Origin: a virus
DNA: 42,019 nt
Virus record (IMG/VR): IMGVR_UViG_3300025889_000248
Span: 1-42,019 of that record
Strand: one strand, 5' to 3'
Every line of letters begins with the position of its first letter. Position 1 is the stretch's first letter. Below, one piece after another: positions 1 through 42,019 of this stretch. A model generated the notes under the pieces. The model made no database searches. It was not told the DNA's origin and saw only the letters and a program-made list of their open reading frames with translations. The translations under genes and the position numbers were made by a program.

Positions 1-1090
1 TAAGTGTACCAGTAGTGTTGGCGTATAACGCACTTGAACCGACGGCTACATTATCAATACCCGAAGTGGTGCTTCTTAATGCTTGATAACCAACGGCAAC
101 TTGATCTGTACCAGTAGTATTACTATAACCCGCCTGATACCCAACTGCGGTGTTGTTAGATGCGGTGGTGTTGAAGGCTAAAGAGAGGTGGCCTAATGCG
201 GTATTATAAGAACCCGTTGTATTACCACCTAAAGCATTACTCATGGCAGTATTGCTGGTTCCAGTGGTGTTTGCATACAATGCACCATAGCCAACGGCAG
301 TATTATCTGATGCTGTATTAGAGTTTAAAGCAACGGCTCCGATTGCGGTTATTTGCGTCCCTGTATTATTAGCATACCCAGCCTGATACCCAACAGCTGT
401 GTTGTTACTGGCGGTGGTGTTGGTTTCAAGTGAGCTTTGCCCTAAAGCGGTGTTATAATTACCCGTTGTCGTGCTTTGCAAAGCATTTGTGCCAACACCT
501 GTATTGGCGCTTCCTGTGGTGTTACTTAAAAGAGCCGTCCTGCCAACTGCAACAATCCCAGAACCAGTAGTATTAGCATTCCCCGCTTGATACCCAACAG
601 CGGTGCTGTTGCTGGCGGTGGTGTTGTTTTCTAATGCTTCTGCCCCAAAAGCCGTGTTGTTGGCACCTGTGGTATTGTCGTATAACGCACTATATCCAAC
701 TGCGGTATTATAGCTTGCATTTGAGTTAGTATAAAGTGCCCGCCAACCCAACGCAGAATTATAATACCCAGTTTCGTTAGAGAATAATGCAGTATGACCA
801 ACCGCTGTGTTGTAGTACGCTGTAGTGTTTGAGCCTAACGCCCCTCCACCAACGGCTACGTTGCTCCCACCTGTAGTATTTGCATCTAAAGCTGTGCTGC
901 CAACGGCAGTGTTATTCAAGCCTGTTTCATTGGAAAGCATGGCATTGTAACCAATAGCCGTGTTTTCATACCCTGAAGTGTTTGCGGTTAGAGCAGATGT
1001 GCCTACCGCTGTGTTAAAATTACCGCCAGTGATTATTGCATCTAATGCATTATTACCCAACGCCACGTTATTGGAACCCGTAGGATAATT
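1..1090 (-). repeat. About 21 tandem 51-bp units encoding a 17-residue fibre repeat
   Basis: Read on the minus strand, units such as NNTAVGYQAGYSNTTG and YNTAVGHTALFSNETG follow one another with almost constant 17-residue spacing. DNA identity between units is moderate, so this is an old, diverged array. One unit near 230-280 is shortened and lacks the VG pair. Three units carry the nearly identical phrase SNNTAVGYQAG, which points to recent duplication or conversion of blocks. Confidence 0.85.
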
Positions 1091-2056
1091 CCCGTCCAGC
1101 TTGATCGTGCCGCCATCGACTGACAGGTTGCCAGCTACAGTTAAACCGTCCGTGACGGCTGTGCCTGTGATGTCTACGCCAGAAGTCGTTGTAATTATTT
1201 TTTCAGCGTTATCGTAGTATAAAGAAACACCCGCATCGACCTCCGCTAAAATCATTCTTTCAGTGTTACCTGTGTTTCGTAATTCAAAGTTACCTGCGAG
1301 GATACGCAGGTTACCCTGACCCACGTCACCCACATAACTATGAGTCCCATCATGGTAAAGCTGTAGGTCAGACCCTGCGCCGAAGATGGCTTTGTCGTCG
1401 TCACCGAACAGGATGTCATTACCACCTGTCGTGTTGCCGTTAGCAAGAACCTCGGACAGTTCGTTGTTTGCACCAACCTGCGCGTCAACGTAAGCCTTGA
1501 TGGACTCAGATGTCGCAATGTTCGTCGCAGTCGCCGTACCCATTGTATCGTCGTCAATAATCGCGGTCACAGACACTCCGCCCAAGCGCAGGCTGTCAAA
1601 GTACGCATTGTTAAAGACGTTCGCAGCTACAGCACCAGAACCAGCGCCGTCAAAGTAAACAACCGCAGTCGTCCCCGCGGGAACCTCATAATCGTTGCTC
1701 GCGTTGTACGTCCCTTGAAACAGGATAATGCTGCGCGATCCTGCCAGATTGTTGCGCACATAAATGATCTTTTCAGAGTCGTTCGGCGTCAACTGCACAA
1801 AAGCCGTCGCGCCCAAGTCGCCGCCGTCGGCAAATGTAACCATGCGGTTTCGGCCATCGGACGCCTCACCGTCTGTAATCGCTAGAGGGTTCGGAGAACC
1901 AGATGTCCCCGCACTCGGCAATGTGACAGTAACCTGACCGTCAAGAGCCGTATCCAAAAGACTTAGGTTTGTGTTCGTTGTATCGCCCCATGTACCGGAC
2001 TGTTCGCCTGTGCCGATAAGCTCGATACCGTTGTTTAATGTATATGTACTAGGCAT
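1..2056 (-). CDS. Tail fibre with YadA-head-like repeats (partial, C-terminus off the window)
   Basis: An open frame starts at ATG 2056 (AGGATC upstream as ribosome site) and runs off the left edge after about 685 codons. The N-terminal part (about residues 1-200) begins MPSTYTLNNGIELIG and looks like a virion-attachment domain. A middle part contains the phrases DLQLYHDGTHSY and LYYDNAEKI, which I know from marine phage fibres. From about residue 320 onward the protein is about 21 copies of a 17-residue repeat (consensus NTAVGYxALxxNTTG). This resembles the left-handed beta-roll of trimeric autotransporter heads. Such fibres often end in a self-cleaving S74 chaperone, which would lie outside the window. 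It is the last gene of the late operon visible here, 9 bp after the repeat protein. Role (host recognition) is inferred. Confidence 0.85.
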   Translation of the reverse strand, partial: MPSTYTLNNGIELIGTGEQSGTWGDTTNTNLSLLDTALDGQVTVTLPSAGTSGSPNPLAITDGEASDGRNRMVTFADGGDLGATAFVQLTPNDSEKIIYVRNNLAGSRSIILFQGTYNASNDYEVPAGTTAVVYFDGAGSGAVAANVFNNAYFDSLRLGGVSVTAIIDDDTMGTATATNIATSESIKAYVDAQVGANNELSEVLANGNTTGGNDILFGDDDKAIFGAGSDLQLYHDGTHSYVGDVGQGNLRILAGNFELRNTGNTERMILAEVDAGVSLYYDNAEKIITTTSGVDITGTAVTDGLTVAGNLSVDGGTIKLDGNYPTGSNNVALGNNALDAIITGGNFNTAVGTSALTANTSGYENTAIGYNAMLSNETGLNNTAVGSTALDANTTGGSNVAVGGGALGSNTTAYYNTAVGHTALFSNETGYYNSALGWRALYTNSNASYNTAVGYSALYDNTTGANNTAFGAEALENNTTASNSTAVGYQAGNANTTGSGIVAVGRTALLSNTTGSANTGVGTNALQSTTTGNYNTALGQSSLETNTTASNNTAVGYQAGYANNTGTQITAIGAVALNSNTASDNTAVGYGALYANTTGTSNTAMSNALGGNTTGSYNTALGHLSLAFNTTASNNTAVGYQAGYSNTTGTDQVAVGYQALRSTTSGIDNVAVGSSALYANTTGTL

Positions 2057-2065
2057 TTTTCGATC

Positions 2066-2851
2066 CTATGCTGCTATGTCATCCCAGCTTGGAGTTTGAG
2101 ACGGTGTTTCGTCACTCCACGCAGGGGTAGAAGATGGTGTTACGGGACTATAACCCGGATTTTGATTTGGAACAATACGTCCCCATACAAGAACTTGACC
2201 TGCCTCGCCAGTTCCTTCGACGCCAATTACAAGAACATCTGAGTTTGCTGTGATTGAAACTTCGCCAACTTCACCTGTGCCTTCAACACCAGTGACATTA
2301 ACATTGACAACAATTTCCACGATAACGGAGCCAACAGTGCCTGTCGCCTCTAATCCTGTAACAGGCGCATTAGCGCCCGCAATAACCTCAATAAAGCCGC
2401 CGTAGACAAAACCTTGAGCCTGTAGTCCGCTTGGTATCTCTACAGTTGCGTCTGCCTCAACAACAACGCCGCCCTCTGCTGTTGTTGCTTCAAGTCCAGT
2501 AACAGGAACATTCGCTCCACCCACAACAGCAGCAGTGCCAACCTCACCCGTAGCCTCAACACCTGTTGGGAATACATTAGCCTCGGCAACAACCGAAACA
2601 CTGCCAACGCCGCCAACGGCTTCAAGCCCCGTTACCGGGACATTGGCCTGACCAGTCGCCGTTACTGTGCCAACGCCGCCTGTCGCCTCTAAGCCCGTTA
2701 CGTCAACATTGGCCTCGGCAATAACCGAAACAGACCCCACCGCTCCTGTGGCGGAAACACCGTCCACAAAAACCTTGAGGATAGGAGTGCCAAAAGAACC
2801 ATCACTCCAAGTGGATCGACCCCACCCTTCATATAGAGTTGACGAGGCCAT
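2066..2851 (-). CDS. Beta-repeat structural protein (22-residue repeats, W-rich ends)
   Basis: The 261-aa protein starts at ATG 2851 with AAGG upstream. It opens with GWGRSTWSDGSFGTP, a phrase seen in marine phage structural proteins. It then has about nine 22-residue repeats (consensus ANVPVTGLEATGxVGxVxV), and ends in a W/P/S tail (TPAWSDETPSQTPSWDDIAA). The alternating V/G pattern suggests beta-strands stacked into a fibre or tail appendage. It lies between the 142-aa structural gene and the tail fibre. Function is not known. The same repeat also ends the 108-aa protein at 3946-4272, so the two may touch in the virion (inference). Confidence 0.75.
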   Translation of the reverse strand: MASSTLYEGWGRSTWSDGSFGTPILKVFVDGVSATGAVGSVSVIAEANVDVTGLEATGGVGTVTATGQANVPVTGLEAVGGVGSVSVVAEANVFPTGVEATGEVGTAAVVGGANVPVTGLEATTAEGGVVVEADATVEIPSGLQAQGFVYGGFIEVIAGANAPVTGLEATGTVGSVIVEIVVNVNVTGVEGTGEVGEVSITANSDVLVIGVEGTGEAGQVLVWGRIVPNQNPGYSPVTPSSTPAWSDETPSQTPSWDDIAA

Positions 2852-2861
2852 AAACTAGACC

Positions 2862-3290
2862 TTACGCGATACGAATGATGGCGTTAGATGCGTCCGCTGT
2901 TGGGAATACGATTGTGAAGTCACCAGCCGTTGACGTTTTGTCAGCACCAAAATCAAGTACAACAACCGCACGGTTGCCGTTTGTAGAATTGTAAATCAGT
3001 GCCCCACGCGCTGTGATCGTTGCTGTTGTAAAGGTAAAATCAGCAAAGTCAGAAAACGCAGTCGTTCCAGAAGTTGTAGGATCAATGTTTGTTAGCGTCC
3101 CGCCACCCGCAGAATAGCCTGTGCCGCTAATCTCACCGGAAGTTGTATATACCGTCGTAGAAGCATCAAGCGTTGCGGTGTTGTCGTACAACGCAATTTT
3201 GTAGGCATTCGCGCCTACGTTAAAGTCGTGCAAACCTTCCAAGATTTCTTGCTTGAAAGATGTGCACATATAGTTACCTGTAAATGCCAT
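2862..3290 (-). CDS. Virion structural protein, marine-phage conserved (142 aa)
   Basis: ATG 3290 is preceded by a strong GGAGA site. The protein starts MAFTGNYMCTSFKQEILEG and ends with a beta-rich stretch containing ARGALIYNST, VVVLDFGADKTSTAGDF and FPTADASNAIIRIA. I recognise this pattern from proteins repeatedly annotated as structural in uncultured marine podoviruses and pelagiphages. No enzymatic motif is visible. It sits between the adaptor and the repeat protein, 11 bp after the adaptor, so a tail or neck role is likely. The exact role is unknown. Confidence 0.75.
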   Translation of the reverse strand: MAFTGNYMCTSFKQEILEGLHDFNVGANAYKIALYDNTATLDASTTVYTTSGEISGTGYSAGGGTLTNIDPTTSGTTAFSDFADFTFTTATITARGALIYNSTNGNRAVVVLDFGADKTSTAGDFTIVFPTADASNAIIRIA

Positions 3291-3301
3291 TTCTAGTCTC
3301 C

Positions 3302-3949
3302 TTATGTTTTCTCTCTCAAGATTAGCCCAGTGCGGTACGCATCTGTAACTTCTTGTGACTCACCAAAGTTTTTAACACGAGATAGAGCCTCAGTAAATCT
3401 CTGGGTATAGTTCTGCACCAAGTCAGCCTCACCCTTCATAAAGGTGTAAGCCTCGATCAGACTGCCGTAAAGCAACGCTACAGAAGCATTTGTGCTCAAC
3501 CATGTAGTTCCACTATCACCCCCAGATGTTAGGCTTGCAGGGCGATAGAAATAATGAAGCTCAACGTCATACGCTGCGTCAGGCGTGGGACCCAATATGA
3601 AGTTTTCTATATCGAACTGGGCGTAGTATCGAGGTGCGCCAGTCGAAGAATTGTTCGGGTTAAATGACTGAACAAAGTTAACATCTTTAAACAAGACGAA
3701 CTCTTTGTTGCCATTCGATGTAAATGAAAGGCTAAATGGAGCCAAATAATCGCTAGGAAGTGCCAAATACTGGTTTCCAAGAGTCATATTGCCCGTCTGG
3801 TTCTTTCGAAACACTTCTAACTGAGCAATCTTCAAGATACGCTCTTCAGTATTCTTGATAAAAACATCTAAGTTATTCACAAAGGTTGTCTCTGTGTTCT
3901 CAGTGTAATCCTGAATCGCTGTCTTCAGTTCTGCGTATGTAAAGCTCAT
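3302..3949 (-). CDS. Head-tail adaptor-like protein (SU10 adaptor-type)
   Basis: The 215-aa protein begins MSFTYAELKTAIQDYTENTE and contains FIKNTEERILKIAQLEVFRKN and LPSDYLAPFSL. It then has a beta-rich segment with LGPTPDAAYDVELHYFYRP and a helical C-terminus. This order (helical N-terminus, LP-x-DYL loop, beta region, helical end) matches phage adaptor proteins of the SU10 type that bind below the portal. ATG 3949 overlaps the stop of the preceding gene (ATGA), so translation is probably coupled. The assignment rests on remembered family patterns. A general neck protein is the alternative. Confidence 0.65.
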   Translation of the reverse strand: MSFTYAELKTAIQDYTENTETTFVNNLDVFIKNTEERILKIAQLEVFRKNQTGNMTLGNQYLALPSDYLAPFSLSFTSNGNKEFVLFKDVNFVQSFNPNNSSTGAPRYYAQFDIENFILGPTPDAAYDVELHYFYRPASLTSGGDSGTTWLSTNASVALLYGSLIEAYTFMKGEADLVQNYTQRFTEALSRVKNFGESQEVTDAYRTGLILREKT

Positions 3950-4272
3950 GTTATGCTCACCGTCACACTACCAACAGAGCCAGTAGCTACCAAATTATTA
4001 GGCGTTAGCCCACCATCATACGTCAATCCTACAGGATTCCATCCCCATTGTATATTGTCTTGCTGAGGCACGTTCTGTTCAGGACGCGGATTTCGCAATG
4101 CTTGGGGATCAGGAGTGGCTCGAAGAGGCTCAAGCTGTGGTTGCTTGGCTTCCCACTCATCTTTGCCCACAAGAAGTCCATTCCATTCCTTGCGCATGTC
4201 TTTTAGGCGGTATCTGAAGCCAGATCGGTCAGATATGCCATATGCCCACTTTCCTGTGGCATACTTAGACAT
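3946..4272 (-). CDS. Small structural protein with a C-terminal repeat module (108 aa)
   Basis: The N-terminal half contains YGISDRSGFRYRLKDM and EWNGLLVGKDEWE. This phrase is common in short marine phage proteins of unknown function near adaptor genes. The middle is proline-rich. The last 15 residues (LVATGSVGSVTVSIT) are one copy of the repeat that fills the 261-aa protein at 2066-2851. The start overlaps the upstream connector gene by 8 bp and the stop overlaps the adaptor gene by 4 bp. Function unknown; a virion part is likely from context. Confidence 0.65.
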   Translation of the reverse strand: MSKYATGKWAYGISDRSGFRYRLKDMRKEWNGLLVGKDEWEAKQPQLEPLRATPDPQALRNPRPEQNVPQQDNIQWGWNPVGLTYDGGLTPNNLVATGSVGSVTVSIT

Positions 4273-4933
4273 AACGATAATTCCTTAAATCTGGTGCAAC
4301 GCGGAACGATGCACGGTCACGGTCTTCGTCCATAGCGCGCCCAATTTCCTCTTCATACACTGATTTTAGCATCTGAGAGCGGTCTGGAGCGCGTTTTATA
4401 CTGATATAATAAGCTAAACCAGCCGCTAAAGCAGGGTAAAATCGAAACGGAACTTGCAGTGTATTTGTGTAATTATCGGCGTCATCTAGCCGTATTAGAG
4501 AGTCATAATACACTACATCAGTGCTATTATCGGGCAAAGGCCACAATTTTAAGACAGGATTGATCTGTCTGTCGATAAAATACTGAGTAGGGCGACCAGT
4601 TGTCGATTTAGTAGGAATATTAAGGTATTCGTCACGACTAATGCGGTCTAAGGCGTAATCTGTGCCGTCTCGGCGCACCACAAGCGAAAGAACGTCAATT
4701 GTGGACGTTCCAAGGTCATATTCTCCATCACCAGAGACCAAAGCCAAGTTTCTTTGAGATATAGTCCACTGATTAAGGCCACGGTTGGCCCAGTCAGCAA
4801 ACATTAGGTTCATAGAACGCTTGGCGGTCTTGAGATCGTATCCTGTACGAACTTCTAGCCCACAACGCTCAAACGCCTCTTCGACGTAATCGGCAACATC
4901 TAATTCAAAGTCTGTTGATCCAGATACAGTCAT
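4265..4933 (-). CDS. Putative head-tail connector protein (222 aa)
   Basis: The protein has an N-terminal helical region (DVADYVEEAFERCGLEVRTGYDLKTAKRS), then NLMFADWANRGLNQWTI, a beta-rich middle and a helical C-terminus. The phrase EEAFERCGLE with DWANRGLNLW-like text recurs in marine phage connector genes next to the adaptor. It overlaps the preceding lysine-rich gene by 4 bp (ATGA). A role completing the neck below the portal is inferred from position and fold pattern. No diagnostic motif is visible. Confidence 0.6.
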   Translation of the reverse strand: MTVSGSTDFELDVADYVEEAFERCGLEVRTGYDLKTAKRSMNLMFADWANRGLNQWTISQRNLALVSGDGEYDLGTSTIDVLSLVVRRDGTDYALDRISRDEYLNIPTKSTTGRPTQYFIDRQINPVLKLWPLPDNSTDVVYYDSLIRLDDADNYTNTLQVPFRFYPALAAGLAYYISIKRAPDRSQMLKSVYEEEIGRAMDEDRDRASFRVAPDLRNYRYV

Positions 4934-5208
4934 TTCTTTTTCCTTTTAAGAGACTTAACTCTTTTTGGCTTGCCAGCAGGCTGTCCAAGTCGCTTCTTTT
5001 GTGCCACTCTACTACGCTTTTCGCTCGTTGTCATCTCTGAAGCGGTCTTGGGTGTCTTTGAGTTAACGCGCTTGCTTGGTCGGCAGTAAGGAGTTCCTCG
5101 CTTTTCGCCTTCTTTGCGACCACAGGCTTTACCAGTGCGGACATCTTTCCAGTCCTCTTTGAACCATCTCTTTAAAGCAGCGCCTTTTTTCGTTTTTCTA
5201 ACAGCCAT
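4930..5208 (-). CDS. Small lysine-rich Cys-containing protein (92 aa)
   Basis: Very basic protein starting MAVRKTKKGAALKRWFKEDW, with CGRKEGEKRGTPYCRPSKRV (two cysteines) and a C-terminal KRVKSLKRKKK tail. It is one of four basic small genes in a row (4930-5845). I recognise the KRWFKE...CRPSKRV pattern from marine phages, always as unknown. The charge suggests binding of DNA or of the acidic virion interior, but this is inference. Its start abuts the stop of the upstream 92-aa gene (1-bp overlap). Confidence 0.7.
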   Translation of the reverse strand: MAVRKTKKGAALKRWFKEDWKDVRTGKACGRKEGEKRGTPYCRPSKRVNSKTPKTASEMTTSEKRSRVAQKKRLGQPAGKPKRVKSLKRKKK

Positions 5209-5486
5209 TAGCTCATCTTCGTTACTTTACGGCGATTTGAGGCAACCTTACCGCATCCATTCGCGATAACCTCTCCACCAGCCATCATACGACGCACTGG
5301 ACGCTTACGATACTCGTTAGATGGCCCAATAGCGCCACCCATAGCCTTCTTTACAGGCTTTTTCTTGCTGTTTCCCCAGTTTTTAGCACCTACTTTACGA
5401 CACTTTGCGATTGCGCCGCTTGCGTATGCGCTTGGGAACACTTTGTACCTTGCTTTTACCTTTTTGTAGCACGCGTCCTTTGGCAT
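5208..5486 (-). CDS. Small basic Cys/GG-motif protein (92 aa)
   Basis: Starts MPKDACYKKVKARYKVFPSA, continues YASGAIAKCRKVGAKNWG, and ends with two double-glycine segments (KKAMGGAIG and MMAGGEVIANGCGKV). The first 38 residues match a phrase I know from many marine phages. GAGGAAG precedes ATG 5486. The 5' 92 bp of this gene lie inside the 51-aa gene at 5395-5550, in another frame. The function is unknown; the basic charge and the position among head-tail genes suggest a virion or DNA-binding role. Confidence 0.7.
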   Translation of the reverse strand: MPKDACYKKVKARYKVFPSAYASGAIAKCRKVGAKNWGNSKKKPVKKAMGGAIGPSNEYRKRPVRRMMAGGEVIANGCGKVASNRRKVTKMS

Positions 5487-5550
5487 TTTTCTTCCTCTTC
5501 ATAGGCGGCTTGGTCACTTGCTGCGCCATCTGTGAGCGGCCTATAGCCAT
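5395..5550 (-). CDS. Overlapping small basic protein (51 aa)
   Basis: ATG 5550 lies one base after the stop of the upstream gene (TAATATG), so its start is well supported by coupling. The product begins MAIGRSQMAQQVTKPPMKRK and is then almost all K, R, Q, G and V. It ends at TAA 5395. It overlaps the start of the 92-aa gene by 92 bp in another frame. The MAIGRSQM start resembles short marine phage proteins that I remember, but I cannot verify this. Function unknown. Confidence 0.55.
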   Translation of the reverse strand: MAIGRSQMAQQVTKPPMKRKKNAKGRVLQKGKSKVQSVPKRIRKRRNRKVS

Positions 5551-5551
5551 A

Positions 5552-5845
5552 TTAACACTTCCAACGCTTACGCGCCTGCCTCAAGCGACTATTAGGGTCC
5601 TTTGCCGCTTTTGGGAACTTCTTCATTTGACCTGCCGAACGAGCGCAGTAGGATTTACGCCGCTTGGCATCCTTGCTGCCCTTTTTGACCTTACCAGTCA
5701 CAGCAGTTTTTAATTTTGAACCGGGATTAGCTTTTTTGTAGGCTTCCACACCTTTTTTGGTCATACCCGCGCCAGACTTGGTTTTGCGGTAATTACCGCC
5801 TTTACCAGTGGTTTTGCGTATTGGATTCTCTTTTTTACGAGCCAT
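5552..5845 (-). CDS. Small basic protein with SYCARSAGQMKKFPKAAKDP motif (97 aa)
   Basis: The C-terminal third (KRRKSYCARSAGQMKKF, then DPNSRLRQARKRWKC) is a strongly conserved phrase in small marine phage proteins; I remember a DUF6321-like family with similar text. The N-terminal part is K/G/T-rich. I chose ATG 5845 because it overlaps the stop of the structural gene as TGATG, with GAGG 10 nt upstream. A TTG start three codons earlier is also open. Two cysteines near the end could bind metal. Function unknown. Confidence 0.7.
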   Translation of the reverse strand: MARKKENPIRKTTGKGGNYRKTKSGAGMTKKGVEAYKKANPGSKLKTAVTGKVKKGSKDAKRRKSYCARSAGQMKKFPKAAKDPNSRLRQARKRWKC

Positions 5846-6588
5846 CAGGACCAATCCTCGTTTTTAATCAATACACCCTGAAAGACCGCACTAATCGCAT
5901 TGTTTTGGTTTTTGCTACACTTAGCTCTAACTTCTACATCGGTCTTTTCTTCAATTTTCAAAGGCTGCGTGAAGGGGAAAATTAATTCACCGCCAATAAT
6001 ATCCACTTTAACGCTAGTTCTGAAAACACCGTTATTTCTACGAGTCAAAAAACGCACAGTCATAAACGCACCAGAAGTATCTGTCCCGTGAGTAGCTATG
6101 CCCTCTGTGACGTACAAAGTATGCCCAGCAGGCACAGTGTAAACAGCCATTAAGGTTTGATTTTCACCTAACGTAATTTGTGCATACGTCGTGCTAGAAT
6201 TGGCAATCGTGACGTTTCCAGTCGGTGCCTGCGATCCAGAAACAAAAGCTCTATAGAGGCGCAAGAAAAACGTATCAGATTCTGCGAATCCAGTTCCATC
6301 CAAAACCACGACTTCGCTTACTTCGTTATAGTCCGCGTCGAGTCCCACCATGGTAATTTCAACGAACTCATCGTCAGCACCACCCGCAGAAGTTGCTGTC
6401 ATTTTTACCGCAGAAGTTGGATATGCGTAGATTCCACCAACATCCCATATAGTTTCTTCTACGTTAACAATCAGTGGATTGTAGCCGTACTTAAACAGCG
6501 CAGTATGGCCCGTAATATCACCACGGGCCACCTGTAGCTCAAATGGCTCAGATGTTCCAATCTGTGTTATGGAACGATAATTAGCCAT
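5845..6588 (-). CDS. Virion structural protein (247 aa), marine-phage conserved
   Basis: Begins MANYRSITQIGTSEPFELQVARGDITGH, followed by FKYGYNPLIVNVEETIWDVGGIYAYP. It later has LGENQTLMAVYTVPAGHTLYV and DVEVRAKCSKNQNNAISAVF. This order is typical of a beta-rich protein I have seen annotated as structural in marine podoviruses and cyanophages. The YNP...NVEETIWD segment is the best-conserved part. It lies between the small 93-aa gene and the basic cluster. The role is probably head decoration or neck, but I cannot place it precisely. Confidence 0.75.
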   Translation of the reverse strand: MANYRSITQIGTSEPFELQVARGDITGHTALFKYGYNPLIVNVEETIWDVGGIYAYPTSAVKMTATSAGGADDEFVEITMVGLDADYNEVSEVVVLDGTGFAESDTFFLRLYRAFVSGSQAPTGNVTIANSSTTYAQITLGENQTLMAVYTVPAGHTLYVTEGIATHGTDTSGAFMTVRFLTRRNNGVFRTSVKVDIIGGELIFPFTQPLKIEEKTDVEVRAKCSKNQNNAISAVFQGVLIKNEDWS

Positions 6589-6598
6589 CCAACCCTCT

Positions 6599-6880
6599 TT
6601 ATGACAAAAAGATTGTCAATTGGTTGCTTGCACCTGTGAACGCACTTATATAAGCGCCATTCGTCGCAAGAATGCCATCATCTGGAATGTTCAAATGATG
6701 AATCCCTGTTGGGAATGTCTGTGTAATCAGCGTATCACCAGACGCGCTACCGTTCTTGATTGTGAATGCGCCAGCCGCAGCCGCGTAAATTACAATCTGA
6801 CGGATACGCGAACGTGAGTCGCCAACAACAGCAGCAGTAGTGCCCTGCGTCCAATTATATGCTTTTACTGGACCTGCCAT
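6599..6880 (-). CDS. Small beta-rich virion protein (93 aa)
   Basis: Starts MAGPVKAYNWTQGTTAAVVGD and contains IRQIVIYAAAAGAFTIKNGSASGDTLI. The last third (LNIPDDGILATNGAYISAF) is beta-like. GGAGGCG precedes ATG 6880. It resembles small decoration-type proteins that sit downstream of capsid genes in marine phages. No catalytic motif is visible. The 69-aa gene lies 12 bp upstream and the 247-aa gene 10 bp downstream, so the three are probably cotranscribed. Confidence 0.65.
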   Translation of the reverse strand: MAGPVKAYNWTQGTTAAVVGDSRSRIRQIVIYAAAAGAFTIKNGSASGDTLITQTFPTGIHHLNIPDDGILATNGAYISAFTGASNQLTIFLS

Positions 6881-6892
6881 AAACGCCTCCTA

Positions 6893-7102
6893 TTATGTTA
6901 GAGCAGCGCCAACAGCAGTAACCCAAGCGGCTCCTGTATTGATTACTAAACAGTATTCGTTGTTGCCTGCGCCATTGTCGCTGACAATGTAAACAGTACC
7001 AACAGTAGTATCTGCAAAAGCAGGTAAGTTAGCAGTTGTTACAACTGGAACCTCAAAGCCATTGGTTGACTGTACTGGGCCTGAAAAATGTGTAGTTGCC
7101 AT
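6893..7102 (-). CDS. Small virion protein, MATTHFSGPVQSTNGF type (69 aa)
   Basis: First gene after the capsid terminator. Its N-terminus (MATTHFSGPVQSTNGFEVPV) is a phrase that recurs in small marine phage proteins next to the capsid. The rest is T/V/G/A-rich, with YIVSDNGAGNNEYCLVI. GAGGAG precedes ATG 7102. A head-decoration role is likely from position, but it is not proven. Confidence 0.65.
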   Translation of the reverse strand: MATTHFSGPVQSTNGFEVPVVTTANLPAFADTTVGTVYIVSDNGAGNNEYCLVINTGAAWVTAVGAALT

Positions 7103-7132
7103 GTTTTTCTCCTCTCGTGTCCGAGGTCAACT

Positions 7133-7155
7133 CCATATGCGTGCAAAACATATGG
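7133..7155. repeat. CCATATG inverted repeat upstream of the 69-aa gene
   Basis: CCATATG at 7133-7139 and CATATGG at 7149-7155 are perfect complements across a 9-nt spacer. The pair lies in the 153-bp gap between the capsid terminator and the next late gene. It could be an operator or a leader hairpin for the genes that follow. I do not see a good -35/-10 pair here. Confidence 0.4.
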
Positions 7156-7194
7156 ATATATACCGAGCATTATTACTCAAGTTCAGAATAACAC

Positions 7195-7236
7195 AAAGAA
7201 AGAAAAAAGAAAGGGGCCACCGAAGCAGCCCCTTTC
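7195..7236 (-). terminator. Rho-independent terminator after the major capsid gene
   Basis: On the minus strand the text reads GAAAGGGGC, a 10-nt loop, GCCCCTTTC, then a T-rich tail. The 9-bp perfect stem pairs 7228-7236 with 7209-7217; the T tract lies below 7208. It begins 20 bp after the capsid stop codon. It would let capsid mRNA accumulate above downstream neck and tail genes, a common phage design. Confidence 0.85.
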
Positions 7237-7255
7237 AAATGACGTTTCAACCGAA

Positions 7256-8164
7256 TTAGGCTCCGGGTGAACCAAATACTGCGCGTGGATCGGAATAGCC
7301 GAAGCTATAACGCTCACGAGCTTTAAAGCGCATGTTGCCTGTGTCGAAGTCAGCTTCCATGTTTGTCCGCATTGGCGAACGCTCAAAGTGCTTGAATCCG
7401 TTAGGCGCGTCAGTCTTGATGAAGAACGCATCTGGGTCTGTCAAGAAGTGGTTAACAGTGTAACCCTCTGGAAGCATACCCATGTTACGAATTGCGTTTA
7501 CATCATTATCGGCTGTGCCAACACGCAATGTTGATTCCAACAAACGATCTGCAACGAATTGCAGTTGTGGTGGAATGATCATTTTTGTGCCGCGCAAAGC
7601 GATAATCATGTTACGCTCATCTACGAAGGTCGAGATGTCAATCAACGCATTTTCCAACGATGTTTCGTTGAGATCAGCCGCTGTTGATGGCTCGTTGCGG
7701 AAAGTGCCGCCACCTGCAAGTGGGTGAGCAGTCGAGCAAAGCTCAACGCCGTCACCACCAGCGAAGCTAGAGTTGAACGCGTTGTTCAATACTGCCGCCG
7801 CTTTAACCTGCTTAGTGTGTGCCATAGAACGCGCAAGCGCCTTCGTATAGCGAGCACCAAGACGGTCATACAGGTTGTCTTCGATTGCTTCTTCGGTCAA
7901 TGCGAAAGCTAATGCAACGGTCTCATGTGAGTAACGTGCAGTATATGCTTCGTTTGCATTGTCGAACTCAACCCCAGAACCCTCTGATTTTGTTGGAGCA
8001 TTTCCAAATCCGACGAGCATAACTTCTTCTTCGAATGCACGGTCTGATGTTTCCGTATCAAAGATTTCAGCGTGCTCGCCTTCATAGCGATCATACTCCA
8101 TGCCGAACAAAGCGTTGAGGCCCGGTTCTAGCTCTTTGACCAGTTGTGAACGTGAAATAGCCAT
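7256..8164 (-). CDS. Major capsid protein
   Basis: The 302-aa protein begins MAISRSQLVKELEPGLNALFGMEYDRY. It contains KAAAVLNNAFNSS, STAHPLAGGGTFRNEP, FVDERNMIIALRGTKMIIPPQL and SPMRTNMEADFDTGNMRFKARERYSFGYSDPR. The order (N-arm, spine helix with tandem Ala residues, P-domain, and a DFDTGNMRFKARERYSFGY-type end) fits HK97-fold major capsid proteins of the Mu/marine podovirus type. It is followed by a strong terminator and preceded by a decoration-like gene, a scaffold and a co-chaperonin, as expected of a capsid gene. Confidence 0.9.
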   Translation of the reverse strand: MAISRSQLVKELEPGLNALFGMEYDRYEGEHAEIFDTETSDRAFEEEVMLVGFGNAPTKSEGSGVEFDNANEAYTARYSHETVALAFALTEEAIEDNLYDRLGARYTKALARSMAHTKQVKAAAVLNNAFNSSFAGGDGVELCSTAHPLAGGGTFRNEPSTAADLNETSLENALIDISTFVDERNMIIALRGTKMIIPPQLQFVADRLLESTLRVGTADNDVNAIRNMGMLPEGYTVNHFLTDPDAFFIKTDAPNGFKHFERSPMRTNMEADFDTGNMRFKARERYSFGYSDPRAVFGSPGA

Positions 8165-8176
8165 AACTCAGTCTCC

Positions 8177-8755
8177 TTATGCCAGACCCGCAGTGCCAGC
8201 ACTGAACAGGTGATTGTTGATTTTTACGATCACGTTAGTGTTCGCAGACGAAACATCGCTGTTCTCAGGGTCTTGAGAAATGTCGATGGCTTTCAACGGC
8301 AATGTTGCCGTCACAGCGCCAGTAGACACAGCCAATTCCAAGCGAGAAGTACCAGATGTGGTATCTCCTACTGGGGATTGGTCAACGATGTCAAAGTTAC
8401 CAGCCAAATCAGCTACTGGGAAAGCAGCGTTGGCTTGTACTTCGAATGTTGCACCCGGATCATCAATAACATTTGCCATGATGTCGGAAGCAGCAACGCC
8501 ACCGGGGTAGCTGTTTGCATATGTTGGCTTGCCAGTTGTTGGATCAGTATAGAAGCAACCGTTGAATACGCCAAGGATCAAACCTGATCCTCCTGCTGCA
8601 ACACGCTCAATACCACCACCTGTTACCATTGCGACAAGATCGCCTTGGAAAATGGCAGTTGCGTAGCTTGAAGCAATGCGGTAGCGATTCTGCTGCTGCG
8701 AACTAATACTTGTACGAACTGGACGAAGGCCAAAAGAAGCGTCTTGATTAGACAT
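8177..8755 (-). CDS. Capsid-associated decoration-like protein (192 aa)
   Basis: Begins MSNQDASFGLRPVRTSISSQQQNRYRIASSYATAIFQGDLV and has the phrases ILGVFNGCFYTDPTTGKPTYANSYPGG and ADIMANVIDDPGATFEVQANAAF. This N-terminus plus the GCFY...SYPGG segment is a recurrent pattern in marine phage proteins adjacent to the capsid gene. It lies 12 bp upstream of the capsid gene, so stoichiometry may be similar. A decoration or capsid-stabilising role is inferred. Confidence 0.7.
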   Translation of the reverse strand: MSNQDASFGLRPVRTSISSQQQNRYRIASSYATAIFQGDLVAMVTGGGIERVAAGGSGLILGVFNGCFYTDPTTGKPTYANSYPGGVAASDIMANVIDDPGATFEVQANAAFPVADLAGNFDIVDQSPVGDTTSGTSRLELAVSTGAVTATLPLKAIDISQDPENSDVSSANTNVIVKINNHLFSAGTAGLA

Positions 8756-8761
8756 AGCTTA

Positions 8762-9229
8762 TTATCCTTCAGATGATCTGCCCTTGGCAGCGCCAAAAGA
8801 GACAGAAGATTTACGTTGCGGACTCAGCTTCGGCATAGCTGGATTGTTTTCACGCATCCAGTCACGATCCACTGCGTCCAATTGGTTTTTAGAAACACCT
8901 TGATAGTGTTTATTCCGCTGTTCAGCCATTTCGTTGGGGATGCGTGCGAGAACAAGTCCACCAACACCAATGATGCCAGCGTTGCGTCCCTCATCTACTA
9001 CAGGCCCTACATATTCGGGATATTCCTCAGCGCGAACGAGGTCCCAGCCTTCTTGCCGTTTCTTGTGTACGTTAGTTTTGTCATCGAATTCCATTACAGA
9101 TTCTCGAATCCAGCGGTGCTTATAACCGATTGGTGGTTCAGGAGCTTCCAAAGCAGAACCGGGTCGCCATTCTTGAACGCGCTCTGCGCGCTCCCGCGTG
9201 TTTGTTTCGCGTGGTGTACGATCTGCCAT
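8762..9229 (-). CDS. Conserved protein between scaffold and decoration genes (155 aa)
   Basis: The start at ATG 9229 is chosen because GGAGAG lies 7 nt upstream. An upstream ATG at 9280 is inside the scaffold gene and less likely. The product has PIGYKHRWIRESV, NVHKKRQEGWDLVRAEEYPE, GIIGVGGLVLARIPNEMAEQR and NPAMPKLSPQRKSSVSFG. This YKHRWIR...VLARIPNEMAEQR pattern recurs in marine phages beside the scaffold. I do not know its role; it may assist capsid assembly. Confidence 0.6.
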   Translation of the reverse strand: MADRTPRETNTRERAERVQEWRPGSALEAPEPPIGYKHRWIRESVMEFDDKTNVHKKRQEGWDLVRAEEYPEYVGPVVDEGRNAGIIGVGGLVLARIPNEMAEQRNKHYQGVSKNQLDAVDRDWMRENNPAMPKLSPQRKSSVSFGAAKGRSSEG

Positions 9230-9230
9230 T

Positions 9231-10172
9231 TTAATCTCTCCGACTACTAATTTTAGCGACTTCTTTTGCGTACTTTTCAAGAGGAATCCTCATCTTTTTC
9301 GCAAATGCCACTTGTCCCGGTGTTAATTCCACCGCCTTCTTCCGCCCTGATTTTACTGACCGTCCACTGGACGCAGGAGCAACAGTCTGAGCGTTGGACC
9401 GCTTCTCCCGATTAAATTTCTGAGGCATTTCTCTGCGCATACGAGAGTCGATTTCTTTGTAGTAATCGTCTGACGTAGGGTCAAAGTCCTCTTCAAGAAC
9501 AAGCTGTTCATGAATAGCCTGAGCAGCGCGCGTCATGATGCGGTCACTGCCAAACCAAGAATTCTTTTCCAACCAGCCTTCGAGCTTAGGATCACGAGGC
9601 GGTGGTGCTTGAGGCGCAGGCTGTCGCGGAAGAGCTTGCTGCGCTTGTTGTTGCTGTTGTTGAGCAATTTGTTGATTGCGCTGAAGTTTTGCCTTCTGCG
9701 CACGAACTTTTTCCTTAGCTACGGCAATTTGAGACAACGCTTGCTGCGCTTTTGCAGCTTTTTCGTAATCTCCAGCCTCACTAGCTTCGGCGTATGCGCG
9801 AGTAGCTTGAACTTCCTGAGCTTTCAAACGGTTTTCAGTTTCAGAATTATAACCAACACTCATTTGCTGCAAACGCTGCTTCATTTGAGCGTTTTCTTGC
9901 TGCATGTTTTGAGCATACTGAACCGCAGCCTGAGCCTCTTCAGCCGCCTGCTTACGTTTTGCTGTTAGTTGGTTAATACGGCGCTGGACAGACTCGCTAT
10001 AATTTTCAAGCTCATCATCGCCATTAGATTTTTTACGAACATTTGTTCGGGTTTCTTCGCTATCCTCATCAGATGCGGCAACCTCGTACTCATCAGATGG
10101 GTCCTCTTCGACCTCAACAGATGCGCCGTTTTCAAATTCGTCGTCTTCACGAATATCTTCAGCCATAGCCAT
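9231..10172 (-). CDS. Scaffold protein
   Basis: The 313-aa product has an acidic N-terminus (about residues 5-50), a long charged coiled-coil (about 60-165) with QLTAKRKQAAEEAQAAVQYAQNMQ, then a Gln run (about 170-180) and a proline patch. A C-terminal domain follows, with LEKNSWFGSDRIMTRAA and DFDPTSDDYYKEIDSRMRREMP, then a basic end. Length, charge pattern and position between the co-chaperonin and the capsid genes fit phage scaffolds. Either of two ATG codons (10172 or 10166) can use AAGGA. No protease domain is seen. Confidence 0.8.
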   Translation of the reverse strand: MAMAEDIREDDEFENGASVEVEEDPSDEYEVAASDEDSEETRTNVRKKSNGDDELENYSESVQRRINQLTAKRKQAAEEAQAAVQYAQNMQQENAQMKQRLQQMSVGYNSETENRLKAQEVQATRAYAEASEAGDYEKAAKAQQALSQIAVAKEKVRAQKAKLQRNQQIAQQQQQQAQQALPRQPAPQAPPPRDPKLEGWLEKNSWFGSDRIMTRAAQAIHEQLVLEEDFDPTSDDYYKEIDSRMRREMPQKFNREKRSNAQTVAPASSGRSVKSGRKKAVELTPGQVAFAKKMRIPLEKYAKEVAKISSRRD

Positions 10173-10192
10173 GTTCCTTGTTCTCCCCTACA

Positions 10193-10681
10193 TTATACAT
10201 ATGAAATGTCTTTTGGGTCAAGAATCGTGGCGATAATATTATCGTCATTTATGATACGAACCTCAAGACCTTCCACTTTGAACCTATTTCCACTATATCT
10301 TCCTATAAGAACCCAATCTTTCTCATTACACCAAGGACCATTTGGGAACTTCTGGGCGTCCGCATAGGCATCTGGACCTAGCTTGACAACATAAGCCGCT
10401 ACTGTTGCGAACGACTCACGCTCACGCACGGCGTCAGGAACAATAATTCCGCCCTTTGTGCGCTCACTTGGATAATAGGGAATAATTAAAACGCGGTATC
10501 CTGTAGGTTGTGGTAGCCGCGCCAGTGCAGAAGTATCCATAGTCGATGGGTCTTCTGCGTTTTTGTCTTCGCCACTTTTACCAAACGCATTATCAAGCGG
10601 TTTTGGTATTGATGTGTTTTCTTGTATTGCCTTTTTTGCTGCTTTAGCAACGTGATCAGGCACAAATAACTTGCTAGTCAT
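10193..10681 (-). CDS. GroES-like co-chaperonin (162 aa)
   Basis: After a basic/acidic N-terminal extension (about 55 residues) comes a Cpn10-like domain. It has RLPQPTGYRVLIIPYYPSERTKGGIIVPDAVRERE (start and mobile-loop region), YVVKLGPDAYADAQKFP, GPWCNEKDWVLIGRYSGNRFKVEG and IINDDNIIATILDP. The P-T-GYR...KTKGGI pattern and the KLGPDAY...GPWC segment are familiar from marine phage GroES-like proteins placed before capsid genes. It probably helps host GroEL fold the major capsid protein. No GroEL gene is in the window. Confidence 0.75.
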   Translation of the reverse strand: MTSKLFVPDHVAKAAKKAIQENTSIPKPLDNAFGKSGEDKNAEDPSTMDTSALARLPQPTGYRVLIIPYYPSERTKGGIIVPDAVRERESFATVAAYVVKLGPDAYADAQKFPNGPWCNEKDWVLIGRYSGNRFKVEGLEVRIINDDNIIATILDPKDISYV

Positions 10682-10871
10682 CTGCGTACTCCATACCTTT
10701 CATCGCGGTTTTAATTTCGTCTTCGACGTAGGCCATTCCGCGTATTTCGCCTACTATATACCGATACTCTTCAAAGGTTTGTATCGAACCATCCGCGAGC
10801 TTGTCCTTCAGACGCGCATCACGCTCTCTTATGCTTTTCAGCAAATAATCTACTAAGTGTATAGCATCCAT
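10674..10871 (-). CDS. Small helical protein upstream of the co-chaperonin (65 aa)
   Basis: Starts MDAIHLVDYLLKSIRERDARLKD and has FEEYRYIVGEIRGMAYVEDEI. It appears all-helical. This EYRYIVGEIRG phrase recurs in small marine phage genes at this place in the head module. I chose ATG 10871, while GTG 10904 is an upstream alternative. No clear Shine-Dalgarno sequence precedes either. Its end overlaps the co-chaperonin start by 8 bp. Function unknown. Confidence 0.6.
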   Translation of the reverse strand: MDAIHLVDYLLKSIRERDARLKDKLADGSIQTFEEYRYIVGEIRGMAYVEDEIKTAMKGMEYADD

Positions 10872-10905
10872 GCCACATATAGTATGGCAATGTGCGGGAA
10901 ACACA
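10872..10905 (-). promoter_or_regulatory. Possible promoter driving the co-chaperonin to capsid genes
   Basis: In minus-strand reading, TTGTGT, then about 16 nt, then TACTAT lies just ahead of ATG 10871. The predicted start of transcription would fall at or near the ATG, giving a leaderless or very short leader. The 98-bp gap also holds a near-palindrome around AGATATTCC (10929-10948). Confidence is low because the -35 match is poor. Confidence 0.3.
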
Positions 10906-10969
10906 AGTACAAATACCAGAAAGTCAGAATATTCCTCGGAATATCTGGGGTCTGGCTATTTTGCTAAAC

Positions 10970-11200
10970 CTACTTATTTTTTTTGGCTGCGGCTTTTTTC
11001 TTTGCGGCAGGCTTTTTCTTGGCTTTTGGCTTTTCAACCCACGCCTCATTTTCTGGCGTGCTTGGGTCGTCCTTGACGAAGTGCCCTGAGTCATTACGCG
11101 CCCTCACCATTTCTATTGCTACAGGATTTTCAGATGCGCGTTGAGCCACCTTTTTTTCTTTTTCCTGTTGCGCCATTTTTTCTCTAACAGAAGATGCCAT
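10970..11200 (-). CDS. Histone-H1-tail-like small protein (76 aa)
   Basis: Starts MASSVREKMAQQEKEKKVAQRA, then VRARNDSGHFVKDDPSTPENEAWVEKPKAKKKPAAKKKAAAKKNK. The C-terminal 18 residues are an Ala/Lys-Pro tail like that of H1-type proteins, suggesting nucleic acid binding. The frame begins two bases after the portal stop (TGATATG). The GHFVKDDPSTPENEAW phrase recurs beside portal genes of marine phages. No defined function. Confidence 0.65.
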   Translation of the reverse strand: MASSVREKMAQQEKEKKVAQRASENPVAIEMVRARNDSGHFVKDDPSTPENEAWVEKPKAKKKPAAKKKAAAKKNK

Positions 11201-11201
11201 A

Positions 11202-13718
11202 TCACTGACCTTTCATTGAAGCGTTAAGAGCGGCAATCTCGCGTTGAGATTGAATGCGCTCTTCGGCAATTCTAGTCTTGTCTTCTAGAGCGGCTTCAGA
11301 AACATCAATGCGCTGCTGCGCTACCAATACATCGTTACGCTCTTTTTCTTCGTTGAACGCCTGCTTTGCATCAAACTCAAATTGTTTGCGCTGCAAATCT
11401 GCGGCCTTCAGTTGAAGCTCTTGATTGCGAATGTCCACCAAAGGATCACTTTCTGGTGCTTCAGGCTCCATAGCCTGCACAAGCTCTTCAGTAAGATCAG
11501 CAATAATCTGAGCCGCCAAAGCGTCAATCTGAGGCTGAATTTGCTGCATCATCATTTGCTGTGGGTCCATCTGAGGTTGACCCGGTGGTGGGGGTGGCTG
11601 CATCATTGCCTGTTGCTGCATCATCTGCATTTGCTCAGGCGGAATCTGGCTCATAACCTCTTGCTGGGCCTGCGCCTCAGCCAATAGCCCTATGTGCTCC
11701 TGTATGTGACCTTGCAGCGCCATAATGGCGTTAGGGTTAAGCTGCATAGCAGGAGAGGACATCACAGCCATGTGAGCCTCTATGTGAGCCTCGTGGTCTT
11801 GCTGTGGGAAAGCCTGCAAAGGAGCGCCCATAATAGCGTTCTGGTTTTCCTTAGATGGGTTCACAGGAGGTGGTGGAGGCGGGGGTGGTGGCAAGATGCC
11901 ATCAATGTTGTTTACGCCCAAAGCCTCGTACATCTTGCGGTATGCTTGATACAAGCCTTGAGGTCCGCCATGAATCTCTGGATTAGACTGAACCATCTGC
12001 AACTCTGTCTGTGCCAAAGCAATGCGCTGGGACATAGAAAAGATGTTAGGATCGGATACAGGCAGTACATCAATGCGCTGGTCAAAATCCTGCACAAAGA
12101 TTTCTGGACCCATCTGCATGTCCGCAGGGTACGGGTAAGCCTGAACTGTCTCTGCAAAAATCTTGGAAAGCAGCTTAAACTCAATCTTTTGAGAATAATG
12201 CAAACGCTTGTGAATCGCGGACATAACCTTCGTGCCACGTTCCATGATTGCCATCGTGGTGCCTACGGGCGTCTCACCGCTCATTTCACCGACCTTCATG
12301 TCAGCCATAGACGCAAACCTGCGGCCAGCATCAACAAGCGTGCCTAGCAGGTTGTAAAGCGTCCCTGAAGGCTCCTTGAAGGGGAGTGGCATCAAAGAGC
12401 CTTGCAGGGTGCCCCCAACCACATCAATGTCTCGGAATTCACCCGGTTGAAGTGGGTTGTCTTCATCACGAATGCGAGCACCGCGAGCCTTAAAGCCTGC
12501 GGGAAGGTTGGAGAGCGTGCCTGCATCAATCAACTGACGCAAGATAGACGTAGATGCCTGAGCCAAGCCACCAATCATGTGAGTTAAGCCAAGCCCATAG
12601 AACCCAAGACCCGGAAGAAACTTGTAATGCACAAAGTATTGCTTCGCACGTTTCATTGGGTCAATCGGATCATAGTTTCTACGAACAGATAAAACATCGC
12701 CGCTGTCAGCGATAACCGTAACGATATAAGGCAACTTCAAGCCTGTAGGCTCTCCATCAGCGCCCATATCTTCAAAGCCCTCGATGTCTAAAGACGTATG
12801 AACTTCGTAAAGCGTAATTTCTTCAGACGGGCCAGACGGGTGAATACCCTGAATATCATCAATTGACTCTTCAACTTCCCCCATGCTCGCTTCGTCGTAG
12901 CCAGCGGCATCAGGCAAGTCTATGTCTTTATAAAACCCAACAAGCTGCAACTTGCGGATGTCATTCGAATCCATAGTTAAGCGGTGCGTAATGCGAGGAG
13001 ACGAAATCAAGTCAGTCGCGCCGTAAGGCACAATTACATCCTCAGCATGAATAAACTTGCTAACCGCACGACCCTTCAAAGGATCGAAGTAAACTTTCTT
13101 GAACGTAGAACCAATCACAGGCAAATAAAACAGCATCTGATCCAACTCAGGATCGTACTCTTCCATTTCGTAAGTGATCATGTAATTCATGTAGTCTTTA
13201 ACACGCTCAGACTGGCGAGCCAAAATGTCATTCTGTGCGCCGACAACAGCCGTGCGAACAGGCCCAGTCGCTGGCAATAATTCACGATACGCTTGCGCTT
13301 GGAACTGTGTAACACTCTCAGCCAAAAGCGGATGAATAACGCCAGAAGAACCCTCGAAAGGCTCAGAACGCTCTTCAGTCTTCATGCCTAAAAACTCAAG
13401 ACCCTTTTTGTAAGTGTCTTCCCAGTCCTGACGTGCTGCAAAATCATCTTCAATCGAGCTAACAAGATCAGATGAAATAGACATTAAAACATCTTCATCA
13501 ACCACATCAGCCAAGTTGCCGTCAAACGGAATATCTTGTACAGGCTCTGCCTCTTCTTCATACTCGCCAACAACAGCACTGCCGTCATCAAACTCAGTAA
13601 TGCCCGGAGTTTCTGGAAGTTCAGGTATTTCCTGCATACGCGTAGTGTCCTCAACAGACGCCTCTATTAAAAGGTCCTCTGGAGCACCACCCGCGCCTAG
13701 TCCACGCTCAATCGCCAT
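11202..13718 (-). CDS. Portal protein (P22-portal-like, 838 aa)
   Basis: Long protein with an acidic N-terminus, then the portal core with AARQDWEDTYKKGLEFLGMK, RSEPFEGSSGVIHPLLAESV, AYRELLPATGPVRT and LFYLPVIGSTFKKVYFDP. Further markers are YFVHYKFLPGLGFYGLGLTHMIG, then GTLSNLPAGFKARGARI and GTTMAIMERGTKVMSAIHKRLHYSQ. The C-terminus has a run of nine prolines, a Q/M-rich segment and a coiled coil. The pattern matches large portals of marine podoviruses and T7/P22-like phages. It begins at ATG 13718, overlapping the previous stop as TAATG. It forms the head vertex through which DNA enters and leaves. Confidence 0.85.
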   Translation of the reverse strand: MAIERGLGAGGAPEDLLIEASVEDTTRMQEIPELPETPGITEFDDGSAVVGEYEEEAEPVQDIPFDGNLADVVDEDVLMSISSDLVSSIEDDFAARQDWEDTYKKGLEFLGMKTEERSEPFEGSSGVIHPLLAESVTQFQAQAYRELLPATGPVRTAVVGAQNDILARQSERVKDYMNYMITYEMEEYDPELDQMLFYLPVIGSTFKKVYFDPLKGRAVSKFIHAEDVIVPYGATDLISSPRITHRLTMDSNDIRKLQLVGFYKDIDLPDAAGYDEASMGEVEESIDDIQGIHPSGPSEEITLYEVHTSLDIEGFEDMGADGEPTGLKLPYIVTVIADSGDVLSVRRNYDPIDPMKRAKQYFVHYKFLPGLGFYGLGLTHMIGGLAQASTSILRQLIDAGTLSNLPAGFKARGARIRDEDNPLQPGEFRDIDVVGGTLQGSLMPLPFKEPSGTLYNLLGTLVDAGRRFASMADMKVGEMSGETPVGTTMAIMERGTKVMSAIHKRLHYSQKIEFKLLSKIFAETVQAYPYPADMQMGPEIFVQDFDQRIDVLPVSDPNIFSMSQRIALAQTELQMVQSNPEIHGGPQGLYQAYRKMYEALGVNNIDGILPPPPPPPPPVNPSKENQNAIMGAPLQAFPQQDHEAHIEAHMAVMSSPAMQLNPNAIMALQGHIQEHIGLLAEAQAQQEVMSQIPPEQMQMMQQQAMMQPPPPPGQPQMDPQQMMMQQIQPQIDALAAQIIADLTEELVQAMEPEAPESDPLVDIRNQELQLKAADLQRKQFEFDAKQAFNEEKERNDVLVAQQRIDVSEAALEDKTRIAEERIQSQREIAALNASMKGQ

Positions 13719-14161
13719 TAGAAAATATCCTTTTCGTTCCCCTCAAGCGGCTCATAAATGTCAACGTCATCGAAATCGGTGATAGGGCCACCCTTTTCCC
13801 AATCGTTACACACATTCTCCGCCATGCAGGTGAAGTCTAACTTTTCGCAGTACCCAACTTCATCGCCATCTTCCATGCCAATGCCACTTTGCACACAGTC
13901 CAGCATCTTAGAGCGAATGTTGTAATATTCGCAAGTGCCGCATATCTGCTTCTTCTTTTCCCAGTTTTTAACTGAGTGGCCGTAACCATTGTCCTGAATA
14001 GCAGCTTCACGATTCTCATCGTTGATTTTCGAATCTTGAGTGGAAAGAGGACAAATGAAGTCCTCCTCCGTTTCATCGCCCTCAAAAACCTCGTCATCAA
14101 CAACTTGGTTAATGCCAGACGTAAGCTCGTCCATGTCGATGTTGATAACGATTTTAGCCAT
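13718..14161 (-). CDS. Acidic Cys-rich protein upstream of the portal (147 aa)
   Basis: The N-terminus is acidic. Cysteine pairs lie in QICGTCEYYNIRS, then DCVQSG, GYCEKLDFTCMAENVCNDW. At least six cysteines in roughly 45 residues point to a zinc or iron-sulfur knuckle. The pattern CGTCEYYN...GYCEKLDFTC...NVCNDW resembles small conserved phage proteins of unknown function beside portals. The stop overlaps the portal ATG (TAATG). I give no function. Confidence 0.6.
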   Translation of the reverse strand: MAKIVINIDMDELTSGINQVVDDEVFEGDETEEDFICPLSTQDSKINDENREAAIQDNGYGHSVKNWEKKKQICGTCEYYNIRSKMLDCVQSGIGMEDGDEVGYCEKLDFTCMAENVCNDWEKGGPITDFDDVDIYEPLEGNEKDIF

Positions 14162-14553
14162 TACTTTACTCCAGAAAACTTAGTGCCACTAACAGCAGCG
14201 CCACCGCCACGGCATACGCCGCCACCGTCTTTGTAGCCACGGACTTTACCGCCGCCCATATACTTCTTGACAGCCCCGCCCTCCATGTACTTCATGGCGG
14301 CGTCATTTCCGTAACTTCGAGCAATCATATCTCCATAAGTGTATGCTGAAGTTTTGCCACTCTCTTCGGGAGTTATTTTCCCTTCTTTTCTCCTATTCTT
14401 AATAGAACGGTCAATTAACCTTTCTATTTCCGCGCCTCGGGACGGGCGATTGAGCATCTGTTCTTTTGCCTCGTCGGACATAAAAAGTTGAGCACCAGAA
14501 CGGGCCTTTGAAGTCTTGAGCTTCTTTTTTCTCTTATCTGCATAATTAGCCAT
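14161..14553 (-). CDS. Glycine-rich small protein with GGxV tail (130 aa)
   Basis: The N-terminal half is basic (MANYADKRKKKLKTSKARSG) with an RSIKNRRKEGKITPEESG segment. The second half ends MEGGAVKKYMGGGKVRGYKDGGGVCRGGGAAVSGTKFSGVK in three stretches: GGAV, GGGKV and GGGVCRGGG, then SGTKFSGVK. The last segment is a phrase I have seen in many marine phages. Start and stop overlap neighbours by one base. It is probably virion-associated; the tail may be a docking or sorting signal (inference). Confidence 0.6.
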   Translation of the reverse strand: MANYADKRKKKLKTSKARSGAQLFMSDEAKEQMLNRPSRGAEIERLIDRSIKNRRKEGKITPEESGKTSAYTYGDMIARSYGNDAAMKYMEGGAVKKYMGGGKVRGYKDGGGVCRGGGAAVSGTKFSGVK

Positions 14554-14933
14554 TAGCTTTGTCCTTTGTATTTTCCGCCGCGTCCCTTCATGACACAGCC
14601 CATCTTTGGTTTTTTCGTGCGCTTAGTCCTAACAGCACCGCCGCTCTCAAAGCCCATAGGCTTCTTCATGCCGCCACTTTTCTTCCGCAGCATATTCATG
14701 ACTCGCATCTTATCAGCGTCAGAAATAGTCTTACCGGACTCACCCATGCCCTGATTGAGCAAACGCATTAAACCTTCTGGGCTATAGTTCTCAGCAGGGT
14801 CAATGCCGCGTGTACCACCGCTGGGACTGGCACCAATCATATTCGGACGCGCCATAGGACGCCTTGATTTCATAGGGGCAGAACTGCCCATCGCCTCTTG
14901 CAAGGCCCTCATGATTGCTTGTTTATCTGCCAT
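14553..14933 (-). CDS. Small protein with MGCVMKGRGGKYKGQ end (126 aa)
   Basis: N-terminus MADKQAIMRALQEAMGSSAP, a proline/arginine linker, and YSPEGLMRLLNQGM. The last third is MGFESGGAVRTKRTKKPK followed by MGCVMKGRGGKYKGQS, both basic and glycine-bearing. The final phrase recurs in small late proteins near terL in marine phages. It sits 9 bp after TerL and overlaps the next gene by 1 bp. Function unknown; see the GGxV finding. Confidence 0.6.
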   Translation of the reverse strand: MADKQAIMRALQEAMGSSAPMKSRRPMARPNMIGASPSGGTRGIDPAENYSPEGLMRLLNQGMGESGKTISDADKMRVMNMLRKKSGGMKKPMGFESGGAVRTKRTKKPKMGCVMKGRGGKYKGQS

Positions 14934-14942
14934 AACAGCCTC

Positions 14943-16424
14943 CTAATAATACTCGCGCTTGCGCCGCATAAACGCAGCCTCTTCTTCGTCATCATAGTCG
15001 GATGGAGTCATGATAAACCCACCCTGTCTAAAACGTAGTATAGCCTGTGTCATCGAATCCGCCAAGTCATCATGTTCACCATTGGGAAAAGCAGCACATT
15101 CTTCCATAACTTCATCAGAAAAATTAGTCTCAGGTGCCCAAACCATACCACTCTCAAACACAGGCGCACACGCGTGCATACGCGTAAACTTATCAGCACC
15201 ACGGCTCGGAGTAAACGGCGTCACGGGAATTCCCATACGGCGCAATTCCTGCGTCAAAGGCATACCACTCGCCTTCTGCTCAACCAAAACCATGTCAGGC
15301 TCATAGAGCTTATAAGACTCTAAAGCCGCTTCTTTTAGCTCAGGAAACTCCCAGCGACCACGCTCCGCGTCCAAAAGGATAATATCATCCTGACGCGTCT
15401 CCTCATTGTGAAATATACCCCAAGTCGTAATCGCACTGTAGTCAGCACGGTCACTCTTACTAAACGCAGTATCATAACTCTGAATGATATAGCTACACGC
15501 AGGAGGGTCTTCCTTCTGCCACATCTGCCACCACTCACGCTTGATAATCGCACCCTCTTCAGCAGTAGGGTTCTGCATGTACTGAGCATTCCACTTGCCA
15601 ACAGGAATAGAAGCCTTAACACCCTCTAACTCATCAAGCGTCCAATACTCAGGCCACAAAGGCTCACCAGAGGGCATGATCGCAGGAAACTCCACAACCT
15701 CCCACTTGTCAGCACCCTTTTCACCCTGCTTACTTAAAACCTTTGCTGTCAAATCACGAATCGACCAACGAGTCATAACAATGATAATCGAGCCACCGGG
15801 CTGTAAACGCTGACGTGGGCCAGATGTGTACCAATCGTAAATGTGGTCTAAAGCCGTTACACTTAACGCATCTTGTTCCGAAACAGGGTCGTCAATGATA
15901 GCCAAATCCGCACCACGGCCAGCAAGAGCGCCCCCCACGCCCACAGCATAATACTCACCACCGCCGTTAGTGCTCCAACGACCACTCGCCTTAGCGTCAC
16001 TAGCCAAGCTGACATTCGGGAAAACATCTTTAAAATCCTCACTCTCGATTAAGTTCTTGATCTTGCGACCAAAACCAACAGCCAACTCAGCCGTGTGAGT
16101 CGCCTGAATAATTTTCAAATCAGGACGACGACCCATCAACCAAGTTGGAAACAAATAACTCGCAAACTCAGACTTCGTATGTCTCGGAGGCATGTTAACA
16201 ATAAGCCGCTTTAACTTACCGTCAGCCACATCTTGCAGCTTCTGTGCATAAATCTTGTGATGCCTGCCCTCAATAAACTGAGGCCAAACATGCTTCACAA
16301 AATCCATAAAACCGCCCTGCTTCGTATTGCGGTCGTCAAGCGTCTTTAAACGCTCCAACATAGGAGCAACCTTAGCTAACTCCTCGTCAGTTAGAAACTT
16401 GGAAAAGTCGCTAAGGTCATTCAT
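14943..16424 (-). CDS. terL: Terminase large subunit
   Basis: The 493-aa protein packages DNA into the prohead. The Walker A-like motif PPRHTKSE is at residues 79-86 and Walker B (LAIIDDP) at 174-180, followed by the coupling motif VMTRW near 216. The RNase-H-like nuclease domain shows D318 (SYDTAFSKSD), E382 (VLVEQKASG) and D452/D453 (EHDDLADSM). The PPRHTKSE form replaces the usual GGxGSGKS, as in several terminases of the Terminase_6 group. It lies 4 bp after the 1079-aa acidic gene. The small subunit is not adjacent; it sits about 8 kb away at 24242-24820. Confidence 0.92.
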   Translation of the reverse strand: MNDLSDFSKFLTDEELAKVAPMLERLKTLDDRNTKQGGFMDFVKHVWPQFIEGRHHKIYAQKLQDVADGKLKRLIVNMPPRHTKSEFASYLFPTWLMGRRPDLKIIQATHTAELAVGFGRKIKNLIESEDFKDVFPNVSLASDAKASGRWSTNGGGEYYAVGVGGALAGRGADLAIIDDPVSEQDALSVTALDHIYDWYTSGPRQRLQPGGSIIIVMTRWSIRDLTAKVLSKQGEKGADKWEVVEFPAIMPSGEPLWPEYWTLDELEGVKASIPVGKWNAQYMQNPTAEEGAIIKREWWQMWQKEDPPACSYIIQSYDTAFSKSDRADYSAITTWGIFHNEETRQDDIILLDAERGRWEFPELKEAALESYKLYEPDMVLVEQKASGMPLTQELRRMGIPVTPFTPSRGADKFTRMHACAPVFESGMVWAPETNFSDEVMEECAAFPNGEHDDLADSMTQAILRFRQGGFIMTPSDYDDEEEAAFMRRKREYY

Positions 16425-16428
16425 CCTA

Positions 16429-19400
16429 TTATCTCATGCCACTCATGAAGTTGTCTATATTGGGAGTCACAACACCGCCATTAGCAAACTTATCAATGTT
16501 ACGCGTTACAACTCCGCCCTTGTTAAAGCTCGGGCGACGAATGGTTAGTCCACCCACTTTAGGCAGAGACGTTTCAGGCGGAGCAGGGTCGTCTATCACC
16601 GGCAATGGTATTCGCGGCTTGAGTTTAACTTTGCCTGTGCCGTCACCTATTTCATCAATAGGCATACAAATGCCCTCTACTGGATCAAATTCAAAGCCCT
16701 CTTCACAAATCGGAATGTTATCGTCGTTGTCATTATCAACTCCTACTGTAGACGTTGTTGTAACCACGCCGTCCTCAGTGTTTGTGTAGCCACGATCAGA
16801 ATCTACAATATCAATGTCAAACTCTTCACCGTCAGCATTCGCATTAGATGTTTTCACATCATCTACACCAATAGCGTCGCCAGTAACCTGAATTTTTCCA
16901 TCTTCGTCGTAAAGAACTACCGTGTCGTTCTGACCATCGTTATCAGCGTCATAGTTAGCTTCCGCAATGCCAACAACAGTCTTGCCATCATCGTCGTAAA
17001 CAAACGTGCCGCCATTCTTGTAAGCATCAAGCTGCTCTTGAACATACTTCTTGTTTTGACCAACAATCGTAAAGTCCTCGCCAAAGACGCTCAATGGATT
17101 AATAAACAGATCAAAAGCACTAGCCGCAAAATCACCTAGCTTGTCGCCAAAGCTCTGCGCCGTCACATAATCACCAGCCTTGTAAATCGGCTCCCCGTCA
17201 GCACCAATTATTTCGCTGTCCTTCGCGTGACGCGCATTACTCAACAAGTCATTTAGATAAGCCGTCTCAGCCGCATTCGGTGTCTGGCCGCGAGCACCAT
17301 ACAAAGCACGCTGCTCTTCGTCACTTAGTCTGACTGTAGAGTTTGGATCATTAGGATCGTAGTTAGGATCAGATACCTTCGCCATAGCCGACAAATACAA
17401 GTCAGTACCACTCTGACCAGTCTCAGTAGACGCAGCCTGATTGATCTCTTGCTCGGTAGGTATGTCGGTAGTTGTAGCTGCTCCAGTGTCTTCCTGATTG
17501 TTCTGATCAGATAAGATGTCCAAGCCGCTCATGTCAGCTTCAGCGCGAGCTAGAGCCTCGTCAGAAGACACTGAAGTCTCAACGGGACTCATGCCTAAAT
17601 CCATTCTGTAATCACGAAGGGCTTCAGCGCCTTCATTTTGGAAAATATCCGCCGCATCTTCGATGGCTTCAATATCACTGGTTGTCTTATCAACAAGGAA
17701 GTCAGGAACAACATCGCTTTGTTCATCATTGTATAAATCTTGCTCAAACGCCTCTAAGCCAGTTAGGGAAGGGTCAGTGAAGTCCGTATCAACCAAGCTA
17801 TCAAGGTAATTCTGAAACGCTAAGTCTTTGCCAGCCTCAGCTAAAGTCTCATTCGGCACAAGTGATTCCTCTAAAGCATCCCTTTCATTAATCAAAGCCT
17901 CTAGTTCAACATTGCCGTCAGTAGAAACCGTACTAAAGTCAGTAGATAGGTCATCGTCCGTAGCTCCAACCCCAGTAGGAATCGCACTAAAGTCTGTGGC
18001 AAGATCGTCGTCTGTAGCTCCAACACCAGTATTAACAAAATCTAAAGCATCGTCAGGCAAGTCATCAACATAGTCATAACGACCAGTATCTAATCCACCA
18101 GAAGCACCCAACGCCTGATCGCCATCGTAAGTAATCGGAGCATCATCACCACCAAGAGCCATGTCAGTTATAGCCGAAGGTGTTTTATTAGCACCCTCAA
18201 GATTAATACCCGTATCACCAACCTTGGTCAAAGCATCAACATCAATTGGAGCGACGCCAAGCTCGCCTAAAAGCTCATTCGTTTCATCCAAGAAACTAAA
18301 GTCCAAAGGCTCTAAATCATAATCAGTGTCACCAGTCAGTATGTTCTCACGCATACTGTCAATCTCTTCATCAGAAACACCAGCACTACTTAAAATATCC
18401 GCGTAACTTATTTCAGAACCAGTCGGATCAGGAACCGCCGAAGAAACAGGCTGTGACATGACCGTGTATTCGTCTTCGTCATACGCCTCGCGCTGGGCCG
18501 CAGCATTTGCCGCTGCTATCTCAGCAGCCGTAGGCTCATCAAAAGCCGCCGCCATATTAGCCGCCGCTTGCGCCGCAGCCTGTTCAGCCGCCGCATCAGC
18601 CGCAGCCGCTTCAGCTTGCGAGCCATAAGGGTTTCCAAGAGCGTCATAATAAACAGAAGGTGGAGCAGGAGGATCAAGATCAGGAATAGGAGCTACATAA
18701 AGATCATCATCATCCGCAGTGGCAGTAGACGTGTAATCAGAGCCGCTGCCAGTCGTCGTATAATCAACATCCGCAGCATAATCACTGTCCGTCAAATTAA
18801 TCCCACCAGCAGCGTCAATAGCCGCGTTTAACTCATCAGACGTAGGCGTGTAATCCTCGTCGTCAAAATCAAGCGGAGTGTAAACGTCAGGAGTATCTGG
18901 CCCCTCAAAAGAATACCCTTCAAGATACCCACCAGATTCACCATCGTAAATTCCGCCATTTTTATTTGTAACTGTGCCATCACCGTTGTCTGTCCAGCCG
19001 TGGAGGGAAACAAGATTTTTTTCAACAGCATTTAACTCAGTATTAGTAGGAACCTCATCGTAAGTGCTGCCGAGGTTTGTGCCTTCTGTAACAAATATTG
19101 GAGTGTAATCAACACCAGAAGCATCAGAAATCCCCTGTATGTTGGAAGTGTCAACGTAACTGTAATCATTGTCATTATCGCTGTAATCAACAGTATTGCC
19201 ATAATTTACAGTGCTGGCACCCGGAGTCGATTCCGTGTAAATATTACCTGTGCCAAACGTATCATCAACGTAACTGTCATTAGCCGTATAACCACTGCCA
19301 GTATAACCGTCAGCCGTTTCAGCTAAAACATTCTGACCTCCAATGCTAACCTCCTGACCTCCATAACCAGCATCAATCGCGTCATAGTAAGTATCAAATT

Positions 19401-19668
19401 CTGGTATGTCAGTCGTCGTGGTCGTAGTAGTGTTGTTGTCGTCGTTGTCGGTGCTGTGCCCACCAACTGTACTAACCTGCGTACCCGGCGTGTTCGGGTC
19501 GGTGTCTAACTTAGGGCTGTTCGGATCACTGTAATCGTTTTCATAAACCGTGGGAGGAGGTGCAGGGCTCGGGCTGTCGTCATTGTTACCCGTTTCGCCG
19601 CCGTTACTTTCAAAAGCAGCCATTTCCCAAAAGTTCAAATGGCGCAAAGGCCCAAATAAATGTCTCAT
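16429..19668 (-). CDS. Giant acidic disordered protein with GGVV tail (1079 aa)
   Basis: Very Asp/Thr/Ala-rich, mostly of low complexity. It contains a T7 run (about residue 80), an Ala-rich stretch (about 355-395) and a tandem 18-residue repeat (TGVGATDDDLATDFSAIP and a near copy). A DADNDGQND segment resembles calcium-binding loops, followed by a C-x13-C segment (CEEGFEFDPVEGIC). It ends in two GGVVTxNID repeats and SGMR. Nothing matches an enzyme. The start overlaps the HlyC-like stop (ATGA), so I keep ATG 19668; ATG 19623 is an option. Position directly upstream of terL is unusual for such a large protein. Acidic composition suggests a virion or scaffold-like role, unproven. Confidence 0.7.
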   Translation of the reverse strand: MRHLFGPLRHLNFWEMAAFESNGGETGNNDDSPSPAPPPTVYENDYSDPNSPKLDTDPNTPGTQVSTVGGHSTDNDDNNTTTTTTTDIPEFDTYYDAIDAGYGGQEVSIGGQNVLAETADGYTGSGYTANDSYVDDTFGTGNIYTESTPGASTVNYGNTVDYSDNDNDYSYVDTSNIQGISDASGVDYTPIFVTEGTNLGSTYDEVPTNTELNAVEKNLVSLHGWTDNGDGTVTNKNGGIYDGESGGYLEGYSFEGPDTPDVYTPLDFDDEDYTPTSDELNAAIDAAGGINLTDSDYAADVDYTTTGSGSDYTSTATADDDDLYVAPIPDLDPPAPPSVYYDALGNPYGSQAEAAAADAAAEQAAAQAAANMAAAFDEPTAAEIAAANAAAQREAYDEDEYTVMSQPVSSAVPDPTGSEISYADILSSAGVSDEEIDSMRENILTGDTDYDLEPLDFSFLDETNELLGELGVAPIDVDALTKVGDTGINLEGANKTPSAITDMALGGDDAPITYDGDQALGASGGLDTGRYDYVDDLPDDALDFVNTGVGATDDDLATDFSAIPTGVGATDDDLSTDFSTVSTDGNVELEALINERDALEESLVPNETLAEAGKDLAFQNYLDSLVDTDFTDPSLTGLEAFEQDLYNDEQSDVVPDFLVDKTTSDIEAIEDAADIFQNEGAEALRDYRMDLGMSPVETSVSSDEALARAEADMSGLDILSDQNNQEDTGAATTTDIPTEQEINQAASTETGQSGTDLYLSAMAKVSDPNYDPNDPNSTVRLSDEEQRALYGARGQTPNAAETAYLNDLLSNARHAKDSEIIGADGEPIYKAGDYVTAQSFGDKLGDFAASAFDLFINPLSVFGEDFTIVGQNKKYVQEQLDAYKNGGTFVYDDDGKTVVGIAEANYDADNDGQNDTVVLYDEDGKIQVTGDAIGVDDVKTSNANADGEEFDIDIVDSDRGYTNTEDGVVTTTSTVGVDNDNDDNIPICEEGFEFDPVEGICMPIDEIGDGTGKVKLKPRIPLPVIDDPAPPETSLPKVGGLTIRRPSFNKGGVVTRNIDKFANGGVVTPNIDNFMSGMR
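17932..18033 (-). repeat. Tandem 54-bp repeat inside the acidic giant gene
   Basis: Plus-strand text starting ACTAAAGTC at 17932 is repeated from 17986 with a few substitutions. It encodes two near-identical 18-residue units (TGVGATDDDLATDFSAIP-like). The second copy is slightly shorter. The pair signals recent duplication within a disordered region. Confidence 0.6.
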
Positions 19669-20087
19669 GCTACCTTCCTATGCCACTTCTCATCGCGCTT
19701 ACTGCCATCAGGATATAACCTTAAACCCTCAGCAGTAGCAATCTCAGGGTGATTATCCCACATAAATTGCTGAATGTCCCGTATGAACTTAATCACATCC
19801 CTGCGACCAGCACGGCACTGAAACTTCGGAAAGAACAAAATCAAGTCCTCAGACCAATCGCGCGCAAAAACCTCAGAACCATCCCAAGAATCATCGTCTA
19901 TCTCGCTACGAGTGAAAAATCCCCATGTGCAATAACCAACAACCTCACCGTCAACCCTATGAACAAAACACTTGTCATGCTCAATAGCACGGTAAACAGA
20001 ATTGCGCGTAGCCCAAGAAGGAGTCTTGGCGTAAAAATTGTCGTTCAAAACCAACGACATAACTCTGCCAAGAAGATCGTAGTCCAT
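19665..20087 (-). CDS. HlyC-like lysine-acyltransferase relative (140 aa)
   Basis: The core phrase VVGYCTWGFFT (residues 49-59) followed by SEIDDDSWDGSEVFARDW resembles the HlyC text VAYCSWANLS...AEDWTSGD. RRDVIKFIRDIQ (95-106) fits the HlyC ALYKYMRKK segment, and LRLYPDGSKRDEKWHRK matches IRVDPKTHVGKVSEF. By my hand alignment the HlyC catalytic His falls near Tyr19 and the Asp in WFIDWIAP is replaced, so activity by the classical mechanism is doubtful. It lies between the proline-rich gene and the acidic giant. The assignment is remembered homology; a related function such as protein modification is possible. Confidence 0.6.
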   Translation of the reverse strand: MDYDLLGRVMSLVLNDNFYAKTPSWATRNSVYRAIEHDKCFVHRVDGEVVGYCTWGFFTRSEIDDDSWDGSEVFARDWSEDLILFFPKFQCRAGRRDVIKFIRDIQQFMWDNHPEIATAEGLRLYPDGSKRDEKWHRKVA

Positions 20088-20578
20088 CAGTAACGACCTA
20101 ACCCATTAAACAAAGGAACAACACCGCCGCTCATCATCTGAACCGGAGCACTCCCAACACTCGTATTGTCACCAACCATCCGACCCGGACCAGCAACACC
20201 CATCGGAGGACCCCCCATAGGCTGCATCGGAGGTGGAGGACGCATCGCACCAATAGGAGCACCGCCAACTTGACCAAAACTCGCGCCCGGACCCTGTGGA
20301 GGCATAGCCTGTGGTGGCATAGGAACCTGCGGCATCTGAGGCATCTGCATCTGCCGTTGCTGAAACTGCTCCTTGCGATTGCGCAACGATGCCTTAAAAC
20401 CAGCACGGCCCTTCGCACTGCCGCCAAAACCAGAAACAACAGAAGAATTGCTACCCTGTGAACCAGACACAGGAGGAGCCATCCCACCCAAGTTGGGCAT
20501 CACTGGAGGTGCAGCGGGTGGAGGACCCATCGGACCACCCATAGGAGGTCCCATCGGTGCAGTCATAACAGCGGCCAT
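20087..20578 (-). CDS. Proline/glycine/methionine-rich protein with GGVV end (163 aa)
   Basis: Composed mostly of PMGPP, GGPM, MPQMPQ and GAMRPPPPM segments, with one basic middle stretch (KGRAGFKASLRNRKEQFQQRQ). It ends MMSGGVVPLFNGLGRY. ATG 20578 has AGGAGA 8 nt upstream. A longer frame beginning at 20614 is less likely. Disordered; no fold is visible. Its last 16 residues share the GGVV motif with the neighbouring giant protein. Confidence 0.6.
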   Translation of the reverse strand: MAAVMTAPMGPPMGGPMGPPPAAPPVMPNLGGMAPPVSGSQGSNSSVVSGFGGSAKGRAGFKASLRNRKEQFQQRQMQMPQMPQVPMPPQAMPPQGPGASFGQVGGAPIGAMRPPPPMQPMGGPPMGVAGPGRMVGDNTSVGSAPVQMMSGGVVPLFNGLGRY

Positions 20579-20625
20579 GTAAAAATCTCCTGAATTACAA
20601 AGTAACCATAACAAGAACAGAAAAT

Positions 20626-20865
20626 TTAATCAATAACCTCCAACAATCCACTCCGCAACATGCTGCCAGCTAAAGCATCACGACTGTGAAAGTAATAATT
20701 ATCACCGCTCCACTCACACATCTCAATCGCAGCACGCCGCATGAAATCACGCTCGTTATGACCAAAACCAATACGATGACGACCCTGCATAACAGGTACA
20801 ACCTCACCAGCACCCTGAGCGTCAAACTCAAAACTCTCGCCGTAATTTAACCTGTATCTAGGCAT
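20626..20865 (-). CDS. Small conserved-looking protein (79 aa)
   Basis: Starts MPRYRLNYGESFEFDAQGAGEVVPVMQGRHRIGFG, then FMRRAAIEMCEWSGDNYYF and SRDALAGSMLRSG. ATG 20865 overlaps the end of the cupin gene by 8 bp, so it is translated with it. The pattern (beta then two helices) is not diagnostic. I do not recognise it. Confidence 0.5.
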   Translation of the reverse strand: MPRYRLNYGESFEFDAQGAGEVVPVMQGRHRIGFGHNERDFMRRAAIEMCEWSGDNYYFHSRDALAGSMLRSGLLEVID

Positions 20866-21430
20866 CAACAGCCCCCACAAATGAATTCGGAAAATGCTCC
20901 TCTAAACGAGCCGCATCACGCCACGTCAAATCACTCTTAACCTCAGCATCTCCATCCCTAACACCATCCAAATGATCAGAACCCATAACAACACCATCGT
21001 AATCATGCGCAACACTGTGAGGCTCAACGCCATTCAACCAACGCTGAATAGACATGAAAACACCACCACGAGGACCAAAAACACCACCGTGCAAATCGTC
21101 AGTCGCAACCTTAATCAAAGCGCCGCGAAAATCATCAGAACCTCGAACCCGCAACAAATCATCGTCGCCAACCCAACGACCAGAATGCGAAAACAAAATG
21201 TCCCCGCCTAAATACATCTCGTAACTCTCAACATTCGGATGAGTGTGCTCAGGAATTATATAATTCGGTGGAACGATAAACAACTCAACCTGAAACGGGC
21301 CCTTGCGATACCAAACAACGCCAGTAACATCCTGAATCTTGTAACTCGTAACAATACCCGGAGGAATGTAACCAAAAACCTTCGCATTAGACGCAAAACC
21401 AAAAGCAAAACGATCAAGCTCTTTAGACAT
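20858..21430 (-). CDS. Cupin-like protein (190 aa)
   Basis: The central phrase LFIVPPNYIIPEHTHPNVESYEMYLGGDILFSHSG has the cupin signature. His62 and His64 in PEHTHP, Glu68/71 in ESYEMY and a second His at 114 (DDLHGGVFGPRGG) would bind a metal in a beta-barrel. The family is diverse (isomerases, dioxygenases, sugar-binding), so I assign only the fold. It is the first gene after a good sigma70 promoter (21455-21483) and thus leads the late operon. I remember similar VPPNYIIPEHTHPNV text in marine phages. Function unknown. Confidence 0.6.
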   Translation of the reverse strand: MSKELDRFAFGFASNAKVFGYIPPGIVTSYKIQDVTGVVWYRKGPFQVELFIVPPNYIIPEHTHPNVESYEMYLGGDILFSHSGRWVGDDDLLRVRGSDDFRGALIKVATDDLHGGVFGPRGGVFMSIQRWLNGVEPHSVAHDYDGVVMGSDHLDGVRDGDAEVKSDLTWRDAARLEEHFPNSFVGAVDA

Positions 21431-21454
21431 ACAAAACCCTCCAACTCAGATGGT

Positions 21455-21483
21455 ACGGTATGGGAAGATACGGGAGGGGTCAA
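21455..21483 (-). promoter_or_regulatory. Late operon promoter
   Basis: Minus strand: TTGACC (21483-21478), 17-nt spacer, TACCGT (21460-21455). It is followed by ACCATCTGAG and TTGGAGGG, and then ATG 21430. The spacer is exactly 17. The -10 box is weak (3 of 6 by consensus). It is the only good candidate upstream of the long late operon. Confidence 0.55.
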
Positions 21484-21671
21484 TGGAATTTTTTGTAAAA
21501 AATTTTTTGACGGCCCATGGGTCCCATACGGACTAAAAAGGTTTTTACTGGTGATTGTAGGTGGGGAACACTGTGTGGGGCTGCTGTCCGATTGTCCGAA
21601 TATAAGGGGGGGTGCACAGGCCCCATATACCCCGATTTCCGAACAATTGTTCGGGTTGCCTAGGGTACCTT
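21484..21671. other. Non-coding gap between late promoter and terminator
   Basis: No gene is seen. The stretch has A/T-rich text next to the late promoter, then G/C tracts and a copy of the CCGAACAATTGTTCGGGTT palindrome at about 21640-21657. Confidence 0.5.
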
Positions 21672-21702
21672 AGAAAAGCAAAAAGCCCGCGCTTGGCGGG
21701 CT
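21672..21702 (-). terminator. Rho-independent terminator after the 80-aa gene
   Basis: Minus strand reads AGCCCGC, CAAGC loop, GCGGGCT, then TTTTGCTTTTC. The 7-bp perfect stem pairs 21696-21702 with 21684-21690. It follows the stop of the gene at 21725 and insulates the amidoligase unit from the late promoter region. Confidence 0.85.
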
Positions 21703-21724
21703 TCTCTGTCGGTGTGAGATATAT

Positions 21725-21967
21725 TTAAAAGTCTCGATACCTATGCCTAACTCTGTCGCTGTCATTGTCAGAGTATTGGCGCGGCGTATCGTGCCCCTTG
21801 TCACCAAAAACCACGCAATCAGTTTTTGGATCAATTGGAAAACCTGTATCACCATACATTCTATGATCGTGAATACTATGGACGAAATCCGGCTGTCCAA
21901 ATACGCGAACAGCGTTGGTGAATTGTTGCTTTGTTCTGAAGCCCACAAAGTGAATATATCTTTTCAT
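21725..21967 (-). CDS. Small protein downstream of the amidoligase (80 aa)
   Basis: Starts MKRYIHFVGFRTKQQFTNAVRVFG and ends KGHDTPRQYSDNDSDRVRHRYRDF, with HDHRMYGDTGFP in the middle. It is basic and Tyr/His/Asp-rich. The leader carries TCTAGCAA and AGGAAA before ATG 21967. Being the only gene after the amidoligase, it could be its partner or substrate; that is inference. I do not recognise the family. Confidence 0.6.
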   Translation of the reverse strand: MKRYIHFVGFRTKQQFTNAVRVFGQPDFVHSIHDHRMYGDTGFPIDPKTDCVVFGDKGHDTPRQYSDNDSDRVRHRYRDF

Positions 21968-21993
21968 TGTCCTGTTTCCTTTTTGCTAGATTA

Positions 21994-22015
21994 GGCGGCG
22001 CGTTATTGCGCCGCC
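21994..22015 (-). other. Intercistronic hairpin after the amidoligase gene
   Basis: GGCGGCGC (21994-22001) and GCGCCGCC (22008-22015) form a perfect 8-bp stem with a 6-nt loop. On the plus strand it is followed by TGTTGTTTTTA, so it looks like a terminator only in that direction. On the minus strand it lies directly before the TCTAG leader of the 80-aa gene and may separate the two genes' RNA stability. Confidence 0.6.
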
Positions 22016-22023
22016 TGTTGTTT

Positions 22024-23097
22024 TTATCGCGTCAATGTTTCAACGCGGTTGTGCCACCATTCGAACAATTCATCTGACAAGCCCGCCCATATTGACGGGT
22101 TGCCTATGCGGTGCTCTGGCAACAGTGTCGCGCCGTCTGTTGTGGTCTCAAAAGAAAACAAAACGGTGTATGATGTGTGATGCGTGCCGTCACCATAGCG
22201 CGCGCCGTTCGCTTGTTGTGTGTTGGTGACCACGGCGGCGTCACCAACGCGCGCTCTGATTTCAGAGACGGCGGCGCGAACACGTTGCTCTGAGCATCCG
22301 GTTGCATCCATGATTTCTTGCGTGGTTGCGCCACCATCTGAGCGCATCATGGAATATTGAACGCCAACGCGCGCGCCGCGTCTGAATGGCTGTTCGGGTG
22401 TATCGGTAACAATTGTTCGGGTGCCACCCTCAACGCGTGCCGTGTTGGTGTGTTCGACTAGGTTCAACAGGAATTTCACCCAATTGATAATCTTGTCGGC
22501 TTCAACGGTGCCGGACGCTTGGCGGAATTCAATTGTGCCGCGTGACCATGTTTCCAAATTAACGGCGGTGAATTTGCCGAACGTCAATTCGCGGATTGTT
22601 GTGGCGCGCTCAATGCGTGCAAGCGATAGCGGCGCGCAATAGCGGTTGTCGGTGCGTGAGCGCGGGAACATTGTGTTAATTGTCGATTGTTGCCGCGTAT
22701 AGCGGTACATAATATCTTGAACCGCGACAAAATCCATAGGGTCAGCATATGCGCCTGTGATATAGCGGCCAGTTCTATGGCGCTCTAAAATGCTATCGCC
22801 ACAAAAGCGAACGGCGTGCGTGTCGTCATTCAACGGCGCGTTGCCAATGTGAACGTGTAAACCGCACTTTGAATTGACGCGCGCGCCAACGCGGTCCAAC
22901 ACGCGGCAAATTTTCTTGATATAATCGAATGCGAAATCGCACGCGGCCAATGGTGGCAACACGATTTCGGCGTCAACGCTTGGCGTGCCGTCCGGTTTAA
23001 CGTCACAGCCGCGGATTTCGGCGTTGCTTAATGCGCTTTTGATTGCGCTGATGCTAGCGCCGCTTGTTTCGATTTCTATTCCAAAGGTGTAAGTCAT
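22024..23097 (-). CDS. Amidoligase-family protein (COOH-NH2 ligase, 357 aa)
   Basis: An N-terminal FGIEIE motif (5-10) is followed by GCDVKPDGTPSVDAEIVLPP, CGLHVHIG (78-85), and RGTIEFRQASGT (about 186-197). This is the order of Amidoligase_2 proteins, which have a glutamine-synthetase-like fold and join amino acids or peptides to carboxylates. The C-terminal region (about 250-330) has TTQEIMDATGCSEQRVRAAVSEIRARVGD, which looks like a winged-helix DNA-binding segment and is unusual for the family. Start ATG 23097 follows a leader with a hairpin and promoter. Substrate unknown. Confidence 0.8.
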   Translation of the reverse strand: MTYTFGIEIETSGASISAIKSALSNAEIRGCDVKPDGTPSVDAEIVLPPLAACDFAFDYIKKICRVLDRVGARVNSKCGLHVHIGNAPLNDDTHAVRFCGDSILERHRTGRYITGAYADPMDFVAVQDIMYRYTRQQSTINTMFPRSRTDNRYCAPLSLARIERATTIRELTFGKFTAVNLETWSRGTIEFRQASGTVEADKIINWVKFLLNLVEHTNTARVEGGTRTIVTDTPEQPFRRGARVGVQYSMMRSDGGATTQEIMDATGCSEQRVRAAVSEIRARVGDAAVVTNTQQANGARYGDGTHHTSYTVLFSFETTTDGATLLPEHRIGNPSIWAGLSDELFEWWHNRVETLTR

Positions 23098-23124
23098 TGT
23101 TTTTCCTATCTTTTCTAGAGTTAG

Positions 23125-23145
23125 TAGGGCAAAGCTGTCGCCCTA
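23125..23145 (-). other. Leader hairpin of the amidoligase mRNA
   Basis: TAGGGC (23125-23130) pairs with GCCCTA (23140-23145) around a 9-nt loop, between the promoter and the TCTAG element. It would form at the RNA 5' end and could affect stability or translation. Confidence 0.5.
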
Positions 23146-23153
23146 TACCTAGT

Positions 23154-23181
23154 AATATAAGCATATTTTCCCATATGACAA
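23154..23181 (-). promoter_or_regulatory. Promoter of the amidoligase gene
   Basis: Minus strand: TTGTCA (23181-23176), 16 nt, TATATT (23159-23154), a 5-of-6 match at -10. It lies about 60 bp upstream of ATG 23097. A GGGA box occurs in the spacer. Upstream is a GAACAATTGTTCGGGTT palindrome at about 23203-23219. Confidence 0.65.
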
Positions 23182-23295
23182 GGGGTTTTGTGGGATTAAT
23201 TAGAACAATTGTTCGGGTTAGCGTTGGATGCCAACGCGCGGCGCTATTCAATCGGCACAAAAAAACGCGACATTCAGAAGGAATGCGCGCGATCA

Positions 23296-23348
23296 TGTGT
23301 GTATATGTGTGTATATATGTGTGTATATATTTATGTATATATACTATA
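23296..23348. repeat. TG/TA microsatellite
   Basis: The stretch is made of alternating TGTGTATA, TATATGTG and similar units. It is AT-rich, prone to slippage and probably to melting. It directly precedes the CCCGAA run. Such tracts are rare in compact phage genomes. Confidence 0.7.
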
Positions 23349-23402
23349 CCCCGACCCCGAACCCCGAACCCGAAAGCCCGAAGCCCGAAGCCCGAAGCCC
23401 GA
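23349..23402. repeat. CCCGAA heptamer run
   Basis: Text reads CCCGACCCCGAACCCC, then GAACCCGAAAG, then four consecutive CCCGAAG-type units before TTAATTAG. Units vary between CCCGAA, CCCGAAC and CCCGAAG. Similar short runs recur at 24068-24088 and 24150-24175, so this is part of a wider motif family. Confidence 0.7.
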
Positions 23403-23406
23403 TTAA

Positions 23407-23613
23407 TTAGTAATGAGTCCACCCATAGTCATCGAACCTTGACCTATAGTCTGTCCCACTCTCCCGAATCGCGATGTGATCATATCCCGATTTCTTGAGT
23501 CCATCAAACCGAACATATCCTACGACCCATGATTTTGCCTCGTCGTAATTGTCTGACTCGTGCAATGTAATCCGATCAAATTCAGTCTCACACCCTAAAA
23601 CTTGATACTTCAT
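23407..23613 (-). CDS. Small acidic protein (68 aa)
   Basis: Starts MKYQVLGCETEFDRITLHESDNYDEAKSWV and ends RSRFDDYGWTHY. Overlaps the upstream 64-aa gene by ATGA. No recognisable motif; it has one Cys and an acidic, aromatic-rich surface. Paired with its neighbour in a two-gene unit read from the promoter at 23833. Confidence 0.55.
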   Translation of the reverse strand: MKYQVLGCETEFDRITLHESDNYDEAKSWVVGYVRFDGLKKSGYDHIAIRESGTDYRSRFDDYGWTHY

Positions 23614-23804
23614 GCCGCTTCCTCCTGCTCTAATACTTCCATAGCGTGCTCAAGTGCCTCTTGCTCGCTGTCGATTCCGTAACAAGTGAAGCAATGGTAA
23701 TCGACCCACTGCCCTCCGATTGGCGTTTGCAAGTTAAAGTTGCTGGTTCCGTTCCACTCGATACGCAAGTGCTGCTCGTTGTGCTCTACTTCCCAATACT
23801 TCAT
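23610..23804 (-). CDS. Small acidic protein (64 aa)
   Basis: Starts MKYWEVEHNEQHLRIEWNGTSNFNL and ends with a Glu-rich helix (SEQEALEHAMEVLEQEEAA). The beta-then-helix layout resembles small DUF-type phage proteins. AGAGAGGAAAG precedes ATG 23804. It shares its MKY start with the next gene (23407-23613), suggesting the two may be diverged duplicates (inference). Confidence 0.55.
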   Translation of the reverse strand: MKYWEVEHNEQHLRIEWNGTSNFNLQTPIGGQWVDYHCFTCYGIDSEQEALEHAMEVLEQEEAA

Positions 23805-23832
23805 TTTCTTTCCTCTCTACTAGAATAATCCC

Positions 23833-23861
23833 ACACTATCCCACACTGTATAGTATGTCAA
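23833..23861 (-). promoter_or_regulatory. Promoter of the 64-aa and 68-aa genes
   Basis: Minus strand: perfect -35 TTGACA (23861-23856), 17-nt spacer, TAGTGT (23838-23833). AGTGTGGGAT occurs twice around the -10, followed by TTATTCTAGTAG and a GAGAGG site. The doubled AGTGTGGGAT could be an operator. Confidence 0.6.
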
Positions 23862-24241
23862 CAGGAAAAATCGCACCGGGTTGAATTTTCTTCCGGGCGC
23901 GATTCGTGAACAATTGTTCGGGTTACGCTGCCGGGCAAAACCACTGGCGCACAAAACACTGCTGTAGGTTACGCTGCCGGGTAACACCACTGGATACAAT
24001 AACACTGCTGTAGGTTATCCGACGTAGTAACCCGAACAATTACTCGGGTTGACCCCGACGCTGGCGAATCCCGAACCCCGAACCCCGAATATTGGTGATT
24101 TATCTGAGAGGCGCTGAGAGGCCCGTAGAATAACCCGAACAATTTTCAGCACCCCGAACCCGAAAAAACCCGAATCGGCGCTGAGGGGGGCGTTTCTGTG
24201 GCTCTACGACCCCGCCAGCCGCCCCGCATGGAGCGCAGGCG
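23862..24241. other. Non-coding region downstream of terS
   Basis: No gene of convincing length is seen on either strand. The region holds a palindrome copy (about 23909), the 46-bp tandem repeat, several CCCGAA/TTCGGG copies and a G/C-rich 3' part before the terS stop. It may carry RNA signals or a DNA site. Confidence 0.6.
23921..24012. repeat. 46-bp tandem direct repeat
   Basis: Two adjacent 46-bp units, 23921-23966 and 23967-24012. Both begin GGTTACGCTGCCGGG and end AACACTGCTGTA-type text; they differ at about 7 positions. Each includes GCCGGG and CCACTGG. A third partial start (GGTTATCCG) follows. Not a CRISPR: only two units and no spacer. Confidence 0.8.
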
Positions 24242-24820
24242 CTATTCGTCGGCTTCGCCGCTATAATCCGTTATAGGGATATGTTCGGGTTTTGTGGGAT
24301 TTTGTTCAGGTGTTACGTCAATCATTCGATCTTTAGCACGCTGCATGAATTCTTGGAGTTGTTCAACGATTTGATCACGCGACAGGTTATCGACTGTTTC
24401 GTGCGTTACATGGCTACGAGCGACCATTAGGCCCGTCACTTTCAGGCGCAGTTCTTCTGCTTTGATTGCTGCACCGAAGTTCCCTGCTTCCCATGCTTCG
24501 TCCCGAAGTCTCTGCATATCCCGAACAGATTTCGTTATTGTGACCCCGTATTTGCTTTCGAGTTCTTGGCGCATTTCTTCCATGCGTTCTTTGACGCGCG
24601 GATTGTTTAGAAGCTGCACTGCTGATACGTTCGGGTTTTTGTATCCTGCTGCTCTGGCTGCTGCGGTCTGCGTCATATCTTTATGAATGTAGTTATCCAG
24701 AAACTTCTGCTGCGGTGGCGTTATTCGCTTTCCGCCTTTTTCGATTTGCTCCCCGACTTTCGGCACAACACTTTCCCCGCTTGATTTCCTGCCACACTCT
24801 ACCGCGCGGCTTCGCCCCAT
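24242..24820 (-). CDS. terS: Terminase small subunit
   Basis: The HTH-containing core GKRITPPQQKFLDNYIHKDMTQTAAARAAGY, then PNVSAVQLLNNPRVKERMEEMRQEL, is the pattern of Terminase_2 small subunits. The rest is helical, with a KVTGLMVARSHVTHETVDNL stretch and an acidic tail. I annotate from ATG 24820; an upstream TTG (24868) and a downstream GTG (24766) are alternative starts. It recognises the packaging site and feeds DNA to TerL. It is placed outside the late operon, beside the early repeat array. Confidence 0.85.
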   Translation of the reverse strand: MGRSRAVECGRKSSGESVVPKVGEQIEKGGKRITPPQQKFLDNYIHKDMTQTAAARAAGYKNPNVSAVQLLNNPRVKERMEEMRQELESKYGVTITKSVRDMQRLRDEAWEAGNFGAAIKAEELRLKVTGLMVARSHVTHETVDNLSRDQIVEQLQEFMQRAKDRMIDVTPEQNPTKPEHIPITDYSGEADE

Positions 24821-24876
24821 GCAAGCCCAATAGTTCCCATACTTCACATCAACATCATCAATCAACAATTACATCA

Positions 24877-24912
24877 GGGGGGGTAAGGTATATACCCCCC
24901 CCTATAGGGGGG
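24877..24912. repeat. G/C palindrome beside terS
   Basis: Seven G at 24877-24883, then TAAGGTATATA, eight C at 24895-24902, TATA, and six G at 24907-24912. The G and C runs can pair two ways, giving a hairpin or a cruciform. It ends where the TTGACGTA repeats begin. Confidence 0.7.
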
Positions 24913-25075
24913 TGACGTAGTTGACGTAAAATAACTCTTTGATTTTATTAAACTATTTACGTCAAAACGGTTTTTTGACGTAGTTGACGTAAACTAATAA
25001 ACCATTGGTTTTGTTTACAATTCTACGTTACGTCAACTACGTCAACTTTTGACGTGAATTTTTCTGACGTAAATA
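24913..25075. repeat. TTGACGTA repeat array (candidate operator or origin iterons)
   Basis: At least nine copies of TTGACGTA or close variants lie in direct and inverted orientation. Examples are TGACGTAGTTGACGTAAA at 24913-24930 and 24976-24993, and its complement at 25028-25045. Single copies sit at 24956-24967, 25047-25058 and 25064-25073. The spacer sequence is AT-rich. The core equals the -35 box used by many phage promoters. Confidence 0.75.
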
Positions 25076-25077
25076 AT
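25049..25077 (+). promoter_or_regulatory. Possible upstream tandem promoter
   Basis: TTGACG (25049-25054), 17 nt, AATAAT (25072-25077), a 5-of-6 match at -10. It lies within the repeat array and would read into the 141-aa gene ahead of the main promoter. Confidence 0.35.
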
Positions 25078-25116
25078 GTAATGAAATCAACGCATAATTT
25101 TTTTTACCTTTTATGC

Positions 25117-25145
25117 TTGACGTGCCTATATGGCATGGGTATATA
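25117..25145 (+). promoter_or_regulatory. Main early promoter of the plus-strand cluster
   Basis: TTGACG (25117-25122), 17-nt spacer, TATATA (25140-25145). It is followed by TGGGACATCTAGTAAAACGG (25146-25165), then AG, and ATG 25176. The best promoter in the window and the template for the shared leader described in the findings. Confidence 0.8.
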
Positions 25146-25175
25146 TGGGACATCTAGTAAAACGGAGTATATGAC

Positions 25176-25601
25176 ATGACCAACGAAAACATCAGAACCC
25201 GCATCTTGCGCGACTTAGATGGTGACTTAACCACGGACAGCAACCACGCGACACGCCGTATGTTTCGCTGCTGGTTGGATGGTTCTTATTTGGGCGAGGA
25301 TCACTACCGCTCTAATGTAGAATTCATCAAGGGTAATAGCCATGACCGCAAAGCCATGCGGCGTTTTATTATTAGTGAGTTCGTGAAGTACATTGCACAC
25401 GATGCACATTGTTCAGCAAGTTACGCGCAAAAAGTTATCGTTGAGCGGTTCAGCAAGGACTATCTGAATATGCTAAACGATGTCTTGATTGATGAGGCGA
25501 TTGAGTTTGGCGCGGAGCATAGTTCGCAGTCTATGGATGATCTGCGAGCTTTGGGCGTTGTCAAAGTTATTTTTACTCCTGTTAATACGGGGGCCGCGTG
25601 A
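25176..25601 (+). CDS. First gene of the early plus cluster, helical (141 aa)
   Basis: Starts MTNENIRTRILRDLDGDLTTDS. Central helix-rich text includes DRKAMRRFIISEFVKYIAHDAH and YAQKVIVERFSKDYLNMLNDVLIDEAIEFG. It lies 30 bp after the early promoter with GGAG upstream of ATG. No clear domain is seen. As the first early gene it may act against the host or as a regulator (inference). Confidence 0.6.
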   Translation: MTNENIRTRILRDLDGDLTTDSNHATRRMFRCWLDGSYLGEDHYRSNVEFIKGNSHDRKAMRRFIISEFVKYIAHDAHCSASYAQKVIVERFSKDYLNMLNDVLIDEAIEFGAEHSSQSMDDLRALGVVKVIFTPVNTGAA

Positions 25602-25828
25602 TGCTGAAGGATAGACGCAAGCAATGGCAGAAAGACTGCATCAACTATAGCTGGTCCCGTTGTGGCACTGTTGCGACTGAGCGTGGTTATAGCACTGATC
25701 TACGTTTAAAGCGCGTTAATGCGATGCTTGAGGCTGACGATCACCAAGCCTCATTCACTTGGTACAATGAGGAGCTTTCGGCGCGTCACGTTGATCGCCC
25801 CGCGTCTGAATATAAGGAGGCTGCATGA
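25601..25828 (+). CDS. Small protein of the early cluster (75 aa)
   Basis: Starts MLKDRRKQWQKDCINYSWSRCGT and ends RHVDRPASEYKEAA. ATG 25601 overlaps the previous stop (TGATG). The KRxKQWQKDCINYSWSRCG segment and LRLKRVNAMLEADDHQA suggest a helical fold. Not recognised. Confidence 0.5.
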   Translation: MLKDRRKQWQKDCINYSWSRCGTVATERGYSTDLRLKRVNAMLEADDHQASFTWYNEELSARHVDRPASEYKEAA

Positions 25829-26229
25829 TGCTTTACATGGCATATGGAATGAACACGAACAGGGACGCGATGGCAAATCGCTGCCCGAAGGCCAAACCAT
25901 TGGGCGGGTTTTACCTGCCCGACACGCGGCTAGTCTTTCGAGGCGTTGCTGATATTGTGCCCGATCCAGATTATATCTGCCCCGTTGTTTTGTGGGAGAT
26001 CACGCACGATTGTTTGCGTGCTCTTGACAGGTTGGAGGGTTATCCGACTTTATACAATCGGCGCAAAGTTAACTGTGGCTGGCTTGTATATGAGATTAAT
26101 GACAAAACCCGAACAAGTCCCCCGACTGGTGGGTATTACAAGATGATCGAGGACGGCTACAAAGAGTTCGGGTTAGACGACTATTGTTTGCGCCGTGCTT
26201 TATCCGAAGCTGAGGAGGTTGCGGCATGA
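25828..26229 (+). CDS. Gamma-glutamylcyclotransferase-like protein (AIG2/GGCT fold, 133 aa)
   Basis: N-terminal YMAYGMNTN (3-11) is the GGCT substrate-loop signature. It is followed by FRGVADIVP, VVLWEITHDCLRALDRLEGYP with the expected catalytic Glu70 in LDRLEG, and a C-terminal GYYKMIEDGYKEFGLD. Family members cyclise gamma-glutamyl peptides to release 5-oxoproline and a free amine. In published comparative work on amidoligases, GGCT-like enzymes are among the genomic partners of the amidoligase family. Start: ATG 25828, with GGAGG 8 nt upstream; ATG 25825 is adjacent. Confidence 0.8.
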   Translation: MLYMAYGMNTNRDAMANRCPKAKPLGGFYLPDTRLVFRGVADIVPDPDYICPVVLWEITHDCLRALDRLEGYPTLYNRRKVNCGWLVYEINDKTRTSPPTGGYYKMIEDGYKEFGLDDYCLRRALSEAEEVAA

Positions 26230-26528
26230 GTTACACAGCAAGAGTTTTAGGAATTACTGTTCACGAGTGGGGAGAAGAAGGACAAGGCGCTCTTGTTTGC
26301 AACAAGGGCGGCTATCGTATCGGGGAGTTCCCGACATTACAGGCCGCGCTTTTCGAGGTTCGCGACCAATTCGAAGACTATGTGGTCAACGAGAATGGTT
26401 TTATTCAAACGTCATTGATTGAGGACGCTGATTCATACCCCGACCCGAAGGGCGACTATATCGCTGACTATGACATTATCATTGAGCGCGTGGAGCGTGT
26501 AGGAGCAGAGGAGCTAGAAGCGGCATGA
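26226..26528 (+). CDS. Small protein of the early cluster (100 aa)
   Basis: Starts MSYTARVLGITVHEWGEEGQGALVCNKGGYRIGEFP. A beta-strand N-half is followed by a helical end (YDIIIERVERVGAEELEAA). It overlaps the GGCT stop by ATGA. I do not recognise the family. Possibly a small partner of the GGCT-like enzyme. Confidence 0.55.
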   Translation: MSYTARVLGITVHEWGEEGQGALVCNKGGYRIGEFPTLQAALFEVRDQFEDYVVNENGFIQTSLIEDADSYPDPKGDYIADYDIIIERVERVGAEELEAA

Positions 26529-26713
26529 GGTTTTTACAACAAACTGACATTGACGGCGGGGTGTATTTACTCCCTGCCGCGCAAGTGTCGATTACCGAAA
26601 CTGAGCTTGAGTGGCTGATTGAGGGCTTAGATGCGCTTATTCTGCCCGATAGATCGAAACGCATTAAGCGTGCGCTTAAACGTGCGCTTGGTGAAATTGA
26701 AGGGGCGGCGTGA
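26525..26713 (+). CDS. Small basic helical protein (62 aa)
   Basis: MRFLQQTDIDGGVYLLPAAQVSITETELEWLIEGLDAL, then RSKRIKRALKRALGEIEGAA. Start and stop overlap neighbours (ATGA, TGATG). It has a beta start and two helices, one amphipathic and basic. Not recognised. Confidence 0.5.
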   Translation: MRFLQQTDIDGGVYLLPAAQVSITETELEWLIEGLDALILPDRSKRIKRALKRALGEIEGAA

Positions 26714-26859
26714 TGGATAAGAAAGATTTATTTATTGCGATGCTTGAGGAGATGGATCGCGATTTAAAGAGCATTGATTGGCAGGATGTTTTCATTGCTA
26801 TTGCTTGCTTTGCTCTTGTTGGTCTTTGGATTGCTGGCGTTTCTGCTGGCTGGTTTTAG
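26713..26859 (+). CDS. Small single-pass membrane protein (48 aa)
   Basis: ATG 26713 overlaps the previous stop (TGATG). The product MDKKDLFIAMLEEMDRDLKS is followed by a hydrophobic segment, IDWQDVFIAIACFALVGLWI, and AGVSAGWF. One membrane helix at about residues 23-46. The gene ends in TTTTAG, which also supplies AGGAG for the next gene. A holin-like or host-takeover role is possible, but no evidence is specific. Confidence 0.6.
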   Translation: MDKKDLFIAMLEEMDRDLKSIDWQDVFIAIACFALVGLWIAGVSAGWF

Positions 26860-26869
26860 GAGAGATAGC

Positions 26870-27079
26870 ATGACTAAAAAAAGAACATATAAAGTTTGGA
26901 CTGAGTACGATGACAAGACCCTTGATGATTTGAGGCGCAAGAATGTTTCTATTCGGCATATTGCTGGGATTTTAGGGAGGACTGAATCTTCTATCAACAA
27001 TCGCCTTGCTTTTTTCAAGCCTCTTGATCCGCCCGAGGTTAAAAAGAAATCTTGGCTTGATTGGATTATGGGCAGATAA
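26870..27079 (+). CDS. HTH DNA-binding protein (69 aa)
   Basis: The start (26870) has AGGAGA 6 nt upstream; a longer hydrophobic extension in the same frame is the shadow of the 48-aa gene. KVWTEYDDKTLDDLRRKNVSIRHIAGILGRTESSINNRLAF has a GcrA/Myb-like HTH layout. The C-terminus is basic. It probably regulates phage or host promoters (inference). Confidence 0.6.
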   Translation: MTKKRTYKVWTEYDDKTLDDLRRKNVSIRHIAGILGRTESSINNRLAFFKPLDPPEVKKKSWLDWIMGR

Positions 27080-27080
27080 A

Positions 27081-27112
27081 AGAGGGGCGGTTTTTCCGCC
27101 CTTCTTTATGTT
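27081..27112 (+). terminator. Terminator of the early cluster
   Basis: AGAGGGGCGG, a TTTTT loop, CCGCCCTTCT and a short T-rich tail. The 10-bp stem (27081-27090 with 27096-27105) has one wobble. It ends the unit that begins at 25176. Confidence 0.75.
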
Positions 27113-27140
27113 TGCAACCCGAACAAGTGTGCGATATGTA
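27112..27140 (+). promoter_or_regulatory. Promoter of the small RNA
   Basis: TTGCAA (27112-27117), exactly 17 nt, TATGTA (27135-27140). The spacer contains CCCGAACAA. It directly follows the cluster terminator, so its transcript begins about 27147. Confidence 0.6.
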
Positions 27141-27146
27141 TAAGGG

Positions 27147-27235
27147 GCAGGTATCGCTGAGTCTGTGCGTATTCTTGGCGATAAACTCCCCCCCCGCCCG
27201 GCTAGGATTCGCACTGCAACGGCGGGGGTTTTTTT
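27147..27235 (+). ncRNA. Candidate small RNA (about 89 nt, two hairpins)
   Basis: It starts after the 27112-27140 promoter. A first stem pairs TATCGC (27152-27157) with GCGATA (27178-27183). The second is the terminator stem CCCCCGCC (27191-27198) with GGCGGGGG (27221-27228), then T7. No ribosome site with a coding frame longer than a few codons is seen. The loop of the second hairpin holds CGGCTAGGATTCGCACTGCA. Likely an independent phage small RNA. Confidence 0.55.
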
Positions 27236-27308
27236 GTGCGTTCTATGACAAAACGGATTTAAATCCCGATTATAATCCGCCCCGAACATAATTTTTCTTA
27301 TTTAACTA

Positions 27309-27337
27309 TTGACCCAAATCATAAGATTTGTTATGTA
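27309..27337 (+). promoter_or_regulatory. Promoter of the second early cluster
   Basis: TTGACC (27309-27314), 17-nt spacer, TATGTA (27332-27337). It is followed by GGGTTATCTAGTAAACAATG and GAG before ATG 27368. Same design as at 25117, and its -10 box equals that of the small RNA. Confidence 0.8.
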
Positions 27338-27367
27338 GGGTTATCTAGTAAACAATGGAGAATTATC

Positions 27368-27769
27368 ATGGGATTAGATATGTATCTGACGGGCGACAAG
27401 TACACGCCTTCTTTTGGTGACAACAAGCGCGAGGTTGTTGATGGCTATGAGGTTGAGGGCTTGCGTCTAAAGCTGGCTTACTGGCGTAAGCACTGGGCTT
27501 TGCACAATTACATTGAGGATCATTACGACTCCAACGACGACCACAGGTTTTATCTTGAGAGTGATGACTTGCGGGACATTGCCAACGCTGTTGAGGGTGG
27601 CAAGTTGGTTGACCCGAATGATCTTGATGAGATGCCGAGCTACCGCAGCGTTTATGCTCATTGGCGCGAACCCGAACAAGTTCGTGAAACTGTCAATGCG
27701 CTGCGCAAAGCTGCTGACTGGGTTGATGGCGGGGATTGGCGTTCTGTTGAATATGTAGGGAGTTGGTAG
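27368..27769 (+). CDS. GLDMYL-type phage protein (133 aa)
   Basis: Begins MGLDMYLTGDKYTP and contains LAYWRKHWALHNYIEDHYDS, FYLESDDLRDIANAV, and ends WRSVEYVGSW. The MGLDMYL...YWRK...HNY pattern is a widespread phage protein family of unknown function; its conserved YWRK and W-containing ends are kept here. It is the first gene after the 27309 promoter. Confidence 0.65.
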   Translation: MGLDMYLTGDKYTPSFGDNKREVVDGYEVEGLRLKLAYWRKHWALHNYIEDHYDSNDDHRFYLESDDLRDIANAVEGGKLVDPNDLDEMPSYRSVYAHWREPEQVRETVNALRKAADWVDGGDWRSVEYVGSW

Positions 27770-27770
27770 G

Positions 27771-27977
27771 ATGAGTAAGATGGGAAATTATGTTGTGAGT
27801 TTGCAAGAAAGCGCGATGATGCCGTGCCCCGACTGCGATGGTGATGGCGTTGTGGCTGTTGAAGTCCCGAAGCCACATTCACCGAGCCGCGATATTGGCG
27901 AGCTTTACGAGGAGTTGCATCATTGTGAGCTTTGCGATGGCTTGGGAGAGATTGAGCGGGAGGACGAAGATGAGTGA
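27771..27977 (+). CDS. DnaJ-type zinc-finger protein (68 aa)
   Basis: Two CxxC-GxG-type modules, CPDCDGDGVV (residues 19-28) and CELCDGLGEIE (52-62), as in the zinc domain of DnaJ-like proteins. Everything else is acidic or short. It probably binds a protein or peptide partner. The first base follows the previous gene by 1 bp. Confidence 0.7.
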   Translation: MSKMGNYVVSLQESAMMPCPDCDGDGVVAVEVPKPHSPSRDIGELYEELHHCELCDGLGEIEREDEDE

Positions 27978-28038
27978 GCGTGAGATGGACAAGATGTTGG
28001 ACGATGTTTTTCGCAAGGTATTTGGAGAGCTATGGTGA
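27970..28038 (+). CDS. Very short ORF (22 aa) in the cluster
   Basis: ATG 27970 overlaps the zinc-finger gene stop and the frame (MSEREMDKMLDDVFRKVFGELW) ends as TGATG at the next start. This bridging arrangement suggests real translation or a coupling peptide. Too short to judge further. Confidence 0.35.
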   Translation: MSEREMDKMLDDVFRKVFGELW

Positions 28039-28325
28039 TGGAGAAACCGACATTCCGCTACTTGCTGGATCGTTTGGACGAGGTGAAAACGCAGTCTGAT
28101 CTGGACAGGATTAAGGACGAGGTTGAGGGTCTTTTGCCCCTTGATCGTTTCGAGGGTGAAGAGAAGGGCTTTGATGTGCTGGGCGCGATTGACGATGTTA
28201 AGCGCGATTACATTAGTAGAGCCTTGAAGAAAGCCCCGACATTGCACGAGGCGGCAGATTTGCTTGGGCTAAAGAGCTATCAGGTTCTTGTAAATTGGAT
28301 GAAGAAGCTAGGGGTAAGCAAGTGA
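28038..28325 (+). CDS. Fis-like HTH protein (95 aa)
   Basis: C-terminal DYISRALKKAPTLHEAADLLGLKSYQVLVNWMKKLGVSK has the layout of Fis/NtrC-type HTH domains. The N-terminal half is a charged helical region (DRLDEVKTQSDLDRIKDEVEGLLPLD). Start ATG 28038 (28032 alternative). Probably a DNA-binding regulator. Confidence 0.65.
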   Translation: MEKPTFRYLLDRLDEVKTQSDLDRIKDEVEGLLPLDRFEGEEKGFDVLGAIDDVKRDYISRALKKAPTLHEAADLLGLKSYQVLVNWMKKLGVSK

Positions 28326-28564
28326 TTGAGTTCTTTACTGCGTTGCTTATTGATTACACCTTGCAGGGCAACAAGATGAGGACAACTGTTTGGTTTGAAA
28401 CTGAGCGCCATTGTCAGGAGGTCATGGATCGGAACATTGCAGAGCCTTTGTACAATTACTTGTACGCGCTTTATGGAAATGACATGATGATGACGTGTTA
28501 TGTATCGGAGGAAGTATCTCATGATTTGGTTAGGCCAAAACTTAGACCGAAGGGTTTGAAATGA
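28322..28564 (+). CDS. Small protein (80 aa, GTG start)
   Basis: GTG 28322 overlaps the previous stop (GTGA). Text MIEFFTALLIDYTLQGNKMRTTVWFETERHCQEVMDRN then YNYLYALYGNDMMMTCYV. Beta-helix mixture; not recognised. It overlaps the next gene by 4 bp. Confidence 0.5.
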   Translation: MIEFFTALLIDYTLQGNKMRTTVWFETERHCQEVMDRNIAEPLYNYLYALYGNDMMMTCYVSEEVSHDLVRPKLRPKGLK

Positions 28565-28770
28565 GCTTGAGTCCAGAAAAAACGGAGAGGATCATTAGTG
28601 ATCTTCTCCAAGAGTTGCCCGAGAAGTTTTCTTTGTCTGACTCGCGCAACTTAGTTTGCGAACTTTTGTTCGGGTTAGGTATAAATCCAGATGATTTGCC
28701 TGTCTTTTTGCTGCTTGTTGTTGATGCTTACATGGGAGACCGCGCAGTTGATCGGATGAAAGAAAGGTGA
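28561..28770 (+). CDS. Small helical protein (69 aa)
   Basis: MSLSPEKTERIISDLLQELPEKFSLSDSRNLVCELLFGLGINPDDLP then a hydrophobic VFLLLVVDAYMGDRAVDRMKER. Possible membrane-proximal helix. Its 3' end carries the promoter for the Q-rich gene. Not recognised. Confidence 0.5.
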   Translation: MSLSPEKTERIISDLLQELPEKFSLSDSRNLVCELLFGLGINPDDLPVFLLLVVDAYMGDRAVDRMKER

Positions 28771-28776
28771 TATAAC
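28748..28776 (+). promoter_or_regulatory. Promoter of the Q/G/M-rich gene
   Basis: TTGATC (28748-28753), 17 nt, TATAAC (28771-28776), the closest -10 match in the window. It overlaps the 3' end of the 69-aa gene. The leader contains CCGAATAAGTTTACTTGGAG before ATG 28803. It suggests independent, strong expression. Confidence 0.65.
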
Positions 28777-28802
28777 CCGAATAAGTTTACTTGGAGATCG
28801 TC

Positions 28803-29558
28803 ATGACCCCTTCCCCATTCGCAAATTCGATTCGGCCTCTTCAGGCTCGAACTATGGAAGTTAGAGCGGGTGACTCTGCTTATGATCCACGAAATCAGGG
28901 AATTATGGGGTCACTGATGTCGCAATTTTCTCGACCCGCTCCAGTTGCGGCGCAACCCATCAACCCATTCGAGGGCAACGAGCAGTATCAGGCGTTGATG
29001 GAGTATCAGAAGTCTATATCCCCACAGCAGGAGCAGCTTGATCGTTTGAACGAGTTACGCACATCATTTGAGGGCACTGGTGGATACAAGGATTATCGCA
29101 TTCAGCAGATGGAACAGCAGATGCAACGTATGCGTCAGCAACCCCGAATGGGAATGGGGCTTGGCGGTATGCGCCCGACTGGCATGGGAATGTTTGGCGG
29201 GTTTCCACAGCAACCACAGCGCCAATTTGGTCAGATGCCGATGCTTCAGCCTATGGTAACACCGCGTGGTGGATACAATCAGTATCAAAACCAGTTCGGC
29301 GCTATGGGATACAACCAGCCACAGCAAAATCCATATCAGCAGCAACCGTATCAGCAGCAGCAGTATGGCATGATGGGCGGTTATCAGCAGAATCCGTATC
29401 AACAGATGCGTCCGCAGCCACAGCAGTTTGGCGGTTACGGCATGGGTCAAAGCATGGGTGGATATGGCGGCTATGGCGGTATGCAAAATTATTACGCGCC
29501 GCAGCAATACGGTCAACAAAACATGGGTCAACCCCAACAATTCGGTAGAATGTATTAA
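28803..29558 (+). CDS. Q/G/M/Y-rich prion-like protein (251 aa)
   Basis: An N-terminal segment (about 1-110) has charged helices (EQLDRLNELRTSFEGTGGYKD, QQMEQQMQRMRQQ). From about residue 112 the protein is low-complexity: GMGMFGGFPQQPQRQF, NPYQQQPYQQQQYGMMGGYQ and GYGGYGGMQNYYAPQQYG. The composition resembles prion-like or phase-separating domains. ATG 28803 follows TTGGAG. It is the last gene of the plus cluster. No family is recognised; it could be a virion part or an intracellular assembly factor. Confidence 0.7.
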   Translation: MTPSPFANSIRPLQARTMEVRAGDSAYDPRNQGIMGSLMSQFSRPAPVAAQPINPFEGNEQYQALMEYQKSISPQQEQLDRLNELRTSFEGTGGYKDYRIQQMEQQMQRMRQQPRMGMGLGGMRPTGMGMFGGFPQQPQRQFGQMPMLQPMVTPRGGYNQYQNQFGAMGYNQPQQNPYQQQPYQQQQYGMMGGYQQNPYQQMRPQPQQFGGYGMGQSMGGYGGYGGMQNYYAPQQYGQQNMGQPQQFGRMY

Positions 29559-29686
29559 ATTTTTTTGTTAAAGTTTTTGCGCGGATGACTTTATATTAAC
29601 AATCGCTTACACGGGGTGTAGTTGTTGTTGGTTCGTGCTACCAAATTGCGCCACCAGTTTAACTGTCACGGTCATCCGCACGATAA
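29559..29686. other. Gap between convergent plus and minus units, with long inverted repeat
   Basis: GCGGATGAC (29581-29589) and GTCATCCGC (29671-29679) are perfect 9-bp inverted repeats 81 bp apart. An AT-rich stretch follows the Q-rich gene stop. No gene is seen. Confidence 0.6.
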
Positions 29687-29839
29687 TTATATTACAGTAA
29701 GTTTACAGACCGCGCATTTCTGCACGATCTTTTTTTCTTCTATTAGCAAGTCTTGCAGAGGTAGAGCGCATTTAGGGCATAGGTTTTGTTCCAAAAGTTT
29801 TTGAAACATTCCCTCTTCCTGTAGCTCTATCTTTTTCAT
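29687..29839 (-). CDS. Small zinc-ribbon protein (50 aa)
   Basis: ATG 29839 overlaps the stop of the upstream HTH gene (ATGA). The product is MKKIELQEEGMFQKLLEQNL, then CPKCALPLQDLLIEEKKIVQKCAVCKLTVI. Two CxxC pairs 21 residues apart form a likely zinc ribbon. Probably a nucleic-acid or protein-binding accessory factor. Confidence 0.6.
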   Translation of the reverse strand: MKKIELQEEGMFQKLLEQNLCPKCALPLQDLLIEEKKIVQKCAVCKLTVI

Positions 29840-30159
29840 TTCTCTGTTTCTCTTGGCAGATTATATCTGTTTTTTACCTGCGTTACAGCTTGGTGAGATT
29901 TGCCAAGTATGTCAGAGATTTCTGCTACGGTCATGCCTTTTATGAGCATTTTGTTTATAACTTTGGCATTTTCGGATAGAGCCAGCTTTGGTGCTCCACC
30001 CATCTTTCCGAATTTTCCTGCATTATGTCCGTTTTTTGCTTGAGGTGATGGCATAATTTTTGGGTTTGCAATTCTGTCGATTTTGTTTTGTCGATCCCAA
30101 GCCCTTTTGTATATGTCTTGATACTTATCTATTTGCCACTGTTTAGGTTTCTGATTCAT
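29836..30159 (-). CDS. HTH protein (about 107 aa)
   Basis: Basic N-terminus (QKPKQWQIDKYQDIYKRAWDRQNKIDRIANP), then GNAGKFGKMGGAPKL-type text and a helix-turn-helix at the C-terminus (MTVAEISDILGKSHQAVTQVKNRYNL). I chose the internal ATG 30159 (AAGG 9 nt upstream) over 30165. Likely a transcriptional regulator. Confidence 0.65.
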   Translation of the reverse strand: MNQKPKQWQIDKYQDIYKRAWDRQNKIDRIANPKIMPSPQAKNGHNAGKFGKMGGAPKLALSENAKVINKMLIKGMTVAEISDILGKSHQAVTQVKNRYNLPRETEK

Positions 30160-30322
30160 TTTCATCTACCTTTTCAAGTTTTCTTTCTAGTATGTCGATC
30201 AGAGCCTCTATTTCTTCCATTTGCTGTTTAACCATATGGTTATTGTTATTTAAGGCTCTGACCTTAGATGTGTTTACGCACCGCTTTATGCGGTTAAGCA
30301 CTGTAATGGCGTCTACGTCCAT
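30143..30322 (-). CDS. Small helical protein (59 aa)
   Basis: ATG 30322 overlaps the end of the DUF3846-like gene by 10 bp. The product is MDVDAITVLNRIKRCVNTSK followed by a coiled-coil-like QQMEEIEALIDILERKLEKV. The last 17 bp overlap the next gene. Not recognised. Confidence 0.5.
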   Translation of the reverse strand: MDVDAITVLNRIKRCVNTSKVRALNNNNHMVKQQMEEIEALIDILERKLEKVDENESET

Positions 30323-30540
30323 TTCGCAGACCCTTTTAGAATCACAACGTCACCAACAATCCCAGTGCCGCATAGTTCTGTAGCCTCTTTGTTGAAGGGC
30401 ATTCCTCTAAGCAATCCCTCTTCATTAACAAGGACTTGAATTTCTGTGTCAATTGGCGACCGAACCATTTCGACCAAGCCACCGACCAGTTCTTGCGCCT
30501 TTTCGAGTGTCGGCGCTTCTTTTTCAAATACATGAATCAT
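30313..30540 (-). CDS. DUF3846-like protein (75 aa)
   Basis: PTLEKAQELVGGLVEMVRSP, then IQVLVNEEGLLRGMPFNKEATEL and GTGIVGDVVILKG. The VGG...VNEEG...N..AT...IVGDVVI order is that of DUF3846, a small phage-associated family. It is preceded by a good promoter and AAGGAG. Function unknown. Confidence 0.7.
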   Translation of the reverse strand: MIHVFEKEAPTLEKAQELVGGLVEMVRSPIDTEIQVLVNEEGLLRGMPFNKEATELCGTGIVGDVVILKGSAKWT

Positions 30541-30567
30541 GTTGTTCTCCTTTTTGTAGATATGGGA

Positions 30568-30596
30568 TTATTACCATTTAGTCCCAGAGTAATCAA
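30568..30596 (-). promoter_or_regulatory. Promoter of the DUF3846-like unit
   Basis: Minus strand: TTGATT (30596-30591), 17 nt, TAATAA (30573-30568), then TCCCATATCTACAAAAAGG upstream of ATG 30540. A CCCGAACAA copy (30638-30646) lies about 40 bp upstream. Confidence 0.65.
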
Positions 30597-30655
30597 GCGA
30601 AAAGTTAACCGGGTACATAATCCAATTAACTTTTTAACCCGAACAAATTGTCGGG

Positions 30656-32896
30656 TTATATGTTATCCCGCCCGGTCTGTCGTTCGTATTCGCCGCGAGC
30701 GAGTGGGCCATCCATAGCTCCGAGCCATTTCTCTGTTCCGCCTGCTGTCAGCGTGTACCTACGAATTAGTCCAGCCGATATTGCGGCGGTGATAGCGGCT
30801 TTGATTGTTGACTCTCTTCCTGCGCCTTTAAGGAATATAACGCACGGCTCACCTGAATTTGATTCGTGTACGGCAGGATATAGGCCATCATCTTTCCCAC
30901 CGAAAGACACTGCACGACCTTCGTTTTCTCGCATACGCACGAACTCAGCAATGTGTTCTAGGCGCTGACGAACTGTTGTGGACATTGCCAATGAGCGAAT
31001 ATCTGCCGAGCGGTCTTCGAGCAAGCCTGTGTTCGGGTTACGAATGAAGTGTCTGATGTCTCGATTAGCTGGGCCGTTTGATTTAACGACCGCGCCATCG
31101 AACACGCCATTGCGTGTGTATTCTATGTTCAGGTCTCTACACCGTTGCTTGCCTGTGCTTTCGTCCACTGACCAAACTGAGAACGCGCAGCGCACGCCAT
31201 CAACGATAGCTGATGTACCGCGAATAAGGTTCCGCGCTTGCTCTGGCGTCTTGACAGGTTCGTTGTCCTTAATCTTAGCCATGTGGTGATTAACCATGAC
31301 CGTTGCGCCTGTTTCGGTTGCCATCTGAGCAAGTAGGCCCATGAATGCAGCCCCAGCGGCGGGATCAGCGTTTACATCTGCGTGTACGAATGATGCCATA
31401 GGGTCAATGACGATGAGCTTGAGGTTATCCATTTCCAGCATTTGATCGTAGATGCGTTCGAACTCTGCACCCATGAGATAGCTATTGTCGAACTTCTGCA
31501 TAATAGGGAACACGCCACCGAGGTTGGGCAGGGGGAGGATGCGGAGCTTATGATCGTAATGCTCACGGTATCGCTTTGGATCGAGGCGTGAGATACGTCT
31601 GTGCATCTCTCCCTTATCGTCTTCTGCCGTGATTAGGATCACATCGCCGTGTTCTGCTACGAGGCCACCGAATGCGCTTTGCATAGATGCGCCTGATGCG
31701 ACCTTCATCGCGAGATCGAGTGTCATCATGCCTTTACCGCTATCGCCTGCTGCGGCAAATACTGTGGGCACTCCGAGCGGAATTGTATCGCCAATGAGGA
31801 ACTTTTGCTCTGGCGGCGATCCAACGAAATACTGGTCAATTAGCAGGCTTTCGTCTAGCAGGGAGATCGGCTTTTTGATTTTGCTTTCTTGCGACTTGAT
31901 AAACTTGTTAATATCAAAGCCTTCATCAATCGCGTCTGCGGCATCCCACTTCTCTTCTTTTGTAGCGGGGATTTGCAAAATCAGTGTACTTTTGGCTCCT
32001 GCTTCTTTAGCTTGCGCTTCCACAATGCGAGCGAGCTTTTTTCCAGCTTCGTCATTGTCAGGCCATAAGATTAATTCTTTGTTGCGCAGTTGCGTAAATT
32101 CAAACTTATGGGCTGTGTTTTCGGACAGCATACCCGCACCACCGATGGTGCATGTTGCAGCGTATCCTAAATCATTTAAAGCGTTGGCGCACTTTTCGCC
32201 TTCGACCCATATAACTTTATCCGCACCTAAAATGTTCGGGATGTTATACAAGGGGCGCGGTTCTGGCACGCCTTGGCGACCATTCATGAACTGGCGGAAT
32301 TGTTTCTTTGGCTTACCGGAACTATCCCGAACAATTTCTCCGGTTACGTCCCGATCAAAGTATTTGCGCACAGTAACGAGAACTACACCATCCTCATCTG
32401 TATAGGCATATTCCTCTTCGAACGGCGTACTTGGGTTAATAGTTTGCTTTTGTTCGGTTTGTTGTGGAACCTGCGGCGGTGGGGATGATGCCATTACAGA
32501 GAAGTTAATGGGATTGTTCGGCTTAACAATATTTTCTGGCGGAGCAACGTAGTCTGTGGGCAGATGATGCTTGAAGTAATCTAGGCATTCTGTGAGCGAA
32601 TATCCGCGACCTTCTTTAAACACCTTGCAGATACCACCGATGCCATCGCCTGATTCGAAATCTTTGCCAGTCATAAACCACGGACTGCTTGTGTCGATGT
32701 TAATGCGGAGTGATTGACCCGCTTCGCCACGCAACGAACCTAGAAAGAATTCCTTACCGCGCTGCACCCCTTGGGGGTATGTTTCGAAAAGTGCGGACAA
32801 TTGGACACTACGGGGAACTTCTTCCGAAATTCTCTTTGCTACCTCTTGTGGTGTCTTGCCATATCTTAATAGATTCATTATCTTGTCCCTGTTCAC
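30656..32896 (-). CDS. Primase-helicase (TOPRIM plus RepA-like ATPase, 746 aa)
   Basis: An N-terminal region (about 1-110) has the DNA-binding phrase GDGIGGICKVFK. A TOPRIM domain shows WVEGEKC (230-236) and WPDNDEAG (278-285). The C-terminal RecA-like helicase domain carries Walker A AAGDSGKGM (382-390), GDVILITAEDDKGEM and LIVIDPMAS, followed by a GTSAIVDGVRCAFSVW segment. It would make primers and unwind DNA at the fork. A hairpin lies before its start and a PD-(D/E)XK nuclease upstream. No DNA polymerase gene is present here, so it may use host enzymes or one outside the window. Confidence 0.85.
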   Translation of the reverse strand: MNRDKIMNLLRYGKTPQEVAKRISEEVPRSVQLSALFETYPQGVQRGKEFFLGSLRGEAGQSLRINIDTSSPWFMTGKDFESGDGIGGICKVFKEGRGYSLTECLDYFKHHLPTDYVAPPENIVKPNNPINFSVMASSPPPQVPQQTEQKQTINPSTPFEEEYAYTDEDGVVLVTVRKYFDRDVTGEIVRDSSGKPKKQFRQFMNGRQGVPEPRPLYNIPNILGADKVIWVEGEKCANALNDLGYAATCTIGGAGMLSENTAHKFEFTQLRNKELILWPDNDEAGKKLARIVEAQAKEAGAKSTLILQIPATKEEKWDAADAIDEGFDINKFIKSQESKIKKPISLLDESLLIDQYFVGSPPEQKFLIGDTIPLGVPTVFAAAGDSGKGMMTLDLAMKVASGASMQSAFGGLVAEHGDVILITAEDDKGEMHRRISRLDPKRYREHYDHKLRILPLPNLGGVFPIMQKFDNSYLMGAEFERIYDQMLEMDNLKLIVIDPMASFVHADVNADPAAGAAFMGLLAQMATETGATVMVNHHMAKIKDNEPVKTPEQARNLIRGTSAIVDGVRCAFSVWSVDESTGKQRCRDLNIEYTRNGVFDGAVVKSNGPANRDIRHFIRNPNTGLLEDRSADIRSLAMSTTVRQRLEHIAEFVRMRENEGRAVSFGGKDDGLYPAVHESNSGEPCVIFLKGAGRESTIKAAITAAISAGLIRRYTLTAGGTEKWLGAMDGPLARGEYERQTGRDNI

Positions 32897-32908
32897 AACT
32901 TAACTACT

Positions 32909-32946
32909 AAATATGGGATGCCGCCGACCAAGCGCGTCCCATATTT
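32909..32946. repeat. AAATATGGGA inverted repeat between nuclease and primase
   Basis: AAATATGGGA (32909-32918) and TCCCATATTT (32937-32946) form a perfect 10-bp stem around an 18-nt spacer, followed by TTTA. On the plus strand it looks like a terminator. It also contains the TATGGGA element near several promoters. Confidence 0.65.
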
Positions 32947-32950
32947 TTTA

Positions 32951-33730
32951 CTAATTCCAGCATGTTTCACAAAACTCGCAGAACTTGCACAGAAAAAAAT
33001 CTTTACTTTGCGCAACACGCGGTAGAATGTCACCAGCTTTTGATGCCGTCAAGATATTCACGGCTCGATCACTTGCCTCTTGAGCCAAGGCTTTATTGTA
33101 AGGCACTAGCTCATAATAGACCTCTGAGGTGTTTTTATTGATAACGGTAAACAGCGCAGGGTTTTCAGTTAACTCCATATAGGTCTGGTACAGAGCCAAC
33201 TGAGTTGCGTATGTTTTGTTCGCTTTTTCGACGCCATGACGTACAAACCCTTTGAACTTGCTATCGTTGGCTGACTTGCACTCCCACAGCGCAGGGTAGC
33301 CCATAGCTACAGGGCCATCGCATATCACGCCGTCTATGTGACCGCGTATCTCGCCGTCAGCGATAGAGAAGCCAAATTGCTTATTGTCTTTGTCTTCTGT
33401 GCGCAGATCGAAACCAGCGTCTTTGAGCCACTTTGCAGCAAAGTCCTCAATCTCGTGGCCGAACTGGAATATACGCAGTGTACGGGCGCTAAATGCCTTG
33501 TCAGCATCTATGGGGTAGTTGAGGTATCTGTACTGTATTTTGCGCGAACACTCGTCGCCAATACTTGATGCCCCGATGTATTTACGGCGCTCTCTTTTTT
33601 GCTCACCCGCAACGACTGCTTTATCCACAGCTTCTTTGATGCTTTCCGCTACAGGATCGACCCTAGAACGGGATTGAAGTAGAGGGCCAAGTGCCTGTTG
33701 ACTTAAAGTAGGTGTCTTCGAGTTGCCCAA
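32951..33730 (-). CDS. Cas4/RecB-like PD-(D/E)XK nuclease (259 aa)
   Basis: Cys61 (DECSRKIQYR), the nuclease motif D133 (GHIDGV), E150 and K152 (LWECKSAN) and a C-terminal CKFCEFCETC cluster (C248, C251, C254, C257) make the Cas4 layout of a nuclease with a possible 4Fe-4S cluster. Start TTG 33730 is supported by AGGAG 8 nt upstream. No CRISPR array or cas gene is nearby, so a DNA-recombination role is more likely. It may cooperate with the SF2 helicase and Sak4-like ATPase. Confidence 0.8.
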   Translation of the reverse strand: MGNSKTPTLSQQALGPLLQSRSRVDPVAESIKEAVDKAVVAGEQKRERRKYIGASSIGDECSRKIQYRYLNYPIDADKAFSARTLRIFQFGHEIEDFAAKWLKDAGFDLRTEDKDNKQFGFSIADGEIRGHIDGVICDGPVAMGYPALWECKSANDSKFKGFVRHGVEKANKTYATQLALYQTYMELTENPALFTVINKNTSEVYYELVPYNKALAQEASDRAVNILTASKAGDILPRVAQSKDFFLCKFCEFCETCWN

Positions 33731-33890
33731 TGTTAATCTCCTGATCTAATCTTTTTGCTTCTTGGATACCGAATATCAGCGTATGTACTTGCTCTTCTGT
33801 TAAATCAGAAAACCTTGTGTTCCAGCCGAATACTCCAAGTATGTGTGCCAATTCTTTCATTGGCTCTGGTGCTGTTGAATTATCGCTCAA
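33663..33890 (-). CDS. Small protein (75 aa, TTG start)
   Basis: MSDNSTAPEPMKELAHILGVFGWNTRFSDLTEEQVHTLIFGIQEAKRLDQEIN then a variable tail. TTG 33890 overlaps the previous stop (TTGA) and has AGGAGAGG upstream. It overlaps the nuclease by 68 bp. All-helical; unknown function. Confidence 0.5.
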   Translation of the reverse strand: MSDNSTAPEPMKELAHILGVFGWNTRFSDLTEEQVHTLIFGIQEAKRLDQEINIGQLEDTYFKSTGTWPSTSIPF

Positions 33891-34192
33891 TGCTCAATTT
33901 CCTCTCCTGTCGAAATAAGGTCTATTACCTCGTCAATTTTATCGGGGTCAATTTCGTTGTTTCTGAATCCTAGATTCATAACCTCTTCCCCTCTAACCAT
34001 TATGCTTGCGGTTCCAAACATAACTGTGTTTTCAGCTTCTTCTATGTGGGTGTTGATTACATCATTCGCCACTGACTGAATTTCATTAAGGTCTTCGCTA
34101 TTTTTTACCCAACAGATCAATTCATATTCAGAGCTTTCTATCGTCTGTTTTTCTGATTCGACCATAAATAGGTACATTTCAAAGCGAGCCAT
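33887..34192 (-). CDS. Small acidic protein (101 aa)
   Basis: ATG 34192 is two bases after the previous stop and has AAGGA 7 nt upstream, so I prefer it over the longer frame. Text MARFEMYLFMVESEKQTIESSEYELICWVKNSEDLNEIQSVAND ends in an acidic helix. Not recognised. Confidence 0.5.
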   Translation of the reverse strand: MARFEMYLFMVESEKQTIESSEYELICWVKNSEDLNEIQSVANDVINTHIEEAENTVMFGTASIMVRGEEVMNLGFRNNEIDPDKIDEVIDLISTGEEIEH

Positions 34193-34194
34193 TT

Positions 34195-34461
34195 TTATTC
34201 CTTGCTGGACAATTCGTTGCCACACGCCAAGTAACCACAGCCGTCGATCCAGTTGTCTGCATTTTGGGGATTGGATTTTATGCGAGCAATTTTGAGCATA
34301 GCCATCATAGCCCCTACGTCATGCGGCTTGATTAACGTGTCTAAGTAAATCGACCATAGGTTTGCTATAGTTGTCAGGTTTGACTCCATATCACCATGCG
34401 TAGCGGCACGATCCTTGGTGACATATTCCTTAGCCGTATCTAATGTTTCAGATCGTTCCAT
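34195..34461 (-). CDS. DUF6378-like protein (88 aa)
   Basis: Contains KDRAATHGDMESNLTTIANLWSIYLD, then KPHDVGAMMAMLKIARIKSNP and NADNWIDGCGYLACG. This ATHGD...LW..YL...PHDV..MM.LLK.ARI...NADNW order is the DUF6378 pattern common in phages. Start at 34461 lies in the end of the helicase gene (14-bp overlap). Function unknown. Confidence 0.75.
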   Translation of the reverse strand: MERSETLDTAKEYVTKDRAATHGDMESNLTTIANLWSIYLDTLIKPHDVGAMMAMLKIARIKSNPQNADNWIDGCGYLACGNELSSKE

Positions 34462-36142
34462 GTTCTTCTCCCGTTAGTCTTTCCCAGTTATCTGCAATCA
34501 GTCTATCAATTTGTGTTCGATTAAAATAGTATCCCAAACAACATGCAGCTTTGTACTTTGTCCAAGAGAAATCCATTTCGCTGATCTGCACGCCTTTATT
34601 GCGCAGAATTTCTTTTTGCTTTGGCGTAGCGGCTTGGTTAAGCCACCGCTTTGACTTGTTTGCTGCGCTACTATCTTCAATCTCGCGCAAGAAATCATCC
34701 GCTGCGGCCATCGCTTGCACCTTCTCACCGATAGATACCACTCTAACGCGCCCTGTCTGCGGCTTTACAATCGCCATCCAGTAGTTTCCGACCTTCGCCA
34801 CCATAGTAAAGCCTTGGAAGCCTGTAGCCATCATTGCAGTGCCAAGACCATATGGATCAATCCACATGAATGGTGACATTTCCATGAGATCGTATTCGGT
34901 CATGACGAAGTTGTGCAATTCGTCTTTTTGCTTTTGCTGGAACTCGTGTTCACAGATTGGGCAGACGCGCGTATTTGTTGCGACTTCGCTTTCGCACTCT
35001 GGGCAAACCTTAGTGGGAGCTTCCTCTCCTTCGCGCTTCTCTGCACCGTCTAGGTTTGCTGTTTCATCTAGCGTACCATGCGTGATGATTGATGTGCCAA
35101 AGTCCATGACGATGCAATCGGTCTTGATGGTATTTGGATATAGCTCAGGATCAACGATGCGCAGTCCACGACCGATCATCTGCACCATTGTGCCCTTCTG
35201 AGAGCATGGGCGTGTCAAGACAACACACGAGACTGGGGGTGCATCAAAACCCTCTGTCAGCACCATTACGTTGACGATCACTTGCAGATCACCGAACTCA
35301 AGATCGTGCAGCATTTCGGCGCGTTTGTCTTTGGGCGTTTCTCCCGTAACAAAATTGGCTTTGATGCCAGCGCGAAGGTAGGCTTCGCAAACGTGTTCGG
35401 CATGTAAGACGGTTGAGCAAAACACTACTGTCTTGCGATCACCAGCTTTCTCCATCCACTCATCCACGATACGTTCGTTGATGACTTGGCGATCCATAAT
35501 CGCTGCGACCTCTTCCATGTCGTACTCTTTGCCACGGCGCGTCACATTATCCAGTTGGTCATTAACGCCCAGATCAACGACATAAGATGTAGGGCGCACA
35601 AGAAATCCTTCGCGGATTAGTGTCGCCATTTCGATCTGGTGTGCGCAGTTGTTGAATACATCGCGCAGACCCTTGCCATCCCCCCGGTTTGGAGTGGCTG
35701 TAAATCCCACAATCTCTGCGTCTTCGTTGTCTTCGATCACAGCGTCGATCACCTTGCGATAGGTGTCTGCGGCGGCGTGGTGGCTTTCGTCGATAACTAC
35801 CATGTCAAACTTCGGGCGTTTGCGCAGGTTATTATCTCGCGACATTGTTTGAACCATTGAGAATACAGCTTCGCCGTCCCAATGCTTTACAGTGCCGTTC
35901 ACAATGCTTGTTGTGATGTATGGGTTAACGCGCTCGAACTTCTCTTTGTTCTGCTCAACTAGCTCATCCCTATGCTGGATGATTAGAACGCGCTTTCCCT
36001 TTTTGTATCTCTTGCCAACAAGGGCGGATAACATGATCGTTTTGCCTGCACCTGTGGGCGCGACTACGAGTGTGTTTTTGTGTTTGTCTAACGCTGTGCA
36101 AGCGTCAGATACAGCAACTTCTTGATAAGGTCTAAGTAACAT
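34448..36142 (-). CDS. SF2 DNA/RNA helicase with zinc ribbon (564 aa)
   Basis: Superfamily-2 motifs: APTGAGKT (28-35), DESH (118-121), TATPNR, and the motif VI-like QMIGRGLR (321-328). A four-Cys zinc ribbon (C380, C383, C394, C397) follows, then a C-terminal domain with WIDPYGLGTAMM. It has ERCC3/RecG-like organisation and likely unwinds branched DNA during recombination or replication. It overlaps the DUF6378-like gene downstream and lies 3 bp after the PD-(D/E)XK-like gene. Confidence 0.8.
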   Translation of the reverse strand: MLLRPYQEVAVSDACTALDKHKNTLVVAPTGAGKTIMLSALVGKRYKKGKRVLIIQHRDELVEQNKEKFERVNPYITTSIVNGTVKHWDGEAVFSMVQTMSRDNNLRKRPKFDMVVIDESHHAAADTYRKVIDAVIEDNEDAEIVGFTATPNRGDGKGLRDVFNNCAHQIEMATLIREGFLVRPTSYVVDLGVNDQLDNVTRRGKEYDMEEVAAIMDRQVINERIVDEWMEKAGDRKTVVFCSTVLHAEHVCEAYLRAGIKANFVTGETPKDKRAEMLHDLEFGDLQVIVNVMVLTEGFDAPPVSCVVLTRPCSQKGTMVQMIGRGLRIVDPELYPNTIKTDCIVMDFGTSIITHGTLDETANLDGAEKREGEEAPTKVCPECESEVATNTRVCPICEHEFQQKQKDELHNFVMTEYDLMEMSPFMWIDPYGLGTAMMATGFQGFTMVAKVGNYWMAIVKPQTGRVRVVSIGEKVQAMAAADDFLREIEDSSAANKSKRWLNQAATPKQKEILRNKGVQISEMDFSWTKYKAACCLGYYFNRTQIDRLIADNWERLTGEEHGTI

Positions 36143-36145
36143 AGC

Positions 36146-36565
36146 TCAATCCAAATACTTAAAATCAGACAAAGGAATATGGACAACAGGTTCTACATCC
36201 TGCCAATCTCCACGATCAGTGCGACCACCAACAAGTACAGGCCAACCATAATTGAACGATGTATAACCTGTTCGGTCTTTCCACTTTACAACAAGAACAC
36301 TAGATAATCCGCAAGCGTCCTGTAAGTTTTTAGCCGCTGATACTTTCGCTAAAGAAAGAATATATGTCCTGTATTTATCGTGAGTATTTTTTCGAATTTT
36401 TACTTCGCAAAATCCTGTGACTGCTTCACCAACCATTAGGCAGTAATCAAGGTGATATTGTTTAGGCATTTTTTCAAAACGTAACGGCGACCAGTAATTA
36501 CAAAAACTTGAAATTACACTTTGCTCATTAATCAAATCTTGACTTGTCTCATACGTTGGACGCAT
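36146..36565 (-). CDS. Putative PD-(D/E)XK-type endonuclease-like protein (139 aa)
   Basis: YHLDYCLMVGEAVTGFCEVKIRKN has an LD (about 40) and ExK (EVK, about 54-56) spacing consistent with a small restriction-type fold, followed by ILSLAKVSAAKNLQDACG and LVVKWKDRTGY. Catalysis is not proven. ATG 36565 follows AGGAG and a TCTAGCAA element. It precedes the helicase, so it may act in the same pathway. Confidence 0.5.
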   Translation of the reverse strand: MRPTYETSQDLINEQSVISSFCNYWSPLRFEKMPKQYHLDYCLMVGEAVTGFCEVKIRKNTHDKYRTYILSLAKVSAAKNLQDACGLSSVLVVKWKDRTGYTSFNYGWPVLVGGRTDRGDWQDVEPVVHIPLSDFKYLD

Positions 36566-36597
36566 GTGATTTCTCCTATTTGCTAGAATAGTAAGTT

Positions 36598-36663
36598 GGG
36601 GGGTTCGCGGCCCACGGCCCCCCTATCCGTGGTCTAGCAGGCGCGGAATGGCCCTGCCGCTAG
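36598..36663 (-). other. Structured gap with pseudoknot-like pairing
   Basis: On the minus strand CCACGG (36632-36627) can pair with CCGTGG (36617-36612), and GGGGGG (36623-36618) with CCCCCC (36603-36598). The two stems interleave, which is the topology of an H-type pseudoknot. A third stem uses CCTGCCGCTAG and CTAGCAGG text. It lies between the SSB-like stop and the next gene's leader. Confidence 0.5.
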
Positions 36664-36664
36664 A

Positions 36665-37279
36665 TTACCTTTGCGCCCAAGAAGGAACTGCACCGCTATT
36701 TTGTGCAGGAGCTTGTGGTGCAGCATTCGGAGCAATTGTGGTTTGTTGCATTGGAATACTGCCTTGGGGCAAAAATTCTGAGTTATCCGGCGTGAGAGCA
36801 GCCATAAGTTGGTTATTGTCTTTATAACCGTTGGTGCCCTTCTTAATGCCAACCTTAGCGCAAATCTCCATACCGCTCAAGTCCATCATACTGCTGATGT
36901 TGCGGTTTTGTTGCGCTTGTGGAGATACGTCCGCTGGGCTGATGTTTCGTGCGCTTTCGACAATAGACTTCAACGTGCGCAGACCAATCTCTTTAGCAAG
37001 AGGCATACCGCTTGGGCCAATCTTATCGCCATCTACGAATACGCTGTGCCAAAACTTGCGGCGGTCATACTCGCCACCGATGATTGTGAACTCAAGGTTC
37101 ATCCACTTAGCGGATGTGCTTTGTGATTTCTTGAACCATGCGCCTTGACCGAATTCAGGCAATTCGATGTCGCCCTGTTGAACAAGAACTACTGCGCGAA
37201 CCACAGAGCCACTAGGAATCAGAGAAAATTCTTGGTTATTTGGGTTTTCGTCTGCGGGTACATTATTAAAATTAAGCAT
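36665..37279 (-). CDS. ssDNA-binding-like protein (DUF669-type, 204 aa)
   Basis: N-terminus MLNFNNVPADENPNNQEFSLIPSGSVVRAVVLVQQG, then KWMNLEFTIIGGEYDRRKFWHSVFVDG, IGLRTLKSIVESARNISP and a disordered Pro/Gln tail ending SGAVPSWAQR. This resembles DUF669/OB-fold phage SSB proteins that sit beside Sak4-type recombinases. The leader carries TCTAGCGA and GGAG. Likely coats ssDNA for annealing. Confidence 0.65.
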   Translation of the reverse strand: MLNFNNVPADENPNNQEFSLIPSGSVVRAVVLVQQGDIELPEFGQGAWFKKSQSTSAKWMNLEFTIIGGEYDRRKFWHSVFVDGDKIGPSGMPLAKEIGLRTLKSIVESARNISPADVSPQAQQNRNISSMMDLSGMEICAKVGIKKGTNGYKDNNQLMAALTPDNSEFLPQGSIPMQQTTIAPNAAPQAPAQNSGAVPSWAQR

Positions 37280-38142
37280 TATACTTCTCCTTCGCTAGAA
37301 GTTTGAGTTGTAGGATCGACAAACGTAAGATCGTTGTCGGTTAATGGTGAGCCACTATTCATCTTTTCAATCAGCTTGCCAAGATGCGGCTCTTCTAATA
37401 CGTCGAGACGCCCAGAACGGTCCTTGGCTGGGTAGCCCCATTCGTTTAGCGGCTGACATACAAAGGCGCGATACTGACCATGATCTCCTGAGAGAACTGC
37501 CATTGTGATAACTTCGTCCACAATTCCCGGCAATTCACGACCAGTCTTTGCGCCTTCGATCTGCATGTTGTATTGCTTGCGACCGTAATCGTCTGTGACT
37601 TCATCCAAGATGCCGACAAAGATCACGTTCTTTGTGCGGATGTGCTGAATGTGTGTAAGCCACGACATCATCTCACGACCGTGCATTCCGTAAACAGCGC
37701 GAGTATCGACCTTGCCAGAACGCTCAGAGCGCGCTTCAGGCTGTTGTAAGCACCACTGGAAGCACAAACGTCCTGCTACGGTGATTGAGTCCACAAACAG
37801 CGTATCGTACTTCTGCCATACGTCTGAGGAGTCGCCATACATCTGCGCCACATAGTCGTAGTGCGACTGACCATATGGCTGGTCTTCTGATAAGGATGGG
37901 TTTGCACCGCCCAAGAAGCACGCAAGGTCACGACATTCTACCCATGTGCGAGGACGCACAACATCGATAGGATGTCCTTCGATTGCTGTATCACCAGCTT
38001 CCAAGTCCATAAACAAGGTAGTTGCTGGATTGAGCGTGCGAGCCAGTGTGGTTTTACCCACACCGCTTGATCCACACACCACAATCTTGTGGCCCTTTTT
38101 CTCAGCTAAACGCTGATCTGCTGTGATAATCTGCAAAGCCAT
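37279..38142 (-). CDS. Sak4-like ATPase (AAA_24 family, 287 aa)
   Basis: ATG 38142 is chosen because TAATG couples it to the upstream gene and a GAGGAGG site lies just ahead. Walker A GSSGVGKT is at 24-31, followed by DLEAGDTAIEGHPID, LFVDSITV (Walker B-like), and VIFVGILDEVTDDYG. Phage AAA_24 proteins of this type act as recombination mediators (Sak4 class) with an SSB and nuclease nearby. A longer frame starting 16 codons earlier is less likely. Confidence 0.8.
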   Translation of the reverse strand: MALQIITADQRLAEKKGHKIVVCGSSGVGKTTLARTLNPATTLFMDLEAGDTAIEGHPIDVVRPRTWVECRDLACFLGGANPSLSEDQPYGQSHYDYVAQMYGDSSDVWQKYDTLFVDSITVAGRLCFQWCLQQPEARSERSGKVDTRAVYGMHGREMMSWLTHIQHIRTKNVIFVGILDEVTDDYGRKQYNMQIEGAKTGRELPGIVDEVITMAVLSGDHGQYRAFVCQPLNEWGYPAKDRSGRLDVLEEPHLGKLIEKMNSGSPLTDNDLTFVDPTTQTSSEGEV

Positions 38143-38540
38143 TATTCTACCTCCTCGACTGTAACGCGGCCTGTCTCTACTGTACGGCACTCTTCAAGCT
38201 CACTTCTGATAGCTGGAGGTGCGGCTGTGAATTTGCGCTCTTCTACGGCAAACGTCAGCTTTCCGTAGTGATGTGCATCTTCTGGAGACATAGCGTTCAA
38301 CTTGTCACGCAGCTTGTCTTGATCCCATGATACTTTCTTACCAACAGTTACCTTGAGCCTTTGGTTGCCCTCTGTGATTTGGGCAGTGCCAAAGTCTTTA
38401 CCGTTGGAGCGCAGCACATCTTTTGCTACAGGTAGAAATATATCTGAGAGTTGTTCTTCAACGTCTTTGAGTTCAAGGCGCATCTCACTGATGACGTACT
38501 TGAGTTCGTCTCGACGCTCGAATAGCTCACGACTGTTCAT
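38142..38540 (-). CDS. Coiled-coil protein of the recombination module (132 aa)
   Basis: ATG 38540 is preceded by GGAAAGGA; an upstream frame to 38606 lacks such a site. The N-terminus is a long coiled coil (RELFERRDELKYVISEMRLELKDVEEQ). The rest has FLPVAKDVLRSNGKDFGTAQITEGNQRLKVTVGKKVSWDQ, a phrase I have seen next to Sak4-like genes (DUF7173-like). The stop overlaps the next start. Unknown biochemical role. Confidence 0.6.
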   Translation of the reverse strand: MNSRELFERRDELKYVISEMRLELKDVEEQLSDIFLPVAKDVLRSNGKDFGTAQITEGNQRLKVTVGKKVSWDQDKLRDKLNAMSPEDAHHYGKLTFAVEERKFTAAPPAIRSELEECRTVETGRVTVEEVE

Positions 38541-38576
38541 GTCGTTTCCTTTCCGCTTTAAGTTACTAGAGTCCCA

Positions 38577-38606
38577 AACATAACCATATGGCGTGGGGTA
38601 CGTCAA
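38577..38606 (-). promoter_or_regulatory. Promoter of the recombination module
   Basis: Minus strand: TTGACG (38606-38601), spacer of 17-18 nt, TTATGT or TATGTT (38583-38577), then TTGGGACTCTAGTAAC and the GGAAAGGA site. Its -35 overlaps the stop of the DUF1064 gene. Confidence 0.7.
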
Positions 38607-38977
38607 GCACTTTTTTTAGAAAGAAATATTTCTATGCCCAGACAGGCCTTCATGAGCTTCTTTTTTAGTTTAAATTCAGGAGTTTCAACGCCCTTGGCAT
38701 CTTCAACAATTTCGTGCCACTCGCCGTCCTTGTCTTCGCGCTTGTAGCGGAAGTCAGCAATATAGGCGCATATCTTTTGTTCGTTAACGATCAGGTTGTA
38801 GCGCACTTGTAGCTCTAAGTCTTTAACACGCCCAGCGCGTTCGAGCGACTTGATGTACAGATAGCGTTCGCCTTCCCACTTAGAATCGAACTTGATGCCA
38901 TCTATCGTGACCTTCTTATTTCCATACTTGGGTCTTGACCCACGCCGCTTGGGATTATATACAGTTGAAAAGGTCAT
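38603..38977 (-). CDS. DUF1064 PD-(D/E)XK-like nuclease (124 aa)
   Basis: RPKYGNKKVTIDGIKFDSKWEGERYLYIKSLERAG, then VRYNLIVNEQKICAYIADFRYKR and EIVEDAKGVETPEFKLKKKLMKA. The KFDSKWEGERY and DAKG phrases match DUF1064, a small phage family with a nuclease-like (Holliday-junction-resolvase type) fold. It begins 20 bp from the divergent RHH gene and contains that gene's promoter in antisense. No strong ribosome site. Confidence 0.75.
   Translation of the reverse strand: MTFSTVYNPKRRGSRPKYGNKKVTIDGIKFDSKWEGERYLYIKSLERAGRVKDLELQVRYNLIVNEQKICAYIADFRYKREDKDGEWHEIVEDAKGVETPEFKLKKKLMKACLGIEIFLSKKSA
38935..38963 (+). promoter_or_regulatory. Promoter of the RHH gene
   Basis: TTGACC (38935-38940), exactly 17 nt, TATACA (38958-38963). 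TGGGATTA lies in the spacer. It is antisense to the start of the DUF1064 gene, so the two units are mutually exclusive or competing. Confidence 0.7.
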
Positions 38978-38996
38978 TTATGGGAAGGAATCTCCA

Positions 38997-39212
38997 ATGC
39001 CAAACCCCGGTAAGTACAAATCCGTAGGTGTTTCTATAGACGCTTATGACAAGTTGGTAGCCATTGCGGATCACGAGGATCGTGCGATTGGCCGTCAGCT
39101 TTCGCGTATGATTGAAGAAACATACGAAAACATTCGGCTTGATGTCAAGCCGTCCTATACGATCCCAGCCGCTTCGGGAATTGGTGGGATCGCGTCAGTC
39201 ATTGAAGACTAG
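38997..39212 (+). CDS. Ribbon-helix-helix regulator (71 aa)
   Basis: ATG 38997 with GGGAAGGAA 7 nt upstream. The core KSVGVSIDAYDKLVAIADHEDRAIGRQLSRMIEETYENI has the Arc/CopG layout: a short strand, then two helices with the RxxQLSxMIEE end. Such proteins are small dimeric repressors. Its promoter is antisense inside the DUF1064 gene and its stop overlaps the virion gene stop, so it is an isolated unit. Confidence 0.7.
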   Translation: MPNPGKYKSVGVSIDAYDKLVAIADHEDRAIGRQLSRMIEETYENIRLDVKPSYTIPAASGIGGIASVIED

Positions 39213-42019
39213 AGTAAACCAGCGTTACCTAATCCACCTAGTAAAGTCGATGCAATGTACGGGTTAGATTTCGCTCTTTCCCGTAAGTTCATTTGCTGTC
39301 TAATGACTTCTGGATTTATTGACTGAGTTATTTGCATGTCATCAATAGAGACTGGCATTGCAACTTCTGGAACACTTGTTCGGGTTGGAGCGGGTGCGGG
39401 GCCAACAGCCTCTTGATCTGCCAGTAACGCTCTTGCGCCACCTTGACGAATCGCAGTCTTTCCACGGTTAGCGGCTTGCAATCCTGCGAGTAAACCTTGC
39501 CCAGCACCAGTTGCTCGCTCTGTAAGAGAGGCACCAGAGCCTGTGACCTGAGCAAATGATTCATTCAGCACTTGTGATAAACTTTGCGCGGTGGCTTGTG
39601 GGCTTGTGCGGCCAGCCTTTAATTCTATTGCCGCTCTTATGGTTTGTGGGTTGTTGAGAACATAGTTCAATGCTTTGAACCTAATTCCCTTTTTGAAGTT
39701 CTTAGCTGGGTTTGTGACCATACCTGTGCGAATAGCGTCTGCTGCAAGAGAGCCTGCGCCAGTTTTACCCGTATCGCTGAGAAGAACTAACATGTCAGAA
39801 AGCTCTTTAATGTCTGCAACTTGCTGCTTACCCAAAACTTTGTTTAACATGTCTGGCTTGTAAGCCTCTAAAGCCTTTCGTAGCGAAGACGCTGCTGCTT
39901 CATTTACAAATATATCTTCATCTACTGAGCCAAGAATATCACTTATAATTGTTCGTTTTATTGTTTCTTTGGCTGCGTCATTGCCGTCAAAGAACTTCAT
40001 AACTCTGTCCATTTGTGAGGCAGAGGTGTTTTTGTTTAGGAGAATAGTAGCTGCCTCTTCAGGCTGTATGGTTCCGTCAGCCAAATCCTTCAAGGCTTTG
40101 GAGGACAGTGCTTTTTCAAGACCGATCTGAGCATCCTGAACGCTACGCAATGTTGTAATGATGTCATCGCTAGGATTCTGAGCCACAATCCTTTGCATCA
40201 TTTGGTCGTCAATTTTCTTGACGCCATTAAAAGAAAGAGCTTTAGCCAGATTCTGAACTTCGCCCCACTGATCTTCAAACAACAGCTTGCCAGACTTGCC
40301 CAGCTTCTTAATCTTGTTGTTAAACTGAACACCATTGAAGGCTAATGGATCACCGAAGTCTTTGTTCGCTACCAGCAATGCGTCATCGAGATAGCTCTTC
40401 GCCAATGTCTGGCGTAGCTCATCACGACTTATTTGTGATATAGAGCTATCGGCAGCATTCAAGACTGCGGCTATTCTTTTAGGGCTATCAGTAATTCTGT
40501 CAAAAAGACGACCTGCCGTTAGCTTTACGTTCTCACCTGAATCACCAAGATTCCGAATGATCCCTAAAGTCTCTAGCTCGTTAAACAGCTTGATCTCACT
40601 TCGGTAAGCATCGCGAGCATCTAGCAATTGACCCATCGCTTTTTTGACTGTTTTTGCGTTTTGAGGCCCACCTACACCTGTGAGCTTCAGGCCACCAGAT
40701 TTATAATTACTAGGGTCCATCATGCGATCAATGTCGCCCTTCAAGCTATTTAACAGGCGTCTAGGTGTGGTGTCTTTGATTCCCAGTGCTGGGTCCATCA
40801 GTGTGTCGTTTATATTTTTGCGAAGCTCTTTCAGGCCGTTGAAGGTTGTGAACCCTTCCTTAGCACCAGATGAATTCAACTGATCTATCTGACGGCCTAT
40901 CTCCAAAAACTCATCAGGCGCAACTTTGTTCGCACCCGCGTACTGACTGTCTATAATGTCTCCGAATCTGGTCTGCATTGCCTTTATATCAAAAATAGGC
41001 AATTCTCCGCCGACAACTTCTCTTGTAACGCCATTGAGTGTTACAGGGCCTTTCACTTCGGACAAAGTGTCGTCAACCAACTTGAACTGTTGCTTGCTTT
41101 GTTTCATGAACTCTTCGTAGTTCTTAACAAGGGACTCAAGAACGAAATCGTCTATCTCTCCACCAGTCTTTGTGGTTTTGGTGAGCATAGATATTGTGTC
41201 ATCAATAGCTTTCATGTGAGCGTCTTGTGCAGACTTCAATCCAGATTCAAGCTGTTTAGCCTTTTGCGGAACTGAGTCTTTTATTACTCTAGCCAAGTCA
41301 TCAATGGTAGAAATGCCAGCTTCCCCAAGCAATTTATCACGCTCGTTTAGGGCAAATCTAATATTCGTCATGGCTCTTTTTTGTTCGTTGCCGCCTATAG
41401 CCCCTGCGATCTGTGATGTCTTTGATAGGCCAGCGGGAAGACCTGCCGCGCCATAGCTAGGCAAGCCCGGAACATCCGCGTCCATAATTTTTAAAGCAAG
41501 GTTAGCCTGATCTGCACCTAGCTCGCGTTCGACTTGGCCCATAGCACGAGCGCCTGCGTTTACGCCTTTACCAGCCGCACCTATTGCAGCTTTGCCAAGT
41601 TTAAAGATAGCGTTACCCGCGAAGTCCAAAGTACCCGCAAGGGCAGCTTCTCTTGCTACATCAACACCAATTTCGCCTAAAGACTGTCTTTGAATGCCCA
41701 ATAGGCTTTCAATACCTTCTTCAGCCGCTTGACCTAAGCCTGCGCCAGCGGCTGCACCAGCCGCGCCTGTCACCAAGCCCGGAGCGCCTAAGATGCCACC
41801 AATAACCGCGCCAATTGTTTCGGGGGCAATACCTGCTAAATCTGATACGTCCCGAAAGCTAAGACCTTCTTCCTCAAGAATAAGGTTTTGACCAATAGGC
41901 TCCATGCCTTGACTAACCTGACCAGCCTCAGTCAGTGCGAGACGACCTTTTGAGTCTTTTGTGTAGCCTTCTTCACCCACCATTTTACGCAGAATAAGTT
42001 CTTTTTCTTCTGGGGTTTC
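39209..42019 (-). CDS. Internal virion protein (partial, N-terminus off the window)
   Basis: The reading frame is open to the right edge (about 936 codons visible). The visible N-terminal part includes EGYTKDSKGRLALTEAG and GLSFRDVSDLAGIAPETIGAVIGGILG, a Gly/Ala hydrophobic stretch (about 60-100), then long helical, Lys/Asp-rich segments and an acidic C-terminus ending TLLGGLGNAGLL. This is the pattern of large internal or ejection proteins of podoviruses. The start shown at 41983 is not the true one. It is read in the same direction as the late operon and would be one of its last genes if the genome is circular. Confidence 0.75.
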   Translation of the reverse strand, partial: ETPEEKELILRKMVGEEGYTKDSKGRLALTEAGQVSQGMEPIGQNLILEEEGLSFRDVSDLAGIAPETIGAVIGGILGAPGLVTGAAGAAAGAGLGQAAEEGIESLLGIQRQSLGEIGVDVAREAALAGTLDFAGNAIFKLGKAAIGAAGKGVNAGARAMGQVERELGADQANLALKIMDADVPGLPSYGAAGLPAGLSKTSQIAGAIGGNEQKRAMTNIRFALNERDKLLGEAGISTIDDLARVIKDSVPQKAKQLESGLKSAQDAHMKAIDDTISMLTKTTKTGGEIDDFVLESLVKNYEEFMKQSKQQFKLVDDTLSEVKGPVTLNGVTREVVGGELPIFDIKAMQTRFGDIIDSQYAGANKVAPDEFLEIGRQIDQLNSSGAKEGFTTFNGLKELRKNINDTLMDPALGIKDTTPRRLLNSLKGDIDRMMDPSNYKSGGLKLTGVGGPQNAKTVKKAMGQLLDARDAYRSEIKLFNELETLGIIRNLGDSGENVKLTAGRLFDRITDSPKRIAAVLNAADSSISQISRDELRQTLAKSYLDDALLVANKDFGDPLAFNGVQFNNKIKKLGKSGKLLFEDQWGEVQNLAKALSFNGVKKIDDQMMQRIVAQNPSDDIITTLRSVQDAQIGLEKALSSKALKDLADGTIQPEEAATILLNKNTSASQMDRVMKFFDGNDAAKETIKRTIISDILGSVDEDIFVNEAAASSLRKALEAYKPDMLNKVLGKQQVADIKELSDMLVLLSDTGKTGAGSLAADAIRTGMVTNPAKNFKKGIRFKALNYVLNNPQTIRAAIELKAGRTSPQATAQSLSQVLNESFAQVTGSGASLTERATGAGQGLLAGLQAANRGKTAIRQGGARALLADQEAVGPAPAPTRTSVPEVAMPVSIDDMQITQSINPEVIRQQMNLRERAKSNPYIASTLLGGLGNAGLL

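Follow-up and report, generated by a model that had tools for sequence, protein, structure and literature searches.

A phage amidoligase-cyclotransferase module with a predicted winged-helix ligase and a dispersed DNA motif that tracks it

We analyzed 42,019 nucleotides of a virus record (IMG/VR IMGVR_UViG_3300025889_000248, positions 1 to 42,019; hereafter "the window"), in which an amidoligase and a gamma-glutamyl cyclotransferase (GGCT) form a conserved phage module, co-occurring beyond chance. The ligase carries a confidently modelled C-terminal winged helix, and a dispersed DNA motif is present throughout the window's lineage, is missing from relatives that lack the module, and was lost together with both enzymes in one relative (locus L459); both features are new here. 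Our preferred reading, to which we assign a probability of roughly 0.45, is a make-and-unmake enzyme pair whose ligase may also be a sequence-specific DNA-binding protein.

Two enzymes kept together in phages

The gene at 22024-23097 (minus strand, 357 aa) is confirmed by profile and structure comparison as a PF12224 amidoligase with a glutamine-synthetase-like fold and a full catalytic residue set, and is a predicted enzyme. PF12224 (Amidoligase_2) matched the ORF at E=3.9e-20 (73.2 bits against a cut-off of 22) as well as 52 of 52 homologues, PHROG 2443 ("amidoligase enzyme") matched it at E=7.6e-20, and the motifs on which the original prediction had based its amidoligase call (FGIEIE, CGLHVHIG, and RGTIEFRQASGT) are all found in it. 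The structure model and fold matches place the catalytic domain at residues 1-222 (22432-23097, minus strand). Foldseek related the protein to YbdK and glutamine synthetase (best E 2.4e-6) and to the Pup ligase PafA, which have in common with it the fold and the acidic, His, and Arg catalytic positions, but at ~12% identity and with weak full-length superpositions, the window's amidoligase adding its C-terminal winged helix. Across the homologue alignment, D36, E44, G79, H81, H83, E190, and R192 are invariant and E8 and E10 near-invariant; the acidic, His, and Arg residues presumably have the catalytic roles usual in the glutamine-synthetase-like ligase superfamily. Intact frames at 56-100% identity on many contigs exclude a chance ORF. 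A 64% identical amidoligase lies on a 6-kb Rhodobacteraceae MAG contig, too little for naming a host.

The second gene (25825-26229, plus strand, 134 aa, with its start at ATG 25825 or 25828) is confirmed on similar grounds as a GGCT-fold cyclotransferase, its activity being predicted. The earlier GGCT-like assignment agrees with PF06094 (E=5e-7, 30.7 bits against a cut-off of 22.8), PHROG 2520 ("gamma-glutamyl cyclotransferase", E=7e-24), and a fold match of the phage model to human GGCT (E=6e-9, TM 0.76). Glu71, the putative catalytic residue, is invariant in 40 GGCT sequences and aligns with catalytic Glu98 of human GGCT, while Y7, G8, and N10 of the YGxN substrate loop (YGMN in the window) are conserved among homologues. 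Human GGCT and GGACT have the fold and the catalytic Glu in common with the phage protein, which is a short form relative to both and to BtrG; bacterial BtrG, like the two human enzymes, is a 5-oxoproline-releasing cyclotransferase. Catalytic residues of both phage enzymes are retained (40-52 homologues compared), and profile and structure searches placed neither gene in another family.

The original prediction had put the two genes in one region, on opposite strands and about 3 kb apart, and had proposed a functional link between them. In the window they lie 2.7 kb apart on opposite strands with terS in between, and the link holds: of 80 loci centred on distant phage amidoligases, 53 carry GGCT, mostly as an overlapping or neighbouring gene in the same orientation, versus 0 of 80 control terminase loci. 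Of the long records whose TerL belongs to the window's family, both genes are present in 11, neither in 12, and one in 3, the missing gene lying beyond the contig end in each of the three; all 23 untruncated genomes of the window's terminase family carry both genes or neither.

Pairs of PF12224 amidoligase and AIG2/GGCT genes in phages were reportedly described by Iyer et al. in 2009. The pairing itself is already known from Arthrobacter cluster AL phages (PMC5513430) and the LUZ24-like phage UFV-P2 (PMC3890496), and likewise from Heliusvirales records PV036436/PV036453 and Bacillus 031MP phages. These known pairs comprise the same two families, kept together and with the same catalytic signatures, but are usually adjacent on one strand, whereas the window type is split around terS, has a winged-helix ligase, and is accompanied by a module-tracking motif. 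This split of the pair to opposite strands of terS in the window's sublineage, as opposed to the usual tight operon, is new here. The linkage survives rearrangement, with same-strand pairs at loci L040-L048 and L098-L118 and split divergent pairs in the window type; measured against an adjacent same-strand operon, such as L040-L048 possess, the window's pair falls outside and is therefore filed as a variant rather than a canonical operon.

The intervening terminase small subunit gene, terS (24242-24868, minus strand, by profile matches), is context only; its homologues begin MPKVGE, which points to GTG at 24766 as the probable start in the window. The gene at 25176-25601 (plus strand) heads the rightward operon with GGCT and is a frequent, not universal, companion. 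The original prediction had also named a small partner gene just downstream of the ligase; an 80-aa ORF does exist there (21725-21967, minus strand), but it occurs in only ~6 of >100 related loci, at differing positions, and for this sporadic occurrence we reject it as a conserved partner or peptide substrate. The phage is marine, its TerL and portal relatives are HTVC027P, HTVC023P, and DSL-LC04, and no isolates carrying the window's terS were found.

The modelled winged helix and the dispersed motif

The winged-helix-like C-terminal segment of the original prediction is supported by an AlphaFold2 model (pLDDT 91), in which helices 243-252, 259-266, and 270-284 plus wing strands make up a three-helix winged helix-turn-helix (wHTH) at approximately residues 240-330 (22108-22380, minus strand), with 270-284 as the putative recognition helix, and by weak matches to DUF3489 in 28 of 52 homologues (the window's protein scoring 20.9, below the cut-off of 29.5). 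Two observations reach beyond that prediction. First, conservation within the ligase is higher in the modelled winged helix, which shows greater similarity than the catalytic domain in 88% of 990 pairwise comparisons. Second, the presence of a dispersed, operator-like motif follows that of the module.

This motif, AACCCGAACAA(TTGTTCGGGTT), has 22 sites where ~1 is expected. Most are half-sites, the second half-site being weakly conserved, and 14 of the 22 are intragenic; in both respects they differ from classical operators. They include a cluster 3' of terS (23915-24291, with sites at 23915, 24031, 24134, and 24282), a site 113 bp upstream of the amidoligase start (23210-23219, minus strand), a near-complete palindrome, CCGAACAATTGTTCGGGTT, at 21638-21657, two sites within the amidoligase gene (22391-22421, minus strand), one within the GGCT gene (26106-26116, plus strand), and two intergenic sites upstream of gene 27368-27769 (27116-27288, plus strand). 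The CCCGATC/CCCGACC arrays near terS are separate from the dispersed motif and persist in L459.

The motif occurred in 14 of 14 other lineage records, while 12 controls yielded 2 single sites and 5 other amidoligase phages none; at least two sites were found at 171 of 173 module-bearing terS loci. It was absent at three other wHTH-bearing amidoligase loci (L063, L558, and L596), L063 having strongly repeated AGCAAAGC-type words. L459 is without amidoligase and GGCT, with no remnant, and has 0 motif sites in the 5.7 kb beside terS; each of its 29 siblings, with TerS identities of 93% or more, has 3-9, and L272, whose TerS is 98% identical, has 8 flanking sites. L278 carries the same TerS as L459. 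The loss is thus seen in a single clade (L459, with L278) and on a contig of 9.8 kb, which leaves room for a binder gene elsewhere in that genome, and the lineage-level correlations of motif and module are phylogenetically confounded, with one independent module loss known.

Within the recognition helix, position 279 (Glu in the window) is acidic in 114 of 117 ligases. L501 and L527, which are module-positive, lack CCCGAACA, have variant motifs, and have Glu279 replaced, both being divergent overall; L085 has Leu279, yet its CCC sites are still present.

Other readings of the pair and the motif

The motif might instead be the site of another factor, either a phage regulator or a host protein, and track the module through shared ancestry only; its GAAC-N4-GTTC form resembles Gram-positive LexA boxes. 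Any lineage-specific regulator would give a lineage-specific correlation, the known module loss is a single one, and several small HTH genes exist; on the other side, the motif is lost where TerS is kept at 98-100% identity, its second half-site is poorly conserved, and the other candidates fail by presence and absence, which together leave this reading somewhat unlikely. The ligase alone, of the candidate DNA binders that were checked, shares the motif's distribution, the exclusions being made partly by tblastn, which diverged copies may escape. TerS as binder, or the motif as a plain pac site, is disfavoured by L459, which keeps TerS without flanking sites. HTH gene 29836 is missing from the motif-positive, near-complete genomes G002, G004, G005, and G006; G002 also lacks HTH gene 28032, which L459 nevertheless has; and neither G002 nor G006 has the companion gene 25176. 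A lysogeny switch with stoperators is made less likely by a search of 15 records for tyrosine integrases (serine integrases and repressors being outside its scope), which found none.

Ordinary small-molecule metabolism, in which the pair makes and recycles a gamma-glutamyl metabolite (glutathione-like or nitrogen-scavenging), the winged helix is structural or serves oligomerisation, and the motif belongs elsewhere, appears rather unlikely. Among the closest solved folds are YbdK, whose deposited structure is labelled a predicted glutathione synthase, and human GGCT, and in Phage-ZRK32 the amidoligase and GGCT occur together with glutathione synthase and glutamine amidotransferase (PMC10945688); however, the searched proteins of the window included no recognisable example of the latter two, the ligase is better conserved in its winged helix than in its catalytic half, and motif and module vanish together in L459.

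Modification of the host's wall or surface, such as amidation of peptidoglycan stem peptides, so as to block superinfection or aid infection, would follow the suggestion of Iyer et al. 2009, as quoted in PMC10580990, for the amidoligase and glutamine amidotransferase of phiEco32. That proposal was made for another set of genes, neither an amidotransferase nor an ATP-grasp partner turned up in the window, and a DNA-binding domain is ill-suited to an envelope enzyme; we consider this reading improbable. Mere cohabitation of two unrelated accessory genes can draw on the distance and opposite strands of the window's pair and on amidoligases without GGCT (13 of 36 well-flanked loci elsewhere and the tested Porphyromonas phage), but is scarcely credible given how strongly the two families associate in several unrelated lineages, which have recruited two subtypes of cyclotransferase (YGSN/YGMN-type and GGACT-type).

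A ligase that may act at DNA

Under our preferred reading of a make-and-unmake pair with a DNA-binding ligase, the amidoligase would use ATP in coupling a carboxylate, probably the gamma-carboxyl of glutamate, with an amine of a small molecule, peptide, or protein, and the GGCT-fold enzyme would cleave gamma-glutamyl amides, cyclising the glutamyl part to 5-oxoproline. That the two make and unmake a modification, as originally predicted, is something we still infer. The winged helix would recognise the dispersed motif in the window lineage, and ligase activity would thereby be coupled to how the phage genome is controlled or occupied. A bolder version, which we hold to be decidedly unlikely, has the winged helix parking the amidoligase at ~20 motif sites, where glutamyl or peptide groups would be put on DNA-bound proteins or modified DNA and removed by GGCT, encoded on the opposite strand, as a writer/eraser switch for phage chromatin or transcription.

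Two known systems offer partial likenesses. BirA, the biotin ligase-repressor, joins a ligase domain to a winged helix that has target sites in the genome, as proposed here for the phage amidoligase, but is non-homologous, with another ligase fold, an N-terminal rather than C-terminal winged helix, and few sites versus ~20. Stoperators of cluster A mycobacteriophages, ~20 dispersed asymmetric sites bound by a dedicated lysogeny repressor, resemble the window's motif in number, dispersal, asymmetry, and the placement of some sites inside genes, whereas the candidate binder here is an enzyme, in phages with no tyrosine integrase found.

Annotations of amidoligase/GGCT pairs in phages go back to ~2009, and we know of none whose substrate or site of action has been established. 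A ligase with a predicted DNA-binding domain, a candidate target, and a natural relative that has lost motif and module jointly together provide a direct handle on that site of action. If our reading is true, the enzyme would be an amide ligase that depends on ATP and is directed to specific DNA sites, a combination of which we know no earlier phage example, and an enzyme working on the phage genome would narrow the search for its substrate.

Two predicted enzymes beside terS and the phage that carries them

The two genes named in the original prediction are real open reading frames and were rightly assigned. At 22024-23097 (-) lies a 357-aa amidoligase (hereafter the ligase; PF12224 Amidoligase_2, E=3.9e-20; PHROG 2443), and at 25825-26229 (+) a 134-aa gamma-glutamyl cyclotransferase (GGCT; matches to PF06094 and PHROG 2520), while the small partner gene proposed downstream of the ligase found no support when related loci were compared. 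AlphaFold2 models were confident for both proteins (pLDDT 91 for the ligase, 94 for the cyclotransferase). The ligase matched the folds of YbdK and glutamine synthetase, and PafA more weakly, in superpositions that were partial (TM about 0.35) because of its extra domain, and the cyclotransferase grouped with human GGCT in a structure search. Among 48 homologues, ligase residues D36, E44, G79, H81, H83, E190, and R192 were invariant and E8/E10 close to invariant. In the cyclotransferase, Glu71 is invariant and aligned to the catalytic Glu98 of human GGCT. Since catalytic-type residues are kept in both, the two enzymes look active, as predicted from their residues.

The window, an IMG/VR virus record, carries tailed-phage packaging, capsid, portal, and replication genes, with the nearest TerL and portal proteins (50-60% identity) in pelagiphages HTVC027P and HTVC023P and phage DSL-LC04. 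A comparison of its terS with 50,697 phage records gave no match, which suggests an uncultured lineage. One 6.4-kb contig with phage-like structural genes and a wHTH-amidoligase (L551, WTIQ01000065.1; 64% identical) was binned in a Rhodobacteraceae MAG, a weak hint at the host. A cupin-like gene downstream of the ligase, with weak PCO_ADO and DMSP_lyase matches (20858-21430, -), is limited to the closest relatives, and an acyltransferase-like gene with weak HlyC and GNAT matches (19665-20087, -) adjoins the structural genes.

Linkage of amidoligase and cyclotransferase

Amidoligase and GGCT genes are paired beyond chance. A GGCT was on the locus of 53 of 80 diverse IMG/VR amidoligases, mostly on the same strand and overlapping or tens to hundreds of bases away; the counts were 23/36 for loci with 4 kb on each side and 11/20 for amidoligase clusters (50% identity), and neither gene was found in 782 kb of control sequence, made up of 80 loci around related terminases. 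In 26 long records of the window's TerL family or lineage, both genes were present in 11, neither in 12, and one in 3, and in each of these 3 the missing gene would be expected past a contig end; with them excluded, Fisher's exact probability for the pair is about 7e-7 (by hand, uncorrected for phylogeny). In the window type each strand carries one of the two genes, whereas both are on one strand in loci L040-L048 (0.3-0.6 kb apart) and L098-L118 (0.9-1.5 kb apart); gene order and strand vary within the lineage, yet the pair stays together. The cyclotransferase is of YGSN/YGMN type in the window's lineage and Heliusvirales and of GGACT type in Bacillus and Arthrobacter phages, and the one Porphyromonas phage tested has the ligase without GGCT. 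A functional link between the two enzymes is very probable.

The association in phages is already known: it is reportedly described by Iyer et al. (2009) and in the Pfam text of PF12224. Annotated Heliusvirales and Bacillus phage records also carry the pair. It has been published for Arthrobacter cluster AL phages (PMC5513430) and Phage-ZRK32 (PMC10945688), and UFV-P2 has amidotransferase, ATP-grasp, and AIG2 along with amidoligase (PMC3890496). Separately, pentapeptide repeats are fused to a phage amidoligase at L320:3725-5248, with GGCT 344 bp downstream, and a 56-kb record (G003) has the GGCT gene and its upstream neighbour at both ends, perhaps a terminal repeat or duplication.

A dispersed motif that follows the module

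With thresholds and motif words picked post hoc, after data inspection, the window holds 22 copies of AACCCGAACAA (at most one mismatch) versus 0.7 expected, and 22 of CCCGAACA versus 1.1. In full the motif reads AACCCGAACAATTGTTCGGGTT, which is perfectly palindromic, but most sites are half-sites, the second half being only weakly conserved. Spacings of 85-110 bp between neighbouring sites are common, and 8/22 are intergenic, versus an intergenic share of 8-13% of the sequence. The motif is the lineage's most over-represented 8-mer family, and by 8-mer counts is at background in module-less relatives and other amidoligase lineages; in whole records it was present in 14/14 other lineage members and 0/5 other amidoligase phages, with one single site each in 2/12 controls.

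Among 173 distinct terS loci that carry amidoligase or GGCT, 171 have two or more sites within 3.5 kb (median density 1.3 per kb). L459, a close relative that keeps terS and its neighbouring genes, lacks both enzymes without remnant, and the 5.7 kb around its terS holds no motif, one site lying inside the terS gene itself; each of its 29 sibling loci, with a TerS identity of at least 93%, has 3-9 sites. CCCGATC/CCCGACC arrays are still present in L459, so only the dispersed motif has been lost. This is a single independent case of module loss on a short contig, and the correlations are phylogenetically confounded. Where the siblings carry GGCT, L459 has a gene (5419-5835, -) for a 138-aa, 2H phosphoesterase-like protein that bears HxT-like motifs and weakly matches tRNA-ligase phosphodiesterase.

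Other candidate readers of the motif are disfavoured: several motif-positive near-complete genomes lack gene 25176 and the HTH gene 29836, gene 28032 is kept in L459 and absent from motif-rich G002, and the case against TerS is that L459 retains terS with motif-free flanks. Just two genes, amidoligase and GGCT, occur in all motif-positive genomes that are complete enough and are lacking in L459; a DNA-binding-like domain is present in the ligase but not in GGCT. At two module-positive loci CCCGAACA is missing, with ACCGAACA/AGCGAACA (L527) or TCGAACAA (L501) in its place, and in the ligases of both Glu279 is replaced, a recognition-helix residue that is Glu or Asp in 114/117 ligases. Its apparent covariation with the variant motif is suggestive only, because L085 has Leu279 and retains CCC, and because L501 and L527 are divergent overall. 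We put reading of the motif by the ligase at about even odds.

Other repeats nearby are distinct from the dispersed motif, namely short CCCGAACCCCGAACC arrays at 23357-23400 and 24071-24160, and the CCCGATC/CCCGACC arrays that adjoin terS across the lineage, at most related terS loci; these arrays are possibly a pac-like site. From terS, the rightward GGCT operon is separated by a divergent intergenic region (24880-25110), whose repeated TTGACGTA / GACGTAGTTGACGTAAA units look like a second regulatory element.

The winged helix and a possible role for the pair

In the AlphaFold2 model, the C-terminal 120 residues of the ligase form a winged helix, and DUF3489 is weakly matched by this domain in 28/52 homologues. 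In 88% of 990 lineage pairs its identity exceeds that of the catalytic domain (mean 0.58 versus 0.47), so it is no decaying tail and presumably has a conserved target. A similar domain occurs in only a few of the distant amidoligase loci examined (L063, L558, and L596). The latter two come from one Defluviicoccus MAG, on long contigs that are possible prophages. In L063, where DUF3489 is above the Pfam cut-off and GGCT adjoins, AGCAAAGC/AAGCAGGC words are strongly repeated, with 21-22 copies where fewer than 1 is expected, and may be a further dispersed motif paired with a wHTH-amidoligase. A degenerate copy of the C-terminal domain with three stops adjoins the intact gene in genome record G008 (31610-31972), which suggests that recombination at the conserved C-terminus has replaced catalytic domains; a fragment resembling it occurs in L537.

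That the enzymes are functionally linked and the ligase also reads the motif has, as a combined statement, a probability of roughly 0.45. On the likeliest reading, a gamma-glutamyl-type amide would be made by the ligase and unmade by GGCT; in the window's lineage, the ligase would in addition bind the phage genome at the motif, which would couple its enzyme activity to the control of genes or to DNA-bound proteins.
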